Below the pieces are notes generated by a model that had not been told where the DNA came from, made no database searches, and saw only the letters and a list, made by a program, of their open reading frames with translations. The translations under genes were made by a program, and so were the position numbers. A stretch of 64,000 nucleotides of DNA from positions 248,001-312,000 of the forward strand of contig NZ_QYUO01000001.1 of the NCBI RefSeq assembly GCF_003591035.1, given 5' to 3'. This stretch comes from Noviherbaspirillum saxi (GTDB lineage: Bacteria; Pseudomonadota; Gammaproteobacteria; Burkholderiales; Burkholderiaceae_D). Positions 1-64,000 of this stretch are shown piece after piece (the first letter of the stretch is position 1; each line of letters begins with the position of its first letter).

Positions 1-1299
1 AATCGTCAGCAAGGGCGTTTTCGGCGACAGCTTTTCCGCCTTGACCGCCGTACCGAACCATGCGCGAATCTGATCGGATGGGACCGGCGACGATAGCGAC
101 CATGTCAGTTCATGATTGCTCAGTTCGGCGGCAAGCTGGTTCTTGCCATTTTCAAATTCCACCACGCGCACCGTGTCGCCGGCGTTGACGCGCCAGTTGA
201 AAGCGCCGGCCGCAAACTTGACCGTTGCCGTGTAGTCATACCGTTTGCTGAAAGTTTGCGCGCCGAGCCGGGCACTGTCGCCGCCGCTCCATTCCGGCCA
301 TTCGTCGAGCACCTTGGTCCGATACCAGCCTTCGTCGGTTTCGATCAGCCAGGTGAAGCCGCCGCGCGGATTGTGCATCAGGTATTCGGTCCAGCTTTCG
401 CCTTCATCGTCGCTGCGCGTCATCACGCCGATGATTTCATGCGAGGCGTTGCCGATCTTCGCACTGGCGCCCAGTTCCAGCGTCGTGCTGGCTGCGGCCA
501 TCCGGTGTCCTGCCTCCAGCACGATGGCTACCCGGGTCGTGGTATCGACCTGCGAACGGCAGCTTGGACAAATAATTTCGCGCGTGACGCCCGGTACGAA
601 GCGTACGCCGCTGCCGCAGGAAGGGCAGGCCAGCGCGTCAACCTTTTGCCGGATCTTGCCGGCGCTGTCGCGCACCGTGTCGTCATCGCGCAGCAGTTGG
701 CATTGCAGCTGTTCCAGCGTCACGCTGTTGCCGGCATAGATGGCCGGCCGTTCCGATTCCGAATAATCGAGCGTCAGAAAACTCTTGTCGCGACGGAAGT
801 CGGCGACCTTCGCCTGCCAGCCTGCGCCGACGCGGTAAGGCAACTCGCCTTCGCCGCCGGTGCATTCCGCGCTGCGGATATCGGATGCGATGAAGTTCTG
901 GCCGAGGATGGGATAGGCATGTCCCGGCTGCAGTTCGTCGAAGGCCGGCAATGCGCGTTCATCCTGCTTTTCAAAGGTCAGCGTGTACTGGCCGGAGGCA
1001 TCCGACAGCCATGCCGGACGGCCATCGTCGAAGTACACATACCATTCGTTCCAGATGCCTTCCGCGTAACGCAGCTGAATGCGGCCAATGACGGTGAACG
1101 CGACCTTGCCGTATTGCCCGGCGGTGCCGATCTGCAGCGGCGAATAATCTTCCAGCACGGCCGACATGCGGCCCATGTCCTTGACCGCGTCCGCATCCTT
1201 GAGCACGGTGGTCTTGCAATACTCGCATACCGCCATGACCGAGGCATGCGATTTGAAGATAACCGACGCGCCGCAGCTCGGGCAGGAAACATTCTGCAT
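1..1299 (-). CDS. DUF4178 zinc-ribbon protein (3' end outside window)
   Basis: The frame is open from an ATG at 1299 to the window edge, giving 433 codons and no stop. The protein begins MQNVSCPSCGASV and carries two zinc-ribbon-like pairs: CPSC/CEYC near residues 6-27, and CPSC/CPSC near residues 225-247. Each is followed by a beta-rich region of the kind seen in DUF4178 proteins (for example a WNEWYVYFDDG stretch near residue 80 and a matching WTEYLMHNPRGG stretch later), so the domain appears twice. It lies 11 bp downstream of the SPFH gene on the same strand and is probably in one operon with the SPFH and DUF350 genes. The function of DUF4178 is not known to me. No signal peptide is visible, so a cytoplasmic or membrane-peripheral role is likely. 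Confidence 0.8.
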   Translation of the reverse strand, partial: MQNVSCPSCGASVIFKSHASVMAVCEYCKTTVLKDADAVKDMGRMSAVLEDYSPLQIGTAGQYGKVAFTVIGRIQLRYAEGIWNEWYVYFDDGRPAWLSDASGQYTLTFEKQDERALPAFDELQPGHAYPILGQNFIASDIRSAECTGGEGELPYRVGAGWQAKVADFRRDKSFLTLDYSESERPAIYAGNSVTLEQLQCQLLRDDDTVRDSAGKIRQKVDALACPSCGSGVRFVPGVTREIICPSCRSQVDTTTRVAIVLEAGHRMAAASTTLELGASAKIGNASHEIIGVMTRSDDEGESWTEYLMHNPRGGFTWLIETDEGWYRTKVLDEWPEWSGGDSARLGAQTFSKRYDYTATVKFAAGAFNWRVNAGDTVRVVEFENGKNQLAAELSNHELTWSLSSPVPSDQIRAWFGTAVKAEKLSPKTPLLTI

Positions 1300-1310
1300 C
1301 TACACGCGCC

Positions 1311-2363
1311 CTAGCCGATCAATTTTTGCAGTACTTTCGCCTTGGCGTCGTCATAGTCGCTTTGCGAGATCAAGCCTTTGTCGAGCAAGCCTTTCAGTTT
1401 TTCGAGGCGGGCTTCCAGCGAATCCTCGGCTGGCTGCACCGGAGTTGCAGCGGCCGCTGGCGCGGCAGGAGCAGCAGCAGGAGCAGGTGCGCCCGCGCCC
1501 AGACCTTGCGCCATCACCTGACCGACCGCCATCCCGGCCGACAGGCCGGCGCCGAGACCGGCCAGCCCGCCTTCGTTTTGCGCGGCCAGCGGAATCGCTT
1601 CTGCGGTCTGGAAACGGGTAAAGCCTTCCATCTTGCCCGCGCTGAGGCCGCCTTTCATGCCGGCGCCGATGCGTGCATCGAGCGCCTGCTGCAATTCATC
1701 CGGCAGGCTGATACTGCCGACATTGAATTCGTCGAGCGCAAGGCCATAGCGCGCGAAGGCGGTACCGAGGTCGCCCTTGACCTGCTGCGCCATCAGCGCC
1801 TGGTTGGCCGCCATGTCGAGGAAGGGAATATTGGATGCGCCGAGCGAAGTCGCCATCGTCGACAGCATGATCCCTTGCAACTGGGCTTCGACATCGTCGC
1901 GCGTATAGATTTCGCGGGTGCCGCATAGCTCGGTGAAGAACAGTTTTGGATCGGCCACGCGATACGAAAACATGCCGAATGCGCGAATGCGCACCATGTC
2001 GAAATCCTTGTCGCGGATCGTGATCGGCTGCGGTGTTCCCCATTTGCGGCCGGTCTGGATGCGGGTGCTGAAGAAAAACACATCGGCCTTGAATGGCGAT
2101 TCGAACAGCTTGTCCCAGTTGCGCAGATAGGTCAGCACCGGCAGCGTGCGGGTGGTGAGCGTGTAATTGCCGGGACCGAAGACATCGGCGATCTGGCCTT
2201 CATTGACGAATACCGCGATCTGCGATTCGCGCACGGTCAGTGCCGCGCCATTCTGGATTTCAAACCCCTCCATCGGAAAGCGCCAGGACAGCACGCCTTC
2301 GGCATCCTCGTTCCATTGCAGGACATCGATGAATTGTTTCTTGATGAAAGAAAAAACGCTCAT
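1311..2363 (-). CDS. SPFH-domain protein with C-terminal SHOCT segment
   Basis: The product is 350 aa. The start at 2363 (MSVFSFIKKQFIDVLQW) follows an AAGGA ribosome site in frame; the reading frame extends further upstream but runs into the DUF350 gene. Residues about 20-270 match the YdjI-like SPFH family often annotated as 'virion core protein'. An Ala/Pro-rich linker then leads to a C-terminal SHOCT-like helix pair (EARLEKLKGLLDKGLISQSDY) at about residues 315-350. SPFH proteins form membrane-associated rings or scaffolds. There is no N-terminal membrane segment, so membrane association may depend on partners such as the adjacent DUF350 protein, 26 bp upstream. The exact role is unknown. 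Confidence 0.85.
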   Translation of the reverse strand: MSVFSFIKKQFIDVLQWNEDAEGVLSWRFPMEGFEIQNGAALTVRESQIAVFVNEGQIADVFGPGNYTLTTRTLPVLTYLRNWDKLFESPFKADVFFFSTRIQTGRKWGTPQPITIRDKDFDMVRIRAFGMFSYRVADPKLFFTELCGTREIYTRDDVEAQLQGIMLSTMATSLGASNIPFLDMAANQALMAQQVKGDLGTAFARYGLALDEFNVGSISLPDELQQALDARIGAGMKGGLSAGKMEGFTRFQTAEAIPLAAQNEGGLAGLGAGLSAGMAVGQVMAQGLGAGAPAPAAAPAAPAAAATPVQPAEDSLEARLEKLKGLLDKGLISQSDYDDAKAKVLQKLIG

Positions 2364-2389
2364 GATGGGTATCCTTGGCTGGTTGCTGA

Positions 2390-2785
2390 TCAGGAAATGC
2401 AGGCGGCGTTGATCGCGCCGACCGAGAGGGAAATCGCGCCGAGCATGCCGCCGAAGGCGATGTTGCCCGATTCGATGTGTTCTTTCGAAATGCGCATCAG
2501 CTTGGTGGTAACGATATACGCCAGCAGCTGCACCGCCAGCGCGCCTATGGTCCAGAGCACGAAAGGCACGATGCTGGAGGTATGCAGTATGCAGGACGCA
2601 ACCGTCAGTGAAAAGCCGAGCATCGCGCCGCCCAGCGACAGCGCGGCCGCGCAATTGCCCTGGCGGATCAGCAATACTTCGTTGAAAGGCGTGACGCGGG
2701 TATAGACCACAAAGAAAAAAACCAGCAGGATGCCGGCAGTCAGCAGATAAATGAGATAGTTGGCAAACGCGGGTAGAGTATTCAT
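2390..2785 (-). CDS. DUF350 (YjfL-type) inner membrane protein
   Basis: The product is 131 aa with about four hydrophobic segments (near residues 8-28, 48-70, 75-95 and 108-130), typical of the DUF350 family in length and layout. It is the first gene of the leftward unit DUF350-SPFH-DUF4178 and faces the aminopropyltransferase gene across 143 bp. DUF350 proteins recur next to SPFH, DUF4178 and polyamine genes, but no biochemical role is established. The membrane location is well supported; function is inference from context. Confidence 0.85.
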   Translation of the reverse strand: MNTLPAFANYLIYLLTAGILLVFFFVVYTRVTPFNEVLLIRQGNCAAALSLGGAMLGFSLTVASCILHTSSIVPFVLWTIGALAVQLLAYIVTTKLMRISKEHIESGNIAFGGMLGAISLSVGAINAACIS

Positions 2786-2870
2786 CGCTGGATAGTCATC
2801 GCTCGGGAATTTGGCTTGCCAATATACTAATCCAATTATTACCTCTGTCCAGCATTTTCCAGAGCATCGT

Positions 2871-2891
2871 TAATTCATCGCTAATTCATCG
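2871..2891. repeat. 11-bp direct repeat in the divergent promoter region
   Basis: The decamer TAATTCATCG occurs at 2871-2880 and again at 2882-2891, one helical turn apart. It lies just upstream of the aminopropyltransferase start in the 143-bp gap between the two divergent units. A TATACT at about 2824-2829 in the same gap could be a -10 element. The direct repeat could be a regulator site or a chance duplication. Confidence 0.4.
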
Positions 2892-2928
2892 ATTTCACAA
2901 GCCTACGGCCCCGCCACTGCCCGCATTC

Positions 2929-4440
2929 ATGAGCAAGCATATCCTGATCCTTTCCGTCTTCGTGGTCGCGTCCTGCGGCCTGGCTTACGAGCTGATCGCC
3001 GGCGCGCTGTCGAGCTATCTGCTCGGGGATTCGATCTTCCAGTTCTCGACCATCATCGGCTGCTATCTGTTTGCGATGGGCGTCGGCGCGCATCTGTCCA
3101 AGTACGTGAAGGACGAGGATGTGCTGGCGCGCTTCATCGATATCGAACTGGCGGTGGGCTTGGTCGGCGGCCTGTCGGCGGCGGTGCTGTTCCTGACCTA
3201 TGCATGGATGGGCGCGCCGTTCCGGACCATGCTGTATGTGCTGGTATTTCTGGTAGGGATGTTTGTCGGCACCGAAGTGCCGCTGGTAATGCGCGCGCTG
3301 AATGCACGGCAAACCAGCTTCAGCGAATTGGTGAGCAAGGTGTTGACCTTCGATTACCTGGGCGCGCTTGCCGTATCGGTATTGTTTCCGCTGGTGCTGG
3401 CGCCGCATCTCGGGCTGGTGCGCACCGGCTTCCTGTTCGGCATGTTCAATGTCGGCGTTGCGTGCTGGACGATCCATGCATTCCGCCGCGAATTGCGCGA
3501 TGTCGGCGCGCGGATGCTGCGTGCCAGCGCCGTGTTGTTTGTGCTGGCCGGCGGCTTCGCCGCATCTGATCGTCTGGTGGTGTGGGGCGAGCATGGATTG
3601 TTCGGCGACGACATCGTTTTTTCCACATCGACGCCGTATCAGCGGCTGGTGATCACCAAATGGAAAGACGATCTCCGGCTCTACATCAACGGCAACCTGC
3701 AATTCTCGTCGCGCGATGAATACCGTTATCACGAAGCGCTGGTGCATCCGGCATTGGAGTCTCTGCCTTGGGCACGCTCGGTGATGATACTCGGCGGCGG
3801 CGACGGGCTGGCACTGCGCGAAGTGCTGCGCTATCCGAATATCCGTCATGTGACGCTGGTCGACCTCGACCCCGCGATGACCGAGGCGTTCGGCAGCCGT
3901 GAAGAACTGGTGCGTCTCAATCATGCGTCGCTGCGCGACCCGCGCGTCACGGTGATCAATACCGATGCGGCGCTGTGGCTGCAAAACACCGACCAGGTAT
4001 TCGATGCGGCGATCATCGACTTTCCCGACCCGTCGAGCTTCGCGCTCGGCAAGCTGTATTCGGTGCCTTTTTATAGCATGTTGAAAAAACATGTGGCCGC
4101 ACGCGGCTTGGTCGCGGTCCAGTCGACCTCGCCGTTTTTTGCCCCGCATGCCTACTGGACCGTCGATGCGACACTGCGCGAAGCGGGTTTCCAGACCTCG
4201 CCCTACCATGTGTATGTGCCCTCGTTCGGCGAATGGGGTTTCATCATGGCGGCGCCGCAGCAGAAATTTGCAGCGCCCAGCCAATACCGTTTGACGATGC
4301 GTTACCTGAACGGCGAAACGACGAAGGAAATGTTTACCTTCCCGCCCGACATGCCGCGCCTCGACATGCCGCCGAACCGGCTCGATACCCAATCCCTGGT
4401 CCAGCAATTCGAGCGCGACTGGCGGCAGGCGGTGCGCTGA
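2929..4440 (+). CDS. Membrane-anchored polyamine aminopropyltransferase (spermidine synthase-like)
   Basis: The product is 503 aa. Roughly residues 1-215 form about seven transmembrane segments, followed by a spermidine synthase fold. The SAM-binding glycine motif ILGGGDGLALREVL lies near residue 288, then the acidic strand VTLVDLDPAM, and DAAIIDFPDPSSFALGKLYS supplies the Asp/Pro catalytic-loop region. Enzymes of this family move the aminopropyl group from decarboxylated SAM to an amine. Long proteins with an N-terminal membrane domain fused to this fold are a recognised subgroup, whose substrate is often untested. The gene ends in TGATG overlap with the amine oxidase gene, so the two are translationally coupled. 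No SAM decarboxylase is visible in the window. Confidence 0.88.
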   Translation: MSKHILILSVFVVASCGLAYELIAGALSSYLLGDSIFQFSTIIGCYLFAMGVGAHLSKYVKDEDVLARFIDIELAVGLVGGLSAAVLFLTYAWMGAPFRTMLYVLVFLVGMFVGTEVPLVMRALNARQTSFSELVSKVLTFDYLGALAVSVLFPLVLAPHLGLVRTGFLFGMFNVGVACWTIHAFRRELRDVGARMLRASAVLFVLAGGFAASDRLVVWGEHGLFGDDIVFSTSTPYQRLVITKWKDDLRLYINGNLQFSSRDEYRYHEALVHPALESLPWARSVMILGGGDGLALREVLRYPNIRHVTLVDLDPAMTEAFGSREELVRLNHASLRDPRVTVINTDAALWLQNTDQVFDAAIIDFPDPSSFALGKLYSVPFYSMLKKHVAARGLVAVQSTSPFFAPHAYWTVDATLREAGFQTSPYHVYVPSFGEWGFIMAAPQQKFAAPSQYRLTMRYLNGETTKEMFTFPPDMPRLDMPPNRLDTQSLVQQFERDWRQAVR

Positions 4441-6056
4441 TGCAAAGGCGGTCCTTTTTGCTGGGGGCAGGCGCGGTCGCCGCGCTCGGTTCCGTGGCCG
4501 GCTATTGGCGCTGGCAGGAAATCACGCCGTCCATTCACATGCCGGGCATGCAGCAAGGGCATTTCCTGCGCGATCTTGCGCGCGATCGTCGTGCCTTGCC
4601 GCCGCCTTCGTATGCAATCGACACCGATGTCGTGATCCTGGGTTCCGGCATTGCAGGACTGACCACCGCATGGAAGTTGCGCAAGGAAGGGCACAGCGAC
4701 TTTGTGATGGTCGACGGACCTCAACCCTATGGCAATGCCGCCGGCGGCAGTCATGGCGACCTTGCCTATCCGACCGGCGCGCATTACCTGCCGTTGCCCA
4801 CGCGCGACGCGTTCCATGTGCGCGAAATGCTGCATGACCTCGGGATATTACTGCGCAATCCCTCGGCCGAACGCCCGTATTACGACGAACGTTTCATCCT
4901 GCATGCGCCGCAGGACCGCATATTGTTCGATGGCAGCTGGCAGGAAGGCTTGATTCCGAAAGATGGCGTACCGCAATGGGAACTGGATGAGCATGAACGC
5001 TTTTTCCAGGCAATGGCGCACCTGAAAGCGACGCGCGGTGCCGATGGCAAACCATTGTTCGTACTGCCCAGCGCCCTGTCGTCCAGCGATCCCGCATGGC
5101 AGGCCCTTGACCGGATCAGCTTCCGGCAATGGCTAGAGCAGGCCGGCTACAAGTCGCCGACCTTGCACTGGTATCTCGACTACACCTGTCGCGACGACTA
5201 CGGAACCGGCTATGAACAGACTTCCGCTTGGGCGGGACTGCACTATAGCTGCAGCCGGGATGGTCTGGCGGAAAACGCAGCCACCGGCGAATGGCTAACC
5301 TGGCCTGGAGGTTTGCAGCCCATCGCCTCCGCATTGAGTGATAAGGCCGGCAAGCAGCGCAAGGATGCCAGCGTGGCGACATTGAAGCCGAATGGAAAAC
5401 GGGTCGAAGTCCTCTGTGTCGAGTTCGTGAACGGACAGCCACGCAGCTTTCTTGTGCATGCGCGAAAGGCCGTATGCGCAATGCCGCTGTTCGTTGCGGC
5501 GGGAATCGTTGATGCAATCCGGGACTACGGCTTCGATCCTGCCGCGCACATGCCCGCCTATGCGCCATGGATGGTGACCAATTTCCTGATGCGTTCCTTT
5601 CCACGAGAGAAGGCCGAAGCGCCACTATCTTGGGATAACGTCGTATATCAGGGCAAGGGATTAGGTTATGTCGTGTCGACGCATCAGGATATCCGCGTGA
5701 CGCCTCCAGAAAAGACTGTATTCAGTGCCTACATGGCCCTATCGCGCCATACACCGGACGACGGCCGCAAGTGGCTGGATACGGCGTCGCCGGATGAATT
5801 GCTTGCGCTTGCGGCAAGCGATCTCGAAGCGGCCTACGGCGCAGAATTCGGCAGGTATGTCGAGCATGCGGATATCACGTTGCGGCCCCATGCCATGTGC
5901 TCGCCGCGCCCCGGGTTCCGTTCCAATGCCGGCTTGCGTGCCTTGCGCGAGACCGACGGTTCCGTACTTTTTGCACATAGCGACCTGTCGGGGTTCTCAG
6001 TGTTCGAGGAGGCGGCGTGGTGGGGATACCGGGCGGCGCTGAAGCTGCTTGGATAG
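4440..6056 (+). CDS. Tat-exported FAD-dependent amine oxidase-like protein
   Basis: The product is 538 aa from the ATG at 4440, which overlaps the TGA of the preceding gene; the frame is open further upstream but that part is inside the aminopropyltransferase gene. The N-terminus MQRRSFLLGAGAVAALGSVAG is a twin-arginine signal. A Rossmann FAD motif (VVILGSGIAGLTTAWKL) begins near residue 63, with a closing FAD segment near the C-terminus (VLFAHSDLSGFSVFEEAAWWG). The family includes monoamine and polyamine oxidases, so together with the coupled upstream gene it may oxidise a periplasmic polyamine. The substrate is not shown by the sequence. A decayed copy of its C-terminal part lies at 7397-7569. 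Confidence 0.85.
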   Translation: MQRRSFLLGAGAVAALGSVAGYWRWQEITPSIHMPGMQQGHFLRDLARDRRALPPPSYAIDTDVVILGSGIAGLTTAWKLRKEGHSDFVMVDGPQPYGNAAGGSHGDLAYPTGAHYLPLPTRDAFHVREMLHDLGILLRNPSAERPYYDERFILHAPQDRILFDGSWQEGLIPKDGVPQWELDEHERFFQAMAHLKATRGADGKPLFVLPSALSSSDPAWQALDRISFRQWLEQAGYKSPTLHWYLDYTCRDDYGTGYEQTSAWAGLHYSCSRDGLAENAATGEWLTWPGGLQPIASALSDKAGKQRKDASVATLKPNGKRVEVLCVEFVNGQPRSFLVHARKAVCAMPLFVAAGIVDAIRDYGFDPAAHMPAYAPWMVTNFLMRSFPREKAEAPLSWDNVVYQGKGLGYVVSTHQDIRVTPPEKTVFSAYMALSRHTPDDGRKWLDTASPDELLALAASDLEAAYGAEFGRYVEHADITLRPHAMCSPRPGFRSNAGLRALRETDGSVLFAHSDLSGFSVFEEAAWWGYRAALKLLG

Positions 6057-6146
6057 CGGTGAAGCCCACGGCCATCGTGACCGTTGACATCCGTAACCCG
6101 AGTACGATAGTCTTCTTTTGGTGCAATTTTGATAACTTTATTCGCG

Positions 6147-6623
6147 ATGGTACTGCCGCTGAAATTCATAAAGAAAGCTCTTCCTGCTATAGCCGCCTTG
6201 CCGATCATATTTTTCGGTTTCCTGTACTACGCGTTTCATGAAGAAAACTCGTATCCGCAAGCGCATTCGATTGATTTCTATCTAAAGTTGTCATCTGTGA
6301 TCCGCAACGTCCCAGTCCTTGACGTTATAGGAACTCCTCAATATTTCTCCAGCACGGGAGATGGGCCAAAGCCACCGGAGTCCACGATCTGGTACACCAC
6401 TAGCGAAAAGAGCGAACAGTCGCTCGCCATCAAGATCAACGCGTACTTGCGGGAGCAAGGCTTTGCGCCGTATACATCCCAAACCCTTAACGTGCCGATA
6501 GGTGACAAAAAAACGGTTTACCAGGCCACGTTCATCAATCGCGACAGAGAATCCCTTGAATTCATTATTAGTTCCTTACCAATGTCGAACAATTTGGAAG
6601 TTAGCGTTACGCACTTTAATTAG
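6147..6623 (+). CDS. Hypothetical membrane-anchored protein
   Basis: The product is 158 aa from the ATG at 6147; a TTG at 6129 in the same frame is an alternative start and neither has a strong ribosome site. A hydrophobic segment at about residues 10-30 looks like a signal anchor, and the rest is soluble. I do not recognise a family. Base composition is visibly more AT-rich than the flanking genes. With the next gene it fills the space between the intact amine oxidase gene and a decayed amine oxidase fragment, which suggests insertion or rearrangement. Confidence 0.6.
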   Translation: MVLPLKFIKKALPAIAALPIIFFGFLYYAFHEENSYPQAHSIDFYLKLSSVIRNVPVLDVIGTPQYFSSTGDGPKPPESTIWYTTSEKSEQSLAIKINAYLREQGFAPYTSQTLNVPIGDKKTVYQATFINRDRESLEFIISSLPMSNNLEVSVTHFN

Positions 6624-6691
6624 TGTCCTGATGCCTAAATCGACTGAATAAAAGCGAACCTACGAAACAGTCCCTTGGGAAGGAAATTCAC

Positions 6692-7384
6692 ATGTCGAAA
6701 CGTGGTGACATTACCACCGGTCGCTTAATTTATACGTGCAATTGCGGCTGGATGGACTTAGGCCACATGCGGTCTTCAGAAACCCGACCACATGGAAGTG
6801 CACGATACTTATGGGAAGACGTGCTGCATGAGCGCGGGCTGACCATGCCTGTTTATCCGGGCAGTCACGTTATCGGATATAGGCAATCAATGACCCGCTT
6901 CGGCATCACCTCTGAGCACTTTAAGGCCTACTGGATTAAGAAAGGATTGACAGTAGCGCGAAGACAAGCGGTTGCCTTATCGGTCTTTATGGAAGTCACT
7001 CATGGTTTCGAAAGCCTTCAGCAAAAATATTCGCTTATCACGGACAGCGGATATAGTGAAGAAGACCTCGTGTCTAACTTGGTAGGGTTCTACAGTGTAG
7101 TGATGGGATTGAATTGGGCGGCTACGTGCAAACCTGTCTCGAAGGAAGCATCCTTTGCGATTTGGGATATGCACGGTTCTGTCGGATCACGTAAGAACCG
7201 ATCGTTTAAGCCCAATTTTTATCCGTGCAAGGAATGTAAAGACACTCATGGAATCGAAACTCCCAGTTTTCCGGCGATATTCAATGTAATTCAACCCGCA
7301 AGAAAGGAGATTGATTTCGGTGATGTAGGAAAGAATACTCTGGTTCCACGCCAGCTACAAACAGCTCTTTATCGTCATCTGTAA
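6692..7384 (+). CDS. Hypothetical protein with CNCGW motif
   Basis: The product is 230 aa, with a good ribosome site (AAGGAAATTCAC before the ATG). The N-terminus has the cysteine motif IYTCNCGWMDLGH; a second pair CKEC lies near residue 179. Together with nearby His residues these could form a metal site. There is no signal peptide. The middle region (ARRQAVALSVFMEVTHGFESLQ) is helical and followed by a conserved-looking DLVSNLVGFYSVVMGL stretch. I do not recognise the family with certainty. The gene is AT-rich compared with its surroundings and ends 13 bp before the decayed amine oxidase fragment. Confidence 0.65.
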   Translation: MSKRGDITTGRLIYTCNCGWMDLGHMRSSETRPHGSARYLWEDVLHERGLTMPVYPGSHVIGYRQSMTRFGITSEHFKAYWIKKGLTVARRQAVALSVFMEVTHGFESLQQKYSLITDSGYSEEDLVSNLVGFYSVVMGLNWAATCKPVSKEASFAIWDMHGSVGSRKNRSFKPNFYPCKECKDTHGIETPSFPAIFNVIQPARKEIDFGDVGKNTLVPRQLQTALYRHL

Positions 7385-7396
7385 TGTCAGCGGTAG

Positions 7397-7569
7397 GGCT
7401 GCAGTGTCATAGTATCGACGCACTCGGATATTCGCGTCACGTCGGCAAAGAAAACCGTATTCACCGCATACATGGCCTTGGCCGACAGCAAGCCGGAAGA
7501 CGACGGGAAGTGGCTGGACCGCGCGCCGAAGTCACGTTGCGTCCGCATGCGATGTGTTCGCCATGCCCC
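7397..7569 (+). pseudogene. Decayed fragment of a second amine oxidase gene
   Basis: Reading from 7397 gives VSTHSDIRVTSAKKTVFTAY and MALADSKPEDDGKWLD, which align with VSTHQDIRVTPPEKTVFSAY and MALSRHTPDDGRKWLD of the intact gene at about 5665-5785. The frame then breaks and resumes as EVTLRPHAMCSPCP, matching DITLRPHAMCSPRP at about 5870-5911, so about 80 bp is missing relative to the intact gene. There is no start codon, no 5' part and no FAD motif. It stops abruptly where the 7570-7679 inverted-repeat element begins. This is a direct pattern match; the two copies are clearly diverged. Confidence 0.8.
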
Positions 7570-7679
7570 GTCATCTCCACGAAAGTGGAGACCCATAACC
7601 CGCTTGCTCAATGCAGCGACCAAGATGTTCCTACTCGAAGCGCAACGTCGGCATGGGTGCCCGCTTTCACGAGCATGAC
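7570..7679. mobile_element. 110-bp miniature inverted-repeat element
   Basis: The left end is GTCATCTCCACGAAAGTGGA followed by GACCCA; the reverse complement of the right end is GTCATGCTCGTGAAAGCGGG followed by CACCCA. The two arms are therefore about 26 bp with several mismatches. The ends resemble the widely dispersed GTCATTCCCGCGAAAGCGGG intergenic repeat of proteobacteria. No transposase is encoded. It truncates the amine oxidase remnant. Confidence 0.7.
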
Positions 7680-7756
7680 GAGGGAAAAAAAGAAGCATCA
7701 TTGATGCTCAGGTACCCGCATGCAAACAACGCAATGTGACGCCGACTACGCCATAA

Positions 7757-7788
7757 ATAAAAAAAGCCCGCAGATAAAATCTGCGGGC
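7757..7788 (-). terminator. Rho-independent terminator of the DUF4148 gene
   Basis: A perfect 10-bp stem GCCCGCAGAT/ATCTGCGGGC with a 3-nt loop (7766-7788) is followed on the minus strand by a T-rich run (7757-7765). It lies about 100 bp downstream of the DUF4148 stop. Confidence 0.85.
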
Positions 7789-7891
7789 ATAAATCCAACT
7801 CTTGGAGAGAGTGGGGGAGACGCTTTACAGCAATGGCGGTCGGGCTTCGCGGCGACCGCCGGGCTCCGGCATCATGCCGGAGCAGCGAACC

Positions 7892-8281
7892 TTACTCGCC
7901 GGCGGGAACGCGCTTGTCTTGCGCCGCTGCCAGGGCTTCCTGGCGCACCTGGTCGCGGGTCTTGGTCGATGCGACGTTGATGAACTCGAAGAATTCCGGG
8001 GTGCGGTTGCCGGCATACTGGCCATCCGCCTGCGCTTTTTCCAGTTCGGCGCGCACTTCGGCGCGGGTCTTGGTGGAGGCAACGTTATTGAATTCGACGA
8101 ACTCGGTCTGGCGTGCGATCTGGCCGTTGGCATTGGCCTGGTTCATTTCAGCGATCACTTCAGCGCGGGTCTTGGTCGATACGAAGTTGCTGTGATCAAC
8201 GTAAGGATAGGTGTTGTCGGCCAAAGCAGAACCGGCAGCGGCAAAAACAGCAACAGCAGCAATCAGATTTTTCGCATTCAT
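7892..8281 (-). CDS. DUF4148 exported repeat protein
   Basis: The product is 129 aa with a clear signal peptide (MNAKNLIAAVAVFAAAGSALA, cut after residue 21). The mature part has three copies of a roughly 33-residue unit built on F(V/E)..STKTRAEV..E: STKTRAEVIAEM, STKTRAEVRAEL and STKTRDQVRQEA. This is the DUF4148 family, common in Burkholderiales as small periplasmic or secreted proteins of unknown role. It is monocistronic, with its own terminator downstream and 217 bp of apparently gene-free DNA on the other side. Confidence 0.88.
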   Translation of the reverse strand: MNAKNLIAAVAVFAAAGSALADNTYPYVDHSNFVSTKTRAEVIAEMNQANANGQIARQTEFVEFNNVASTKTRAEVRAELEKAQADGQYAGNRTPEFFEFINVASTKTRDQVRQEALAAAQDKRVPAGE

Positions 8282-8498
8282 GTTAATTCTCCAATAAGGT
8301 TAAATGACTCCGGGCTCATAGTGTTGTGAGTCCTTCGAGAGTCGCACTGCGTTGTGTGCTCATCGATGAAGCACAGTCTATCCATTGCGCGTGAGGAGAA
8401 AAACAGCGTATGCCGCAATGCACCATTTCGTTTTCAGAAATAATCGTCGGCAATCTGGATTTCTTCCTGTCGCGCTTCTCCTTGAAATCCCTGCAAAC

Positions 8499-9953
8499 CT
8501 ACCAGCCGCCGCCCAGCGAGCGGATCAGCGCGACCGTCGTGGTGGCGCGTGAACCGCGCAATTGCACGGCGCTGCGCTCGACTGCCGCCAGATTGCGCTG
8601 GGCGTCGAGCAGTTCCAGATAACTCGAGCGTCCTGCGGTGTACAGCTTGTTCGCCAGATCGGCCGATCGTCTGGCCGACGCAAGCGCTTCATCGATCGCC
8701 TCGGCCTGTCCGGCCAAAGTGCGCAAGCCAACCAGGTTGTCTTCGACTTCGGCAAACGCGGCCAGCACGCTTTGCCGATAGCCGGCCACCGATTCTTCCA
8801 GCGCGGCCTGGCTGCGCACGATATTGGCTTGCGTGCGGCCACCGTCGATCACCGGCAGCGACAGCAGCGCGCCGATCACCCAGCTGCGGCTGCTCCACTT
8901 GAACAGATCCGACAAATCGTCCGATTCGCCGCCCCCGGCGCCGGTCAGCCGCAACGCGGGAAACATCGCCGAGCGCGCCACGCCGATCCGTGCGTTCGCC
9001 GCGACCATCGCACGCTGCGCGGCCGCGATATCCGGTCGCCGTTCCAGCAAGGCCGAGGGCAAGCCGGCCGGAATGCCGGGTAACCGCGACGACGCGAGCA
9101 GCGGATTGCTGCTGGCGCCGAATGCCGCTGCCGGACGGCCGAGCAATACCGCCAGCGCATGTTCCAGCTGGGCGCGCTGCCGTTCCAGCGCGATCGCTTC
9201 GGAGCGTATCGTCGACAGTTCGGTGCGCGCGCGCGACACGTCCAGTTCCCCAACATCGCCCAGGTCGTAGCGGCGCTGGTTGATGCGCACATTTTCATCG
9301 CGCAGCCGCACCGTCTCGTTCAGGAACGACAGCTCGGCATCGGCCGCGCGCAGCCGGAAATAGGTCTGCGCGACATCGGCTTGCAAGGCCAGCAGCACCG
9401 AGCGGTAGGTCGCTTCGCTGGCCGCTGCATCCGCCTGAGCGGCGCTGACGTTGTTGCCCACCCGTCCGAACAGGTCGACTTCATAACTGGCGGTCAACCG
9501 CCCTTGCCAGACCGTTGCCGGGGCGACCGCCGTGCCTGCCGGCAGACCGCGCGATAGCGCCGAGTTGCGCAAGCGTTGCGGACCAAATTCCGCATTCACG
9601 GCTGGCATGCGATCGGCTTCGGCGACGCCGGCAATCGCGCGTGCCTGCTTGACCCGTGCGGCGGCGGCGGCGAGGTTGGCATTGGCCGCGGTGGCGTCGG
9701 CGATCAGCTTGTCGAGCGTGCTGTCGTTGAAGGCTTTCCACCATTCGCCGCGCGGCTGGGCTTCGGCGGGCTCGGCCGGCTTCCAGCGCGCGGCATCGGC
9801 CATGTTCGCCTCCTTGAAACCGGACGGGATCTCGATATCCGGCGCGCGCAATTCCGGTGCCGCGCATCCCGCCAGAACCATGGCCGCCAGCAACGGCGTC
9901 AGCAGTTTCGGAAACAAGGTATTCATCTTCATGTCATCCATCGTTATCCACAT
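8499..9953 (-). CDS. Outer membrane channel lipoprotein of RND efflux system (OprM/OprC type)
   Basis: The product is up to 484 aa. The N-terminus contains a lipoprotein signal with lipobox LAGC (MNTLFPKLLTPLLAAMVLAG before the cysteine). The start is uncertain: ATGs at 9953, 9941, 9932 and 9926 are all in frame, and the first directly abuts the pump stop codon. The body has the two repeated outer membrane factor domains, with segments such as YEVDLFGRVGNNVSAAQADA and ERRPDIAAAQRAMVAANARI typical of the NodT subfamily. It is the last gene of the efflux operon and would complete a tripartite pump across both membranes. Confidence 0.92.
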   Translation of the reverse strand: MWITMDDMKMNTLFPKLLTPLLAAMVLAGCAAPELRAPDIEIPSGFKEANMADAARWKPAEPAEAQPRGEWWKAFNDSTLDKLIADATAANANLAAAAARVKQARAIAGVAEADRMPAVNAEFGPQRLRNSALSRGLPAGTAVAPATVWQGRLTASYEVDLFGRVGNNVSAAQADAAASEATYRSVLLALQADVAQTYFRLRAADAELSFLNETVRLRDENVRINQRRYDLGDVGELDVSRARTELSTIRSEAIALERQRAQLEHALAVLLGRPAAAFGASSNPLLASSRLPGIPAGLPSALLERRPDIAAAQRAMVAANARIGVARSAMFPALRLTGAGGGESDDLSDLFKWSSRSWVIGALLSLPVIDGGRTQANIVRSQAALEESVAGYRQSVLAAFAEVEDNLVGLRTLAGQAEAIDEALASARRSADLANKLYTAGRSSYLELLDAQRNLAAVERSAVQLRGSRATTTVALIRSLGGGW

Positions 9954-12900
9954 TTACGCGACTCCCTTCGAAGCGGATTCAACTGTCGGAACAGGTTTTT
10001 CCAGTCGCTTCGCAAGATTGCGCAACAGCACATAAAACACCGGTGTCAGGAACAGACCGAACAGCGTCACGCCCAGCATGCCGGCGAACACCGCGACGCC
10101 CATCGCGTGGCGCATTTCCGCGCCGGCACCGGTGGAAAACACCAGCGGTACCACCCCCATGATGAACGCGATCGAGGTCATCAGGATCGGACGCAGGCGC
10201 AGGCGGCAGGCTTCCAGCGCGGCTTGCACTACGGTGCGTCCATGGTCTTCCAGTTCCCGTGCGAATTCCACGATCAGAATCGCGTTCTTCGACGCCAGTC
10301 CGACCAGTACGAACAGCGCGATCTGCGTGAAGATGTTGTTGTCGCCGCCGGTCAGCTTGACGCCGAGCAGTGCGCACAGGATCGACATCGGCACGATCAG
10401 GATCACCGCCAGCGGCAGGGTCCAGCTTTCGTACTGCGCAGCCAGCACCAGGAAGACCAGCAGCACGCACAGTGGGAACACGATCACCATGGTGTTGCCC
10501 GCCAGGATTTCCTGATAGGTCAGGTCGGTCCACTCGTAAGTGATGCCCTTGGGCAGAACTTCCTGCGCGATCTTTTCCATGGCTGCCTGTGCCTGTCCGC
10601 TCGATACGCCGGGCGCCGCACCGCCATTGATGTCGGCCGACACATAGGCGTTGTAGCGCTGCACGCGGTCGGGACCATAGCTGTCCTTCACGCGCATCAG
10701 CGACGACAGCGGAATCATTTCGCCCTTGTTGTTACGCACCTTCAGCTGCGCGATATCTTCCGCATGCGAACGATAGGGCGCGTCAGCCTGCACCTTGACC
10801 TGATAGGTACGGCCGAACTGGTTGAAGTCGTTCACATACAGCGAGCCGAGATTGATCTGCAGCGTCTGGTAGATCGTCGCCAAAGGCACTCCGAGTTGCT
10901 TGGCCTTGGTGCGGTCGATGTCGGCGAACAGTTGCGGCACATTGATTTGGAAGCTGGAAAACACGCCCGCCAGTTCCGGTGTCTGCCACGCTTTCATCTG
11001 CAGTGCCTGCACTGCCTTGTACAACTCGTCATAGCCGAGATTGGCGCGGTCCTCGATCATCAGCTTGAAGCCGCCGATGGTGCCCAGGCCGTTGACCGGC
11101 GGCGGCGGGAATACCATGATGAAGGCATCCTCGATACTGCCGAGCTTGGCATTGATCTGCTGCGCAATCGCGGCACCCGATTGATCGGCGGAGGTGCGCT
11201 GGTCGAAAGCATCCAGCCCGAAGAACACGATGCCGGCGTTCGGCGCATTGGTAAAGCCGTTGATCGACAGGCCGGGGAACGCGATCGAATCCTTCACGCC
11301 CGGTACCGACTTTGCCACGTCCGACATGCGGCGAATCACGGCATCGGTACGATCGAGCGAGGCGGCATCCGGCAATTGCGCGAAGCCGACCAGATACTGC
11401 TTGTCCTGACCGGGCACGAAGCCGCTCGGCACTGCCTTGAACACGAACACCGCGGCCACGCCTAATACCGCATACACCACTAGTGCCATCGCCTTGCGGT
11501 TGAGCACGGTTTTCACGCCGCCTTCGTAGCGTTCCGACGCGCGGCCGAAGACCCGGTTGAACCAACCGAAGAAGCGGCCGAACACCTTGTCCATGCCGCG
11601 CGTCAGCGCATCCTTGGGCGCGTCATGCGGCTTGAGCAATGCGGCTGCGAGGGCCGGCGACAGTGTCAGCGAATTGAAGGCCGAAATCACGGTCGAGATC
11701 GCGATCGTCAGTGCGAACTGGCGATAGAACTGGCCGGACAGCCCGGACACGAAGGCGATCGGCACGAACACCGCGCACAGCACCAGCGCGATGGCGATGA
11801 TGGGACCGCTGACTTCCTTCATCGCCTGCACCGTCGCGTCGCGCGGTGACAGGCCTGCATGGATGTTGCGCTCGACGTTCTCGACCACCACGATCGCATC
11901 GTCGACCACGATACCGATCGCCAGCACCAGCCCGAACAGCGACAGCGTGTTGATCGAAAAGCCGAACAGCAGCAGCACGGCAAAGGTACCGACGATCGAG
12001 ACCGGCACCGCGACCAGCGGAATAATGGACGCGCGCCAGGTCTGCAGGAAGATAATGACCACCAGCACCACCAGCGCAATCGCTTCCAGCAGCGTATGAA
12101 TCACCGCGCGGATCGACTCGCGTACGAACTGCGTCGGGTCATACACCACGCTGTATTCGACGCCTTCGGGGAAGTCTTTCTTCAATTCTTCCATCTTGGC
12201 GCGCACGTCGGCCGAGAGTTGCAGTGCATTCGACTGAGGCGCTTCAAACACTGCAATCGCCGCAGCGGACTTGTTGTTGAGCAGCGAACGCAATGCATAG
12301 TCGGTGGAGCCAAGTTCTACGCGCGCCACATCCTTGAGCAGCGTGACCGAACCATCGGCGCCAGTGCGCACGATGATGTTGCCGAACTCTTCTTCCGATT
12401 GCAGACGGCCTTGCGTATTGACGGTCAGCTGGAATTCCGCATTCTTCGACGGCGCGGCACCGATCACGCCGGCCGCAACTTGCACGTTCTGTTCGCGGAT
12501 GGCGGACACGACATCGCCGGCGGTCATGCTGCGCGCGGCGATTTTTTGCGGGTCGAGCCAGACACGCATCGCGTAATCGCCTGCACCGAACAACAGGGTT
12601 TCACCCATGCCCGGAATGCGCGACAACTGGTCCTTGATGTTGAGCACCGCGTAGTTGCGCAGATAGACATCGTCATAGCGGCCGTTCGGCGATGACAGGT
12701 GCACCACCATGGTCAGGTTGGGCGAGCTCTTGACCGTGGTGACCCCGATCTGCCGCACTTCTTCCGGCAGGCGCGGCAATGCGCGCTGGACCCGGTTCTG
12801 TACCTGGGTTTCAGCTTGTTCGACATTGGTGCCGACCTTGAACGTCACGGTCAGCGCCAGCGCGCCATCCGAAGTCGCTTGCGAAGACATGTACAGCATG

Positions 12901-13127
12901 TTTTCCACGCCGTTGATCTGTTCTTCCAGCGGGCCGGCCACCGTTTCCGAAATGACTTTCGGATTGGCGCCGGGATACATCGCGCGTACCACGACCGAGG
13001 GCGGCACCACATCCGGATATTCGGAAATCGGCAATTTGAAAATGGCCAGCACACCGGCCACGAAGATCAGGATCGACAGGACTGCCGCGAAGATGGGCCG
13101 ATCGACAAAAAATCTGGAAAAGTTCAT
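9954..13127 (-). CDS. RND efflux pump inner membrane transporter (MexF/BpeF type)
   Basis: The product is 1057 aa, full length for the HAE1 family. The N-terminus MNFSRFFVDRPIFAAVLSIL and segments such as LPISEYPDVVPPSVVVRA and ENMLYMSSQATSDGALALTV are closest in character to MexF/BpeF. The proton-relay region GIVVDDAIVVVENVERNI, with paired Asp in the fourth membrane helix, is intact. The gene order lipase-like protein, adaptor, pump, channel with a divergent LysR gene matches the bpeT-llpE-bpeE-bpeF-oprC and ceoR-llpE-ceoA-ceoB-opcM operons of Burkholderia, whose pumps export chloramphenicol, trimethoprim and fluoroquinolones. Substrates here are inference. Confidence 0.95.
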   Translation of the reverse strand: MNFSRFFVDRPIFAAVLSILIFVAGVLAIFKLPISEYPDVVPPSVVVRAMYPGANPKVISETVAGPLEEQINGVENMLYMSSQATSDGALALTVTFKVGTNVEQAETQVQNRVQRALPRLPEEVRQIGVTTVKSSPNLTMVVHLSSPNGRYDDVYLRNYAVLNIKDQLSRIPGMGETLLFGAGDYAMRVWLDPQKIAARSMTAGDVVSAIREQNVQVAAGVIGAAPSKNAEFQLTVNTQGRLQSEEEFGNIIVRTGADGSVTLLKDVARVELGSTDYALRSLLNNKSAAAIAVFEAPQSNALQLSADVRAKMEELKKDFPEGVEYSVVYDPTQFVRESIRAVIHTLLEAIALVVLVVIIFLQTWRASIIPLVAVPVSIVGTFAVLLLFGFSINTLSLFGLVLAIGIVVDDAIVVVENVERNIHAGLSPRDATVQAMKEVSGPIIAIALVLCAVFVPIAFVSGLSGQFYRQFALTIAISTVISAFNSLTLSPALAAALLKPHDAPKDALTRGMDKVFGRFFGWFNRVFGRASERYEGGVKTVLNRKAMALVVYAVLGVAAVFVFKAVPSGFVPGQDKQYLVGFAQLPDAASLDRTDAVIRRMSDVAKSVPGVKDSIAFPGLSINGFTNAPNAGIVFFGLDAFDQRTSADQSGAAIAQQINAKLGSIEDAFIMVFPPPPVNGLGTIGGFKLMIEDRANLGYDELYKAVQALQMKAWQTPELAGVFSSFQINVPQLFADIDRTKAKQLGVPLATIYQTLQINLGSLYVNDFNQFGRTYQVKVQADAPYRSHAEDIAQLKVRNNKGEMIPLSSLMRVKDSYGPDRVQRYNAYVSADINGGAAPGVSSGQAQAAMEKIAQEVLPKGITYEWTDLTYQEILAGNTMVIVFPLCVLLVFLVLAAQYESWTLPLAVILIVPMSILCALLGVKLTGGDNNIFTQIALFVLVGLASKNAILIVEFARELEDHGRTVVQAALEACRLRLRPILMTSIAFIMGVVPLVFSTGAGAEMRHAMGVAVFAGMLGVTLFGLFLTPVFYVLLRNLAKRLEKPVPTVESASKGVA

Positions 13128-13385
13128 GTTCGTTCTCTCTGGAGAGTCACTGTTTCGCCTTCGGCGACAGGCATGCGCCGGGATTGGCCGGTTGCCGGTA
13201 TCGCTTGAAGGTCAGGCGAAGGTCAGGCATTAATGCGGTTTGGCGACAGGAAGACAGCCGGCTGTCTCGATAGGGAGAAGCCGGAACGCGGTCAGTAAAG
13301 CATCGGTATTGCGCGGCCCGGTGTTCAGTGCATCGATGAAAACCGGGCTGCCGGGCGTGTTATTCGCTGTCGAAAGCCGAAGACG
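13128..13385. other. 258-bp gap inside the efflux operon, no gene seen
   Basis: The stretch separates the adaptor and pump genes. I see no convincing reading frame. It holds a perfect 14-bp palindrome GACAGCCGGCTGTC at 13253-13266 and a short direct repeat of AAGGTCAGGC near 13209-13230. It could hold an internal promoter or processing site, but nothing decisive is visible. Confidence 0.4.
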
Positions 13386-14609
13386 TCAGGATTTCGTCGT
13401 GTCGTCCTCTTTCTTTTCCGCCTTTTGCTCGCCCCTGGCGGGTGCGCCGGTCACGGCCGCTTCCATCGGCACTGTTTGCGCGGTGACCGGGGCGCCGGGA
13501 CGCACGCGCTGCAAGCCGTTGACGACCACCTTTTCGCCGGGCTTCACGCCATCGCGCACCACGCGCAAGCCATCGATCACCGGGCCCAGAGTCACCGGCC
13601 GGTATTCAGCCTTGCCCTCGGTGTTCACCACGTAGACGAACTTACGATTCTGGTCGGTGCCGACCGCGCGGTCGGAAATCAAGGCCGCATTGGTCTGCTT
13701 GCCGCTGCCATTGCCGCTGGCCAGCTGCACACGCGCAAACAATCCGGGCGCCAGCGCATTGTCGGCATTCTTGAACATTGCGCGCATCCTGACACTGCCG
13801 GTGGCCGGATCGACCCGGTTGTCGACGAATTCGAGCTTGCCTTCATGCGGGAAGCCGGTTTCATTCGCCAGGCCGATGCGCACGGTGACCGGCTGGCCGT
13901 TGCGCGCCTGGGCGCCAACCCGCAGGAAGGTATCTTCGTCGCCATCGAAGCTGGCATAGATCGGATTGTTCGACACCACCGACGTCAGCACCACGCTGCC
14001 ATCGACCAGGTTGCCGGTCGTGACTTCAGCCTTGCTGACGCGGCCATTGATCGGCGAATGCACCTGGGTAAAGCTCAGGTTCAGCTTCGCTGCTTCATAC
14101 GCGGCTTGCGCGGCGCGCGCGGTGGCATCGAGTTCTTTTACGCTGGACGCTTTTTCGTCGGCTTCGCGCTGCGCAATCGCCTTGTCGGCGACCAGTTTCT
14201 CGGCGCGTGCCAGTTCCAGCTTCGCGAGATCGGCCTTGGCGCGTGCCGCCAGTGCGGCGGCTTCGGTACGGCTGGCTTCTGCCTGGTAAGGGCGCGGGTC
14301 GATCACGAACAGCACCTCGCCCTTTTTCACTTCGGCGCCCGGCTTGAAGTTGACCGAAGCGATGAAGCCAGAGACGCGCGGACGGATATCGACGCGGTCG
14401 ACCGCTTCCAGACGGCCGGAAAATTCTTGCGTTTCGGTGATCGATTTTTCCAGCACCTCCGCGGCCGAGATCGGTGGGCCGCCGTCGGGCTTGGGCGCTT
14501 CCTGTGCAGAGGGCTGTCCGCAACCGGACAGGATGAAGGCCGCTGCCGCGCTCAACGCAAGCACTGCCGGCAGGCGGCGGAAATTGGAAAGATAAGGATG
14601 TTGTTTCAT
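13386..14609 (-). CDS. RND efflux periplasmic adaptor lipoprotein (MFP)
   Basis: The product is 407 aa with a lipobox LSGC near residue 30 after a hydrophobic signal. The expected order is present: barrel-sandwich strands (RVDIRPRVSGFIASVNFKPG), a long alpha-helical hairpin rich in Ala/Glu/Lys (about residues 105-165), the returning lipoyl-like strand (VHSPINGRVSKAEVTTGNLV), then beta-barrel and membrane-proximal domains. A polar Lys/Glu-rich tail ends the protein. It joins the inner membrane pump to the outer membrane channel. Its gene follows the lipase-like gene after 69 bp. Confidence 0.93.
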   Translation of the reverse strand: MKQHPYLSNFRRLPAVLALSAAAAFILSGCGQPSAQEAPKPDGGPPISAAEVLEKSITETQEFSGRLEAVDRVDIRPRVSGFIASVNFKPGAEVKKGEVLFVIDPRPYQAEASRTEAAALAARAKADLAKLELARAEKLVADKAIAQREADEKASSVKELDATARAAQAAYEAAKLNLSFTQVHSPINGRVSKAEVTTGNLVDGSVVLTSVVSNNPIYASFDGDEDTFLRVGAQARNGQPVTVRIGLANETGFPHEGKLEFVDNRVDPATGSVRMRAMFKNADNALAPGLFARVQLASGNGSGKQTNAALISDRAVGTDQNRKFVYVVNTEGKAEYRPVTLGPVIDGLRVVRDGVKPGEKVVVNGLQRVRPGAPVTAQTVPMEAAVTGAPARGEQKAEKKEDDTTKS

Positions 14610-14678
14610 GTTCTTGTTCCTTTGGATCTGTAACTGGGTATATCGAAAACCAGTGTCAAGCCTCCCGCAATGGGAAGG

Positions 14679-15548
14679 TCAAGCAGTATTCTGAGCAGCG
14701 TCTAGCCCGGCGATGAATGCCGTGACTTCATGCAACGCGATTTCCTTGCGGGCGCAGCTACATCGCGCATGCGGATCCTGCAGTTCGATCGCCGGTAATC
14801 TGCGTACGACGCTCGTGACGCCGGACGCCTGCAGCTTCGCGCCATATTGTTCGGCTTCGTCGCGCAACGGATCGTCGTCCGCCGACAGGATCAGCGCCGG
14901 CGGCAAACCCTTGGTGCGGCTCGATTGCAGCGGCGACGCATACGGATGGGCACGGTCGATCGCATGCGGCAGGTAGCCGCGATAACTCATCGCGCAGGCG
15001 TTGGCCGCGACGATGCCGCCGTTTGCCGCCTCCACCTTGCGCATCGAACAGCTTGTCAGGCCGGGATCCAGCATCGGCATCATCAGGATCTGCGCCGCCA
15101 GCGCCGGGCCGTTGCGGTCACGTGCCATCAGCGCCGCCACCGCTGCCAGATTGCCGCCGGCTTCCAGTCCCGCCACGATCAGGCGCGGGTTCTTCCAGGT
15201 CTTGCGCTTGCAATAGCGCCCGCCCCACGCCAGTACCGCATGCGCATCTTCGGCCGCGGCCGGGAATGGCCGCTCGCTTGCCAGCGTGTAGCTCGATCCG
15301 AGCACCGTATAACCGGTGCGCGCGGCCAGCACGCGCATGAAGATATCCGCCATTTCCAGTTCGTCGGTGACAAAGCCGCCGCCTGGAAAATACACAATCA
15401 AACCTTCGGCCACGGCCCCATCGGGAACGTAGAGCCGGGCATCGAGTTCCCGTTGCGCGCCCTTGATCGCTTGCGCACGCATTTTTACGCCGGCAATTTC
15501 CGCTTCCAGTTCTGGCGGAATGTCGTCTTCGCTCTGGTTCTGTACCAT
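14679..15548 (-). CDS. LlpE-like alpha/beta hydrolase-fold protein, probably catalytically inactive
   Basis: The product is 289 aa and resembles the hormone-sensitive-lipase type hydrolase family (LIVYFPGGGFVTDELEMADI, FPAAAEDAHAVLAW, LILSADDDPLRDEAEQYG). In active members the nucleophile elbow reads GDSAGG; here the same place reads GLEAGG (residues 127-132), so Glu replaces the catalytic Ser. The oxyanion HGGG is PGGG (residues 55-58). The acid DDDPLRDE is kept. It is the first gene of the efflux operon, the position of llpE in Burkholderia, where its role is unclear. The intact fold with lost nucleophile suggests a binding or structural role. Confidence 0.85.
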   Translation of the reverse strand: MVQNQSEDDIPPELEAEIAGVKMRAQAIKGAQRELDARLYVPDGAVAEGLIVYFPGGGFVTDELEMADIFMRVLAARTGYTVLGSSYTLASERPFPAAAEDAHAVLAWGGRYCKRKTWKNPRLIVAGLEAGGNLAAVAALMARDRNGPALAAQILMMPMLDPGLTSCSMRKVEAANGGIVAANACAMSYRGYLPHAIDRAHPYASPLQSSRTKGLPPALILSADDDPLRDEAEQYGAKLQASGVTSVVRRLPAIELQDPHARCSCARKEIALHEVTAFIAGLDAAQNTA

Positions 15549-15638
15549 GGCTATCTCCGCATTGCTGCTTTTGCTTACCGTGAGGCGGACTATAGCTTTG
15601 TTCTACAATGTAAATAAATAGCAATAAACCGAATTGAC

Positions 15639-15656
15639 TGTTCAGGTTCCTGAACA
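15639..15656. promoter_or_regulatory. Perfect 18-bp palindrome, likely LysR operator
   Basis: TGTTCAGGTTCCTGAACA has perfect 8-bp arms around TT. It contains the T-N11-A pattern of LysR-type sites and sits in the 232-bp gap between the LysR gene and the efflux operon. It is the strongest candidate for the regulator's site; binding is inferred. Confidence 0.7.
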
Positions 15657-15780
15657 ATCGTTTCATATTCTTGTCACGAACCGGCGCGATGCGAGGGCTG
15701 GAATACTTGTGACTGTTGTTTGCAGGGCCGGCCGTCCACCAGACGGACTCCCTGTTCCTGTAAATCGAAGGGAGATCCCC

Positions 15781-16794
15781 ATGGATAAATTGCAGGCAAT
15801 GGAAGTGTTTGTGCAAGTCGTCGATAGCGGCGGCTTCACACGCGCGTCGGAAAACCTGCAGCTGCCGAAGGCAACGGTATCGACGCTGATCCGCAACCTG
15901 GAAACCCGGCTTGCGGTCAAGCTGCTCAACCGCACCACTCGCCATGTCAGCGTCACGGCAGATGGCGCCGCTTACTATGAACGTTGCCTGAGCATTCTGG
16001 CCGATGTGCACGATGCCGAGGAATCCTTGTCCCGTACTCGTGCCAGCCCGAGCGGACGCTTGCGGGTCGATGTGCCGACCGGCATGGGGCGTGGCGTAAT
16101 CATTCCTGCTCTGCCGCAATTTTTCGAGCGTTATCCCGATATCGAACTGGAAATCGGCTGCAGCGACCGTCTGGTCGACTTGATCGAGGAAGGGGTGGAT
16201 TGCGCGGTGCGCGGCGGCGAGCTGGCCGATTCCAGCCTGATTGCACGGCGGGTCGGCATGCTGCATTTCATTACTTGCGCTGCGCCATCCTATCTGGCGC
16301 GGTTTGGTCGTCCGCTGCATCCGAACGACTTGCTGCAGCATCGCTGCGTCAACTATTTTTCAGCCAAGACTGGCAAGATTTACGAATGGGATTTCGCCCG
16401 CGATGGCGAACGTTTCCAGATCCGCGTGCCAGGCCGGGTCGCGGTCAACGATTCCGACGCCTATATAGCAGCCGGTTTGTCGGGAATGGGGATTGCGCAG
16501 ATGTCGCTGTTTGCGGTCCAGCCGATGCTGGCGTCGGGCGAACTGGAACTGGTGCTGGAAGACTGGTGCGTCGATCCGATCCCGTTGCACGTGGTCTATC
16601 CGCACAACCGGCATTTGTCGGCCAAAGTGCGCGTATTCGTGGAATGGATTGCGGAATTGTTTGCGGCGCAAGACGGTTTGCAGAATGGCGAACTGCGTTG
16701 CCCGACCATGCCGGGCGCCATCAAGACCAGGAGCAAGACGGCGGCGCCTCTGATGCTATCGCCGCAGAGGGAGCCGCAATCCAATAACGCCTAA
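15781..16794 (+). CDS. LysR-family regulator divergent from the efflux operon (BpeT/CeoR-like position)
   Basis: The product is 337 aa from the ATG at 15781 (MDKLQAMEVFVQVVDSGGFT); the frame is open upstream but this is the standard LysR N-terminus and follows AGGGAGATCCCC. A winged helix-turn-helix covers residues 1-60 (FTRASENLQLPKATVSTLIR), and a periplasmic-binding-like effector domain about residues 90-300. The C-terminal tail after residue 300 is longer than usual. By position it should control the RND operon in response to a small molecule, as BpeT and CeoR do. Confidence 0.92.
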   Translation: MDKLQAMEVFVQVVDSGGFTRASENLQLPKATVSTLIRNLETRLAVKLLNRTTRHVSVTADGAAYYERCLSILADVHDAEESLSRTRASPSGRLRVDVPTGMGRGVIIPALPQFFERYPDIELEIGCSDRLVDLIEEGVDCAVRGGELADSSLIARRVGMLHFITCAAPSYLARFGRPLHPNDLLQHRCVNYFSAKTGKIYEWDFARDGERFQIRVPGRVAVNDSDAYIAAGLSGMGIAQMSLFAVQPMLASGELELVLEDWCVDPIPLHVVYPHNRHLSAKVRVFVEWIAELFAAQDGLQNGELRCPTMPGAIKTRSKTAAPLMLSPQREPQSNNA

Positions 16795-16795
16795 A

Positions 16796-17632
16796 TCATG
16801 CAACTGCCATCTGTTGCCCGGCCGCGCGCTTCTTTGCGGCTTCGGTCTTGTTGCGCAGACGGGATGGCGGCAAGCGGCGCAGCGTGCGCAGCGATTGCAA
16901 GTCATGAATCATGATGGCGCGCTGGTCGACCGAAATCATGCCGATCGCATTGAATGCCGAAAAGGTACGGCTGACGGTTTCCAGGGTCAAACCGAGATAA
17001 TTGCCGATTTCCTGGCGTGTCATGCGCAGGTTGAACTGGCTGCCGGAGTAGCCCATTTCAGCAAAGCGCTCGGACAGGAAGACCAGGAAGCGGGCCACGC
17101 GTGCCTCGGCGCTCAGCGAACCGAGAGTGCCGACCATTGCCTGTTCGCGCACCAGTTCGCGGCTCATTACGCCATAGATCGCGGCTTCCAGTTCCGCATG
17201 GGTACGGCCCAGTGTGGAAAAGGTCTTGAACGGCACCAGGATCACATCGCAGTTGGTCAGCGCGACGGTTTCGGTCGAATACTGTTTGCGATGGATGCCA
17301 TCGATGCCGAACATGTCGCCCTTCATCGGGAAGCCGAGCACCTGCTCGTTGCCCAGTTCATCGATCATCACTGTCTTCAGGAAACCGGAGTTGACGATGT
17401 ACAGCATGTCGAACGGCTGACCGATGGTGTGGATGCGCTGGCCAGCCTTGAACTGCATGTGCTGGAACTGGAAGTCATCATTGACGATGCGTGCCGAGAT
17501 GCGCAGCAGGTCGCACACTTCCTTGAGGCTGGACCACAGTTTGGCCTGACGCTGCCAGGAGGTACCGGAGGGCGAAGGCGTTGCCAGCGAAACGGTATTG
17601 GAACGTAGATCGGTCATGGGCGAAGTCAACAT
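16796..17632 (-). CDS. Crp/Fnr-family transcriptional regulator lacking the Fe-S cysteines
   Basis: The product is 278 aa from the ATG at 17632, preceded by AAAGGTATAGCA; a longer in-frame start at 17683 has no better site. A cyclic-nucleotide-binding-type beta roll (residues about 50-165) is followed by the long dimer helix and a winged helix domain with the FNR-type recognition helix LTLETVSRTFSAF (E-xx-SR), so an FNR-like TTGAT half-site is expected. The N-terminal cysteine cluster of true FNR is absent; only one Cys lies in that region. The C-terminus is extended by a Lys/Arg-rich tail. The signal it senses cannot be read from the sequence. Confidence 0.9.
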   Translation of the reverse strand: MLTSPMTDLRSNTVSLATPSPSGTSWQRQAKLWSSLKEVCDLLRISARIVNDDFQFQHMQFKAGQRIHTIGQPFDMLYIVNSGFLKTVMIDELGNEQVLGFPMKGDMFGIDGIHRKQYSTETVALTNCDVILVPFKTFSTLGRTHAELEAAIYGVMSRELVREQAMVGTLGSLSAEARVARFLVFLSERFAEMGYSGSQFNLRMTRQEIGNYLGLTLETVSRTFSAFNAIGMISVDQRAIMIHDLQSLRTLRRLPPSRLRNKTEAAKKRAAGQQMAVA

Positions 17633-17939
17633 TGCTATACCTTTTTGAAATAGTTGGTGGTTGTTCTTCGTCACAAACATCATTTGCGACGCGGCAATCA
17701 GTGGTTGAGATTATGTCTATTCAACTGACTGCTGGAAATCAGCGAGAGGATGATTAGCAATGTCGGTGCTCAGACCGGTTCTATCGGATTATTCCTACAT
17801 GCTCGATAACATCTTGTTGCCGCAAGGAATCTATGCTGTAGAGAATGTCAGCTCGACCATGTTTTTGGACGTGGTCTTAGCCTTGATTTGAAAGGGATTT
17901 TTAGAGCGAGGATGAAGAAGGCAGGAGCGTTACGACTTG
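17633..17939. other. 307-bp intergenic region with one candidate micro-ORF
   Basis: The region upstream of the Crp/Fnr gene should hold its promoter. On the plus strand, 17760-17891 encodes a 43-residue frame (MSVLRPVLSDYSYMLDNILL at its start, ending LDVVLALI) preceded by a weak GAGAGG site. Codon choice is not extreme, but the evidence for translation is slight. Confidence 0.25.
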
Positions 17940-18353
17940 TTACGTTTGTAATTCTTTGCTCGGCGCCGGAGGCTGCTTGTGTTGACGCGCAAGCTTGATG
18001 ATCGCATTGCGAATACCGGCCAGAACCGTCACGGCATTGAATGGCTTGACGATGAAGCCATGCACACCCCAATCGAGCGCGCGCTGCACGAAACCCGCTT
18101 CCATCTTTGCCGATACCACGAAGAACAAGGCTTTCGGCAAGCCCTGGCGCAAGGTATCCAGCCTGGAAAAGCCTTCGTCGTCGGCAGTCCCGATATCGAT
18201 GCACACCAGCTGCGGCTGCAGCTTGATCATGTTGGCCAGGCCCGCCGAGCCGGTATTGGCGTCGCCGATCACATTGTGACCGCCATTGGCCAGGACGCTG
18301 CCGAGCAGGTTGCGCGAGATGGCATTGGCATCGATGACTACGACTTTGAGCAT
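17940..18353 (-). CDS. Single-domain response regulator (CheY-like receiver)
   Basis: The product is 137 aa from the ATG at 18353, preceded by AAAGGG; the frame extends upstream to 18386 but lacks a better site. It is a receiver domain only: the first acidic pair is reduced to one Asp (VVVIDANAI), the phosphoacceptor lies in LVCIDIGTADDEG near residue 54, the Ser/Thr switch is in VVSAKM, and the conserved Lys is in FIVKPF. There is no output domain, so it would act by protein contact. No histidine kinase gene is near. Confidence 0.85.
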   Translation of the reverse strand: MLKVVVIDANAISRNLLGSVLANGGHNVIGDANTGSAGLANMIKLQPQLVCIDIGTADDEGFSRLDTLRQGLPKALFFVVSAKMEAGFVQRALDWGVHGFIVKPFNAVTVLAGIRNAIIKLARQHKQPPAPSKELQT

Positions 18354-18493
18354 CGTTCGGACCCTTTGATCACAGGAATGACGCACCCATTATAAGGACT
18401 AAGCCAGCCATTCATTCAAACCGGCAAATGCCGTGTCGTTTTGACATAGAATGAAGTCGCTCATACGTCTCACATACCCCTGAGGATTCCATC

Positions 18494-19054
18494 ATGTTCA
18501 AGCGCCTGCTTCTGTCCATCCTGCTGATCGGTGCGGCTGCGCCCGCCTTTGCACAGACTGGATCGTCTTGTCCGGCCATCCTCAATCAGACTTTCAACCG
18601 GCTGCAGGATGACGCGCCGCAAAACCTATGCAAGTACGCCGGGCAAGTGGTGCTGGTGGTCAATACTGCCAGCTACTGCGGCTTCACCAGCCAGTATGAA
18701 GGTCTTGAGGCGCTATATGCCAGATATCAGCCCAAAGGTCTGACCGTACTCGGCTTCCCGTCCAACGATTTTGGCGGGCAAGAGCCGGGCGACAGCAAGC
18801 AGATTGCCGATCTATGCTTCAACACCTATGGCGTCAAGTTTCCGATGTTTGCCAAGAGTTCGGTGTCCGGCAAGGAAGCCAATGCGCTGCACTCACAACT
18901 GGCCAAAGCGACCGATACCACGCCCAAATGGAATTTCTACAAATATCTGATCGATCGCAGCGGCAAGGTGGTCGGCAGCTACTCCAGCCTGGTGAAGCCG
19001 ACGGATAAGCAACTTACGTCCGATATCGAAAAGGCGCTAGCGCAAAAAATGTAG
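18494..19054 (+). CDS. Exported glutathione peroxidase-family protein
   Basis: The product is 186 aa with a signal peptide (MFKRLLLSILLIGAAAPAFA). The peroxidatic Cys lies in NTASYCGFTSQYEGL, with FPSNDFGGQEPG and the C-terminal KWNFYKYLIDRSG motif, so all three family blocks are intact. The Cys form (not selenocysteine) usually takes electrons from thioredoxin. Most bacterial members are cytoplasmic, so the clear signal peptide implies a periplasmic peroxide-removal role. It is monocistronic, with TGAGGATTCCATC before the ATG. Confidence 0.92.
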   Translation: MFKRLLLSILLIGAAAPAFAQTGSSCPAILNQTFNRLQDDAPQNLCKYAGQVVLVVNTASYCGFTSQYEGLEALYARYQPKGLTVLGFPSNDFGGQEPGDSKQIADLCFNTYGVKFPMFAKSSVSGKEANALHSQLAKATDTTPKWNFYKYLIDRSGKVVGSYSSLVKPTDKQLTSDIEKALAQKM

Positions 19055-19154
19055 CTGCCGGATGTTGATAAAAAACGAATTGCCAGACGCGTGCCGCAAG
19101 GTATGATGAAAGCAGGGAGCAGTAACCACTTTTTTCGCACTCAAGGGGGCAAGC

Positions 19155-19607
19155 ATGTATCAAAGAATACTGGTCGCCTATAACGGCACGCCGGAAAGCC
19201 GGCTCGCCCTACAGGAATGCATTCGACTTTCGCCCGGCCCCGCCGCGCAAATTCATCTGCTTGCAGTCGTCACGCCGGTACCCATCGTGCTGGCCGGCGA
19301 ATTCGTCGCCGCCGTACCGACTATGGATGAAGAGCAGGCCGAACGGGATGCAATGGCCCAAGTGCTGGAGACGGGACGCAGGATGCTGGCCGACGCAGGA
19401 CTGAGTGTCACGCCGCATCTGGAAGTCGGCGAACCGGTCACGGTGATCGGTGAACTGGTCAACCGCGCCGGCATCGAACTGGTCATCGTCGGTCATTCGC
19501 GCCACAAGCCGTTCGCAATGCGCTGGTGGCGCGGCTCGATGGATGCCGTGCTGGTGGAAAAAATACGTTGCAGCGTGCTGGTCGCGGCCGACCCCAAGCC
19601 GCAGTAG
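19155..19607 (+). CDS. Universal stress protein, UspA family
   Basis: The product is 150 aa with the single-domain Usp fold: N-terminal YQRILVAYNGTPESRLAL and C-terminal nucleotide-binding region LVIVGHSRHKPFAMRWWRGSMDAVLV. The usual G-x2-G-x9-GS pattern is altered to GHSRHKPF...RGSM, so ATP binding is not certain. A ribosome site AAGGGGGCAAGC precedes the ATG. Its neighbours are a peroxidase and the cyanophycin locus; no operon is evident. Confidence 0.9.
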   Translation: MYQRILVAYNGTPESRLALQECIRLSPGPAAQIHLLAVVTPVPIVLAGEFVAAVPTMDEEQAERDAMAQVLETGRRMLADAGLSVTPHLEVGEPVTVIGELVNRAGIELVIVGHSRHKPFAMRWWRGSMDAVLVEKIRCSVLVAADPKPQ

Positions 19608-19666
19608 TTCCCGCTGCACTGCGGTACGTCAGGTCGGGCTGCCGGCCTGACGCCCTACAAGGACCG

Positions 19667-20128
19667 CTACAAAAAGCGGTCCAGCAACTTCTTGCTTGCC
19701 CGGTCGAGCGCCTCGGTATTGCGTATCAGGTACTGCACGCCGTGGTTGTCGGCGATCAGCAGCGTCGTCGCCGCGACCCGGCGGATGTCTTCCTCGCCCT
19801 TCAGCACAAAACGGGTATCACCCTTATCGGTTTCCACATCCCAGATACTGGGGACTGCAAACGTCGATACATAGCGGATCGCTTTGATCACCGGCAGGAA
19901 TTCGCGGCTTTTCAACTCTTCTTCCAGCAGTGTCCGCGTGGCGGCCGGAAGCTCGTCCAGGCGCTCTATCCATGCCAGTTCATGCCCATCCCTGTCGACC
20001 AGCGCAATGCCCTTGTCGGGCGCGGCAATCGGAAACGCGCGTACCGGCAGCACACCTTCATGCACGCCATCGGCCGAGGTAAAGACCAGCTTGCCGAAGG
20101 CGTTGCGGCTCAATGTGAAGGTGGTCAT
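19667..20128 (-). CDS. DUF1854 protein associated with cyanophycin locus
   Basis: The product is 153 aa, with no signal or membrane segment. It matches DUF1854, which in Betaproteobacteria recurs beside cyanophycin genes (segments ALVDRDGHELAWIERLDEL and IRRVAATTLLIADNHGVQYL). Its start overlaps the ABC transporter stop by 4 bp (ATGA), so the two are translationally coupled. A perfect 8-bp stem GGACCGCT/AGCGGTCC at 19661-19682 covers its stop codon. The molecular role is unknown; a regulatory or accessory role in export of cyanophycin-related compounds is a guess. Confidence 0.85.
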   Translation of the reverse strand: MTTFTLSRNAFGKLVFTSADGVHEGVLPVRAFPIAAPDKGIALVDRDGHELAWIERLDELPAATRTLLEEELKSREFLPVIKAIRYVSTFAVPSIWDVETDKGDTRFVLKGEEDIRRVAATTLLIADNHGVQYLIRNTEALDRASKKLLDRFL

Positions 20129-22404
20129 GCGGAATCCTCGGTCAAGGCGGCCAGGGCATCGTTTTCGGCCTGCCGCTGCTGTGCCTGATACAGGCGGAAA
20201 TAGGCGCCGCCGCGCTCCAGCAATTCTTCATGCTTGCCGACTTCGACAATCTGGCCTTTGTCCAGCACCACGAGGCGATCGGCCTGGCGCAGGGTCGACA
20301 AGCGGTGCGCGATCGCAATCGTGGTGCGGCCGCGCACCAGGTTGTCCAGCGCTTTCTGGATTTCCTTTTCGGTCGTGGTATCGACCGATGATGTGGCTTC
20401 GTCAAGGATCAGCAGTTGCGGATCGATCAGCAAGGCGCGCGCGATCGAGATCCGCTGGCGCTCGCCGCCGGACAGGGTCTGCCCGCGTTCACCCACCATC
20501 GAGTCATAGCCGTGCGGCAGCCGCAGGATGAATTCATGCGCATTGGCCGCACGCGCCGCGCCGATGATTTCTTCGCGCGTTGCATTGGGCTTGCCATAGG
20601 CGATATTGTCGGCAATGGTGCCGAAGAACAGGAAAGGCTCCTGCAGCACCAAGCCGATATGGCGGCGATATTCGGCGACCGGCAGTGAGCGGATATCGAC
20701 GCCATCGACCATGATCGCGCCTTCGGACACATCGTAAAAGCGGCAGATCAGGTTGACCAGCGTACTCTTGCCCGAGCCGCTGTGGCCGACCAGGCCGATC
20801 ATTTCGCCCGGCTTGATCGCGAGATCGACCCCGCGCAGCACCGCGCGATTGCCATAACGGAAGCCGACCTGCTTGATGTCGATGCGGCCTTCGATGCGTT
20901 GCAGATGCACCGGATTCTGCGCTTCCGGTACGCTCGATACATGGTCGAGGATGTCGAAAATCCGCTTCGCGCCAGCCGCCGCCTTTTGCGTCACCGAGAC
21001 GATGCGGCTCATCGAATCCAGCCGCGTATAGAAGCGGCCGATATAGGCGAGGAAGGCGGTCAGCACGCCGACCGTGATCAAGCCCTTCGACACTTGCCAG
21101 ATGCCGACTGCCCAGACGATCAGCAAGCCGATTTCGGTCAGGAAGGTGACGGTCGGCGAAAACAGCGACCAGACCTTGTTGACGCGGTCATTGATTTGCA
21201 GGTTATGCTTGTTGGCATCGCGGAAACGCGCGGCTTCGCGCTTTTCCTGGGCAAAGGCTTTCACCACGCGGATGCCGGGAATCGTATCGGCCAGCACATT
21301 GGTTACTTCACCCCAGACCCGGTCGATTTTTTCAAATCCGTGGCGCAGCTTGTCGCGCACTACATGGATCATCCATGCAATGAAGGGCAGCGGCAGCAGC
21401 GTCACCAGCGCAAGCCAGGGATTGATCGAGATCAGGATCGCCGCCGTCATCGTGATCATCAGGACATCGGTCGCGAAATCGAGCAAATGGAGCGACAGGA
21501 ACACGCAGATCCGGTCGGTTTCCGAACCGATGCGCGCCATCAAGTCGCCGGTACGACGTCCGCCGAAATATTCCAGCGACAGGCGCAACAAATGTTCATA
21601 GGTCGAGGTGCGCAGGTCGGCACCGATGCGTTCGCTGACCAGCGCCAGAATGTAAGTGCGTGCCCACCCTAGTATCCATGCCACCAGAGCCGCGCCGAAC
21701 AGGCCCGACAGGTAAAGCGCCACCAGGCCGGTATCGATTTCCTGGCCATTTTGATAAGGGATCAGCACATTGTCCATCAAGGGCATCGACAGATACGGCG
21801 GTACCAGCGTCGCCGCGGTGGACGCGAGCGTCAGCAGGAAGCCGGCCAGCAACTGCCCCTTGTATGGCTTGGCGAAACGCCAGAGCCGAAACAGTGTCCA
21901 AGTCGATGGCGGCGTATGGATTTCGCGTGTGCATACCGGACATTCTTCCTGGTCTGCCGGAATCTGCGCCTTGCAGGAAGGACAGATTGCCTGTTCCGGT
22001 TCCTGTATCCCCAGTCCGCTGACTATCGCATCGCGTTGTTGTTCGAATTGATCGATAACACGCAACGCATCCGGATTGCGACCCAGGGTGTAACGCCAGC
22101 TTGCTAGCCTTTGTTGATCATCATGCAGTTCCAGCGTGCCGACACCGGCATGGTCATGATGGTCTAGTACGAGTTGTTGTCGAAAAGGCCATTCCTGCCA
22201 GGCGCTGTCGCGCGCCGGTTTGGCAAGCAGCCTGCGATCGGTGACCAGCACGATGCCGGACGAAAAGCGGAGGTTGGGATCGAGATCGAGTTCTACGCTG
22301 GCAACCGCGGACTCGCCAGGCTGCAAATGCATATCGGTATCATGCTGCCAATGCGCTGGAACGGCGCTTCGGCCGGGCAATGCCGGAAGGGATTCTGTAT
22401 TCAT
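20125..22404 (-). CDS. ABC exporter (fused permease-ATPase) of the cyanophycin locus, with N-terminal zinc-ribbon region
   Basis: The product is 759 aa. An unusual N-terminal soluble part of about 180 residues contains CPSCKAQIPADQEECPVC near residue 141, a zinc-ribbon-like knuckle. The type I exporter membrane domain (six helices, about residues 190-470) follows, then the ATPase: Walker A GLVGHSGSGKSTLVN, signature LSGGERQRISIARALL, Walker B LLILDEATSSVD. All catalytic blocks are intact. It is divergent from cphA' and coupled to the DUF1854 gene. Transporters of this layout are found beside cyanophycin synthetases, but the cargo is not known. Confidence 0.92.
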   Translation of the reverse strand: MNTESLPALPGRSAVPAHWQHDTDMHLQPGESAVASVELDLDPNLRFSSGIVLVTDRRLLAKPARDSAWQEWPFRQQLVLDHHDHAGVGTLELHDDQQRLASWRYTLGRNPDALRVIDQFEQQRDAIVSGLGIQEPEQAICPSCKAQIPADQEECPVCTREIHTPPSTWTLFRLWRFAKPYKGQLLAGFLLTLASTAATLVPPYLSMPLMDNVLIPYQNGQEIDTGLVALYLSGLFGAALVAWILGWARTYILALVSERIGADLRTSTYEHLLRLSLEYFGGRRTGDLMARIGSETDRICVFLSLHLLDFATDVLMITMTAAILISINPWLALVTLLPLPFIAWMIHVVRDKLRHGFEKIDRVWGEVTNVLADTIPGIRVVKAFAQEKREAARFRDANKHNLQINDRVNKVWSLFSPTVTFLTEIGLLIVWAVGIWQVSKGLITVGVLTAFLAYIGRFYTRLDSMSRIVSVTQKAAAGAKRIFDILDHVSSVPEAQNPVHLQRIEGRIDIKQVGFRYGNRAVLRGVDLAIKPGEMIGLVGHSGSGKSTLVNLICRFYDVSEGAIMVDGVDIRSLPVAEYRRHIGLVLQEPFLFFGTIADNIAYGKPNATREEIIGAARAANAHEFILRLPHGYDSMVGERGQTLSGGERQRISIARALLIDPQLLILDEATSSVDTTTEKEIQKALDNLVRGRTTIAIAHRLSTLRQADRLVVLDKGQIVEVGKHEELLERGGAYFRLYQAQQRQAENDALAALTEDSA

Positions 22405-22716
22405 TCAAGCTCTGAAAAGGCAAACAGGAAGAAATTTTGTTTGCAGTATGTAAATTTGCGGGTGCGATGGGCACCTCAAGACTACGCTAAAGCGGTGTAT
22501 AACCTGCACTAATGTGGCGCCAAGTATACCGAGAGGCGATAATGTTGTTACGCAGGACGAGACTTTGCCTGATAATTTTTTCGTGCTTTCAGTAAACTAA
22601 CGCCTTTGAATTGCGTTATTCACCCACAGGCCAGAAAAACACAGTCCGAAAATCTAGTCTGCACAATTCGACGAATTCACCACAAACGGCCATCACCCTT
22701 CAGCCTCTCGTATTAA
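22405..22716. other. 312-bp divergent regulatory region of the cyanophycin locus
   Basis: No gene is seen. The stretch must contain the promoters for the leftward ABC-DUF1854 unit and the rightward cphA'-cphA unit. It is locally AT-rich at about 22560-22620 (for example GATAATTTTTTCG and CAGTAAACTAACG), a reasonable place for promoter elements, but I could not fix a -35/-10 pair with confidence. Just before cphA' there is no canonical ribosome site; the upstream bases read CTCTCGTATTAA. Confidence 0.45.
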
Positions 22717-24882
22717 ATGAACAAGAAAACCATTGAGATCATCAATGTGATGTCTCTGCGCGGACCCAATATCTGGACTTATCGTCCAGTGATCGAGGCC
22801 TGGGTCGACATTGGCGATCTCGAAGATTCGCCTTCCAATACCATCCCCGGATTCTATGAGCGCCTGACGGCCTGGCTGCCCGGCCTGATCGAACACCGTT
22901 GCGGTGTCGGCGAGCGTGGCGGCTTCCTGCAGCGCTTGCGCGACGGCACCTGGCCCGCGCACATCATGGAACACGTGATGATAGAACTGCAAAACCTGGC
23001 CGGCGTCCAGACCGGATTCGGCAAGGCGCGCGAGACTTCCAAACGCGGCGTCTACAAGGTCACGGTGCGGGCCCGCTACGAAGAAGTCAGCCGCGCGGCG
23101 CTGGTCGCCGCACGCGATCTCGTGATGGCAGCCGTCGACGACCGGCCTTATGATGTCGGCGGCACCGTCAAGACCCTGAGCGAACTGGCCGAATCGGTGG
23201 CGCTGGGACCCAGCACCGCCAGCATCGTCGATACCGCCGGCGAGCGCCGCATTCCGGCACTGCGCCTGAACGACGGCAATCTGGTGCAGCTCGGCTACGG
23301 CAAGCGCTCGCGCCGGATCTGGACCGCGGAAACCGACCAGACCAGCGCCATTGCCGAAAGCATTTCCAGCGACAAGGATCTGACCAAGAGTCTGCTGGCT
23401 TCCTGCGGCGTGCCGATCCCGGAAGGCCGCACCGTCAGCAGTCCCGAAGACGCATGGGACGCGGCGCAGGACATCGGCATCCCGGTCGTGGTCAAGCCGT
23501 CCGACGCCAACCATGGCCGTGGCGTATCGACCGACCTCAATTCGCGCGAAGAAGTCGAGGCTGCTTACCATCTGGCGGAACAGGAAGGCAGCAGCGTGAT
23601 CGTCGAACGTTTCATCCGCGGCAACGAGCACCGTCTGCTGGTCGTCGGCGGCAAGATGGTCGCCGCCGCCAAGGGTGAAATGGCGACCGTGGTTGGCGAT
23701 GGCAAATCCAATGTGACGGAGTTGATCAACTCGCAACTCAATACCGACCCGCGCCGCGGCGAAAGCGAAGAATTCCCCCTGAACCTGATCACCTATGAAG
23801 AAGACCCGACCGTGCTGCTGGTGCTGGAACGTCAGGGGCTGGGGCCGGATTCGGTGCCGGAAGCCGGCAAGACCGTGCTGATCCAGCGCCATGGCAACGT
23901 GGCCTTCGATATCACCGATGAAGTGCATCCGCGTGTGGCCGCTGCCGCCTCGCTCGCCGCCCGTATCGTCGGGCTCGACATTGCCGGCGTGGACCTGGTG
24001 GCCGAAGACATTTCGCGTCCGCTCGAAGAGCAGGGCGGCGCAATCGTCGAAGTCAATGCCGGTCCGGGTCTGCTGATGCACCTCAAGCCCGCCAGCGGCC
24101 AGCCGCGTCCGGTCGGCCGGGCGATTGTCGATCACCTGTTCCCCGAGCAAGACAATGGCCGCATTCCGCTGGTCGGCGTCACGGGCAGCCGCGGCAAAAC
24201 CATGGTCACGAGCCTGATCGGCCGCATGCTCAACCTGCACGGGCCGAATGCCGCTGTCGCTAGCAGCAGCGGCCTGACGCTCGGCCAGCGCCAGATGGAC
24301 GCCGGCGATTGCGCCAACTGGCAAGCCGCGCATCGGGTGTTGATGAATCGCGCGGTCGAGGCAGCGGTATTCGAGCATGGCTTCCGCTCGATCCTGACCG
24401 AAGGCATTGCCTATGACCGCTGCCAGGTTGGCGTGGTGACCAACATGGCGGATGATGCAAGCCTGCCCGACCTGTATATCGACGACGTCGACCAGATGTT
24501 CAAGGTGGCGCGGACCCAGGTCGACATCGTATTGCCCGAAGGCGTGGCGGTGCTGAACGGCGCCGACCCGCGTGTGGCGTCGATGGCCGAACTGTGTGAC
24601 GGCAGCGTCATCTTCTTCTGCGTCTCGCCCGAGATCGATGTGGTGGTCCAGCATCGCGCCCAAGGCGGTCGCGCAGTCTACCTGCGCGACAGTCAGGTGG
24701 TGCTGGCAAATGGCGCGCATGAAACCGTGCTGGTGAAAATCGCCGCGCTAGGCATCCGTGGCCTGGAGCAGCGTCCCCACGCGATTGAAAACATGCTTGC
24801 CGCAGTCGCGGCGGGCTGGGCGCTGGGTATTGCATCCGACGTCATTCTGGCCGCGGTGGAAACCTTCGACTACGGCACATGA
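22717..24882 (+). CDS. Cyanophycin synthetase-like protein CphA' (short form)
   Basis: The product is 721 aa. It has the CphA N-terminal domain (about residues 1-160), an ATP-grasp domain (about 210-480, including VVVKPSDANHGRGVS and IVEVNAGPGLLMHL), and a Mur-ligase-like central domain with P-loop VTGSRGKTMVTS near residue 489. Compared with the next gene it stops right after the central domain (HAIENMLAAVAAGWALGI), so the C-terminal Mur-ligase domain of about 140 residues is missing. Paired cphA'/cphA genes are known in Betaproteobacteria. Its job may be accessory, or to handle another step such as dipeptide joining. Confidence 0.9.
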   Translation: MNKKTIEIINVMSLRGPNIWTYRPVIEAWVDIGDLEDSPSNTIPGFYERLTAWLPGLIEHRCGVGERGGFLQRLRDGTWPAHIMEHVMIELQNLAGVQTGFGKARETSKRGVYKVTVRARYEEVSRAALVAARDLVMAAVDDRPYDVGGTVKTLSELAESVALGPSTASIVDTAGERRIPALRLNDGNLVQLGYGKRSRRIWTAETDQTSAIAESISSDKDLTKSLLASCGVPIPEGRTVSSPEDAWDAAQDIGIPVVVKPSDANHGRGVSTDLNSREEVEAAYHLAEQEGSSVIVERFIRGNEHRLLVVGGKMVAAAKGEMATVVGDGKSNVTELINSQLNTDPRRGESEEFPLNLITYEEDPTVLLVLERQGLGPDSVPEAGKTVLIQRHGNVAFDITDEVHPRVAAAASLAARIVGLDIAGVDLVAEDISRPLEEQGGAIVEVNAGPGLLMHLKPASGQPRPVGRAIVDHLFPEQDNGRIPLVGVTGSRGKTMVTSLIGRMLNLHGPNAAVASSSGLTLGQRQMDAGDCANWQAAHRVLMNRAVEAAVFEHGFRSILTEGIAYDRCQVGVVTNMADDASLPDLYIDDVDQMFKVARTQVDIVLPEGVAVLNGADPRVASMAELCDGSVIFFCVSPEIDVVVQHRAQGGRAVYLRDSQVVLANGAHETVLVKIAALGIRGLEQRPHAIENMLAAVAAGWALGIASDVILAAVETFDYGT

Positions 24883-25013
24883 GTGCGTTGCTGTATCCCG
24901 GCCCCGGCCTTGGCCCCGGTGCCGGAATAAAGCCTGTGCAAGCCCAATAACGTTCATTCAGGATCAGCCAGCCGGAGGCGCAATGCGCCGGCTGCGCAAC
25001 CAAGGAAATACTG

Positions 25014-27581
25014 ATGGAAATTTCGCGTATCCGCGCGCTGCGCGGCCCCAACCTGTGGAGTCGGCATACCTCGATCGAAGCGATCGTTTCATGCGAAGAG
25101 ATCGAGCGTGACATTGCCAACCTGCCGAAGTTCGAGCCGCAACTGCGCGCACGTTTCCCAGAAATCAAGTTTCTCGAACCGGCCAGCCCGCAGCATCCCT
25201 GTTCGCTCGCCCATGCGCTGGAAGCAGCCGCTCTCGGCCTGCAGGCGCAGGCCGGCTGCCCGGTCACGTTCAGCCGCGTGGTGCAGACGGTCGAGCCCGG
25301 CATTTACCAGGTGGTGTTCGAATACACCGAAGAAGACGTCGGCCGCCTCGCACTGGAACTGGCCGAAGCCCTGTGCCGCAGCGCGATGTCCAATACGCTT
25401 TTCGACCTGGAAGACGCGCTGGCCCGCCTGCGCGAGCTGGATGAAGACATCCGCCTCGGCCCGAGCACCGGCTCCATCGTGCAGGCCGCGGTCGCGCGCG
25501 GCATCCCGTATCGCCGCCTGACCGAAGGCAGCATGGTCCAGTTCGGCTGGGGCAGCCACCAGCGCCGCATCCAGGCGGCCGAGACCAGCCGCACCAGCGC
25601 CATTGCAGAATCGATCGCGCAGGACAAGGAACTGACCAAGATGCTGCTGAACGCCGCCGGCGTGCCGGTGCCGCATGGCCGCTCGGTCACCGACGCCGAA
25701 GACGCGTGGAAGGCTGCCTGCGAAATCGGCGGTCCGGTCGTGCTCAAGCCACGCGACGGCAACCAGGGCAAGGGGGTCGCGGTCAATATCCGTACGCGCG
25801 AAGAAGTAATCGCTGCGTTCAATGTGGCCTACGGCATCAGCACCGACGTCATCGTTGAGCGCTACATCACCGGCCACGACTACCGCCTGCTGGTGGTGGG
25901 CGACCACCTGGTGGCCGCTGCCCGCCGCGCGCCGCCGCAAGTGATCGGCGACGGCAAGCATACGATCGGCGAACTGATCGAACAGGTCAACAAGGACCCG
26001 CGCCGCGGCGATGGTCACGCGACTTCGCTGACCAAGATCCGGCTGGATGACATTGCGCGCGCGACGCTGGTCAAGCAAAACTACACGACCGATAGTGTGC
26101 CGCCCAAGGGCGAACTGGTGGTACTGCGCAACAATGCGAACCTCAGCACCGGCGGTACCGCCACCGACGTCACCGAAGACGTGCATCCGGAAATGGCCGC
26201 GCGCGCGGTCGAAGCGGCACAAATGGTCGGTCTTGATATCTGCGGTGTCGACGTGGTGTGCGAAAGCGTGCTCAAGCCGCTGGAAGAGCAGGGTGGCGGC
26301 ATCGTCGAAGTCAATGCTGCGCCGGGATTGCGCATGCACCTGCAGCCTTCATTCGGCAAGGGCCGACCGGTCGGCGAAGCGATCGTCTCGACCATGTTCA
26401 AGGACGGCGATGACGGACGCATTCCTGTGGTCGCGGTTGCCGGCACCAATGGCAAGACCACGACCGTCAAGCTGACTGCGCATATCCTGGCCACCAACCG
26501 CTACCGGGTCGGCATGACCGGCACCGATGGCGTGTACATCGGCAGCGAGCGCATCGATACCGGCGATTGCAGCGGTCCGCGCAGCGCGCGCAACGTGCTG
26601 CTGCACCCGGATGTCGATGCGGCGGTGTTCGAGACCGCGCGCGGCGGCGTGTTGCGCGAAGGCCTGGGCTTTGATCGCTGCAATGTCGCGGTGGTCACCA
26701 ATATCGGCGAGGGCGATCACCTTGGCCTGAACTTCATCACGACGGTCGAAGACCTTGCGGTGGTCAAGCGCGTGATCGTGCAAAATGTCGCGCCCACCGG
26801 CACCGCGGTGTTGAACGCGGCCGACCCGATGGTGGCCAATATGGCCGCGGTGTGCCCCGGATCGATCACCTACTTTGCCAAGGATGTCCATCATCCGGTG
26901 ATGACCGCGCATCGCGCGCAGGGCCGCCGCGTGGTCTTCGTCGACGGCAATGCCATCGTCGCGGCGGAAGGCAAGCGCAGCCACAGGATCGCGCTGACCG
27001 ACATACCGCTGACTGCCAATGGCGCGATCGGCTTCCAGGTCGACAATGCGATGGCGGCAATCGGCGCCGCCTGGGGCCTGGGCATAGAGTGGAAAGTGAT
27101 TGAAGCCGGCCTGAAAACCTTTGTCAGCGATGCGCAAAGCGCACCCGGACGCTTCAATCTGTTTTCCTACAATGGCGCGACCCTGATCGCCGATTACGGC
27201 CACAATCCGGATGCGATCCAGGCGCTGGTCGATGCGATCGACAGCATGCCGGCCAAGCGACGTTCGGTGGTGATCAGCGGCGCCGGCGACCGGCGCGACA
27301 TCGATATCCGGCGCCAGACCGAAATCCTCGGTGATGCCTTCGACAACGTTGTGCTGTATGAAGACCAGTGCCAGCGCGGCCGCGAAGATGGCGAAGTGAT
27401 CAAGCTGCTGCGTGAAGGCCTGGCCAACGCGAAACGGGCGACTTCGATACAGGAAATCCGCGGCGAATTCCTGGCCATCGATACCGCGCTCAAGGACTTG
27501 TCCGAAGGCGATCTGTGCCTGATCCTGATCGATCAGGTTGAGGAAGCGCTTGCCTATATCGGACAACGCGCGGCGGCATGA
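25014..27581 (+). CDS. cphA: Cyanophycin synthetase
   Basis: The product is 855 aa, full length for the family. It polymerises Asp and Arg into cyanophycin granules using ATP at two sites. The ATP-grasp domain (VVLKPRDGNQGKGVAV, IVEVNAAPGLRMHLQP) adds Asp or Arg; the Mur-ligase-like domain has a canonical P-loop VAGTNGKTTTVKL near residue 476 and a complete C-terminal domain (YNGATLIADYGHNPDAIQAL). It follows cphA' after 131 bp that contain an imperfect hairpin (AGCCGGAGGCGC/GCGCCGGCT); CAAGGAAATACTG precedes the ATG. No cyanophycinase gene is visible in the window. Confidence 0.95.
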   Translation: MEISRIRALRGPNLWSRHTSIEAIVSCEEIERDIANLPKFEPQLRARFPEIKFLEPASPQHPCSLAHALEAAALGLQAQAGCPVTFSRVVQTVEPGIYQVVFEYTEEDVGRLALELAEALCRSAMSNTLFDLEDALARLRELDEDIRLGPSTGSIVQAAVARGIPYRRLTEGSMVQFGWGSHQRRIQAAETSRTSAIAESIAQDKELTKMLLNAAGVPVPHGRSVTDAEDAWKAACEIGGPVVLKPRDGNQGKGVAVNIRTREEVIAAFNVAYGISTDVIVERYITGHDYRLLVVGDHLVAAARRAPPQVIGDGKHTIGELIEQVNKDPRRGDGHATSLTKIRLDDIARATLVKQNYTTDSVPPKGELVVLRNNANLSTGGTATDVTEDVHPEMAARAVEAAQMVGLDICGVDVVCESVLKPLEEQGGGIVEVNAAPGLRMHLQPSFGKGRPVGEAIVSTMFKDGDDGRIPVVAVAGTNGKTTTVKLTAHILATNRYRVGMTGTDGVYIGSERIDTGDCSGPRSARNVLLHPDVDAAVFETARGGVLREGLGFDRCNVAVVTNIGEGDHLGLNFITTVEDLAVVKRVIVQNVAPTGTAVLNAADPMVANMAAVCPGSITYFAKDVHHPVMTAHRAQGRRVVFVDGNAIVAAEGKRSHRIALTDIPLTANGAIGFQVDNAMAAIGAAWGLGIEWKVIEAGLKTFVSDAQSAPGRFNLFSYNGATLIADYGHNPDAIQALVDAIDSMPAKRRSVVISGAGDRRDIDIRRQTEILGDAFDNVVLYEDQCQRGREDGEVIKLLREGLANAKRATSIQEIRGEFLAIDTALKDLSEGDLCLILIDQVEEALAYIGQRAAA

Positions 27582-27585
27582 TGCC

Positions 27586-27623
27586 GTATTGCGCCGCGCC
27601 GGCTGAACGGCGCGGCGCAATAC
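27586..27623. terminator. Strong hairpin between convergent cphA and sugar dehydrogenase genes
   Basis: The arms GTATTGCGCCGCGCCG and CGGCGCGGCGCAATAC form a perfect 16-bp stem with a GCTGAA loop. There is no T-run on either strand, so it may stabilise mRNA ends or act with Rho; it lies in the 53 bp between two convergent stop codons. Confidence 0.6.
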
Positions 27624-27634
27624 GACTGAATGGC

Positions 27635-28762
27635 TCAGGATGCCGGACGCAGGCGAATCAGCTGGCCCTTGCTGTGATCGGTCAGCAGATAAAGCAAGCC
27701 GTCCGGTCCTTCGCGCACATCGCGTATGCGCTGCTTCACATCCTGCAGCAGCTTTTCTTCCTTCACCACCTTGTCGCCCTGCAGTTCCAGCCGCGCCAGG
27801 TACTGGAACTTGAGCGCGCCGACAAACAGACTGCCTTGCCACGCCTTGCCATAGCGCTCGCTGCGCAGGAAAGCCATGCCCGAAGGCGCCATCGATGGAC
27901 TCCAGTAATACGCCGGCTGCTCCATCCCTTCCTTTTCGGTCAATCCATCGCCGATCTTTCCTCCGCCATAGTTCTCGCCCCAGGTAATCACCGGCCAGCC
28001 GTAGTTCTTGCCGGCTTCCAGACGGTTGACTTCGTCGCCGCCCTGCGCACCATGTTCGTTGATCCAGAGCCGGCCATCCGGCCCCAGCGCCGCACCCTGT
28101 GAATTGCGATGACCGTAGCTCCAGATTTCCGGCAGTGCGCCCTTCCTGCCGGCAAACGGATTGTCTTTCGGCGCCGAGCCATCCTTGTTGATGCGCACGA
28201 CCTTGCCATGATGGTTGTCCAGCGTCTGCGCATCCTTCATCCGCTTATAGCGGTCCCCCAGCGTCAGAAATAGCTTGCCATCCTTGGTTTCGACGATGCG
28301 GCAGCCGAAGTGCGCATTGCTGCTGACCTTTGGTTTTTGGGAAAACAGCACCTTCATTTGTTCGAGCCGTTTGCCATCGTCCGACAGCCGTGCCGATGCC
28401 AGCGCGGTCGAATTGCCGAAACCGGAAGACGCCGGTTCGGAATAGCAGAAATAAATGATGCGGTTGCGGGTAAACGCGCTGTCGGCCTGCACATCCAGCA
28501 AGCCGCCCTGGCCGCCGACATCGATCTTGGGCAAGCCTTCGATCGCCGCGCCCAGTTTGCCGTCAGCCTGTACCAGCCGCAGACGCCCCGGCCGCTCGGT
28601 AACGAGCATGCGGCCTTCATCAATGAATGCCAGTCCCCAGGGATGTTCCAGTCCGTCGGCCACGACTTCCGGCTTTACGCTGCTTGCGTGCACGCCGGAG
28701 ATGGCGGTCAGTAATCCGGTGGCCAATATGAACAGATGCCATGTCCCTGGATGGTGTCGCAT
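27635..28762 (-). CDS. PQQ-dependent soluble sugar dehydrogenase (YliI/Asd type)
   Basis: The product is 375 aa with a signal peptide ending near AISGVHA. It has the six-bladed propeller pattern of soluble aldose dehydrogenases: GLEHPWGLAFIDEGRMLVTER, GGQGGLLDVQ, NAHFGCRIV, SYGHRNSQGAALGPDGRLW, NEHGAQGGDEVNRLEAGKNY, and SPSMAPSGMAF. The His and Arg residues for PQQ and sugar binding appear kept. It acts in the periplasm and needs PQQ, but no pqq genes are in the window, so cofactor supply is elsewhere or external. Confidence 0.9.
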   Translation of the reverse strand: MRHHPGTWHLFILATGLLTAISGVHASSVKPEVVADGLEHPWGLAFIDEGRMLVTERPGRLRLVQADGKLGAAIEGLPKIDVGGQGGLLDVQADSAFTRNRIIYFCYSEPASSGFGNSTALASARLSDDGKRLEQMKVLFSQKPKVSSNAHFGCRIVETKDGKLFLTLGDRYKRMKDAQTLDNHHGKVVRINKDGSAPKDNPFAGRKGALPEIWSYGHRNSQGAALGPDGRLWINEHGAQGGDEVNRLEAGKNYGWPVITWGENYGGGKIGDGLTEKEGMEQPAYYWSPSMAPSGMAFLRSERYGKAWQGSLFVGALKFQYLARLELQGDKVVKEEKLLQDVKQRIRDVREGPDGLLYLLTDHSKGQLIRLRPAS

Positions 28763-28844
28763 TGTTTCCCCTGTAAAAGTACCCTGCGTGCGCAGGCTTG
28801 CATGGCCAGTTTACCTGCAGCTGTGTCGCCGCATCACTGCCGCA

Positions 28845-29138
28845 TCACTTCGATTTCTTGTTGCGCGATTCTTCGGCATTCTTGCGATCGATATCTGATG
28901 TTGCATCGTCCATCTTTGGATCGACATGCCGCGGCGGCGTCACCACGGCGCCGGGATCGGTTTTCGGCGGCACCACGACAATGCCGGAATTCGACGGCGC
29001 CTTCATGGATTTGTCCGGCGCAATGCTGATGCCGGGGTCGATCGGTGCAGGAAATGTCGGCTCGGTTTTGCCGGCCGATTGGGCCAGGCAAGCGGTACTG
29101 AGCAGGCCGCCCAGCAAGGCAAGCAGGAAGTTTTTCAT
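28845..29138 (-). CDS. Small exported hypothetical protein
   Basis: The product is 97 aa from the ATG at 29138 (MKNFLLALLGGLLSTACLAQ); the longer frame upstream lies inside the hemerythrin gene. The signal peptide ends near CLAQS. The mature part is short and Pro/Asp/Lys-rich (IDPGISIAPDKSMKAPSNSG, VVVPPKTDPGAVVTPPRHVD) and ends in a charged tail, suggesting a disordered periplasmic protein. I do not recognise a named family. It lies 43 bp after the hemerythrin gene and could be cotranscribed. Confidence 0.7.
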   Translation of the reverse strand: MKNFLLALLGGLLSTACLAQSAGKTEPTFPAPIDPGISIAPDKSMKAPSNSGIVVVPPKTDPGAVVTPPRHVDPKMDDATSDIDRKNAEESRNKKSK

Positions 29139-29181
29139 TGATGACGATCTCCTTGCGAACGCCTGAGCCCAGCGGCCTTTC

Positions 29182-29718
29182 TCAGATCCGGTGACCGGGC
29201 CGCGTCGGCGTGGTTGGTGCATTTAAGGAGGCGGCCTCGGCAGTCTCGTCAGCCACGCCTTCGCGCGGCTCCCCCTGTTCGGTCAGGTCGTCCTGCAGCG
29301 TGAGCATTTCCATACCGAGCTTCTCGCGCTGTCCGGCATCGATCATTTTGACCACGGCCGGAAACAGATTCTCTTCCTCTTCCTGATGATGGTGCTCGGT
29401 CTGCTCCTTGAGCACCTTGAATTTGGCTTCGAATCCCTTGTCGGCCGCATCCATTTCCAGCAGGTCGGCCAGCAGTCGCTTCAGCGACAGATGTTCTTCC
29501 AACGATTCGAGCAAGTCATCTTCGGTGCGCGCCCGGTTGACGGCCGGATAGAAAATTTCCTCTTCCGATTTGATGTGTACGGTTAACTTGTCGGCTGCGC
29601 GCGCGAACAGCGCATCACGACCGTTCTCATCGCTGTCCGCAACCTGTTGCAGCAAATCTTCCATTTCCCTGTGTTGTGCAGTCAAAATGTGTACTGCGTC
29701 GGTGTCCTGTCCAATCAT
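29182..29718 (-). CDS. Hemerythrin HHE domain protein
   Basis: The product is 178 aa from the ATG at 29718, preceded by GGGAG; a TTG five codons upstream is less likely. The HHE cation-binding pattern is visible: HILTAQHREMEDLLQQ, HIKSEEEIFYPAV, EEHLSLKRLLADL, and EHHHQEEEENLFPAV, giving the His/Glu ligands for a di-iron site. The C-terminal 40 residues are low-complexity. Such proteins bind oxygen or respond to iron, oxygen or nitric oxide stress; the precise role is open. Confidence 0.9.
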   Translation of the reverse strand: MIGQDTDAVHILTAQHREMEDLLQQVADSDENGRDALFARAADKLTVHIKSEEEIFYPAVNRARTEDDLLESLEEHLSLKRLLADLLEMDAADKGFEAKFKVLKEQTEHHHQEEEENLFPAVVKMIDAGQREKLGMEMLTLQDDLTEQGEPREGVADETAEAASLNAPTTPTRPGHRI

Positions 29719-29883
29719 GTGCCTTGCTCCCAAAAATGTTTATCCGACAAGCTTAGAGAAAGCCGCGCGGCACAGGTTCAGGCTGCGCAAAGGTAAAGCG
29801 TGATCAGACGCAAAAGCATGCAGCACAACGGAAAGATCTTGCCACGCTTAAAATACGCGCTTGCCAACGAAGAAGGAAGCCGC

Positions 29884-30783
29884 ATGACTGAACGCAAACC
29901 GCTCGATGCATTCGCCATCATGGTGATGCTGATACTGTGCGTGCTGTGGGGCATGCAGCAAGTCGCCGTCAAGCTGGCTGCACCACACATGGGCCCGGTG
30001 ATGCAGATTGGATTGCGTTCCCTGGTCGCGGCGCTGCTGGTGGCTGCGCTGATCGTTGTGCGGCGCGACAGGTTTTCATTCAGAGATCGTACCTTGTTGC
30101 CAGGAATTGGCTCCGGCATGCTGTTTGCCATCGAGTTTCTGTGTATCGCGCTTGGTCTGCAATACACCACCGCTTCGCATATGTCGGTGTTCCTCTACAC
30201 CGCGCCGGTATTTACTGTACTCGGGCTGCACTGGTCGATTGCCGGTGAAAGACTGAAACCCCTGCAATGGGCCGGCGTGCTTGCTGCGTTCGCGGGTATC
30301 GCGGTGGCATTTTCCAATGGATTTACCGAACAGGGCCATGACTGGTGGCACATGTTGATTGGCGATGCGCTGGGCGTGCTCGGCGGTTTTTTTTGGGCGG
30401 CGACCACCGTGCTGATCAGGCGCTCCGCCTTGTCGGAAGCGCCGCCGGCCACCACGCTGTTGTATCAGCTCGGAACCTGCGGCGTCATCCTGGTGGCGCT
30501 TGCGGCCCTGCTCGGACAGGGACAAGACATCAGCATGACGGGCATGGTCTGGGGCAGCCTGTTCTTTCAGGCCGTGATCGTCGCCTTCCTGAGTTACCTG
30601 ATGTGGCTCTGGTTGCTACGCAAATATCTGGCGTCGCGCCTGTCGGTATTTTCTTTTCTCACTCCGCTGTTCGGGGTCGGGTTCGGCGTGCTGTTATTGC
30701 AGGATCCGCTCGATCCGCGTTTCGTTGCAGGGGCGGTACTGGTGATGCTGGGCGTCGTGATGGTGAATATGCGCGGCAGGTAG
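29884..30783 (+). CDS. EamA-family (DMT superfamily) transporter
   Basis: The product is 299 aa from the ATG at 29884, with AAGGAAGCCGC as ribosome site; the frame upstream is open but unlikely to be used. Ten hydrophobic segments form two EamA repeats, the first with ILCVLWGMQQVAVKLAAPHM, the second with LLGQGQDISMTGMVWGSLFF. These carriers export amino acids or other small metabolites across the inner membrane; the cargo is not predictable. It appears monocistronic. Confidence 0.9.
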   Translation: MTERKPLDAFAIMVMLILCVLWGMQQVAVKLAAPHMGPVMQIGLRSLVAALLVAALIVVRRDRFSFRDRTLLPGIGSGMLFAIEFLCIALGLQYTTASHMSVFLYTAPVFTVLGLHWSIAGERLKPLQWAGVLAAFAGIAVAFSNGFTEQGHDWWHMLIGDALGVLGGFFWAATTVLIRRSALSEAPPATTLLYQLGTCGVILVALAALLGQGQDISMTGMVWGSLFFQAVIVAFLSYLMWLWLLRKYLASRLSVFSFLTPLFGVGFGVLLLQDPLDPRFVAGAVLVMLGVVMVNMRGR

Positions 30784-30886
30784 AGCGGGGCTATCGGGCG
30801 GTTGAAATTTCCTATGGCACTTTTGCCGCGCGACGCGACCTAAGCTCCTGGCGCGCCGTTGCGCGTAATCAGATTGGAGTCATGTC

Positions 30887-31216
30887 ATGTTGCTACGTTT
30901 GGGACGCCTCTTTCGCACCGTCGGACGCGAAATCATTGTGTTGTGGTACGCCTGCCGTGATCCGGCTACGCCAATAGCGCTGAAGCTGGCCGCCCTGATG
31001 CTTGGCCTATATGTATTCAGTCCCGTGGATGTCGTTCCGGATTGGCTTGCATTCCTTGGCTGGGCTGACGATGTGACCTTGCTCGCACTCGGGATTCCTG
31101 CATTGTTGCGCTTCGTTCCCGGTCACGCGTTGCAGCACGCGAATGTTTCCGCCGACATACTGTTGTCGCGCGTACGCCCGATACGTTCCAGCCGTGCCGG
31201 CAAAAATCGGCATTAA
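30887..31216 (+). CDS. DUF1232 (YkvA-type) small membrane protein
   Basis: The product is 109 aa. The core LAALMLGLYVFSPVDVVPDW and ADDVTLLALGIPALLRF is the DUF1232 signature (SPxDxxPD followed by a second hydrophobic helix). The family is widespread and of unknown function. It follows the EamA gene by 103 bp. A strong terminator lies just downstream, at 31232-31268. Confidence 0.88.
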   Translation: MLLRLGRLFRTVGREIIVLWYACRDPATPIALKLAALMLGLYVFSPVDVVPDWLAFLGWADDVTLLALGIPALLRFVPGHALQHANVSADILLSRVRPIRSSRAGKNRH

Positions 31217-31231
31217 GCGTAACCAGTAATA

Positions 31232-31268
31232 AAAACGGCGCACAAAGCCAAGCTTTGGGCGCCGTTTT
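31232..31268. terminator. Bidirectional terminator
   Basis: The arms AAAACGGCGC and GCGCCGTTTT flank an inner AAAGCCAAGCTTT-like stem. The A and T runs on both sides let it serve both the DUF1232 gene and the convergent PF10118 gene. Confidence 0.85.
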
Positions 31269-31294
31269 CTTTTGTTGCGGCTTTTTCCGTTACT

Positions 31295-32113
31295 TCAAAC
31301 GCCAACCGGCTTATATGCATTGGCGTTGTCAGCCAGCCAGCGGCTGGACAGCTCGCTTTCCTGCTGGCTCGGGTGGAAGTCGCGACGCAGGTATTCGCGC
31401 CACGGCCGATAACTTTGCCGCACCAATCCTCGCTTGCCAAACAGATAATTCGCGGCACTCTTCCAGGTACTCCATTTCCACAATGTGCCGTCGCGCTGCA
31501 GGTTGTTGATGGTCTGCCGCAGTGTATCGCCGAGGAAAATCAAGGTGACACGGCGGAACCAGGTAATGCGCCACGCGTGGGTACCGCCCAGCCCCTGGTA
31601 CAGATCAAATGCGGTGCTCTTGTGCTCGGACTCTTCCGCGCTATGCCATAACCACATCGTTTTCAGCCGGGCTTCGCTGCCATCGAGCCAGTCATGATTT
31701 TCCAGCATCCATTCCGCGAATATCGCCGTGAAGTGTTCATTGGCTGCGGTGATCGCCAGCCAGTGACGTGGGTCGACGCCATCCAGCAGTTTCAGACGCT
31801 TCTGCGCGCGCGGCGCCCAGTCGTTGACCAGGCCCTGTTTTTCGAGATGTGCATTGAATAGTGCATGGATGCGGCGGTGCGTCGCTTCCTGGCCGACGAA
31901 CCCGTGCACCTCGGCCTTGAATTTTTCCTGCTGTTCCGGCGGCAATGCCTTGAATCCGTTACGTACGGAATCGATGAAGAATTGCTCGCCGACCGGAAAG
32001 CTCATCGACAAGGCATTGAACAGCGCCGATCGGAATGCATCGCCACCGCACCAATGGCGGTCGAACGGCGTTTCCAGATCAATCAACAGACGGCGGACTA
32101 CGAGGTCGGTCAT
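31295..32113 (-). CDS. Predicted metal-dependent hydrolase (PF10118)
   Basis: The product is 272 aa from the ATG at 32113; earlier in-frame codons lie in the operator region. Helix-rich, with Glu/His pairs that look like a ferritin-like di-metal site: GQEATHRRIH, AANEHFTAIF and HSAEESEHKSTAF. PF10118 is labelled a predicted metal-dependent hydrolase, though the helical E...ExxH pattern also suits a di-iron oxygenase. It faces a TetR gene, and two operators lie between them, so it is almost certainly that regulator's target. Confidence 0.85.
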   Translation of the reverse strand: MTDLVVRRLLIDLETPFDRHWCGGDAFRSALFNALSMSFPVGEQFFIDSVRNGFKALPPEQQEKFKAEVHGFVGQEATHRRIHALFNAHLEKQGLVNDWAPRAQKRLKLLDGVDPRHWLAITAANEHFTAIFAEWMLENHDWLDGSEARLKTMWLWHSAEESEHKSTAFDLYQGLGGTHAWRITWFRRVTLIFLGDTLRQTINNLQRDGTLWKWSTWKSAANYLFGKRGLVRQSYRPWREYLRRDFHPSQQESELSSRWLADNANAYKPVGV

Positions 32114-32145
32114 CGCGGCACTCCAACGAGGGTAGTTGAGTCGGT

Positions 32146-32163
32146 TGGTACTGGTCAGTACCA
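32146..32163. promoter_or_regulatory. TetR operator 1
   Basis: TGGTACTGGTCAGTACCA is an exact palindrome with 8-bp arms around GT. It is one of two matching sites between the divergent hydrolase and TetR genes. Confidence 0.8.
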
Positions 32164-32187
32164 TTAGCCTATGTTGGAGGTGGAATG

Positions 32188-32205
32188 TGGTACTGTCAAG
32201 TACCA
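32188..32205. promoter_or_regulatory. TetR operator 2
   Basis: TGGTACTGTCAAGTACCA repeats operator 1 with one arm mismatch. The two centres are 42 bp apart, close to four helical turns, so bound dimers would lie on the same face of the DNA. Confidence 0.78.
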
Positions 32206-32232
32206 ATCTGAAAAAACCGAAGAAAACCAGAT

Positions 32233-32838
32233 ATGACGCAAGTACTGAAAGCGCCTGATATGACTGTTGCACATCGTCACCGCCTGCTGGAGGGTATGGC
32301 GCAAGCGGTGGCTGCAAAGGGATATGCAGACACCACCATTGCCGATATCGTCCGCGAGGCAGCGGTGTCGCGCCGCACGTTTTATGAATATTTCAATACC
32401 AAGGCAGACTGCCTGATCGCCCTGTATACCGCCGCCAGCCATAATGCGCTCGATGTGTTGCGCAATGCGATCGATCCGGCGCGTCCTTGGCAAGTGCAGA
32501 TCGAGAGCGCGATCCACGCCTACTTCGGCTGCCTTGCGCAAAACCCGGTCCTGATGCGCACCCTGTTCATCGAAATTCTCGGCCTGGGCTCACCCGGTCT
32601 GGCCGCCCGGCGCCAGGTCAATGCTGAAATCGCCGACTTCATGCTCAAGGTCATCAACTCGGACACAGGGGGACACAAACGCGCGTCGCCATTGACGGCC
32701 GACATGGCCATTGCCGTCGTCGGTGGAATCAATGAACTTGTACTGCAGGCGATTGAACAAGAGCGTGTAACCGAGCTTGCGCAAATGGCCGATCCCGCGA
32801 TTCGCCTGATCCGCGCCGTCACGCGCGAAGCCGATTGA
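32233..32838 (+). CDS. TetR/AcrR-family repressor
   Basis: The product is 201 aa. The N-terminal helix-turn-helix (AVAAKGYADTTIADIVREAA, then VSRRTFYEYFNTKADCLIAL) is canonical; the remaining residues form the ligand-binding helical domain. It is divergent from the PF10118 gene and separated by two near-identical palindromes, so autoregulation and control of that gene are likely. The inducer is unknown. Confidence 0.93.
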   Translation: MTQVLKAPDMTVAHRHRLLEGMAQAVAAKGYADTTIADIVREAAVSRRTFYEYFNTKADCLIALYTAASHNALDVLRNAIDPARPWQVQIESAIHAYFGCLAQNPVLMRTLFIEILGLGSPGLAARRQVNAEIADFMLKVINSDTGGHKRASPLTADMAIAVVGGINELVLQAIEQERVTELAQMADPAIRLIRAVTREAD

Positions 32839-32999
32839 GAGACGCTGGAACTTTGCGGCGGCAACGGGTTTCTTAGTAAGCAAGGGCGGTTGCGGCGTCA
32901 GGCTGACAGCATCGCACTCTTCCGATGACGCGTGTGCACTCCGGGTATCGGAAAGCGCTCCTTTGCGCGCTCTTCTACCGATGCCTATCAAACCAAACA

Positions 33000-35732
33000 A
33001 TGACCTCATTTGCATCCGGCCGCTCCGATTCACCGTTATCCGCAGACGACGTGGGCAAAACCGGATTTCTGCGCAGGCATTTGCTGGTGCTGATCGCCTG
33101 GCCCCTGGCATCCCTGTTCCTGGCCTGCGCGCTATGGGCGGTCACACTGCGGGCGTTGAACAACGAACGCGATCTGGCGCGCGACCAGGCATTTACCACT
33201 GCATCCGGACTGGCGGGAGCATATGCTGCGCAGTTGCGCCATTCGCTGCAGCAGATCGACCAGATGCTGCTGAGTCTCAAATACGATTGGGAAGAACCGC
33301 AGATCGACTTGAACCTGGAGCGGCAGCGCAGGAAAGGTTTGTATCCCGACAGTTCACAGCTGTACGCCAGCATCATCAACAGTTCCGGCGAACTCGTTAC
33401 CACAACTGTTTCAAAGGCAAGCCAGGAGTGGCAAGGCGACCAGGATTACTTCAAGCGTCATCGAGCCGGGATGGAGAAAGGTTTGCTGATCAGCGCTCCT
33501 GAAACAGGTGCGACGCAGACCAGGCCGTTGATCCGGTTTTCACGCCGCTTGCAGCAAGCGAACGGTGCGTTCGACGGTGTAGCGATTGTTACCGTCGATC
33601 CGGCTTATCTGGTGACCTTCTATGACGAATCCCGGCTCGGCAGGGACGACTTTGTATCGGTGCGTCGCAATGACGGCCCTTTGCTCGCAGCCAAGGTCGG
33701 GCAGGATGAAGACGCGGTCCGCATCTTTTATCGCAACGATCCGATCTTCCCTTCCCCATCCGGCATCCTTGTGGAGCCGCAGGAAAAATTCCAGGATGGA
33801 CAACCTCGCATCGTGGCTTGGAAAAAGCTCGACGACTTCCCGCTGGTCGCCCTGGCTGCCGTTTCCGAGCACCAGGCTTATGCCGGTTATCGCAGCGTGG
33901 AGCGGCGTTATATTGGCGCGGTAACCGTGGCCAGTCTGTTCCTGCTGCTGTGTGCCGCAATCGGCATGTTCTTTTCGACGCGGCTTGCTTGGCGGCGCCA
34001 GCAAGCGGAAGAAATCAAGCAAACTTACCGGCTCGCAGTCGACGCCGCGCGTGAAGGCTTTTACATGCTGCGGCCTATTCTGGATTCGAAAGGCTTGGCA
34101 ATCGATTTCCAGATTGAAGACTGCAATGAACGCGGCGCCGCCATGCTCGGTTACCGGCGGGCCGACATCATCGGTACGCCATTGTCCTCGATCTATGACG
34201 AAGATTTTCTTTCGATTGCATTGATCGAGTTGCGGCGCGGGCTCGAGCTGGGTTTCTATGAAGCCGATCTGCGCGTCGACGCGCGCAGCAGAATTCACGC
34301 CGGATGGGTCAATCAGCGACTGGTCAGGTCCGGCCCTGGATTGGCGCTTACCATGCGCGATATTTCGGACGCAAAGGCACATGAAGAGGAATTGTCGACG
34401 CTGGCCAATATCGATGCGCTGACTTCCCTGCCCAACCGCCACTGGTTGACGCGCTTCCTGCCGCGCGCGCTTGAACTATCGGCCGATGCTGGTCAGGGCC
34501 TCGCGATCCTGTTCGTCGATCTCGATAATTTCAAGAACATCAACGACACGCTCGGCCATGCGGCCGGAGACGAATTGCTGCAGGCTGCCTCGATACGTCT
34601 GAAATCGCTGGTGCGCGCGAGCGATCATGTAGTGCGCCTGGGTGGCGACGAATTCACCATCGTGCTCGAACAGGTGCACAAGCTGGAAGATGTCACCCGG
34701 GTGGCGCGGCAAATCGTCAAGTCGCTGGGCGAACCGTTCACCATCGCACAGTCCAGTGGCCATCATGTACAAGCTTCTATCGGCATCAGCGTGTTTCCGC
34801 AGGATGGCAGCGATGGCGAGACCCTGCTCAAGCATGCGGATATCGCGATGTATGCCGCCAAAGCCGCCGGCAAGGGACGCTATCATTTTTACCAGTCGCA
34901 TCTGTCGGACAGCCTGGTGTTGCGCATCAACCGTGAGCAGGCATTGCGGCTGGCTATTGAGCGCGATGAATTCGTACTGCACTACCAGCCGCGCGTCGAT
35001 ACCGCTACCGGCAGACTGAGCAGCATGGAAGCGCTGGTGCGCTGGATGCATCCCGAACGCGGCCTGGTGCCGCCGCTCGAATTCATTCCGATCGCGGAAG
35101 ACACCGGGCTGATCCTGACCCTCGGCCGGCTCGTCATCGAAAAATCCTGCGCCCAGCTCGCGCAATGGAAAGCGCAAGGATTGCCAGTGGTGCCGGTGTC
35201 GATCAATGTCTCGGCCCTGCAATTCAATGAAGGCAATGTGCGTGAAATTCTCGCGGCCTGCATGGATGAGCATGGCATCGACCCTTCGCTGATCGGTGTC
35301 GAACTGACTGAATCCTGCATGGCAGGCGACGATGAAAAGGTTTCCGGCGAACTGGATGGCTTGCGTTCGCTCGGCGTCAAGTTGCTGGTCGATGATTTCG
35401 GCACCGGTTATTCATCGTTGTCGCAATTGCAGCGCCTGAACGTGGACGTCTTGAAAGTCGACCGCGCATTCACCGTCACGCTCGACCATGGCGAAGAAGG
35501 CAAGGCCTTGTTCAAGGCGATTGTATCCATGGCCGATGCACTCGATATCTGCATCGTCGCCGAAGGCGTGGAAACCGCCGAACAACTCAGCGTATTGCAG
35601 GCGCTGGATTGCGATGAAGTGCAGGGGCATTTCGTATCGAAACCGGTGCCTGAGGGCGAAATGGCGGCGCTCATGCTCAAGCGATTCCTGTTTCCGCCGG
35701 CTGCAAGGCAACCTGCCGCCATGCCGATTTAA
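33000..35732 (+). CDS. Membrane GGDEF-EAL cyclic-di-GMP enzyme with periplasmic sensor
   Basis: The product is 910 aa from the ATG at 33000; an in-frame ATG at 32925 is possible and neither has a clear ribosome site. Order: membrane helix (about residues 30-52), periplasmic Cache-like sensor, second helix near residues 303-325 (YIGAVTVASLFLLLCAAIGM), PAS domain, GGDEF (RLGGDEF near 546, with an inhibitory-site RASD five residues before), and EAL (MEALVRWMHP near 676). The EAL catalytic blocks ELTES, DDFGTGYSS and AEGVET are intact, so both synthesis and breakdown are possible. It is one of three such enzymes within 12.5 kb. Confidence 0.93.
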   Translation: MTSFASGRSDSPLSADDVGKTGFLRRHLLVLIAWPLASLFLACALWAVTLRALNNERDLARDQAFTTASGLAGAYAAQLRHSLQQIDQMLLSLKYDWEEPQIDLNLERQRRKGLYPDSSQLYASIINSSGELVTTTVSKASQEWQGDQDYFKRHRAGMEKGLLISAPETGATQTRPLIRFSRRLQQANGAFDGVAIVTVDPAYLVTFYDESRLGRDDFVSVRRNDGPLLAAKVGQDEDAVRIFYRNDPIFPSPSGILVEPQEKFQDGQPRIVAWKKLDDFPLVALAAVSEHQAYAGYRSVERRYIGAVTVASLFLLLCAAIGMFFSTRLAWRRQQAEEIKQTYRLAVDAAREGFYMLRPILDSKGLAIDFQIEDCNERGAAMLGYRRADIIGTPLSSIYDEDFLSIALIELRRGLELGFYEADLRVDARSRIHAGWVNQRLVRSGPGLALTMRDISDAKAHEEELSTLANIDALTSLPNRHWLTRFLPRALELSADAGQGLAILFVDLDNFKNINDTLGHAAGDELLQAASIRLKSLVRASDHVVRLGGDEFTIVLEQVHKLEDVTRVARQIVKSLGEPFTIAQSSGHHVQASIGISVFPQDGSDGETLLKHADIAMYAAKAAGKGRYHFYQSHLSDSLVLRINREQALRLAIERDEFVLHYQPRVDTATGRLSSMEALVRWMHPERGLVPPLEFIPIAEDTGLILTLGRLVIEKSCAQLAQWKAQGLPVVPVSINVSALQFNEGNVREILAACMDEHGIDPSLIGVELTESCMAGDDEKVSGELDGLRSLGVKLLVDDFGTGYSSLSQLQRLNVDVLKVDRAFTVTLDHGEEGKALFKAIVSMADALDICIVAEGVETAEQLSVLQALDCDEVQGHFVSKPVPEGEMAALMLKRFLFPPAARQPAAMPI

Positions 35733-35783
35733 TCTGCTTGCACACTCGTGAAAACCGGCGTTTGGCCGTACCATGGGCACGCC

Positions 35784-36191
35784 ATGGAAAATCGTCGAAA
35801 CAATCAACGCGCGCCGCATAAGGCTACTACTCGCGGTAGCGGTGCTGCCTGGCTATGCGTTGCGGCCATCGCCGGCCTGCTTGCGGCGGCAGTGTATGCG
35901 GCGATTCTGTCGCCGGTGGTCGCAGCGGCGTATGCCGTGTTCAGCTTGAGTGCATTCGTCGCTTATATAATCGACAAGTCCGCTGCACGAAACGGGAACT
36001 GGCGCACGCCTGAAAAGACTTTGCACCTGTTGGCACTGATCGGTGGCTGGCCCGGAGCGCTGCTGGCGCAATCCCTGCTGCGGCACAAGTCCAGCAAGCG
36101 GTCTTTCCTCATGGTGTTCTGGCTGACCGTCATGCTCAACTGCACTGCACTAGGCTGGCTACTGTACTCGGGCTCCCGCGCGCCCGCATGA
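35784..36191 (+). CDS. DUF1294 membrane protein
   Basis: The product is 135 aa from the ATG at 35784; a GTG at 35748 in frame is an alternative. After a basic N-terminus there are two hydrophobic helices, then the DUF1294 core YIIDKSAARNGNWRTPEKTL and HLLALIGGWPGALLAQSLLR with RHKSSKRSF, and a final helix. Many relatives carry an N-terminal cold-shock domain, which is absent here. The family has no firm function. Confidence 0.85.
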   Translation: MENRRNNQRAPHKATTRGSGAAWLCVAAIAGLLAAAVYAAILSPVVAAAYAVFSLSAFVAYIIDKSAARNGNWRTPEKTLHLLALIGGWPGALLAQSLLRHKSSKRSFLMVFWLTVMLNCTALGWLLYSGSRAPA

Positions 36192-36370
36192 ATCAGGTCT
36201 TACCGATACCCAAAGTCTTTTTCATCGCCGCTGCAGGCTTTATCGGGTCGTGAAGATATCGCGCCATGGATCACTCTTTCCGCAAGTTGATTGAGCAATC
36301 GAATTATTGTCTGTTTGATATGTTATTACTTCGTATTTTGCGAAACAAGTTTCTTCATTTATTCGCTTTT

Positions 36371-36376
36371 TATAAT
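36371..36376 (+). promoter_or_regulatory. Possible -10 element upstream of the Tim44-like gene
   Basis: A consensus TATAAT lies 90 bp before the start codon, in the AT-rich part of a 274-bp intergenic region (36192-36465) that otherwise shows no gene. No good -35 hexamer stands at 16-18 bp upstream, so confidence is modest. Confidence 0.4.
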
Positions 36377-36465
36377 GCGCGCGTAAGCGTACGATGGCAA
36401 CGTTGCGAATGGATTGACGCATAGCGCCGGACGTTTGCACGAACACATTACATTTCGGAGGAAAC

Positions 36466-37401
36466 ATGAAAAAGTTTTTGGTCACAATGCTGGTTGCCGC
36501 AAGTGCATTGTCGGTAGTTGTGTCCGAAGCCCAGGCCAAGCGCGTGGGCGGCGGCGGATCGATTGGCAAGCAGTCGCAAAGCGTGAGCCGGCAGTCGGCA
36601 GCTCCGGCGCAAAGCCAGGCCGCGCCAGCCGCTGCCAAACCCGCAGCAGCTGCCCCGGCAGCCGCAGCCAAACCGGCCAGCCCGTGGAAAGGCATACTCG
36701 GCGGCGCATTGCTCGGCCTGGGTCTGGGCGCGCTGCTGTCGCACCTTGGCCTTGGCGGCGCGATGGCCAGCATGATCAGCACCTTGCTGATGGTTGCGTT
36801 GCTGGCTGGTGCTGCGTACTTCATCTATCGCATGGTGATGCGCAAGCGTGATGGCGGAATGGCTGCAAAGAATGGCATGACGCCGGCCTACGCAGGGTCA
36901 TCGAGCGGCTATACGCCGGAAATCGGTTCGCGTGTCGAACCGGTGCAGCCGGCAGCGCTGCAAGCTCCGCTCACCGCTTCCGCCGGCAATGTCGGCGATG
37001 AAGCCGGTGAAAAAGCAAGCTTCAGTGTGCCGGATGGCTTCGATACCGTAGGCTTCCTGCGCCATGCGAAGACTTACTTCATCCGTTTGCAGGCTGCATG
37101 GGATAAGGCCGACGTGAACGATTTGCGTGAATTCACTTCACCGGAAATGTTTGCCGAAATGAAACTGCAGTTGCAGGAACGCGGCGCATCGGCCAACCAT
37201 ACCGATGTGGTCTCGCTGGATGCCGAACTGCTTGGCATCGAGACCGTTGGCAGCGATTACATGGCGAGCGTGAAGTTCACCGGCATGATCCGCGAAATGG
37301 AAAATGCACCGGCAGAGCCGTTCACGGAAGTATGGAACCTGTCCAAGCCCGTCGCAGGCTCGGGCGGCTGGATCTTGGCCGGCATCCAGCAAGTGTCGTA
37401 A
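36466..37401 (+). CDS. Tim44-like domain protein
   Basis: The product is 311 aa with a strong ribosome site (CGGAGGAAAC) and a signal-like N-terminus (MKKFLVTMLVAASALSVVVS). A low-complexity Ala/Pro/Gln stretch (about residues 30-70) leads to two hydrophobic segments (PWKGILGGALLGLGLGALL and MISTLLMVALLAGAAYFIYR). The C-terminal Tim44-like domain (about 190-311) has GFLRHAKTYFIRLQAAWDKA and LREFTSPEMFAEMKLQLQ. The fold resembles mitochondrial Tim44; in bacteria it is membrane-bound and of uncertain role. An efficient terminator follows. Confidence 0.9.
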   Translation: MKKFLVTMLVAASALSVVVSEAQAKRVGGGGSIGKQSQSVSRQSAAPAQSQAAPAAAKPAAAAPAAAAKPASPWKGILGGALLGLGLGALLSHLGLGGAMASMISTLLMVALLAGAAYFIYRMVMRKRDGGMAAKNGMTPAYAGSSSGYTPEIGSRVEPVQPAALQAPLTASAGNVGDEAGEKASFSVPDGFDTVGFLRHAKTYFIRLQAAWDKADVNDLREFTSPEMFAEMKLQLQERGASANHTDVVSLDAELLGIETVGSDYMASVKFTGMIREMENAPAEPFTEVWNLSKPVAGSGGWILAGIQQVS

Positions 37402-37480
37402 TACAAACAGGCGATACAAGAGCGATAAGGCGATACGCAGCTGCTGTGTACCGCCGATGCGCGCCATAGGCAAAAAAGGA

Positions 37481-37505
37481 AGGGCTGGGCGACCAGCCCT
37501 TTTTT
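37481..37505 (+). terminator. Rho-independent terminator after the Tim44-like gene
   Basis: The 8-bp stem AGGGCTGG/CCAGCCCT with a GCGA loop is followed by a T-run at 37501-37505; the left side has an A-run, so it can also act on the minus strand. Confidence 0.88.
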
Positions 37506-37607
37506 CATGCCCGCTGTGTTTGTCTCCTGCGCTTCGTCCGGCCGTTTGCCGCAGTGGTGTCGCGAGAATGCGCGTTTTAAATTACCTTGCGCGCAAATCG
37601 GTGCGCG

Positions 37608-40235
37608 TCAATGCATGCCGTCGCGTGTGTCCGGCAACGTCTTGTGCTGTTGATCGATCAGCATGCGTTCAAACCATTCGGCCGGAGCCGGCCTGGAAAA
37701 CAGATAGCCCTGTCCGAAGTCGCAGCCGGCGGCGGTGAGCAGGTCGCGCTGTTCCTGAGTTTCGATGCCTTCGGCGATCACTTTTAATCCCAGGCGGTGC
37801 GCCATCATGATGATCGATTCGGCAATCGCACGGTCGCCTTCATTGACCGTCATGTCGCGCACGAAGGACTGGTCGATCTTCAGGTAATCGATGTCGAATT
37901 TTTTCAGGTAAGCCATCGACGAATAGCCTGTTCCGAAGTCGTCAAGCGCGACCTGCATGCCGGCGTCGCGGTATTCCAGCAGCTTGTCGGCGACTGTCTG
38001 CGACGCATTGAGCAACAGGCCTTCGGTGATTTCGACGGCAATGCTTTGTCCGGACAATCCGACATGGCGCAGATAGCTGGCCCAGTTGATGTCTTCCGAG
38101 TGTGACAGAAACTGCACTGGCGACTTGTTGACGCCGATCTGGAACGGCGTGCCGAGTATCTTGCTCCAGCGTTCGGAACACGCGGCGGCCTGGGTAAAGA
38201 CCCAGTTGCCGATGTCATGGATCATGCCCGATTCCTCTGCCAGCGGAATGAAACGCGACGGATCGACCGGGCCCAGTCCCGGATGATGCCAGCGCAGCAA
38301 TGCCTCGGCCTTGACGATGCAGCCGCTCGTCAGATCCACGACCGGCTGGTAATGCACTTTCAATTGGCCGGCATTCAACGCATGCCGCAGGTCGCCCGAC
38401 AGCCGTAGCCGATGGTGCGCTTCTTCCTGCATCGAACGGGTGAAATAACTGAACTGGTTGCGTCCCGCCTGCTTGGCGACGTACATTGCCTGATCGGCGT
38501 TGCGCACCAATTCTTCCGGCGTGGCGGCATCGGCCGGATACATCGTGATGCCGACACTGCCGGACAGATACGCAACTTCCTTGCCGAGGCGAAAAGGCTC
38601 GGCAAGCGCCGCCAGGATCTTTTGCGCGATGCCTTCGACATGCGCCATCGTGTCAAGCTCGGTGAGGATCACCGTGAATTCATCGCCGCCCAGGCGCGCG
38701 ACGGTATCCGAGTGGCGTACGCAATCGCCCAGCCGCCGTGCGGCCTGGGTCAGCAGCAGGTCGCCGATATCGTGACCGAGCAAGTCGTTCACTTCCTTGA
38801 AGCGGTCCAGGTCGATGAACAGCAAGGCCACATGTTTGCCGCTGCGCTGCGCTTTCCTGACCTCGTTTTCCAGCCGGTCGCGAAACAGGCGGCGGTTCGG
38901 CAAGCCGGTCAGCGCGTCGAAATTGGCATGGTGCCAGATCCGCTCCTCCGATTGCCGCTTTTCCGACACATCGGTCATTGTGCCTGTCATGCGCAGCGGG
39001 CGGCCCTCGCTATCGCGTGCGACCACCACCGCGCGCGATAGCATCCATTTCGAGCTGCCATCCTTGCACTGCAGCCGGTATTCGCGCGAAAAGGATGAAT
39101 CCTTGCCATCGAGGCAGGCTTGCAGTGCAAACAAGGTCGGTTCGCGATCGTCCGGATAAATGCGACTTTCCCATTCATCGACGCTAGTAGAAATCTCCTC
39201 TTCGCCATACCCGAGCATTTCCTTCCAGCGGCGCGAATACGTCACTTCGTTGCGCACGATGTTCCAGTCCCAGATGCCGTCACCCGAACCTTCAAGCGCC
39301 AGCCGCAAGCGCTGATTGGAGGCGCGCAATTCATCGCGTGTGCGCATCGTTTCGCTCACGTCCTGCCCCTGCACGAAGATGCCCGAGACCCTTCCATCGT
39401 CTTCCACAATGGGCTGGAAGATGAAATCGACATACAGTTCTTCCAGCGGTCCGTCCTGGCCTCGCTGCACGATGACCTGCGACGCATGTCCGACGTATTC
39501 GGTGCCGCTTGCATACACGCGGTCGAGCAAGTCGACATAGCCGCGCGCCTCGGTTTCGGTGAGCACGTCGCGTATCGGCTTGCCGATCACATCGGTTTTG
39601 CGGAACAGTTCATGGTATGCGGCATTAGCCAGTTCGAATACATGTTCGGGACCGCGCAAAATGGCGATGAACGCGGGCGCATGATCGAACAGGCGGCGCA
39701 AGGTCGTCAGCTCCGCATCGAGGTTGCGGTTTTTGGTTTCCAGTGCCTGCGAGCGCCGGAATATGTTGCCGCGTACATGCAACAGCGCGTTCGATTCCAG
39801 TTCTGCTTTCTTGGCTGCCTGCTTCAGTTTCAGCATATCGGTAATGTCCACCGGATTCTGAATCAGGAATTCCACCTTGCCATCGGCATCGAGTATCGGC
39901 GTGTGGATAACGCTCCAGTAACGTTCTTCAAAGGTCTGTCCATGGGCCGTTGCGCAAGGCACGCCGTAACGGATCATGGAAATGAAATCGGCCTTGCCGG
40001 TTTTCAATGCGCGTTCAAGCGACTCGGTCAGCAGCGCAAGGTTGCGGTACTCGGTAATGGCAGGATTATCAGGAAACGCTGCACCGACATGCAGCCCGAC
40101 GATATCTTCGCGCCTCCTGCCTACCGCTTGCAGATAAGCGTCATTGGCATCAATGATGATGAATTCCTTCGACAGGCACAGATAAAGATTGGGCGCCACG
40201 CGCAACGCGGTTTTGTAATCGAACTGTAGGGTCAT
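37608..40235 (-). CDS. Multi-PAS GGDEF-EAL cyclic-di-GMP enzyme (cytoplasmic)
   Basis: The product is 875 aa from the ATG at 40235; an ATG at 40271 in frame is also possible. There is no membrane helix. Three PAS-type sensors come first (about residues 5-125, 170-290 and 300-425), then GGDEF (RLGGDEF near 515, with inhibitory-site RHSD five residues before) and EAL (AEALLRWHHP near 643). EAL blocks EITEG, DDFGTGYSSM, LKIDQSF and AEGIET are present. Both enzymatic halves look intact. It would sense a soluble or redox signal and tune c-di-GMP. Confidence 0.93.
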   Translation of the reverse strand: MTLQFDYKTALRVAPNLYLCLSKEFIIIDANDAYLQAVGRRREDIVGLHVGAAFPDNPAITEYRNLALLTESLERALKTGKADFISMIRYGVPCATAHGQTFEERYWSVIHTPILDADGKVEFLIQNPVDITDMLKLKQAAKKAELESNALLHVRGNIFRRSQALETKNRNLDAELTTLRRLFDHAPAFIAILRGPEHVFELANAAYHELFRKTDVIGKPIRDVLTETEARGYVDLLDRVYASGTEYVGHASQVIVQRGQDGPLEELYVDFIFQPIVEDDGRVSGIFVQGQDVSETMRTRDELRASNQRLRLALEGSGDGIWDWNIVRNEVTYSRRWKEMLGYGEEEISTSVDEWESRIYPDDREPTLFALQACLDGKDSSFSREYRLQCKDGSSKWMLSRAVVVARDSEGRPLRMTGTMTDVSEKRQSEERIWHHANFDALTGLPNRRLFRDRLENEVRKAQRSGKHVALLFIDLDRFKEVNDLLGHDIGDLLLTQAARRLGDCVRHSDTVARLGGDEFTVILTELDTMAHVEGIAQKILAALAEPFRLGKEVAYLSGSVGITMYPADAATPEELVRNADQAMYVAKQAGRNQFSYFTRSMQEEAHHRLRLSGDLRHALNAGQLKVHYQPVVDLTSGCIVKAEALLRWHHPGLGPVDPSRFIPLAEESGMIHDIGNWVFTQAAACSERWSKILGTPFQIGVNKSPVQFLSHSEDINWASYLRHVGLSGQSIAVEITEGLLLNASQTVADKLLEYRDAGMQVALDDFGTGYSSMAYLKKFDIDYLKIDQSFVRDMTVNEGDRAIAESIIMMAHRLGLKVIAEGIETQEQRDLLTAAGCDFGQGYLFSRPAPAEWFERMLIDQQHKTLPDTRDGMH

Positions 40236-40428
40236 TGCGGGTACCGGCGCCGTGTTCGAGCAGCGATGCAATATTGCGTTGAAACATCAAATTGCGCGGC
40301 TGCTCTGAAGAAAAGACAAAGTGACAATCATTGTAGATTGCTATGCATGCGTCGCGGTTCCCTGCAAGCATTGACATTCTCCTGCTCGCCCCTACATAGA
40401 GTCCACTGTTCACTTTTCGGTAAGCATC

Positions 40429-41565
40429 ATGCGCGTGCGATCGTCTGCAGTTGTCGTGGTATCCATGCTGGCATTGCTGCATGCCTATATCGGCTGGCGC
40501 ATTCTGCCGGCACTGCCTGTGCCTTCCTTGGTGGAGGGAGTCGGCATCGCATTGCTGCTGTTATCGTGTGCCTTGGTCCCTGCGGGTATGCTCGCACATG
40601 TCATTGTCCGCCCGCCGCTCGCGGATCGACTGTCGTGGGCCGGCATGCTGGTGCTCGGCATGTTTTCTTCATTGTTTGTACTCACTTTGCTGCGCGACCT
40701 GATGTTGTCGGCATCAGGTTTGTTTGGTGTGCATGGTGCTGAGCTGACGACATGGTCCGCAGTCGCCGTGCCTTCGCTGGCGGCATTGGCGACACTGATC
40801 GGTTTTTTCAACGCGCGGCGCGTGGCGCGGGTAGTGGATGTCGAAGTGCCCATCGACAACCTGCCAGAGGCTTTGCACGGCTTTACGATTGCGCAGATCA
40901 GCGATATCCATGTCGGGCCGACCATCAAGCGCGGCTACCTCGATGCGATCGTCGATCGCGTGAATACTTTGCAAGCCGATGCAGTTGCCGTCACTGGCGA
41001 CCTGGTCGATGGCAGCGTGCGCAATCTTGCACCGCATACCGCGCCGCTGGCACGGCTGGCGGCACGTCACGGCGCATATTTTGTCACCGGCAATCATGAG
41101 TATTATTCGAATGCACATGCCTGGATCGATGAAGTGCGCAGGCTCGGCCTGACGGTACTGATGAATGAACATGTGGTCCTGCCGCATGACGGCGCTGCGG
41201 TGCTGCTCGCCGGCGTCAACGATTTCACCGCCCATCATTTCGATGCTTCCCATCGCAGCGATCCGCGCGCGGCATTGGCTGGCGCGCCCGCCGATGTCGG
41301 CGTCAAGATTTTGCTGGCGCATCAGCCGCGCAGTGCCCCGGCGGCAGCCGAAGCGGGCTTCGACCTCCAGTTGTCCGGTCATACGCATGGCGGGCAGTTT
41401 TTTCCGTGGAATTTTTTCGTGCCCATGCAGCAGCCGTACGTGGCAGGGCTCAACCGCTTGAAAAAGCTGTGGGTTTATACCAGCCGCGGCACCGGCTACT
41501 GGGGACCGCCGAAACGCTTCGGCGCGCCGTCCGAAATCACCCGCGTCACACTGGTTAGGTCATAA
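40429..41565 (+). CDS. Membrane-anchored metallophosphoesterase
   Basis: The product is 378 aa. Four hydrophobic segments occupy about residues 5-125. The calcineurin-like phosphoesterase domain then carries all metal motifs: ISDIHVGP near residue 158, VTGDLVDG, VTGNHEYY, LLAHQP and LSGHTHGGQF. Proteins of this YkuE/YaeI-like type include UDP-diacylglucosamine pyrophosphohydrolase-like and broader phosphodiesterases; the substrate is not evident. It is divergent from the multi-PAS gene. Confidence 0.9.
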   Translation: MRVRSSAVVVVSMLALLHAYIGWRILPALPVPSLVEGVGIALLLLSCALVPAGMLAHVIVRPPLADRLSWAGMLVLGMFSSLFVLTLLRDLMLSASGLFGVHGAELTTWSAVAVPSLAALATLIGFFNARRVARVVDVEVPIDNLPEALHGFTIAQISDIHVGPTIKRGYLDAIVDRVNTLQADAVAVTGDLVDGSVRNLAPHTAPLARLAARHGAYFVTGNHEYYSNAHAWIDEVRRLGLTVLMNEHVVLPHDGAAVLLAGVNDFTAHHFDASHRSDPRAALAGAPADVGVKILLAHQPRSAPAAAEAGFDLQLSGHTHGGQFFPWNFFVPMQQPYVAGLNRLKKLWVYTSRGTGYWGPPKRFGAPSEITRVTLVRS

Positions 41566-41718
41566 CGACTGAAGCTTGGGCCGGCGGCGAATCGGCTGGG
41601 TCTGGTTGTGCAGTGGGCCAGCTTGCATTGTGGCGTAAAAGAAATCTCTCTTAAAGCTCATCCCGCACTGCAACAAGTAGAAACAAATCACCCGTCAAAC
41701 ATACTCTAAGCTAACGAA

Positions 41719-41798
41719 CCTGCTTCCTAAAAGCAGGTCGAAACCCGGCAAGCCAACGCCGCATGGCTGTCGCGCCTACCTATGCGCGACAGCCATGC
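41719..41798 (+). other. Two hairpins in the leader of an orphan gene
   Basis: A 7-bp stem CCTGCTT/AAGCAGG (41719-41737) is followed by a perfect 15-bp stem GCATGGCTGTCGCGC/GCGCGACAGCCATGC with an 8-nt loop (41761-41798). Neither has a T-run. They lie 56 bp before the start of the gene at 41854, within a 288-bp gap. The layout could be a structured 5' leader, a small RNA or an mRNA-end stem; I matched it to no known riboswitch. Confidence 0.55.
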
Positions 41799-41853
41799 CC
41801 CGGTCCACGGCAGCAAACGGATTTGAATTGCGGAAACATGTAAGGAGATTGAC

Positions 41854-42564
41854 GTGGGCATCCTAGGCAGCATCATGGGCAGGCGTGAGCCTGAGGTCGC
41901 ATATCGCACGGTCGATGGAGGACACCCTGCCCCCTATCCGGACATGACGGATGAACAGCTCTATAACTACGAGATGACGTTCGACGTGCCGCGGCGCACA
42001 TTCGATAAACCGCCGCATTCCATCAAGCCGAAGGAAGAGGAGCCAACCATACGACGCGAACTCAAGACGGAGATACGGGCCGAACCGCGCATGGAGCCGC
42101 GCGCACGACAGACCGAAACGGCATTCGACGCGCCACGCTATACCGCGCGCCCGACGCAGGGTAGCGACAACATGCGTGAACCGGCGTCGGTATTTACCCA
42201 GGCCGCTACGCCGGCGGCCGCACGCACGCTAGACTTGAGCAAGCCGGTACGGCTGACGACGACCAAGCAGTCGGTGGAAATCATTACGACCCGCGCACGG
42301 CATCCGGTCTACAAAGTGCATGGCTATATAGGCGACGATGATGTGGTGACGGTATTCACGATCGATGGACGGCTGTCGGAAAACGGTTTTCCCTATCTGG
42401 AAAACATTCCGACCAAGCAGCAATTGCATGTCAATATATATCCGAATCCCGACAACCATAGCCGCGACCGTTATCTGCTGACACAGCATGCGAGCCGGGA
42501 CGAGGCGGACGCCGAGGCGCGGCCCGGAAGACTCGCTTGCGTGCCGGTGCAGTTCAATGCGTGA
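41854..42564 (+). CDS. Hypothetical cytoplasmic protein
   Basis: The product is 236 aa from a GTG at 41854, preceded by a strong AAGGAGATTGAC site. Residues about 1-125 are charged and disordered-looking (repeated Arg/Glu/Pro). Residues about 130-236 look folded (VRLTTTKQSVEIITTRARHP, VYKVHGYIGDDDVVTVFTID). No signal peptide or membrane segment is present. I do not recognise a family. The upstream hairpin pair is its most notable feature. Confidence 0.7.
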   Translation: MGILGSIMGRREPEVAYRTVDGGHPAPYPDMTDEQLYNYEMTFDVPRRTFDKPPHSIKPKEEEPTIRRELKTEIRAEPRMEPRARQTETAFDAPRYTARPTQGSDNMREPASVFTQAATPAAARTLDLSKPVRLTTTKQSVEIITTRARHPVYKVHGYIGDDDVVTVFTIDGRLSENGFPYLENIPTKQQLHVNIYPNPDNHSRDRYLLTQHASRDEADAEARPGRLACVPVQFNA

Positions 42565-42817
42565 TCTCCGGCTACGATCCTCCGGCTTCGCTCAAGCTCG
42601 CTCTTCCGTGGTGAACAAGGTCTTCAGTTCACGCGGTTGCGACCGCCAGTACCGGGACGGCGCATCGACCTGCGCTGCAAGGCGGCGCCATCTGGCGCAA
42701 CCGGCGTCTCGGCAGCCTGCGTAAATGGCGGCACGACGGTGTAAAAGGTCTTCAGCCATCGGCCGCCTGATGATCGCATGCGTTTTTCCATAAGAAAGCA
42801 AAACATAACCTACAGCC

Positions 42818-43831
42818 ATGGCCGTTCCTAGCAAGTCCCAGCTAATCATTCTTGCCTCCTATTTGCTGGCGGGAGCTGCATTGCTGCTGGTGCTGCTAAA
42901 AGGTTTGCTGGCGGCCCTGTTTTCCGGCCTGCTCGTGTATGCGCTGGTGCATGTGCTGTCGCCGCCGTTGGCGCGCAATATCAGTGACCACCGTGCGCGC
43001 ATGCTGGCGGTGATCATCCTCGGCAGTGTGATCGTGCTGTTGCTGTCGCTTGCAGTCTGGGGGGCAATCAGCTTTTTTCAAAGCGATGCCGGTAACCTTG
43101 GCGTACTGATGCAAAAGATGGCCGACATCATCGAAGCCTCGCGCGACCAGATGCCGCCCTGGCTCAAGGACAGTATTCCGGCCAGCGCAGAAGCGATCCG
43201 CGAAACGATTACCGCCTGGCTGCGCGCCCATGCATCGCAGGCGCAAACAATCGGGCAGCAAGCCGGCCGTACTGTCGCCCATTTATTGATCGGCATGGCG
43301 ATTGGCGCGATGGCGGCGTTGTACGACACCACCACGCCGCCCAATTACAAACCGCTCGCATCGGCCCTGCATGCGCGCGTGGTCAACCTGCATAGCGCCT
43401 TCCGCCAGATCGTGTTCGCCCAGGTGCGCATTGCCGCCATCAATGCCGCTTTTACCGCGATTTATCTGGTGGTGGTGTTGCCGCTCGCAGGTATTCATCT
43501 GCCGCTGACCAAGAGCATGATTGCGATTACCTTCGTCGCCGGCTTGCTGCCGGTGATCGGCAACCTGATTTCGAACACGGTGATCGTGATCGTCGGTCTG
43601 TCGCATTCACTGTCGATCGCATTGGCATCGCTGGTATTTTTGATCGTGATCCACAAGCTGGAATATTTTCTCAATGCGAAAATTATCGGCGCGCATATCA
43701 ATGCGAAAGCATGGGAATTGCTCGCAGCAATGCTTGCCATGGAAGCGGTATTCGGATTGCCGGGGGTCATTGCCGCTCCGGTGTTTTATGCCTATGCGAA
43801 AAAAGAGCTCACCGATCGTGGCCTTGTTTGA
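42818..43831 (+). CDS. AI-2E family transporter (PerM/UPF0118)
   Basis: The product is 337 aa with about eight hydrophobic segments and the family signature near the C-terminus (GLLPVIGNLISNTVIVIVGL, then LVFLIVIHKLEYFLNAKIIG). The family includes proteins proposed to export autoinducer-2 or to act as antiporters; substrate cannot be read here. The 253 bp upstream (42565-42817) show no convincing gene. Confidence 0.9.
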   Translation: MAVPSKSQLIILASYLLAGAALLLVLLKGLLAALFSGLLVYALVHVLSPPLARNISDHRARMLAVIILGSVIVLLLSLAVWGAISFFQSDAGNLGVLMQKMADIIEASRDQMPPWLKDSIPASAEAIRETITAWLRAHASQAQTIGQQAGRTVAHLLIGMAIGAMAALYDTTTPPNYKPLASALHARVVNLHSAFRQIVFAQVRIAAINAAFTAIYLVVVLPLAGIHLPLTKSMIAITFVAGLLPVIGNLISNTVIVIVGLSHSLSIALASLVFLIVIHKLEYFLNAKIIGAHINAKAWELLAAMLAMEAVFGLPGVIAAPVFYAYAKKELTDRGLV

Positions 43832-43927
43832 GAAATATTCAAATCTGAAACTTCGGCAATTTGCCGCTATCCCATTGATACGGACCGGCACATCAGGTCC
43901 ATGACGCATAGCTAACCGGAGAACCAT

Positions 43928-44203
43928 ATGTCGAATCTGAAGCGCACCCCTGCAGAGGATGAAAACCAGCAAGCGGCTTCATCGCATGGCAACAATTCGA
44001 AGTCGGTGACCCCGAAGGATGTATCGGCAGGCGATGCAGCGGCGCGCGATGTCCGCGAACGCAAGACCCGTTCGGCCGACAAGGCGGAAAAAGAGGAAGA
44101 GCAGATTGACGATGCGGTGGAATTGACTTTCCCTGCCAGCGATCCGATCGCGATTCCCAAGCCGGAAACCGAAGCCGACAAACGCAAAGCGGGCCGCGCC
44201 TGA
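43928..44203 (+). CDS. Small acidic/charged protein with FPASDP motif
   Basis: The product is 91 aa, strongly hydrophilic, with no signal. Near residues 60-76 it carries DDAVELTFPASDPIAIPK, a variant of the DEAxxxSFPASDPP motif found in many short proteobacterial proteins of unknown role. Most of the rest is probably disordered. The coding end runs into a 15-bp tandem repeat (44192-44236). Confidence 0.75.
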   Translation: MSNLKRTPAEDENQQAASSHGNNSKSVTPKDVSAGDAAARDVRERKTRSADKAEKEEEQIDDAVELTFPASDPIAIPKPETEADKRKAGRA

Positions 44204-44236
44204 GCCGGCCGCGCCTAAGCCGGCCGCGCCTGAAGT
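44192..44236. repeat. Three 15-bp tandem repeats over a stop codon
   Basis: Units GGCCGCGCCTGAGCC, GGCCGCGCCTAAGCC and GGCCGCGCCTGAAGT run head to tail. Because each unit is five codons, every copy places a stop (TGA, TAA, TGA) in the same frame as the small gene, so termination is repeated. Confidence 0.85.
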
Positions 44237-44294
44237 CGCGGTAAGCGTAGCGCCCGCAACGCAGATGGGTAGGTACCGGCCCATACGGTATGGA

Positions 44295-45428
44295 CTAGGC
44301 GCGCGCACCGGTGTCAAACAATTGCCAGTTTCCCCTGCCGCGCCGCTTTGCCAGATACATTGCATTGTCGGCCGCCGTCAGCAGACGCTCGCCGTTTTCC
44401 GCATCGTGCGGGTACAGGCTGATGCCGATACTGGGAGTGATGTGGAGTTCATGGCCTTCGATCTGATAGGGTTGCGACAGCGCTTCCAGTACTTTTTGCG
44501 CAATGTCGCCGGCGGCCTTGGCGACATGGATTTCGGGCAGCACCAGCACGAATTCATCTCCACCGACGCGCGATACCGTATCGACCGCCCTTAGCAGGCC
44601 GCGCAAGCGCAGGGCGACCGCTTGCAGCAACAGATCACCGATGCGATGTCCCAAGCGATCGTTGACCGGCTTGAAGCAATCGAGATCGATGAATTGCACC
44701 GCGACCTGATGGCCATTGCGGCGCGCCATTTCCAATGCCTGTTCCAGCCTGTCTTCGAGCAGACGGCGATTGGGCAGGCCGGTGAGTGCATCGTGGTTTG
44801 CCAGGTAGCGGATCTGCTCTTCCGCTTGCAGGCGTTCCTGGATTTCGGCTTGCAGACGGGCGTTCGCCATGGCCAGCTCGGCTGTCCTTTCCTGTACCCG
44901 CAATTCCAGTTCATCGCGGGCACGCAGCAGCGCTTCCTGCGCATGCTTGCGATCGGTAATGTCTTCCGTGATGAAGATGGCGCCCTTGCTGCTGTCGCCG
45001 GGATCGACCAGGCGTCCCAGCATGCGGCACCAGAAAGTGCTACCGTCGCGGCGCGCCATCAAGACTTCGGTATCGAGCCGCTGGCCACTGCGCAGCGCCG
45101 GCGTCGCGATGCGTATCCAGTCGTCATAAGCGGCTTGGCTGGGGTACGTGATGCCGGCCGCCTGCCCGACCAGTTCATTGCTTTCCCAGCCGAACATATC
45201 GGAAAAACGGCGATTGCAATGCAGGAAAGTGCGGCGGCGGGTAAAGGCGATGCCGAGCGAAGCGTTATCGAGAATCGCCTGGTATTCCAGCAGCGTATCG
45301 CGGAGCTGGAGTTTGCCTTCCGACGGCGGATTGTGATTGATGCTTGCGGACAGGATAAGGCCTCCCGATGGACTCCCCGTTCCGTCTGCATGGATCTGAT
45401 GGCACTGCCTGGCGACAGCGGGTGGCAT
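44295..45428 (-). CDS. PAS-GGDEF diguanylate cyclase
   Basis: The product is 377 aa from the ATG at 45428. A PAS domain with PAC (about residues 45-165) connects by a coiled-coil-like helix to a GGDEF domain (about 200-375): metal region FIDLDCFKPVND, active site RVGGDEFVLV near residue 287, and inhibitory-site RAVD five residues before it. There is no EAL domain, so it should only make c-di-GMP, with product inhibition. No membrane helix is visible. It is the third c-di-GMP enzyme in this part of the window. Confidence 0.93.
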   Translation of the reverse strand: MPPAVARQCHQIHADGTGSPSGGLILSASINHNPPSEGKLQLRDTLLEYQAILDNASLGIAFTRRRTFLHCNRRFSDMFGWESNELVGQAAGITYPSQAAYDDWIRIATPALRSGQRLDTEVLMARRDGSTFWCRMLGRLVDPGDSSKGAIFITEDITDRKHAQEALLRARDELELRVQERTAELAMANARLQAEIQERLQAEEQIRYLANHDALTGLPNRRLLEDRLEQALEMARRNGHQVAVQFIDLDCFKPVNDRLGHRIGDLLLQAVALRLRGLLRAVDTVSRVGGDEFVLVLPEIHVAKAAGDIAQKVLEALSQPYQIEGHELHITPSIGISLYPHDAENGERLLTAADNAMYLAKRRGRGNWQLFDTGARA

Positions 45429-45569
45429 ACGGAACGCGCGGTTTATTTTTGGTGATTTTGCGCGACACCGTATCCTACTCTTTCTTTACTAAAATGGCGT
45501 TGCCAGATTTATATCGATCCCTGTACTTCGCATGGATGGGTGCGCCATCCATGCGAATCCGGCCGCTAC

Positions 45570-46169
45570 TTACCAGACGCGATAGACGTTGCCTGTATGC
45601 AAGCCATCAACGCTTTTGACGTACGCTAGCGCCACGCGCCGCCCCGGCACCGGTTCGAAGCCATGGAAATACGGCCCGTAGTTATCCATTGATTCTTCCA
45701 GCACCGAGGGGTTGACCGCATTGATGCGTAGCCCGCGCGGCAATTCAATCGCCGCGGCGCGGACAAAGCCTTCAAGCGCGCCATTGACGGTGGCCGCGCT
45801 GGCGCCATAGCGTATCGGCTCGGCACCGACGATGCCGCTGGTCAGCGTGATCGAGCCGCCGTCGTTCAGATGGCGTTGCGCGGCCAGCGCTACATTGACC
45901 TGTCCCATCAGCTTGTGCTGCAAGCCGATATTGAATTGTTCCGGCGTAAAGTCGGCCAGCGGCCCGAAATGCACATTCCCCGCCGCGACCACCACGGCAT
46001 CGGCCTTGCCGACCCGGTCGAACAGGGCTTCGACGCTGGCCAGGTTCGCAATATCCACCTGATATTGGCCACCGCTGTTGCCCACGCGGATCACTTCGTG
46101 ACGTGCGGCGAGTTGTTCGGATACTGCCTGACCGATGGTGCCGGTGGCACCGATGACGATAACTTTCAT
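45570..46169 (-). CDS. Short-chain dehydrogenase/reductase
   Basis: The product is 199 aa from the ATG at 46169, preceded by GGAGAACAAC; a start four codons upstream is weaker. The Rossmann motif is VIGATGTIGQAV, and the family catalytic positions read as SGI..RYGASAATVNG where the usual YxxxK is altered to YGASA, so the classic Tyr-Lys dyad is not clear. Short SDRs of this type are common reductases of unknown substrate. It is divergent from a LysR gene and is probably its target. Confidence 0.88.
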   Translation of the reverse strand: MKVIVIGATGTIGQAVSEQLAARHEVIRVGNSGGQYQVDIANLASVEALFDRVGKADAVVVAAGNVHFGPLADFTPEQFNIGLQHKLMGQVNVALAAQRHLNDGGSITLTSGIVGAEPIRYGASAATVNGALEGFVRAAAIELPRGLRINAVNPSVLEESMDNYGPYFHGFEPVPGRRVALAYVKSVDGLHTGNVYRVW

Positions 46170-46282
46170 GTTGTTCTCCATACGCGGGTAAGTGGGACTG
46201 CCGCATGTCGCTGCATGCGGCCAGTGAAGCCATTCTCCATTTGTTCAAAAAAGGAATAAATGAGGTAAGGTGAACAACATTA

Positions 46283-46297
46283 CTAATCTATAGTTAG
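46283..46297. promoter_or_regulatory. Candidate LysR site
   Basis: CTAATCTATAGTTAG is a 15-bp palindrome with a T-N11-A core, 6 bp before the LysR start codon in the gap shared with the SDR gene. The position suits autorepression. Confidence 0.6.
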
Positions 46298-46303
46298 CAA
46301 TCG

Positions 46304-47203
46304 ATGGATAAGTTACGCAGCATGGAAATCTTTGTCGCGGTGGTCGACAGCGGCAGTTTTACCGCCGCCTCCGAGGCTTTCAACATTTCGCCGGTCATGG
46401 TCGGCAAGCATGTGCGGGACCTGGAAGAACGCCTGGGAGCACGACTGCTGACGCGTACCACCCGCCGCCAGAGCCTGACTGAAATCGGCCGGCAGTATGT
46501 CGAACGCTGCCGGCAGATCCTGGCCGATATCGCGGTTGCCGAATCCGGCGCCGAAGCGATGCGGGTAAGTCCGCGCGGCCTGCTCAGCATCAGCGCGCCG
46601 GTATCCTTCGGCTCGCAATTGATGGCGCCGGCAATTGCCGATTATCTCGCGCGCTATCCGGAGGTCAGCGTCGACCTCAACCTGAACGACCGGGTAGTCG
46701 ATGTGGTCGACGAGGGAATCGATATCGCGGTCCGGATCGGCATACTCAATGATTCAACCCTGGTGGCGCGGCCGCTGAAGTCCTACCGCATGCTGATCTG
46801 TGCCTCATCCGATTACCTGGCGCGCGCCGGCACCCCGCGTACGCCGGAAGATCTTGCACGGCACCAGTGCCTGGATTTCATGCACTGGAACAAACAGGTA
46901 CGCTGGAAACTCGCCGGCACCGGAGGTCATGCCGACGTTCCGGCCAGCCGCTTCCGTTCCAATAATGGACAGGCATTGCGCATGGCGGCCCTGCGCGGCT
47001 ATGGGATTGTGATGCAGGCCGAAATCCTGCTGGGTGAAGATGTGCGCGCTGGGAGGCTGATACCTCTATTGGAAGAGTTTGTACCGGAGCCGCGTCCGAT
47101 GCACCTGGTCTATCCGCGCGACCGGCAGCCTACACGCAAGCTGAGCACTTTCATCGACTTCATGCTGGAGCGCTTCGGATCGAATCCGATCGACGCGGAA
47201 TAG
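46304..47203 (+). CDS. LysR-family regulator
   Basis: The product is 299 aa, standard LysR length. The helix-turn-helix is FTAASEAFNISPVMVGKHVR near residues 17-36; the effector domain follows (SFGSQLMAPAIADYLARYPE). It is divergent from the SDR gene, which is the usual arrangement for LysR control of one target. The inducer is not predictable. Confidence 0.93.
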   Translation: MDKLRSMEIFVAVVDSGSFTAASEAFNISPVMVGKHVRDLEERLGARLLTRTTRRQSLTEIGRQYVERCRQILADIAVAESGAEAMRVSPRGLLSISAPVSFGSQLMAPAIADYLARYPEVSVDLNLNDRVVDVVDEGIDIAVRIGILNDSTLVARPLKSYRMLICASSDYLARAGTPRTPEDLARHQCLDFMHWNKQVRWKLAGTGGHADVPASRFRSNNGQALRMAALRGYGIVMQAEILLGEDVRAGRLIPLLEEFVPEPRPMHLVYPRDRQPTRKLSTFIDFMLERFGSNPIDAE

Positions 47204-47208
47204 AAAGG

Positions 47209-47238
47209 CGAAAAAAAAGCCGGCGATTAAGCCGGCTT
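47209..47238. terminator. Terminator between LysR and convergent small gene
   Basis: Stem AAGCCGGC/GCCGGCTT (47217-47238, loop of 6 nt) with an A-run at 47211-47218, which is a T-run on the minus strand. It best terminates the leftward gene ending at 47298 and may also serve the LysR gene. Confidence 0.75.
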
Positions 47239-47297
47239 GTGAACGTTGCGAATGAGGATTGGGAGATAATTCGCAACGACTTGCTGCTCAAGACAAA

Positions 47298-47627
47298 TTA
47301 TTCGAATTTGCCGCGTGCAAAAAAATTCATCAGCTTGTCGACTTCGCTGCGTTCTTCGTCGACCTTCATGCTGTTGATCAGCTTCTGGTATGCCTGGGGA
47401 TCCGATGTTGCAAGTTCGGCGAATTCGAGGACCGACATCGGCTTATGTCCGGCGGCCGGCTGCACGGGCAGCGAATCGACCGTGACATTCTTGATCTGCG
47501 TGCCCGCTAGCCCCTGCAGTGGCAGCGTCGCAGGATCTTGAGCGGCGCCCGCGAGACCGATTGCCTGCATGATGTCCGGACTGCGCCAGCCGATGACGCA
47601 GAGGGATACGAGCAGCATGATCAACAT
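47298..47627 (-). CDS. Small exported or membrane hypothetical protein
   Basis: The product is 109 aa from the ATG at 47627 (MLIMLLVSLCVIGWRSPDIM); an open frame continues upstream to 47753 but lacks a good start. A short hydrophobic N-terminus suggests a signal anchor. The rest is polar (GHKPMSVLEFAELATSDPQA, YQKLINSMKVDEERSEVDKL). I do not recognise a family. It is divergent from the panE-like gene. Confidence 0.65.
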   Translation of the reverse strand: MLIMLLVSLCVIGWRSPDIMQAIGLAGAAQDPATLPLQGLAGTQIKNVTVDSLPVQPAAGHKPMSVLEFAELATSDPQAYQKLINSMKVDEERSEVDKLMNFFARGKFE

Positions 47628-47793
47628 GGTCTTCAAATTCTTCTCCGATGGATTGGGGCTGGTGCTTTGATCGTGCCGCGAAGTTATCACATTCAACCGA
47701 GCGCAACCATGCCATGAATATGTGATGCAGCCGTGCACGGCAAACGCGCACACTCCGCGCTACACTGCGCAATTCACTTGCGAGGGCAATCAG

Positions 47794-48774
47794 ATGAAAG
47801 TCACTGTGTACGGCTTCGGCGCCATCGGTGGATTGATCGGTGCGCGCCTGGCTGCGGCCGGCTGTGAAGTCAGCGCGGTCGCACGCGGCGCAACGCTGGA
47901 GGCATTGCGCCGGCATGGCGCCCGCGTGCAAACCGCCGAAGGAATGGCGGCTATGCCGCTGCGTGCGGAACAAGATCCCGCGGCGCTCGGTGTGCAAGAC
48001 TTGGTTATCGTTGCCGTCAAGGCTACTGCACTATCCGAAGTGGCACAGCAGATTGCACCGCTGATCGGATCGCACACCATCGTCATCACCGCAATGAACG
48101 GCGTGCCGTGGTGGTTCTTCGCGGCCGATGGTTTGCCTTATGCCGGCACCCGGCTGGCTTCGCTCGATCCGGACGGCGCATTGCTGCGCGCCGTGCCGGT
48201 TACGCAAGTGCTCGGTTGCGTGGTGCACCTGTCGAGTTCCTGTCCCGAGCCGGGACTGGTACGGCTCGGTTTCGGCAGCCGCCTGATTCTGGGTGAGCCT
48301 GGCGGCGGGGCTAGTGAGCGCGTGCAGCGTCTGGCCGCACTATTGACGAAGGCCGGTTTCCAGGCCGAGGCGAGTACCGATATCCGTACCGATATCTGGT
48401 ACAAGTTGTGGGGCAACATGACAATGAATCCGGTGTCCGCGCTGACCGGCGCGACAGCAGACATGGTGCTCGATGATCCGTTGGTACGTGCATTCTGCCT
48501 GGCTGCGATGCAGGAAGCGGCAGCAATCGGTGAACGGATAGGCTGCCCAATTACGCAAAGCGGCGAAGACCGCATGCAGGTCACGCGTCAATTAGGCGCG
48601 TTCAAGACCTCGATGCTGCAGGATGCGGAAGCAGGCAAGGCGCTGGAGATCGATGCGCTGGTGACGGCCGTGCATGAAATCGGCAAGCTGGTGAACGTGC
48701 CGACGCCGACGATCGATGGCTTGCTTGGCCTGGTGCGCCTGTATGGCCGCACGCATCGACTCCATCCGGCCTGA
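47794..48774 (+). CDS. panE: 2-dehydropantoate 2-reductase (ApbA/PanE family)
   Basis: The product is 326 aa from the ATG at 47794, preceded by GAGGG. The NADPH motif is VTVYGFGAIGGLIGARL; the catalytic Lys lies in DIWYKLWGNMTMNPVSALTG, a family hallmark. The enzyme reduces ketopantoate to pantoate for coenzyme A synthesis. Many genomes have several members with other substrates, so the panE name is by family, not proof of role. It is monocistronic. Confidence 0.85.
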   Translation: MKVTVYGFGAIGGLIGARLAAAGCEVSAVARGATLEALRRHGARVQTAEGMAAMPLRAEQDPAALGVQDLVIVAVKATALSEVAQQIAPLIGSHTIVITAMNGVPWWFFAADGLPYAGTRLASLDPDGALLRAVPVTQVLGCVVHLSSSCPEPGLVRLGFGSRLILGEPGGGASERVQRLAALLTKAGFQAEASTDIRTDIWYKLWGNMTMNPVSALTGATADMVLDDPLVRAFCLAAMQEAAAIGERIGCPITQSGEDRMQVTRQLGAFKTSMLQDAEAGKALEIDALVTAVHEIGKLVNVPTPTIDGLLGLVRLYGRTHRLHPA

Positions 48775-48804
48775 TGCGTGTACCGTCCGCAGGGCTCCAT
48801 TGCA

Positions 48805-49182
48805 TCAGCATTGCAGCAAGGCGCCGACGCTGCGGCAGGTTCTTCCCTCGGGCGATACATAGTTGCCGCCGCTGTTCAGATAACGAGTTCCGCCGCTCCA
48901 GCAACCGCCGGCATCGCAGCCGGTAACGGGTGCCGGGGCCGGCGGTCCGACCGGTTGCGGCGTCGCGATCACCGGCGGCGCGGGTACCGGCGCAGGCGCC
49001 GGAGGTTCCGGCATGCGCACGATGGTCGCGGGTACCGCGCGGCGCGTCACGGGTGGTTTGGTTCCGGAAGGGGCTTGCTGCGTATCGGTGGCGGGCAGGT
49101 CCTGTGGCAGGGGAGCGTCGGCTATCACAGCGGCTGCCGTAAAGGAGAATGCTGCAGCGATACAAACGTGAATGCGATTCAT
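48805..49182 (-). CDS. Small exported Pro-rich hypothetical protein
   Basis: The product is 125 aa with a signal peptide (MNRIHVCIAAAFSFTAAAVIA). A Pro/Ala-rich middle (about residues 30-85) precedes a compact C-terminal domain with four cysteines: CDAGGCWSGGTRYLNSGGNY and TCRSVGALLQC. The Cys spacing suggests two disulphides in the periplasm. I have seen similar short tails in Burkholderiales, but no function is known to me. Confidence 0.78.
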   Translation of the reverse strand: MNRIHVCIAAAFSFTAAAVIADAPLPQDLPATDTQQAPSGTKPPVTRRAVPATIVRMPEPPAPAPVPAPPVIATPQPVGPPAPAPVTGCDAGGCWSGGTRYLNSGGNYVSPEGRTCRSVGALLQC

Positions 49183-49265
49183 CGCGAAGTTCCAGCCAGA
49201 CAGTTCAATTCAGTATCGGCGGCAAATCGCAATAAGCAAGCTGCACGCGCATTGCCGGCAAGCGG

Positions 49266-49883
49266 TCAGGCTGCCTGGCGGCGCAGAAAATCCGGCACCT
49301 TGGCGGCGCTCAATGCATTCACGCGCGACAGCAATTCGGTATCGACACATTCCAGACCGTAGTGGCGCTTCAAATGGTCACCGATATGCAGCAGTACATT
49401 GGCGCTGACTTCCGCATCCGCTTCGGCCCGGTGCGCCTTGCCTTGAAAGCGGATGCCGAGCGAGGACGACAGCGTGCCGAGCTTGTAACTGGGCAAGCCC
49501 GGAAACACGCGGCGCGACAGCTTCAGTGAACATACCAGACGCCGATGGCGCGGCATCATGCCGAGGTCGCGGCTTTCCGCAACCAGGAATTTTTCATCGA
49601 AACTCGCGTTATGTGCTGACAGCGCATGGTCGCCGATGAAGCGCAGCAGTTCAGGCACGACTTGCGATACGCATGGGGCAGTATCGACCATGCGCTGCGT
49701 GATGCCGGTTAGTTCCGTGATGAACGACGGAATGCGGACATGGCAATTCACCAATGACACATAACGGTCGACGATGCGCCCGTCATGGATCTTCAGCGCG
49801 GCGACTTCGGTAATGCGCGCACCGGCCGCCGGCGACAGGCCGGTGGTTTCAAAGTCGAGCATCACGATCGGTTCGTGGTACAT
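49266..49883 (-). CDS. DnaQ/PolC-type 3'-5' exonuclease
   Basis: The product is 205 aa. The DEDDh motifs are all visible: IVMLDFETTGLSP, SAHNASFDEKFL, and HRAEADAEVSANV with the catalytic His-Asp pair. The length fits a single exonuclease domain. It removes 3' nucleotides from DNA or RNA; such stand-alone proteins may help repair or RNA turnover. A second gene of this superfamily starts at 63587. The 272 bp to the next gene (49884-50155) show nothing recognisable. Confidence 0.9.
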   Translation of the reverse strand: MYHEPIVMLDFETTGLSPAAGARITEVAALKIHDGRIVDRYVSLVNCHVRIPSFITELTGITQRMVDTAPCVSQVVPELLRFIGDHALSAHNASFDEKFLVAESRDLGMMPRHRRLVCSLKLSRRVFPGLPSYKLGTLSSSLGIRFQGKAHRAEADAEVSANVLLHIGDHLKRHYGLECVDTELLSRVNALSAAKVPDFLRRQAA

Positions 49884-50155
49884 GAAGGAGAGCAGTTATC
49901 GTTGCGGTCGGAGCGTTATAGCCCGGCAAACAACGACGACCATGGACAGTTGAAAGAAGATCAGATTTTACGGCAAGCATCGCCATGAAGCGATGTCGTA
50001 ACGGCCATGAAGTCTTGCAGGCAAACTACCCAACGGAACCCGTTAGCACATGCAATGGTCTTTTTAACATGCGGATGTTTTCGGTCGGTCCATGTCATTC
50101 GCCAAGCTTGTCATTGCTTTAAAATTTCGCTGGTCTCTCTCTCGCATTCGCTATC

Positions 50156-50875
50156 TTGAAAACTTTCCTTTGCCGCTTTTTCCACCACCGCATAGGGGGG
50201 CTGGTCGTGATAAGCATGCTTGGCGTCAACGCAGCAGCGCAGGGAGGACCGAACGATGGGATTGCCAAGCGCGTGGCCCCCTGCATGACTTGCCATGGAA
50301 AGGAAGGTCGCGCCGCCAATGATGGCTACTATCCGCGCATTGCGGGAAAACCGGCGGGGTACCTGTACAACCAGTTGCTGAATTTTCGCGATGGCCGGCG
50401 CCAGCAGTATCCATTGATGGTTTACATGGTGCAGCACCTGTCGGACGACTATTTGCACGAGATGGCTGGCTTTTTCGCCGACCAGCATTTGCCTTATCCG
50501 TCGCCGCAAGCGGTCGGGGCATCCGCGGCCACGCTGGAACGCGGGCGTCACCTTGCGACGAAGGGCGATCCGGGCCGGAAGCTGCCCGCATGCATCGCCT
50601 GTCACGGCAATGCGTTGACCGGTGTGGCGCCGGCGATTCCGGGATTGCTCGGCTTGCCGCGCGACTATATCAATTCGCAATTCGGTGCATGGCGCGAAGG
50701 AACCCGGCGTGCGGCCGCGCCCGACTGCATGGCTGAGATTACCCGCCAGCTCAGCACCGAGGACATCAGCGCGGTATCCGCATGGCTGTCGGCTCAGCCG
50801 GTGCCGGCCGACGCAGTGCCCGTACGTTCGCTACCCGACAAGCCGCCGATCGCCTGCGGCAGCGTGCCGCAATAA
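50156..50875 (+). CDS. Dihaem c-type cytochrome (c4-like)
   Basis: The product is 239 aa from a TTG at 50156; the TTG is chosen because residues 1-29 then form a proper signal peptide (FFHHRIGGLVVISMLGVNAA), while the next ATG would cut it. Two haem motifs are present: CMTCH (about residue 43) and CIACH (about 146). The two-domain layout is that of cytochrome c4. Its stop is 9 bp before the next cytochrome gene, so they form an operon. It should pass electrons in the periplasm. Confidence 0.85.
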   Translation: MKTFLCRFFHHRIGGLVVISMLGVNAAAQGGPNDGIAKRVAPCMTCHGKEGRAANDGYYPRIAGKPAGYLYNQLLNFRDGRRQQYPLMVYMVQHLSDDYLHEMAGFFADQHLPYPSPQAVGASAATLERGRHLATKGDPGRKLPACIACHGNALTGVAPAIPGLLGLPRDYINSQFGAWREGTRRAAAPDCMAEITRQLSTEDISAVSAWLSAQPVPADAVPVRSLPDKPPIACGSVPQ

Positions 50876-50884
50876 GGGAAAAGC

Positions 50885-52168
50885 ATGAAACGTATTCTGT
50901 CGCTGGTACTGGTCGTGCTGTTGGGCGCACTTGGCTTGACCGCTTATCTGGGCTTGCGTGAAGACGATGTCGGGGCGGCAGCGTCACCGACTGTCGTCAA
51001 TGCGGAGGAAGTCGTCAAGCGCGGCGCTTACCTCGCACGCGCCGGCGACTGCATGGCCTGCCACACTACGCGCGGCGGTGCAGCCTATGCGGGCGGACGC
51101 GCCATTCAGACGCCGTTTGGCGCAATCCATGCGCCCAACATCACGTCCGACAAGGAAACCGGGCTCGGCAACTGGAGCGCCGACGACTTTTGGCGTGCCA
51201 TTCATAACGGCAAATCGAAAGATGGAAAGCTGCTGTATCCCGCCTTTCCCTATCCAAACTACACCCGCATCACGCGTGCTGATTCCGATGCGATGTATGC
51301 GTATTTCCGTACCGTGACGCCGGTGCATCAGCCCAATCGCGAACCGGAGCTGCGCTTTCCATTCAATATGCGCTGGCTGCTGGTCGGCTGGCGCGCCTTG
51401 TATTTCCGCCCCGGTGTCTATGACACGCAGCCGCAGCAGAATGCCGAATGGAATCGCGGCGCTTATCTGGTGCAGGGACTCGGCCATTGCAGCGCCTGTC
51501 ATGCGCCGCGTAATTTTCTCGGTGCCACCACCCGCGGCGATGACCTCAGCGGCGCCATGATTCCCATGCTGAACTGGTATGCAGCGTCGCTGACCGGTGA
51601 AAGCGGCGAAGGTCTCGACAAATGGGAAGTACAGCATATCGCCGATTTACTCAAGACCGGTGTGTCGATGCGTGGCGCTGCATCCGGGCCGATGGCGGAA
51701 GTGGTGCGCGAAAGCCTGCAACATCTGGACGCGAAAGACATCAGGGCGATGGCGGTCTACCTGAAATCCCTGCCGCAAAACGCGCAGCCGGAACAAACGC
51801 AGGCGCCGCCGCGCACGCCGGACACCGAACGCATGCTTGTACTCGGTGCATCGCTGTACGAAAAACATTGCGTCGAATGCCACAAGGCATCCGGTGCGGG
51901 CGAGCCGCCCGGTTATCCCGCGCTGTCAGGCAATCGCGCCTTGCTGCTGGCATCGCCGGTCAACCCGATCCGGGCGGTACTGCATGGCGGCTATCCGCCT
52001 AGCACGGCCGGCAATCCTCGTCCCTACGGCATGCCGCCGTTCAGCGCGATACTGAGCGACGATGAAGTCGCCGCGGTGGTTTCCTATGTGCGCAATAGCT
52101 GGGGTAATCAGGGGACGATGGTTTCGCCCGGCCTGGTCAATAACTATCGATCGATCGCGCTAGAGTAA
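50885..52168 (+). CDS. Trihaem c-type cytochrome, dehydrogenase-subunit type
   Basis: The product is 427 aa. The N-terminal hydrophobic segment (MKRILSLVLVVLLGALGLTA) is a signal or anchor. Three haem motifs are CMACH (about 57), CSACH (about 203) and CVECH (about 330), with the pattern of the membrane cytochrome subunit of alcohol, gluconate or aldehyde dehydrogenases. No catalytic dehydrogenase subunit lies nearby, so this pair is an orphan; it may serve an enzyme encoded elsewhere. GGGAAAAGC precedes the ATG. Confidence 0.88.
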   Translation: MKRILSLVLVVLLGALGLTAYLGLREDDVGAAASPTVVNAEEVVKRGAYLARAGDCMACHTTRGGAAYAGGRAIQTPFGAIHAPNITSDKETGLGNWSADDFWRAIHNGKSKDGKLLYPAFPYPNYTRITRADSDAMYAYFRTVTPVHQPNREPELRFPFNMRWLLVGWRALYFRPGVYDTQPQQNAEWNRGAYLVQGLGHCSACHAPRNFLGATTRGDDLSGAMIPMLNWYAASLTGESGEGLDKWEVQHIADLLKTGVSMRGAASGPMAEVVRESLQHLDAKDIRAMAVYLKSLPQNAQPEQTQAPPRTPDTERMLVLGASLYEKHCVECHKASGAGEPPGYPALSGNRALLLASPVNPIRAVLHGGYPPSTAGNPRPYGMPPFSAILSDDEVAAVVSYVRNSWGNQGTMVSPGLVNNYRSIALE

Positions 52169-52260
52169 GCGCTGCAGGTACACTATGGGGTTTTGACCGG
52201 GCCGGGCGAATTTCCCTGCCTACCTATCCCGTAACCATCGTTCCTGCCGCGCACACTGCC

Positions 52261-53334
52261 ATGACCAGCTTCCACGTAGAAAACGTCAACGTCACCCGTT
52301 TCGACTCCATGCCCACACCGGAAGACTTGCATGCAAGCCTTCCACTGACCGACGCGGCCGGCATAGCGGTCACCAAGGGCCGCGAAGCGCTGCGCAATAT
52401 TCTCGACCGCAAGGATTCGCGCCTGTTTGTCGTGGTCGGCCCCTGTTCAATCCATGATCCGGTCGCCGGCCTCGACTATGCGCGCCGTTTGAAAAAGCTG
52501 CAGGAAGAAGTAAAGGACACGCTAATGCTGGTCATGCGCGTCTATTTCGAAAAGCCGCGCACGACCACAGGCTGGAAGGGTTACATCAACGATCCCGACA
52601 TGGATGACTCGTTCCATATCGAGCGCGGCATGGCCAACGCGCGCCAGTTCCTGCTCGATGTCTGCGAGCTGGGCTTGCCGACCGCTACCGAAGCGCTCGA
52701 TCCGATTTCACCGCAGTTTCTCGGTGACCTGATCACCTGGACCGCGATCGGCGCGCGTACCACTGAGTCGCAAACCCACCGTGAAATGTCGTCCGGCCTG
52801 TCGACCCCGGTCGGTTTCAAGAACGGCACCGACGGCGATATCAGTATCGCGATCAATGCGATTCTGTCGGCATCGCATCCGCATTCCTTCCTTGGCATCA
52901 ATGGCCATGGCAAGGTAGCGATCGTGCGCACCAGCGGCAACCGCTATGGACATGTGGTGCTGCGCGGCGGCGATGGCCGGCCCAATTACGATACGGTATC
53001 GGTCGCGATGGCCGAGCAGGCGCTGGCCAAAGCCAAGCTGCCGGCCAATATCGTGGTCGACTGCTCGCATGCGAACAGTTTCAAGAATCCGGAACTGCAG
53101 CCACTGGTGATGGCTGATGTGGTCAACCAGGTCAGGCTGGGCAGCAAGTCCCTGATCGGCGTGATGATCGAATCCAATATCGTGGCCGGCAAGCAATCGA
53201 TTCCGGAAGACTTGTCTCAGTTGAAGTACGGCTGCTCTGTCACCGATGGCTGCGTGGACTGGGCAACCACCGAGAAAATGATTCGCGACGCGGATGCGAT
53301 GCTGAAGGATGTGTTGCCGACCCGTCGCGGCTGA
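52261..53334 (+). CDS. aroG: 3-deoxy-7-phosphoheptulonate synthase, class I
   Basis: The product is 357 aa, normal length. It catalyses the first step of the shikimate pathway, from phosphoenolpyruvate and erythrose 4-phosphate. Family blocks are intact: VVVGPCSIHDPVAGLDYARR, YFEKPRTTTGWKGYINDP, ARTTESQTHREMSSGLS, PVGFKNGTDGD and DCSHANSFKN. Whether it is inhibited by Phe, Tyr or Trp cannot be told from this reading, so the aroG symbol is by family. It stands alone. Confidence 0.92.
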   Translation: MTSFHVENVNVTRFDSMPTPEDLHASLPLTDAAGIAVTKGREALRNILDRKDSRLFVVVGPCSIHDPVAGLDYARRLKKLQEEVKDTLMLVMRVYFEKPRTTTGWKGYINDPDMDDSFHIERGMANARQFLLDVCELGLPTATEALDPISPQFLGDLITWTAIGARTTESQTHREMSSGLSTPVGFKNGTDGDISIAINAILSASHPHSFLGINGHGKVAIVRTSGNRYGHVVLRGGDGRPNYDTVSVAMAEQALAKAKLPANIVVDCSHANSFKNPELQPLVMADVVNQVRLGSKSLIGVMIESNIVAGKQSIPEDLSQLKYGCSVTDGCVDWATTEKMIRDADAMLKDVLPTRRG

Positions 53335-53358
53335 CAAGTACACGTAAGTGCGGCCCAA

Positions 53359-54060
53359 TCAGGCGGTGTCGTCATCGCCGATCGGCAGGATCAGGTGCGG
53401 GTCGTTATTGCCGACCCGATTCACATCGGTACTGACCCGGTACCATTCAAAGGTTTCGGGCGGCAACGCCATGGCACGGGCCAACTGCTCAGCCTGGTCC
53501 GGAGGCAAGCTGTGATCCATCCACATTTCCGCATCTTCCGCGGAAAACACGACCGGCCTGCGATCATGCACATCGACCAGGCCGCCTTCGGCAGCTGCAG
53601 TAACGATGACAAAGCCGGTATTTTCACCCGGTTCCTTGTCCGGCCGGTAACCGGTGATTGCGGCAAGGAACATCGGTCGGTCTTTTTTCAGGCGGATATA
53701 CCAGGGTTGCTTGTGGCCTTTCTCGCCTGTCCATTCATACCAGCCATCGGCTGGAACGATCGCGCGTCCCGACTTCCAGAGCGGACGAAAATAGGGACCG
53801 GTTGCCGCCTTCTCCAGGCGCGCATTGATGGCAAGCGGAATTTTCTTCTCGGCAGCCCAGGAAGGACGATATCCCCAACTCACCGGGTCGATATGCTCGC
53901 GGTCGTCGCCGAAGCGATGCATCAGCCAGGGATGCGTGCCGGGCGCCACATTCCAGCTTGGACCGCGATCTGTGCCGAGCCGGCCGAAGTCGTCGACGTT
54001 CCAGCCCATTTCACGGGCATAGGCGACTTGCGATTGATGTTGGGTTATCCGTCCGCACAT
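53359..54060 (-). CDS. SRAP-family abasic-site peptidase (YedK/HMCES type)
   Basis: The product is 233 aa. The start at 54060 is fixed by the family, since Cys2 (MCGRIT) must be exposed after Met removal; a longer frame upstream would hide it. Other key residues are seen: Asn in PSWNVAPG, Glu in DGWYEWTG, and His in VDVHDRRPVVFS. The protein forms a covalent thiazolidine link with abasic sites in single-stranded DNA to protect them. It is monocistronic; the first miniature element lies beyond its upstream end. Confidence 0.92.
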   Translation of the reverse strand: MCGRITQHQSQVAYAREMGWNVDDFGRLGTDRGPSWNVAPGTHPWLMHRFGDDREHIDPVSWGYRPSWAAEKKIPLAINARLEKAATGPYFRPLWKSGRAIVPADGWYEWTGEKGHKQPWYIRLKKDRPMFLAAITGYRPDKEPGENTGFVIVTAAAEGGLVDVHDRRPVVFSAEDAEMWMDHSLPPDQAEQLARAMALPPETFEWYRVSTDVNRVGNNDPHLILPIGDDDTA

Positions 54061-54195
54061 GAAAATAGTGTAACCATAAATGCGTTCAGCCGCGCGCAAA
54101 GCCGTACAGCATCGCGGCATTGAACGACACGATAATGGCGACGACCAGCCAGACTAAGCTTCGGGCTTGCAATAACTATTTTGAGGACGGGCTTA

Positions 54196-54366
54196 GGAAC
54201 GTGCACGAAATAATTTCCCGATTTGGTCCACGTCCGACGGGCGCGCTGCAGCGTTGCTCGGCGTCGCCATAGCTCGCTATGACTCCTTCTCGCGCCCCTC
54301 GGCGGACCCCTTGCAACGCATCCCGTCGGACGCGTCCAAATCGGTAACTTATTCCGTACACATTCC
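54196..54366 (-). mobile_element. Miniature element copy 1 (171 bp)
   Basis: Ends read GGAACGTGCACGAAATAA and, from the other side, GGAATGTGTACGGAATAAG; inverted ends extend over about 45 bp through CCGATTTG and CGTCCGACGGG. It is flanked by TTA on both sides (54193-54195 and 54367-54369). The right-hand TTA is the stop codon (TAA) of the phnE gene that ends here. It is in reverse orientation to copies 2 and 3 and contains a 14-bp insertion that they lack (GGTCCGCCGAGGGG). No coding capacity. Confidence 0.88.
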
Positions 54367-55170
54367 TTAGCGCATCATGGCGCGCCGCAGTGCAAAGCTG
54401 AACGCGTCGACCATCGCTACCAGCAACAGCATGGCGATGATGACCGTGGCCGCTTGATGCATCTGGAAAAGAGAGAGATGGTATTTGAGCATTTGTCCCA
54501 GCCCACCGGCACCGACCACGCCGAGAATCGCCGCAGCGCGGATATTGTTTTCCCACCGATAGAGCGTGTACGACATCATTTGCGGAATAGCCTGCGGCAA
54601 TGTCGCGTAAAAGAAAGCGGCCATGGCGGAGCTGCCATTGATGCGCAAGACCGCCTCGGGTTGCGGCGAGGTGTTTTCCAGCGCATCGGCAAACAGGCGG
54701 CCGAGCACGCCGCTGGTATGCAAGGCCAGCGCAAGCGTGCCGGCGAACGGGCCGAGGCCGGCTGCCACCAGCAAGATCGACGCCCATACCAGTTCCGGAA
54801 TCGAACGCGATGCATTGAGCAGCATGCGCGTTGCCGCCCGTGCCGCCGCGCCGAATCTGCCACTCGCGGGCAAGGCGAGTGCAATGCCCGCCAAGGCTGC
54901 GAGCAAAGTGCCGAGCGCGGACATTGCCAGCGTCTCGGCTGTGCCGTTGCCGACCTTGCGCAAAAAGTTAGGCGCCATTTCCGGCGGTGCGAAACCCTGC
55001 AGAAAATCGCTGGTCGTGCGCACTGCGTCGAGGGTAAAGAACGCACGCCACTGCAACGGCAGCGTGGCAAAGCTGGCGACCACCAAGGCCAGCAAGCCGA
55101 ACAAGAGCAGCAAGGTGGATGCACGCAGCAATGGTGGCGGGGCCGGCATCGCGCGATGGTCCAGCTTCAT
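54367..55170 (-). CDS. phnE: Phosphonate/phosphite-type ABC transporter permease
   Basis: The product is 267 aa with six hydrophobic segments. The permease loop PQAIPQMMSYTLYRWENNIR followed by AAAILGVVGAGGLGQML is the PhnE form of the EAA motif that contacts the ATPase. Its start overlaps the stop of the other permease gene (ATGA). Its stop codon is the target-site TAA beside miniature element copy 1. It pairs with the next permease gene as a heterodimer. Confidence 0.9.
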   Translation of the reverse strand: MKLDHRAMPAPPPLLRASTLLLLFGLLALVVASFATLPLQWRAFFTLDAVRTTSDFLQGFAPPEMAPNFLRKVGNGTAETLAMSALGTLLAALAGIALALPASGRFGAAARAATRMLLNASRSIPELVWASILLVAAGLGPFAGTLALALHTSGVLGRLFADALENTSPQPEAVLRINGSSAMAAFFYATLPQAIPQMMSYTLYRWENNIRAAAILGVVGAGGLGQMLKYHLSLFQMHQAATVIIAMLLLVAMVDAFSFALRRAMMR

Positions 55171-56006
55171 GCAAGCCTCCGTCGCAACATCTTGCTGACG
55201 CCGTCCGCGCCGGCCACGAGCAGAATGAAAATGATCAGCATCGTGGCGACCTCGCCGCCGGCCAGCATCTTCATCGATTCATCCATGCGCTGGCCCAGCC
55301 CGCCCGCACCGACGAAACCCATGACCACCGAGCCGCGTATTGCGCATTCCCAGCGATAGACGGTGTACGACACCAGTTCCGATGCCGAGTCCGGCAAGGC
55401 GCCATAAAACAGCGCGGCAACACGGCTGCTGCCGTTATGCAGCAGCATGTCGGTCGCATGCGGATCGGATGACTCCAGGATTTCTGCGTACACCTTGCCG
55501 AGCATGCCGCAGTAAGTCAGCGCAATTGCCAATACTCCGGCAGTCGGACCGAGGCCAGCGATGCGCACCAGCAGCAGTGCCCATACCAATTCCGGCACGC
55601 TGCGCAACAGGATCAGCAGCCAGCGCACGCCTTGCCGCACAATGCGGCCGGCAAGGCCGATGCGTCCGGTACCCAGGCGCGACACCGATAACCGTTCCGT
55701 GACGACCAGCGTCAGCGGTATGGCGCCGCATAAGGCGAGTGCCATGCCGGCAGTGGCCATGGCGACGGTTTGCCAAGTCGCTTCCGCCGCCAGCAAGAGA
55801 AATTCACGGGAATGTGCAGGCGGCAGGAACGACATCAGAAAATTCCCGGTCGCCTGCAGGCTTTGCGTATCGAACAATATCCATGGCTTGAATTCGCTCC
55901 ATACCAGCAGGGGCCACAGGATCATCAGCACGATGAACAGCGTCGCGATCCGGCCATGCCAGGCCGGGTCTTGAAACGCAATGGAATCGGAGCGGACGGA
56001 ATTCAT
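55167..56006 (-). CDS. phnE: Phosphonate/phosphite-type ABC transporter permease
   Basis: The product is 279 aa and has the same PhnE layout as its neighbour: six membrane segments and the loop LPDSASELVSYTVYRWECAI with GSVVMGFVGAGGLGQRM. Two different permeases in one operon are common in phnCDEE-type clusters. The gap to phnC is only 5 bp. Uptake of phosphonate, phosphite or related compounds is inferred; no C-P lyase or phosphite dehydrogenase gene is present in the window. Confidence 0.9.
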   Translation of the reverse strand: MNSVRSDSIAFQDPAWHGRIATLFIVLMILWPLLVWSEFKPWILFDTQSLQATGNFLMSFLPPAHSREFLLLAAEATWQTVAMATAGMALALCGAIPLTLVVTERLSVSRLGTGRIGLAGRIVRQGVRWLLILLRSVPELVWALLLVRIAGLGPTAGVLAIALTYCGMLGKVYAEILESSDPHATDMLLHNGSSRVAALFYGALPDSASELVSYTVYRWECAIRGSVVMGFVGAGGLGQRMDESMKMLAGGEVATMLIIFILLVAGADGVSKMLRRRLA

Positions 56007-56011
56007 TGGTA

Positions 56012-56857
56012 TTAATAACAGCCGGGGGCGAAATGACGCGGCGCAGCGCCTTCTCCGTTCGGGCCGCAGACGAACGCATCGTCCTGCGCCTCAGTGGCGG
56101 ACGTGCCGGACTCGGACTGGTCATACAGCGCGGCGATCATGCGATCGCTGACTTCGGCGCGAGGTGCGTCGAATATGATGCGGCCGGCGCGCAAGCCGAC
56201 AATGCGTGGAAAATGCGCACGCGCGAGTTCGACCTGGTGCAGGCTGCATACCAGGCTCGCATTGCGCGCAGAGGCTTCTTGTTGCAATACGGAGAGCGTT
56301 TGCCGCGCCAGCGTAGGATCGAGTGCGGACAGCGGTTCGTCGACCAGCAGCGCTTCCGCCTGCGATACCAAGAGGCGCGCAAGGCTGCAGCGTTGGCGTT
56401 CGCCGCCCGAGAGATGGTCGACGCGCGCATACAATTTGTCTTGCAGATTAAAGCGGGCGAGGGCATCGAATGCGGCACGCGGATCGGCCGGTTTGAACAG
56501 CGACACCAGCGCCTGCGTCAGCGTCCAGTGCGGCAGGCGTCCAGCCAGCACTGCAGTGACCACGCGCTGACGCGGAGGCAGTGGTGGCGTCTGAGGCGCC
56601 AGGAACAGACGCGTGCGCAAGCCGTGCCGCTGTGCCGACGACAGTGCCCATGGTTCGGCATCGAACGCGCGAAAGCTGCCATTTTCCGGCGAACGTGCCA
56701 GCGCAAGCGTGTGCAGCAATGTCGTCTTGCCGGCGCCGGACGGACCGATCAGCGCGAGCTGTTCGCCGCGCGCGATCGAAAGCGTAATATCCGACAGGGC
56801 GTGTTGCGGCAATGACGGTGCGTAGCGCACCGATACGCCGCTCAACTCGAAGCTCAT
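56012..56857 (-). CDS. phnC: Phosphonate/phosphite-type ABC transporter ATPase
   Basis: The product is 281 aa. Walker A LIGPSGAGKTTLLHTLALA, signature LSGGERQRCSLARLL and Walker B ALLVDEPLSALDP are intact, with the switch His in SLHQVE. It fuels the two PhnE permeases. Its ATG overlaps the phnD stop (TAATG). A poorly conserved C-terminal tail follows the ATPase core. Confidence 0.9.
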   Translation of the reverse strand: MSFELSGVSVRYAPSLPQHALSDITLSIARGEQLALIGPSGAGKTTLLHTLALARSPENGSFRAFDAEPWALSSAQRHGLRTRLFLAPQTPPLPPRQRVVTAVLAGRLPHWTLTQALVSLFKPADPRAAFDALARFNLQDKLYARVDHLSGGERQRCSLARLLVSQAEALLVDEPLSALDPTLARQTLSVLQQEASARNASLVCSLHQVELARAHFPRIVGLRAGRIIFDAPRAEVSDRMIAALYDQSESGTSATEAQDDAFVCGPNGEGAAPRHFAPGCY

Positions 56858-57708
56858 TACTTCAACAGTCCTGCTTGTTGTGCCGCCCTCTCGATCGACT
56901 CATAGTTTTCCGGCTTGGTTGGAATGAAGCGCGTTGCACGTTGCAATTCGAGGATTTCCTTGCCTTGCGGGTCGTTCTTGTCGAGCGCAAGGAAGGCATC
57001 GGTCAGTTTCTTGCGCATCGCAGGGTTCATGTCGGCGCGCACGGTCCAGTTGTAATCGTAATAGCCGGGCGTGGTGTAGAACACGCGTACTGCATTGCTG
57101 TCGACCTTGCCTTGCGAAAGCAGTTTTTCCCATACCGAGATATTCAATGCGCCGGCATCGACCTTGCCGCCCGCAACCGCCGCAACGGTCGCATCATGCG
57201 CGCCGGAGAACGCAATGCGCTTCATGTCGGTATCGGGATTGATGTTGGCGCTCAACAGATAAAAGCGCGGCATCAAATGGCCGGAGGTGGAGGATTCCGA
57301 TCCGAATGCGAAGGTCTTGCCCTTCAGGTCGTCGAGCTTGTTGATCGACTTGTTGGTGGTGATGAATACCGATTTGAATTTTTCATCTTCTTCGCGTTGC
57401 ACCAGCGGCACGACCTTGCCGCCGCTGCGCACCTTGGCTTGTACGAAAGTGAAGCCGCCGAACCACACCATGTCGAGCTTGTTGTTGACCAAGCCTTCGA
57501 CCGATGCGGCGTAATCCGTGACCGGCACGAACTCGACTTTCATGCCGAGCTTTTGTTCGAGATAGCTGCCCAGCGGCTTGAACTTGCGCTGCAGCTCGGT
57601 CGGCGCCTCGTCGGGAATCGCGGAGACGCGAAATACTTGCTGTGCCTGTGTCAGGCTTGCAAAGGCGAGGGTGGCAATAGCCAGGCTGAAGCGAATTATT
57701 GTTTTCAT
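56857..57708 (-). CDS. phnD: Phosphonate/phosphite-type substrate-binding protein
   Basis: The product is 283 aa from the ATG at 57708 (MKTIIRFSLAIATLAFASLT); the frame upstream to 57810 would place residues before the signal peptide. Cut near QAQQVF. Typical blocks include FRVSAIPDEAPTELQRKFKP and VEFVPVTDYAASVEGLVNNK. It captures the ligand in the periplasm and hands it to PhnE. It is first in the phnD-phnC-phnE-phnE operon. The 257 bp upstream (57709-57965) hold no gene, and then miniature element copy 2. Confidence 0.9.
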   Translation of the reverse strand: MKTIIRFSLAIATLAFASLTQAQQVFRVSAIPDEAPTELQRKFKPLGSYLEQKLGMKVEFVPVTDYAASVEGLVNNKLDMVWFGGFTFVQAKVRSGGKVVPLVQREEDEKFKSVFITTNKSINKLDDLKGKTFAFGSESSTSGHLMPRFYLLSANINPDTDMKRIAFSGAHDATVAAVAGGKVDAGALNISVWEKLLSQGKVDSNAVRVFYTTPGYYDYNWTVRADMNPAMRKKLTDAFLALDKNDPQGKEILELQRATRFIPTKPENYESIERAAQQAGLLK

Positions 57709-57968
57709 ATAAGCAGAAGGTTCGGAGTGAAGAAGAGAAAGCTTGTGTGCGGCGGCGCTTTGCCAGTCCGGCAAGTCAGAAACGTGCGACAAAAGTGCAC
57801 TGGCCGCCATGATAACAAAGTCGCCGCTTGGCTCCGACGCTGTTGGCGGACACGGACTGTCCGGCAGGAATTTTCGCGGGCGCGGCCTCTCTTAGACGAT
57901 CCTGTGCCGCCACGCGCGATATTTCCCCGTGGATGACACAGCGTCACATCCATGCCCTGATCGCCTTA

Positions 57969-58125
57969 GGAATGTGTACGGAATAAGTTACCGATTTGAA
58001 CGCGTCCGACGGGATGCGATGCAAGGCGCGAGAAGGAGTCATAGCGAGCTATGGCGACGCCGAGCAACGCTGCAGCGCGCCCGTCGGACGTGGATCAAAT
58101 CGGGAAATTATTTCGTGCACGTTCC
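57969..58125 (+). mobile_element. Miniature element copy 2 (157 bp)
   Basis: Starts GGAATGTGTACGGAATAAGT and ends with TTTCGTGCACGTTCC, flanked by TTA at 57966-57968 and 58126-58128. The right-hand TTA is the stop codon (TAA) of the DJ-1/PfpI gene. It is nearly identical to copy 3 and inverted relative to copy 1, so copies 1 and 2 bracket the whole phn operon. An internal palindrome CATAGCGAGCTATG is shared by all copies. Confidence 0.88.
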
Positions 58126-58803
58126 TTACTGCAGCAGCTTCAGGGTGGCGCGTGCCGCTTCTTCGGAGGATGCCGGATTTTGTCCGGTCACAACATTGCT
58201 GTCGACCAGCACGTATGATGCCCAGTCCGGTCCCCGTGAAAACAAGCCGCCGCTTTTCTTCAGCGAATCTTCGACCAGGAAGGGAACCACCTTGGTCAAT
58301 TGCACTGCTTCCTCTTCGGTATTGGTAAAGCCGGTGACGCGCTTGCCCTCGACCAGCGGGCGACCATTGTGCAGCTTTGCATGCCGGAACACGCCGGGCG
58401 CGTGACACACGGCGGTCACCGGCTTGCCGGCCGCATGCATGGCTTCGATCATCGTCAGCGAATCGCGGTCTTCCGATAGATCCCACAGCGGGCCATGGCC
58501 GCCTGGATAAAACACCGCATCGAATTCCTCATGGGATACGCTCGACAGCAGCACGGTATCGGCAAGCGCCTGCTGCACCTCCTTGTCCTGCCTGAAACGT
58601 TCGGTTGAAGGCGTCTGCGCATCGGGCGCATCGCTCTTCGGATCGAGCGGCGGCCGGCCGCCTTGCGGCGATGCCAGCGTGATTTTCGCTCCCGCATCCT
58701 TGAACACATAGTAAGGCGCGGCAAATTCTTCCAGCCAGAAACCGGTTTTCTTGCCGGTGTTTCCCAATTGGTCATGGGACGTCAGCACCATCAGGATATT
58801 CAT
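58126..58803 (-). CDS. DJ-1/PfpI family protein (type 1 amidotransferase-like, HchA type)
   Basis: The product is 225 aa from the ATG at 58803, preceded by AAAGGGGATCGCG. The nucleophile elbow is VTAVCHAPGVF with the reactive Cys, preceded by FYPGGHGPLWDL, which provides the acidic or His partners. This group includes glyoxalase III/deglycase-type chaperones. It acts in the cytoplasm, probably on methylglyoxal damage. Its stop codon coincides with the target site of miniature element copy 2. Confidence 0.9.
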   Translation of the reverse strand: MNILMVLTSHDQLGNTGKKTGFWLEEFAAPYYVFKDAGAKITLASPQGGRPPLDPKSDAPDAQTPSTERFRQDKEVQQALADTVLLSSVSHEEFDAVFYPGGHGPLWDLSEDRDSLTMIEAMHAAGKPVTAVCHAPGVFRHAKLHNGRPLVEGKRVTGFTNTEEEAVQLTKVVPFLVEDSLKKSGGLFSRGPDWASYVLVDSNVVTGQNPASSEEAARATLKLLQ

Positions 58804-58992
58804 CGCGATCCCCTTTGCTTGATATAGAGTCAACGTAGAGTGAGTGCAAGGAGCGAAAGTTCGGCCATGTAATGCAGCAACCTCGTCTGAGAGGGCTACC
58901 TTATCCGGGCGAAACGATGACCTGCAAGGTCATCGCGCTTCCCGCATAATGGTCCGACAATAAGCTACCTCGACAGCCATAAGGAGACCGCC

Positions 58993-61218
58993 ATGCCCAG
59001 CAATGCCGAAACGATTGCCCACCGCATATGTCCGCTGTGCGAAGCCTGCTGCGGGCTGGAATTGAAGATCAGCGGCAACAAGGTGATCGGTATCCGCGGG
59101 CACGACGCCGATGTGTTCAGCCACGGCTACATCTGTCCCAAGGGCGCATCGCTGAAGGACTTGCATGAGGACCCTGACCGTTTGCGCACGCCGCTCATCA
59201 AACGCGATGGCAAGTTTGTAGAAGCGTCGTGGGATGAAGCTTTTTCTGAGATCGAGCGCCGCCTGCCGCCCCTGCTGCAGGCACATGGGGCCGATACGGT
59301 CGCCACCGTGATCGGCAATCCGTCGGCGCACAAGATCGGCTTGCTGCTGTATTTTTCGCGGCTGGTGCGCGCGCTCGGCACACGCAATGTGTTTTCGGCT
59401 TCCACGCTCGACCAGATGCCCAAGCAGCTTTCGTGCGGATTGATGTTCGGCCACTGGTTGTCATTTCCGGTACCGGATATCGAGCGCAGCGATTTTCTGC
59501 TGATTCTGGGCGCCAATCCGATGGTATCGAACGGCAGCCTGTGGACCGTGCCGGATTTTCGCGGCAAGGCCAAGGCGATGCGTGCGCGCGGCGGAAAGAT
59601 CGTCGTGATCGATCCGCGTCGCACCGAGACTGCGGCTGCAGCCGACGGACATCATTTCATCCGTCCTGGCGCCGACGTGTTTCTATTGCTGGGCATGGTG
59701 CATACCTTGTTCGATGAAAAGCTGGTGCGACTGGGTGCGCTTGCCGAATATGTGAACGGCGTTGAACTGGTCGAAGCGGCGGTGCGCGAGTTTTCTCCCG
59801 AAAGCATGGCTGCGCGCTGCGGCATCGAGGCAAACGTGATTCGTACTCTCGCACGCCGGCTTGCAGGGAGCGCACGGGCGGCGGTCTATGGCCGCATGGG
59901 CACCTGCACGCAAGAGTACGGCACGCTGTGCAGCTGGCTGATCGATGTCTTGAATGCGTTGACCGGACATCTGGATCAGGAAGGCGGCGCGATGTTCGCA
60001 AAGGCGCCCGCATTCGCTGCCAATACCGCCGGCAAGCCCGGCATCGGCAAGGGCGTGGCGACCGGCCGTCGCAAGAGCCGCGTGTCGGGTGCGCCGGAAG
60101 TCATGGGCGAGTTGCCCATCGTCTGCCTGGCGGAAGAAATCCAGACACCCGGCCCCGGGCAGGTAAAGGCTTTGTTCACGATTGCCGGCAATCCGGTGTT
60201 GTCGGCGCCGAACGGGCCGCGCCTGTCCGGCGCTCTCGATTCACTCGAATTCATGGTCAGCATCGATATCTATCTGAACGAGACGACGCGCCATGCCGAT
60301 GTCATCCTGCCGGGTTCGTCGCCGCTGGAAGACTTGCATTACGATGTCGCCTTTCCACAGTTCAGCTATCGCAACTATGCGCGCTACAGCGATCCGGTGC
60401 TGCCGCGCGACGATGCGCATCCGCCGGAATGGCAAATTTTGTTGCGCCTCGCCGCGATTGCGCAGGGCAAAGGTGCGCAGGTCGACGTGCTGAAACTGGA
60501 TCAGGAATTGTTTGCCGAGGATGTAAAGCGCATGGCAGGCGAACATGCGGATGCCGTGTTGTCGGCGCTGGCACATCTGAACGGACCGGAGCGGCAGATC
60601 GACTTTGCATTGCGAACCGGTCCCTATGGCGATCAGTTCGGGCGCACACCGGACGGCATCAACCTTGCCAAAGTGAAGGTTGCGCCCGGCGGCATCGATC
60701 TGGGCCCATTACAGCCGCGCATACCGGAGATGTTGCGCACACCCTCGGGCAAGGTGGAACTCGCACCCGAAATGCTGCTTGCGGATCTGAGCCGGGTGCG
60801 CGCGGATCTGGCGCAGCCCGCACCGGCACTGGTCGTGGTGGGACGGCGTCAGGTTCGCTCCGGCAACAGCTGGATGCATAATCTGCCGACGTTGGCGAAG
60901 GGGCCGTTCCGCTGCACCGCCCTGGTTCATCCGACCGATGCGCACAGGCTGGGCTTGCAGTCGGGAAGCAAGGCGCGCATCAGCAGCGGCGGGCGTGCCA
61001 TCGATGCACAGGTGGAAATCAGTGAGGAAATGATGCCGGGCGTCGTCAGCCTGCCCCATGGCTGGGGACATGACATGCCGGACATGCGCATGGCAGTCGC
61101 AGCCGAACGACCGGGCGTCAACCTGAATGCGATCCTGGATGAAACGCGGCGCGATCCGTTGTCAGGCAATGCTGTGCTGAGCGGGGTGGCGATTGAGATG
61201 ACGGCATTGCCTGGTTAG
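58993..61218 (+). CDS. Molybdopterin-dependent oxidoreductase (Fe-S, single subunit)
   Basis: The product is 741 aa with no Tat signal, so it is likely cytoplasmic. The N-terminal [4Fe-4S] ligands are in ICPLCEACCGLELKI with a fourth Cys in YICPKGASL. The molybdopterin regions follow (ILGANPMVSNGSLWTVPDFR, VVIDPRRTETAAAADGHH, and the C-terminal domain with SGNSWMHNLPTLAKGPF). The place where many relatives have a metal-binding Cys or Sec reads FSASTLDQMPKQ, so the metal ligand may differ. No electron-transfer partner is adjacent. The stop TAG overlaps the edge of the second miniature element. Confidence 0.88.
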   Translation: MPSNAETIAHRICPLCEACCGLELKISGNKVIGIRGHDADVFSHGYICPKGASLKDLHEDPDRLRTPLIKRDGKFVEASWDEAFSEIERRLPPLLQAHGADTVATVIGNPSAHKIGLLLYFSRLVRALGTRNVFSASTLDQMPKQLSCGLMFGHWLSFPVPDIERSDFLLILGANPMVSNGSLWTVPDFRGKAKAMRARGGKIVVIDPRRTETAAAADGHHFIRPGADVFLLLGMVHTLFDEKLVRLGALAEYVNGVELVEAAVREFSPESMAARCGIEANVIRTLARRLAGSARAAVYGRMGTCTQEYGTLCSWLIDVLNALTGHLDQEGGAMFAKAPAFAANTAGKPGIGKGVATGRRKSRVSGAPEVMGELPIVCLAEEIQTPGPGQVKALFTIAGNPVLSAPNGPRLSGALDSLEFMVSIDIYLNETTRHADVILPGSSPLEDLHYDVAFPQFSYRNYARYSDPVLPRDDAHPPEWQILLRLAAIAQGKGAQVDVLKLDQELFAEDVKRMAGEHADAVLSALAHLNGPERQIDFALRTGPYGDQFGRTPDGINLAKVKVAPGGIDLGPLQPRIPEMLRTPSGKVELAPEMLLADLSRVRADLAQPAPALVVVGRRQVRSGNSWMHNLPTLAKGPFRCTALVHPTDAHRLGLQSGSKARISSGGRAIDAQVEISEEMMPGVVSLPHGWGHDMPDMRMAVAAERPGVNLNAILDETRRDPLSGNAVLSGVAIEMTALPG

Positions 61219-61373
61219 AGCAGTTTCACCCTGACTGTGCCGTCGATGCCGGACGCTTTGCCCGTGGCACGGCGTTGCGCCTCCTTGCCATGGCTCGCCA
61301 TGTCGCGTCGCCGCGCCTTGTTCCACAGGCAAATCGCCTCGGCCTCGCCTGGCAAGTCAGGGTGAAACTGCTC
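61218..61373. mobile_element. Second miniature element type (156 bp)
   Basis: Perfect inverted ends GAGCAGTTTCACCCTGACT and AGTCAGGGTGAAACTGCTC (19 bp), flanked by TA on both sides (61216-61217 and 61374-61375). The left TA plus the first base G make the TAG stop of the upstream oxidoreductase gene. The inner part (GCCATGGCTCGCCATG and GCGTCGCCGCGCC) resembles the middle of the other miniature family in style but not in its ends. No coding capacity. Confidence 0.82.
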
Positions 61374-61421
61374 TAGGGTAGGGCTTTTACGCTACGACAT
61401 GGCGCTCGACGGATGATGAAT

Positions 61422-61451
61422 AAAAAAGGCAGACCATGGTCTGCCTTTTTT
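61422..61451. terminator. Bidirectional terminator
   Basis: A near-perfect palindrome AAAAAAGGCAGACC/GGTCTGCCTTTTTT around AT, with T-runs for both strands. It ends the leftward Lys/Ala-rich gene. Confidence 0.88.
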
Positions 61452-61482
61452 ATCGCCATGCCGGCGTTGTCTTATGACTGCA

Positions 61483-61791
61483 TTACTTCTTTGCCGCGTC
61501 GGCCTTATCTTCAGCCGCATCCTTCTTGGCTTCGGCAACTTCCTTCTTTGCTTTCTTGTCGGCTTTGGCTTTCTTCTTGTCTGCATCGGCATTGGCCTTG
61601 ACCGCCTTTTCCTCGGCCTTTGCGTCAGCCTTTGCCGATTTTTCCGTTGCCTTTGCATCTGCCTTGGCGGCCTTCGGATCTGCAGGTGCAGTGGTTGTTG
61701 TCGTTGTCGTGCCGGCCGGTGCAGCGGCGGTCTGGGCAAATGCTGTGGTAGCAAACAGTCCGGCGATCAGTGCAGCGATCAATGTCTTCAT
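61483..61791 (-). CDS. Exported Lys/Ala-rich hypothetical protein
   Basis: The product is 102 aa. A signal peptide (MKTLIAALIAGLFATTAFAQ) is followed by a Thr run, then a highly biased Lys/Ala/Asp/Glu tail (about residues 38-102) with repeats such as KADAKATEKSAKADAK, resembling a histone H1-like or coiled, disordered segment. Because it is exported, DNA binding inside the cell is unlikely. It is monocistronic with its own terminator. Function unknown. Confidence 0.78.
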   Translation of the reverse strand: MKTLIAALIAGLFATTAFAQTAAAPAGTTTTTTTAPADPKAAKADAKATEKSAKADAKAEEKAVKANADADKKKAKADKKAKKEVAEAKKDAAEDKADAAKK

Positions 61792-62020
61792 GGGTTCCTC
61801 GTTTGATGTAATGAAAAGGTGACTACATCACGACAAACGAAGTGCTTTCGCTTGCAGTTGACCGCTGCTTTGTAAGCAATTGTTATAGCGACATCATGGG
61901 TGCTTCCATGCTCTGGTTCGTAGCTTACACCGGCTTGCGCAAGATCAAGCTTCGTGAGCATTTCCCACCGCAAAAAGTTTCGCAAAGGCAAAATTGCTCA
62001 TCGTTTTCAAGGAGGCAAGC

Positions 62021-62380
62021 ATGCGCAAGAAATCACCGCTGATTGGACAGGAAGGTTATACGCCCAACCATTTGCTCGACACGCTGATGGAAATGCTGGA
62101 AACCAAAAGCGACGCGGCACTGGCGCGGGTTTTGGCTGTACCGCCATCGACCATCAGCAAGGTAAGGCACAAGCAGGTAGCGATCAATTCCGATCTGCTG
62201 CTCGCTGCACATGAATTGACAGAGATGAGTATTCGCGAGTTGCGCGACCTGATGGGCGATACCAAGTCCAAGTACTGGCTAGGTGGTATGGATGGTGCGA
62301 TTAAGCCCCGAAAAACACCGGCACTGCCGCGTTTTCGTGAAGTCATGCACCGCGATGCGGCGCAGGCGACGCATATGTAA
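62021..62380 (+). CDS. Helix-turn-helix protein (XRE-like)
   Basis: The product is 119 aa from the ATG at 62021, preceded by an excellent CAAGGAGGCAAGC. The central region SDAALARVLAVPPSTISKVR matches a phage-repressor type helix-turn-helix; the following helices (INSDLLLAAHELTEMSIREL) complete a small DNA-binding domain. The C-terminus is basic. No target is evident; the gap to the next element holds no gene. Confidence 0.78.
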   Translation: MRKKSPLIGQEGYTPNHLLDTLMEMLETKSDAALARVLAVPPSTISKVRHKQVAINSDLLLAAHELTEMSIRELRDLMGDTKSKYWLGGMDGAIKPRKTPALPRFREVMHRDAAQATHM

Positions 62381-62459
62381 TACCCAGGGAATTGATGTCA
62401 ACCTGATGTGGAGCCAGCCTACGCTGCCGACCAGGCAGGTTGGCCGGCATAGGCGCTAA

Positions 62460-62616
62460 GGAATGTGTACGGAATAAGTTACCGATTTGGACGCGTCCGA
62501 CGGGATGCGCGGCAAGGCGCGAGAAGGAGTCATAGCGAGCTATGGCGACGCCGAGCAACGCTGCAGCGCGCCCGTCAGACGTGAACCAAATCGGGAAATT
62601 ATTTCGTGCACGTTCC
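62460..62616 (+). mobile_element. Miniature element copy 3 (157 bp)
   Basis: Same ends as copy 2 (GGAATGTGTACGGAATAAGT ... GTGCACGTTCC) and the same orientation, flanked by TAA at 62457-62459 and 62617-62619. It differs from copy 2 at only a handful of bases. It lies between the HTH gene and a small gene and touches no stop codon of either. Confidence 0.88.
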
Positions 62617-62729
62617 TAAGACCGATTGCGCGGTCCGGCTTTCGACGCGTGATCAAGGCAAGTGTGCCAATCCGACGCTATGCGGCGAGGAGCCGCTTGC
62701 GACTCCCCTTGTTTCCTGGTTTCTTTGCG

Positions 62730-62918
62730 CTACAAATCGCCGCCATCCTTTGCAATCACATCCTGATCGACGTGCTTGCTGCCTGTGTTTGCGCCATTCT
62801 GATTTGCCCGGCGGTCCGCCGAATTGCGTGGAACCGAACGCCGCTCGGCCATGCGACGTTCCCTGAATTTGTTCAGGTCATAACTCGCTTGTTCAAATGG
62901 GGTTTCGGGTCGCGTCAT
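62730..62918 (-). CDS. Small basic hypothetical protein
   Basis: The product is 62 aa from the ATG at 62918, preceded by GGTGGAGACTAAA, a good ribosome site. The sequence is hydrophilic and Arg-rich (LNKFRERRMAERRSVPRNSA), with no signal or membrane segment. I do not recognise a family. A good start site and moderate codon use make it likelier to be real than the overlapping frames on the other strand. Confidence 0.55.
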   Translation of the reverse strand: MTRPETPFEQASYDLNKFRERRMAERRSVPRNSADRRANQNGANTGSKHVDQDVIAKDGGDL

Positions 62919-63187
62919 TTTAGTCTCCACCATAAAGCCCAAAACGGGCATGACTTCAGTCTAAAAGATTGTCTCTGGGCAACTTTGATGCAAAGCAAAC
63001 CCGGACGATTCCCGCAGAAAGTGCAACAGTGCGCCTCTCGCTTCCGATCTGTGTGCCGAGGCGGTCGCCGGCACCTTGCCTTTGCATGCCGCCACTGATG
63101 TTCCCTCGATACAGATACCGCGATGCCTGCTGGCCATGCTCTAAAGTGCCGCCGATTGCTGGCCTTTTCTGTCAAGGTGTTGTAACA

Positions 63188-63577
63188 CTGGAGCGTGAAA
63201 AGCACAAGATTCATGCATCCCTGCGCTTGCGGGAACGGCCGGCGGCAGAGGATGATCCAAGATTCGTTGCCTGGTTCAAAGCCGAGCATTTTTCCTCTCG
63301 CATGGGCCCGCGCAGCTGGCTGATCGCCACACCGAAGGGATCGGCCATGTGGGATCGCCGCCGCCTGCATGTTGATGCGCCCGTTGCGCTTGCGATTTGC
63401 CGCAGTACCTTCAATCCTGCCCGCCTCAATACCGGGGCAATGGAGTTGCATATGCCGGTGCGTTACCGGAAGAATCTGCCCGAAAGAAAACTGATTCCCG
63501 AACCGGCAAGCCGTAGCGCTTGCCGACATGATGAATGTGTTGCAGACCGCGCAGCGTCCGGTGGCCGAAGGCGCTGA
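63188..63577 (+). pseudogene. Remnant of a DUF4130 gene (UdgX-associated/TIGR03915 type)
   Basis: The frame from 63188 reads LEREKHKIHASLRLRE, DDPRFVAWFKAEHF, WLIATPKGSAMWD, STFNPARLNTGAMELHMPVR and YRKNLPERKLIPEP. These match in order the DUF4130 core as I remember it (REKHKMHAFVRFRE, PRFVAWFEPEHF, WSILTPDGSAHWD, IFNPARVKVAAMQAEMP, YWRNLPEAALIP). Stretches between the blocks are shortened, and the first half of the domain with a proper start is missing: upstream the frame turns to unrelated residues. It is therefore read as a decayed gene. Family assignment is from memory, not search. Confidence 0.7.
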
Positions 63578-63586
63578 ACCATCACC

Positions 63587-64000
63587 ATGAGCGGCCGAAA
63601 ATTTCCCCGCCTTGCCTTCGTCGATCTGGAAACGACAGGTGGCACCGCTACCGAAGACCGGATCACCGAGGTCGGCATCATCGAAGTCGATGAAACGGGC
63701 GTGCGTGAATGGAGCAGCCTGGTCAATCCCGGCGTGCGAATTCCCGAATTCATCCAGTCGCTGACCGGCATTTCCAATGCGATGGTGCAGGATGCCCCGC
63801 CGTTCGCCGAGATCGCCGATGAAGTCGCGGCGCGGCTTGCCGACAGGGTATTTATCGCGCATAACGCGCGCTTCGACTATGGCTTTCTGAAGAGCGAGTT
63901 CCGGCGCACCGGCCACGCGTTCCAGCCGCCGGTATTGTGCACGGTGCGGTTGTCGCGCAAGCTGTTTCCCGGCTTCGCACGCCATAATCTGGACACGCTG
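63587..64000 (+). CDS. DnaQ-family 3'-5' exonuclease (3' end outside window)
   Basis: The visible 138 residues start MSGRKFPRLAFVDLETTGGT, with the first DEDD motif (VDLETTG), then FIAHNARFDYGFL with the second; the last His-Asp motif lies beyond the edge. This form is often fused to a GIY-YIG nuclease domain, giving about 450-500 aa, but this cannot be seen here. It is a second exonuclease of the superfamily in the window. It begins 9 bp after the DUF4130 remnant. Confidence 0.88.
   Translation, partial: MSGRKFPRLAFVDLETTGGTATEDRITEVGIIEVDETGVREWSSLVNPGVRIPEFIQSLTGISNAMVQDAPPFAEIADEVAARLADRVFIAHNARFDYGFLKSEFRRTGHAFQPPVLCTVRLSRKLFPGFARHNLDTL

Follow-up and report, generated by a model that had tools for sequence, protein, structure and literature searches.

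A conserved six-gene unit of Noviherbaspirillum saxi joining an AdoMet decarboxylase and a membrane-domain aminopropyltransferase to a twin-arginine flavoprotein and SPFH, DUF350 and DUF4178 proteins

Analysis of a 64,000-nucleotide stretch of Noviherbaspirillum saxi DNA (the window) and its surroundings revealed that six genes at its left end form one conserved unit, all six being found in 58 of the 66 well-flanked loci that hold a relative of the oxidase. We propose, at a probability of about one half, that they make up one membrane-linked aminopropyl-transfer system with an exported oxidation step and an SPFH/DUF350/DUF4178 platform.

Layout and conservation of the six genes

The unit consists of two divergent arms and runs past base 1 of the window, where an AdoMet decarboxylase (AdoMetDC) gene follows the DUF4178 gene. 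The features are as follows, in window coordinates unless stated.

311-766 bases left of base 1 (G000:C1:247235-247690; L003:11235-11690), minus strand: AdoMetDC (SpeD) gene, 151 aa, TIGR03330
1..1299, minus strand: DUF4178 gene, cut by the window edge and reaching 150 bases left of base 1; the complete gene is L003:11851-13299, 482 aa
1311..2363, minus strand: SPFH/band-7 (Band_7_1) protein with C-terminal SHOCT, 350 aa, PF13421 and PF09851
2390..2785, minus strand: DUF350 membrane protein, 131 aa
2786..2928: divergent gap between the arms, 143 bp
2929..4440, plus strand: TM-SpeE, membrane-domain aminopropyltransferase, 503 aa, NF002956
4440..6056, plus strand: twin-arginine flavoprotein with a monoamine/putrescine-oxidase fold, 538 aa

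All five genes given in the preliminary description are in place, as are its 143-bp gap and its translational coupling site; at the latter the flavoprotein ATG overlaps the TM-SpeE stop (TGATG, 4438-4442). The same description had suggested looking just beyond base 1 for a SAM decarboxylase; SpeD was found there, scoring 132 bits against TIGR03330 (cut-off 75.65).

At least 583 relatives of the flavoprotein were confirmed; 80 loci were kept, 66 of them with at least 8 kb on the left side. The divergent layout of the window is shared by 56 of the 58 six-gene loci, the other two (L086 and L092) running in one direction. These loci span Oxalobacteraceae, Burkholderia, Achromobacter, Zoogloea, Neisseriales and Moraxellaceae, and two loci from genomes outside the class (L133 and L135) also hold all six genes. 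Co-occurrence outside close relatives, on which the earlier grouping of the two arms depended, is thus present, and the arms belong together. A chance neighbourhood was rejected on the recurrence of the unit across loci, orders and strands. A search for a seventh conserved partner around 35 chosen loci yielded none, as an ABC-ATPase-like group appeared in 9 and every other group in 5 or fewer.

At eight loci the flavoprotein gene stands alone. Seven of these genomes have TM-SpeE elsewhere, one copy being split across two contigs with each piece below the cut-off, and the eighth has just a 299-aa transferase-type frame in its place. Since TM-SpeE is lacking in only one of the eight genomes with an unlinked flavoprotein, the flavoprotein appears to be tied to the transferase. 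The oxidation step is probably optional, because 30 of 40 TM-SpeE loci have no flavoprotein gene in the examined stretch, some of these stretches being truncated. DUF4178, SPFH and oxidase are all missing near TM-SpeE in many loci.

In the gap itself, the minus strand bears one weak promoter-like site. Of 67 gaps, 28 have elements resembling a -10 box on each strand, compared with 13.0 expected in single-base shuffles, but this excess is weak because the loci are related. No regulatory motif or operator shared by the two arms was established for the gap.

The preliminary description regarded the locus as an undescribed system. This part did not hold: the available portions of Ravi et al. 2024 (PMC11237479) already list operons with a TM-spermidine-synthase (7TM), DUF350, DUF4178 and PspA, together with a band-7/SHOCT variant containing AdoMetDC and polyamine oxidase. 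The same families and the same link between aminopropyl chemistry and a membrane scaffold are found there, and in one variant PspA is swapped for band-7/SHOCT, as here. The window unit has the band-7/SHOCT, AdoMetDC and oxidase membership of that variant; however, the match is incomplete, because a simple hydropathy scan found no 2TM stretch in the SPFH protein of the window and because the published variant is presented together with ATP-grasp operons, whereas the six-gene unit has no ATP-grasp protein. The cluster is therefore of a kind already in print, what it modifies aside. Three points reported here do not occur in the available portions of that paper: the divergent arrangement of the six genes, the count showing that PspA and SPFH exclude each other (below), and the link across genomes between the lone flavoprotein and TM-SpeE. 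The main text of the paper contains neither 'twin-arginine' nor any word starting with 'Tat'.

Decarboxylase and transferase

SpeD carries the motif ESHISIHTWPE and a later Cys, as expected of a class 1b AdoMetDC. In T. maritima AdoMetDC, the processing and catalytic Ser, His and Cys are S63, H68 and C83, and one Pro separates the family from arginine decarboxylases (PMC10407285, in the portions available); we take this Pro to be that of TWPE. Among the 61 cluster SpeDs listed, those of L086 and L092 are more diverged, with ESHLAVH(S/T)WPE...C. A re-tooled ornithine or arginine decarboxylase is not favoured, because the AdoMetDC-type central motif of SpeD is kept. By genome-wide search, SpeD is the only PF02675 match and the sole class 1 AdoMetDC of the genome, and nspC of the carboxyspermidine route was unmatched there.

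AdoMetDC and TM-SpeE also go together across genomes. Class 1 AdoMetDC was found in 33 of 44 TM-SpeE genomes compared with 2 of 20 same-order genomes without TM-SpeE, seven of the latter 20 being small (1.2-2.2 Mb). Class 2 AdoMetDC was found in 8 of the 11 remaining TM-SpeE genomes compared with 0 of 11 genomes without TM-SpeE, so that one class or the other is present in 41 of 44; all these counts are raw, from related genomes and without kinship correction. Neither class was detected in three TM-SpeE genomes (G303, G321 and G430), two of which are 99-100% complete.

TM-SpeE scores 674 bits against NF002956 (cut-off 472). Residues 2-211 are predicted to form about seven membrane helices, a spermidine-synthase-like domain comes next (Pfam 265-446), and the protein has both the fold and the dcAdoMet- and amine-site residues of the SpeE superfamily. 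Residues D314, D346, D364, D367, Q398 and W436 are conserved in 74 of 75 TM-SpeEs of one set and 40 of 40 of another, as is GGGDG, apart from an Ala in place of G290 in 4 of the 40. Tyr426 is found in 74 of 75, and in the second set Tyr occurs in 36 of 40 and Phe in the other 4. Within the predicted membrane helices, E116 and D142 are equally conserved (74/75 and 40/40). The sole miss in the 75-member set, a second copy in L031, is only distantly related. We take these catalytic residues to be those that hold dcAdoMet and the amine in known enzymes; as they are kept in TM-SpeE, a free polyamine is a possible acceptor on the sequence evidence. Neither of the other two PF01564 matches of the genome (L006 and L007) has GGGDG or the D..DP motif, and they were not accepted as a second true aminopropyltransferase.

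Li et al. 2019 (Biochem J 476:2579) reportedly described clusters of AdoMetDC, an MFS-spermidine-synthase fusion and DUF350. Similarly, the genes for AdoMetDC, a spermidine-synthase-like protein with a membrane domain and DUF350 stand together in the present unit, and class 1b and class 2 AdoMetDC share the same partner here, as they reportedly do in the clusters of that study. The AdoMetDC and fusion pair is said to have been argued not to make spermidine: the fusions reportedly fail to replace spermidine synthase (no complementation), and spermidine is reportedly absent. SPFH, DUF4178 and a Tat-type flavoprotein are said not to have been the focus of that work.

Flavoprotein and putative membrane-platform proteins

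The flavoprotein was called a Tat-exported amine oxidase in the preliminary description, which holds in part on both counts. Arg-Arg at positions 3-4 is present in 40 of 40 aligned members, and 82 of 83 have Arg-Arg close to the N-terminus, the exception being truncated by a contig end; however, the Pfam Tat model gives only 18.2 bits on the window protein, below its cut-off of 22.7, and finds just 1 of the 40 members at 0.001. A lipobox-like Cys occurs in 24 of 83. As to the oxidase assignment, the window protein does not match PF01593 at E≤0.01, whereas 32 of 40 family members match it at 0.001. The predicted model (pLDDT 92.9) has an amine-oxidase fold, and amine oxidases are its best matches in Foldseek, with putrescine oxidase, monoamine oxidase and the spermidine dehydrogenase SpdH all among the best 50; the protoporphyrinogen oxidase 2ivd ranks eighth.

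Structural comparison with putrescine and monoamine oxidase (2yg3 and 8p84) yields the same overall fold, with a TM-score of 0.59-0.64 by query length, but only 15-20% identity over the fold match. Unlike these two enzymes, the flavoprotein has a twin-arginine N-terminus, no conserved lysine and its own set of conserved residues, including H115-Y116, Y248, R251-D252 and W398-D399-N400. An active-site lysine near the flavin is typical of amine oxidases. Among 40 flavoproteins, the only columns to reach 30% lysine are positions 79 and 82, where the first FAD-binding helix ends; the lack of a conserved lysine argues against a textbook polyamine oxidase. Profile alignment to the amine oxidase of the same genome (L166) ended at residue 356, too early to place the lysine. 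The best sequence-profile match in the PDB is 2b9w, a 'putative aminooxidase' that is reportedly a fatty-acid isomerase. Models of HpnE, protoporphyrinogen oxidase and desaturase type gave weak matches, far below cut-off where one is given. PADLOC returned only one weak flavin-domain match, and a role in anti-phage defence was rejected.

The SPFH protein matches PF13421 with 248.3 bits and SHOCT (PF09851) with 28.3 bits (cut-off 27), and contains a glycine/alanine-rich linker. The DUF350 protein (112.5 bits) is a single copy in the genome. The DUF4178 protein has two DUF4178 stretches (89.5 bits), two CxxC pairs and one C-terminal hydrophobic stretch; it matches zinc-ribbon models, every one below cut-off. 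None of the six cluster proteins matches PspA. In other lineages PspA occupies the SPFH position, and no locus has both (15 and 9 of 40 loci).

Proposed pathway and alternatives

Based on these results, we propose the following pathway. SpeD would supply dcAdoMet by decarboxylating S-adenosylmethionine. From this donor the catalytic domain of TM-SpeE, assumed to lie in the cytoplasm, would move the aminopropyl group to an amine-bearing acceptor handled by the membrane domain; among the papers listed in literature searches none that names an acceptor emerged, and a membrane-held or exported molecule seems likelier than free putrescine. The flavoenzyme, exported by the Tat route, would then oxidise the product on the periplasmic side, and it might equally be a dehydrogenase or desaturase as an O2-using oxidase. 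The SPFH-SHOCT, DUF350 and DUF4178 proteins may form a membrane platform or sensor, with PspA in the SPFH position elsewhere. Transfer followed by oxidation at the envelope, as suggested from the window alone, is plausible.

A more specific form of this pathway is offered tentatively, in which dcAdoMet is used independently of polyamines. The aminopropyl group might be added from the cytoplasmic side to an amine held in the membrane, for instance a lipid head group, and removed or converted in the periplasm by a Tat-exported, membrane-near flavoenzyme; depending on the lineage, either an SPFH ring or PspA might sense or organise such a reversible change of envelope charge.

It is rather doubtful that the product of TM-SpeE is instead an ordinary polyamine (spermidine, norspermidine or aminopropyl-agmatine), exported through the membrane domain of the enzyme and oxidised to an aldehyde in the periplasm by the Tat-type flavoenzyme, in line with the making and oxidising of a polyamine first suggested for this locus. 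The kept transferase residues are consistent with it, as are the high-ranking fold matches to putrescine oxidase and SpdH, but the flavoprotein has no conserved lysine and its gene is absent nearby in 30 of 40 TM-SpeE loci. The cluster could be the spermidine source of the genome, because a search covering class 1 AdoMetDC, PF01564 and nspC turned up neither a further class 1 AdoMetDC or full PF01564 protein nor any nspC; against this, the fusions of Li et al. 2019 reportedly do not replace spermidine synthase, and spermidine is said to be absent. In addition, one genome with a TM-SpeE/oxidase cluster (G224) has an unlinked frame that fuses SpeD to an apparent spermidine synthase (judged by eye); therefore spermidine supply by the cluster would be redundant there.

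A comparable arrangement has been proposed in P. aeruginosa, where SpeD2/SpeE2 are paired with the Tat-exported spermidine dehydrogenase SpdH (PMC11107197, in the portions available), which favours the ordinary-polyamine scheme. Similar to the present unit, it combines AdoMetDC and an aminopropyltransferase with an FAD enzyme proposed to be periplasmic and a product at the cell surface. By contrast, SpeE2 is reported there as a thermospermine synthase, and the accessible text of another paper gives norspermidine synthesis for it (PMC12189927). The speD2-speE2 pair lies upstream of pmrAB, unlike the six-gene unit; SpdH has 620 aa compared with 538 aa for the flavoprotein. Apparent mentions of DUF350 in two Pseudomonas papers proved to be DUF3509.

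It is unlikely that the flavoprotein is a lipid or isoprenoid desaturase or isomerase with this fold that ignores the aminopropyl group, in which case the cluster would alter membrane lipids by two independent routes. The match to 2b9w, the weak HpnE, protoporphyrinogen oxidase and desaturase-type matches, the missing lysine and the separate set of conserved residues all point in this direction, whereas the best fold matches are amine oxidases (though 2ivd is eighth), 32 of 40 members match PF01593, and TM-SpeE is missing from just one of the eight genomes with an unlinked flavoprotein. That the two arms are unrelated neighbours sharing the gap by chance is highly improbable: although no shared motif of the gap was established and many TM-SpeE loci lack DUF4178, SPFH and oxidase nearby, the six genes occur together in 58 of 66 loci, the same partners recur in other orders and strands, and no further gene is widely recurrent around them.

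AdoMetDC is usually read as a marker of spermidine synthesis. In this nearly complete genome, however, the sole class 1 AdoMetDC adjoins a membrane transferase, and 41 of 44 TM-SpeE genomes have AdoMetDC of class 1 or class 2, which are highly diverged. Because the six-gene form is sharply bounded and is present in named cultured Betaproteobacteria, the question is directly testable. The acceptor, if identified, would define a new envelope modification, give a reason for the SPFH/PspA scaffold exchange, and call for caution in predicting spermidine from speD and speE-like genes.

Gene content and conservation of the cluster

The five genes of the preliminary description are present in the window, as judged from sequence and family profiles, and form two divergent arms separated by a 143-bp gap:

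1-1299, minus strand: DUF4178 gene, cut by the window edge (sequence and family profiles)
1311-2363, minus strand: SPFH-SHOCT gene (sequence and family profiles)
2390-2785, minus strand: DUF350 gene, single copy in the genome
2929-4440, plus strand: TM-SpeE gene, an aminopropyltransferase with a membrane domain
4440-6056, plus strand: flavoprotein gene, twin-arginine N-terminus; TGATG overlap with the TM-SpeE gene

A SAM decarboxylase, suspected earlier just past base 1, was indeed found there: a 151-residue AdoMet decarboxylase (AdoMetDC, SpeD; TIGR03330, 132 bits) is encoded to the left of base 1, on the strand of DUF4178 and following that gene. In the window's genome (6.5 Mb, 3 contigs, 99.8% complete), this SpeD is the single match to PF02675 (class 1 AdoMetDC) and TM-SpeE is the sole full-length match to PF01564; two further proteins match PF01564 partially, and neither has the glycine motif or D..DP. 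A search of this genome for nspC found none. An isochorismatase-family frame overlapping the end of the AdoMetDC gene (10679-11350, minus strand, of the fetched locus L003) has a similar protein in just one other of 83 loci and therefore lies outside the unit. The window also encodes a 230-residue protein (6692-7384, plus strand) that matches DUF4056 weakly, slightly below cut-off, a small protein with three DUF4148 matches (7892-8281, minus strand) and a pair resembling, by eye, an RND efflux pump and its outer-membrane factor (8499-13127, minus strand).

Flavoprotein relatives are rare: of 274 genomes surveyed in the class, 3 have one, counting that of the window (E ≤ 1e-10). Among the matches listed, the best named ones belong to Paucimonas (68% identity) and to Oxalobacteraceae, so the host probably lies near them within Burkholderiales. 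When contigs of named genomes were scanned, at least 583 relatives were confirmed; the best 80 were kept, which biases the locus set towards close relatives. For each of the six proteins, a profile was retrained on the flavoprotein loci and then run over them. Left flanks of 8 kb or more are available for 66 loci; 58 of these carry the full set of six genes, 56 divergent as in the window and two (L086, L092) unidirectional, the latter with short DUF350 matches (E ~1e-12). The remaining eight comprise three in which SpeD is the sole gene missing (L063, L070, L091), one with DUF4178, TM-SpeE and the flavoprotein, and four with the flavoprotein alone; L081 was counted among these four, its weak TM-SpeE match being discounted. 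The 14 short loci include three with the full set, seven with part of it up to the contig end and four with the flavoprotein alone. The six genes also occur together, in one direction, in two loci from outside the class (L133, L135). The two divergent units can be regarded as one set, as first proposed. Around 35 chosen loci, no further gene recurred in more than five, except an ABC-ATPase-like group in nine.

The whole genomes of the eight lone-flavoprotein loci were searched for TM-SpeE, which lies elsewhere in seven of them, once split over two contigs and under cut-off. In two of the seven it is located some 17-18 kb from the flavoprotein, apparently on the same contig. The eighth yielded nothing but a 299-residue transferase-type frame. 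Four lone flavoprotein genes (L081, L084, L085, L087), from Azonexus/Dechloromonas and other proteobacterial genomes, carry LAGC or LVGC lipobox-like motifs and adjoin an ftsX-like gene (read by eye).

The transferase and its probable donor

The predicted model of TM-SpeE (pLDDT 87.7, pTM 0.63) reveals about seven long helices followed by a catalytic-type domain, which matches the Thermus aminopropyltransferase 1uir (TM-score 0.73-0.74 by target length). Residues Asp314, Asp346, Asp364, Asp367, Gln398 and Trp436 are kept in all but one of 115 sequences, the exception being a distant second copy in L031. The GGGDG motif is equally kept, save for alanine at Gly290 in 4 of the 40 phylum-set sequences, and Tyr426 is replaced by phenylalanine in 4 of 40. 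Glu116 and Asp142, inside predicted membrane helices, are conserved in 74/75 and 40/40 sequences, and Glu21 (37/40) and Arg122 (39/40) are near-invariant in the phylum set. From this conservation, we infer that the membrane part harbors a putative polar site rather than serving as a plain anchor.

Of 398 genomes sampled across the phylum, 44 encode TM-SpeE. Class 1 AdoMetDC was found in 33 of these 44, a few matches being weak (E 1e-11 to 1e-15) and all above cut-off. Among 20 genomes of the same order that lack TM-SpeE, seven of them small, it was found in 2 (Fisher p = 1e-6, kinship ignored). The highly diverged class 2 enzyme occurs in 8 of the 11 TM-SpeE genomes without class 1, versus 0 of 11 genomes without TM-SpeE (p = 0.001, kinship likewise ignored). 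Either class is thus found in 41 of 44, which supports decarboxylated S-adenosylmethionine (dcAdoMet) as the probable donor. Both classes were sought and neither found in three TM-SpeE genomes, two 99-100% complete (G303, G321; loci L160, L161) and one 71% complete (G430). The results of Li et al. 2019 are reportedly in accord with dcAdoMet as donor for such transferases.

Fold and putative export signal of the flavoprotein

The "Tat-exported amine oxidase" of the preliminary description is upheld in part. The predicted model is good (pLDDT 92.9), and its best Foldseek matches are bacterial monoamine oxidase 8p84, putrescine oxidase 2yg3-2yg7 and protoporphyrinogen oxidase; the P. aeruginosa spermidine dehydrogenase SpdH ranks 28th, but no listed match exceeds its TM-score of 0.64. 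Among the listed matches, RMSD is 5-9 Å. However, the window's flavoprotein shows no match to PF01593, the aligned flavoproteins have no conserved lysine outside the first helix, and a profile search of the PDB gave 2b9w as best match, which together argue against a plain polyamine oxidase. For the export signal, an Arg-Arg pair stands at positions 3-4 in 40/40 aligned flavoproteins and close to the N-terminus in 82/83, whereas the Pfam Tat model, counting against export, stays below cut-off for the window's protein and matches 1/40 members at 0.001. A lipobox-like cysteine was detected in 24/83 flavoproteins by a pattern that skips LPGC forms, and none in the window's own.

Possible membrane platforms and proposed mechanism

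Flanking sequence was fetched for 40 of the 45 TM-SpeE matches found in the 44 genomes, in some cases only up to a contig end. Their neighbours include DUF350 (35), DUF4178 (15), SpeD (13), the flavoprotein (10) and SPFH (9). A PspA group lies near 15 of the 40 (PF04012, 140 bits in the single member tested) and never together with SPFH (15 vs 9 of 40, overlap 0; p 0.015, kinship ignored); the flavoprotein accompanies PspA in none and SPFH in 8 of 10. This mutual exclusion suggests that SPFH and PspA serve as alternative platforms at the membrane, although lineage alone could also yield the pattern. The protein recurring beside PspA in these 15 loci is probably a diverged DUF4178 relative, as the tested member (L161:5796-6548, minus strand) matches DUF4178 below cut-off at 17.7 bits.

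We propose that SpeD would make dcAdoMet, based on family knowledge and its motif, and that TM-SpeE would move the aminopropyl group onto an amine, based on the kept residues. The acceptor may be other than free putrescine, as suggested by a result of Li et al. 2019 that is said to weigh against it, the invariant charged residues of the membrane part, and genome G224. In G224, one 448-residue open frame (L094, G224:C1:3828538-3828891; read by eye) joins AdoMetDC to a spermidine synthase-like part, and the genome also carries a TM-SpeE/flavoprotein cluster without linked SpeD. The flavoprotein would then act on the product outside, given its fold, the twin-arginine motif and the way it is tied to TM-SpeE. 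The nearest published analogy is that of P. aeruginosa, where SpeD2/SpeE2 plus a Tat-exported SpdH have been proposed (PMC11107197).

The cluster had been put forward as an undescribed system; it is instead a variant of a kind already published by Ravi et al. 2024 (PMC11237479), whose operon types include one that combines a TM-spermidine synthase with DUF350 and DUF4178 and a band-7/SHOCT variant with AdoMetDC and polyamine oxidase. The present analysis adds the flavoprotein's missing lysine and twin-arginine motif, the six-gene boundary with its counts, the PspA/SPFH exclusion, and the association with AdoMetDC over two classes.
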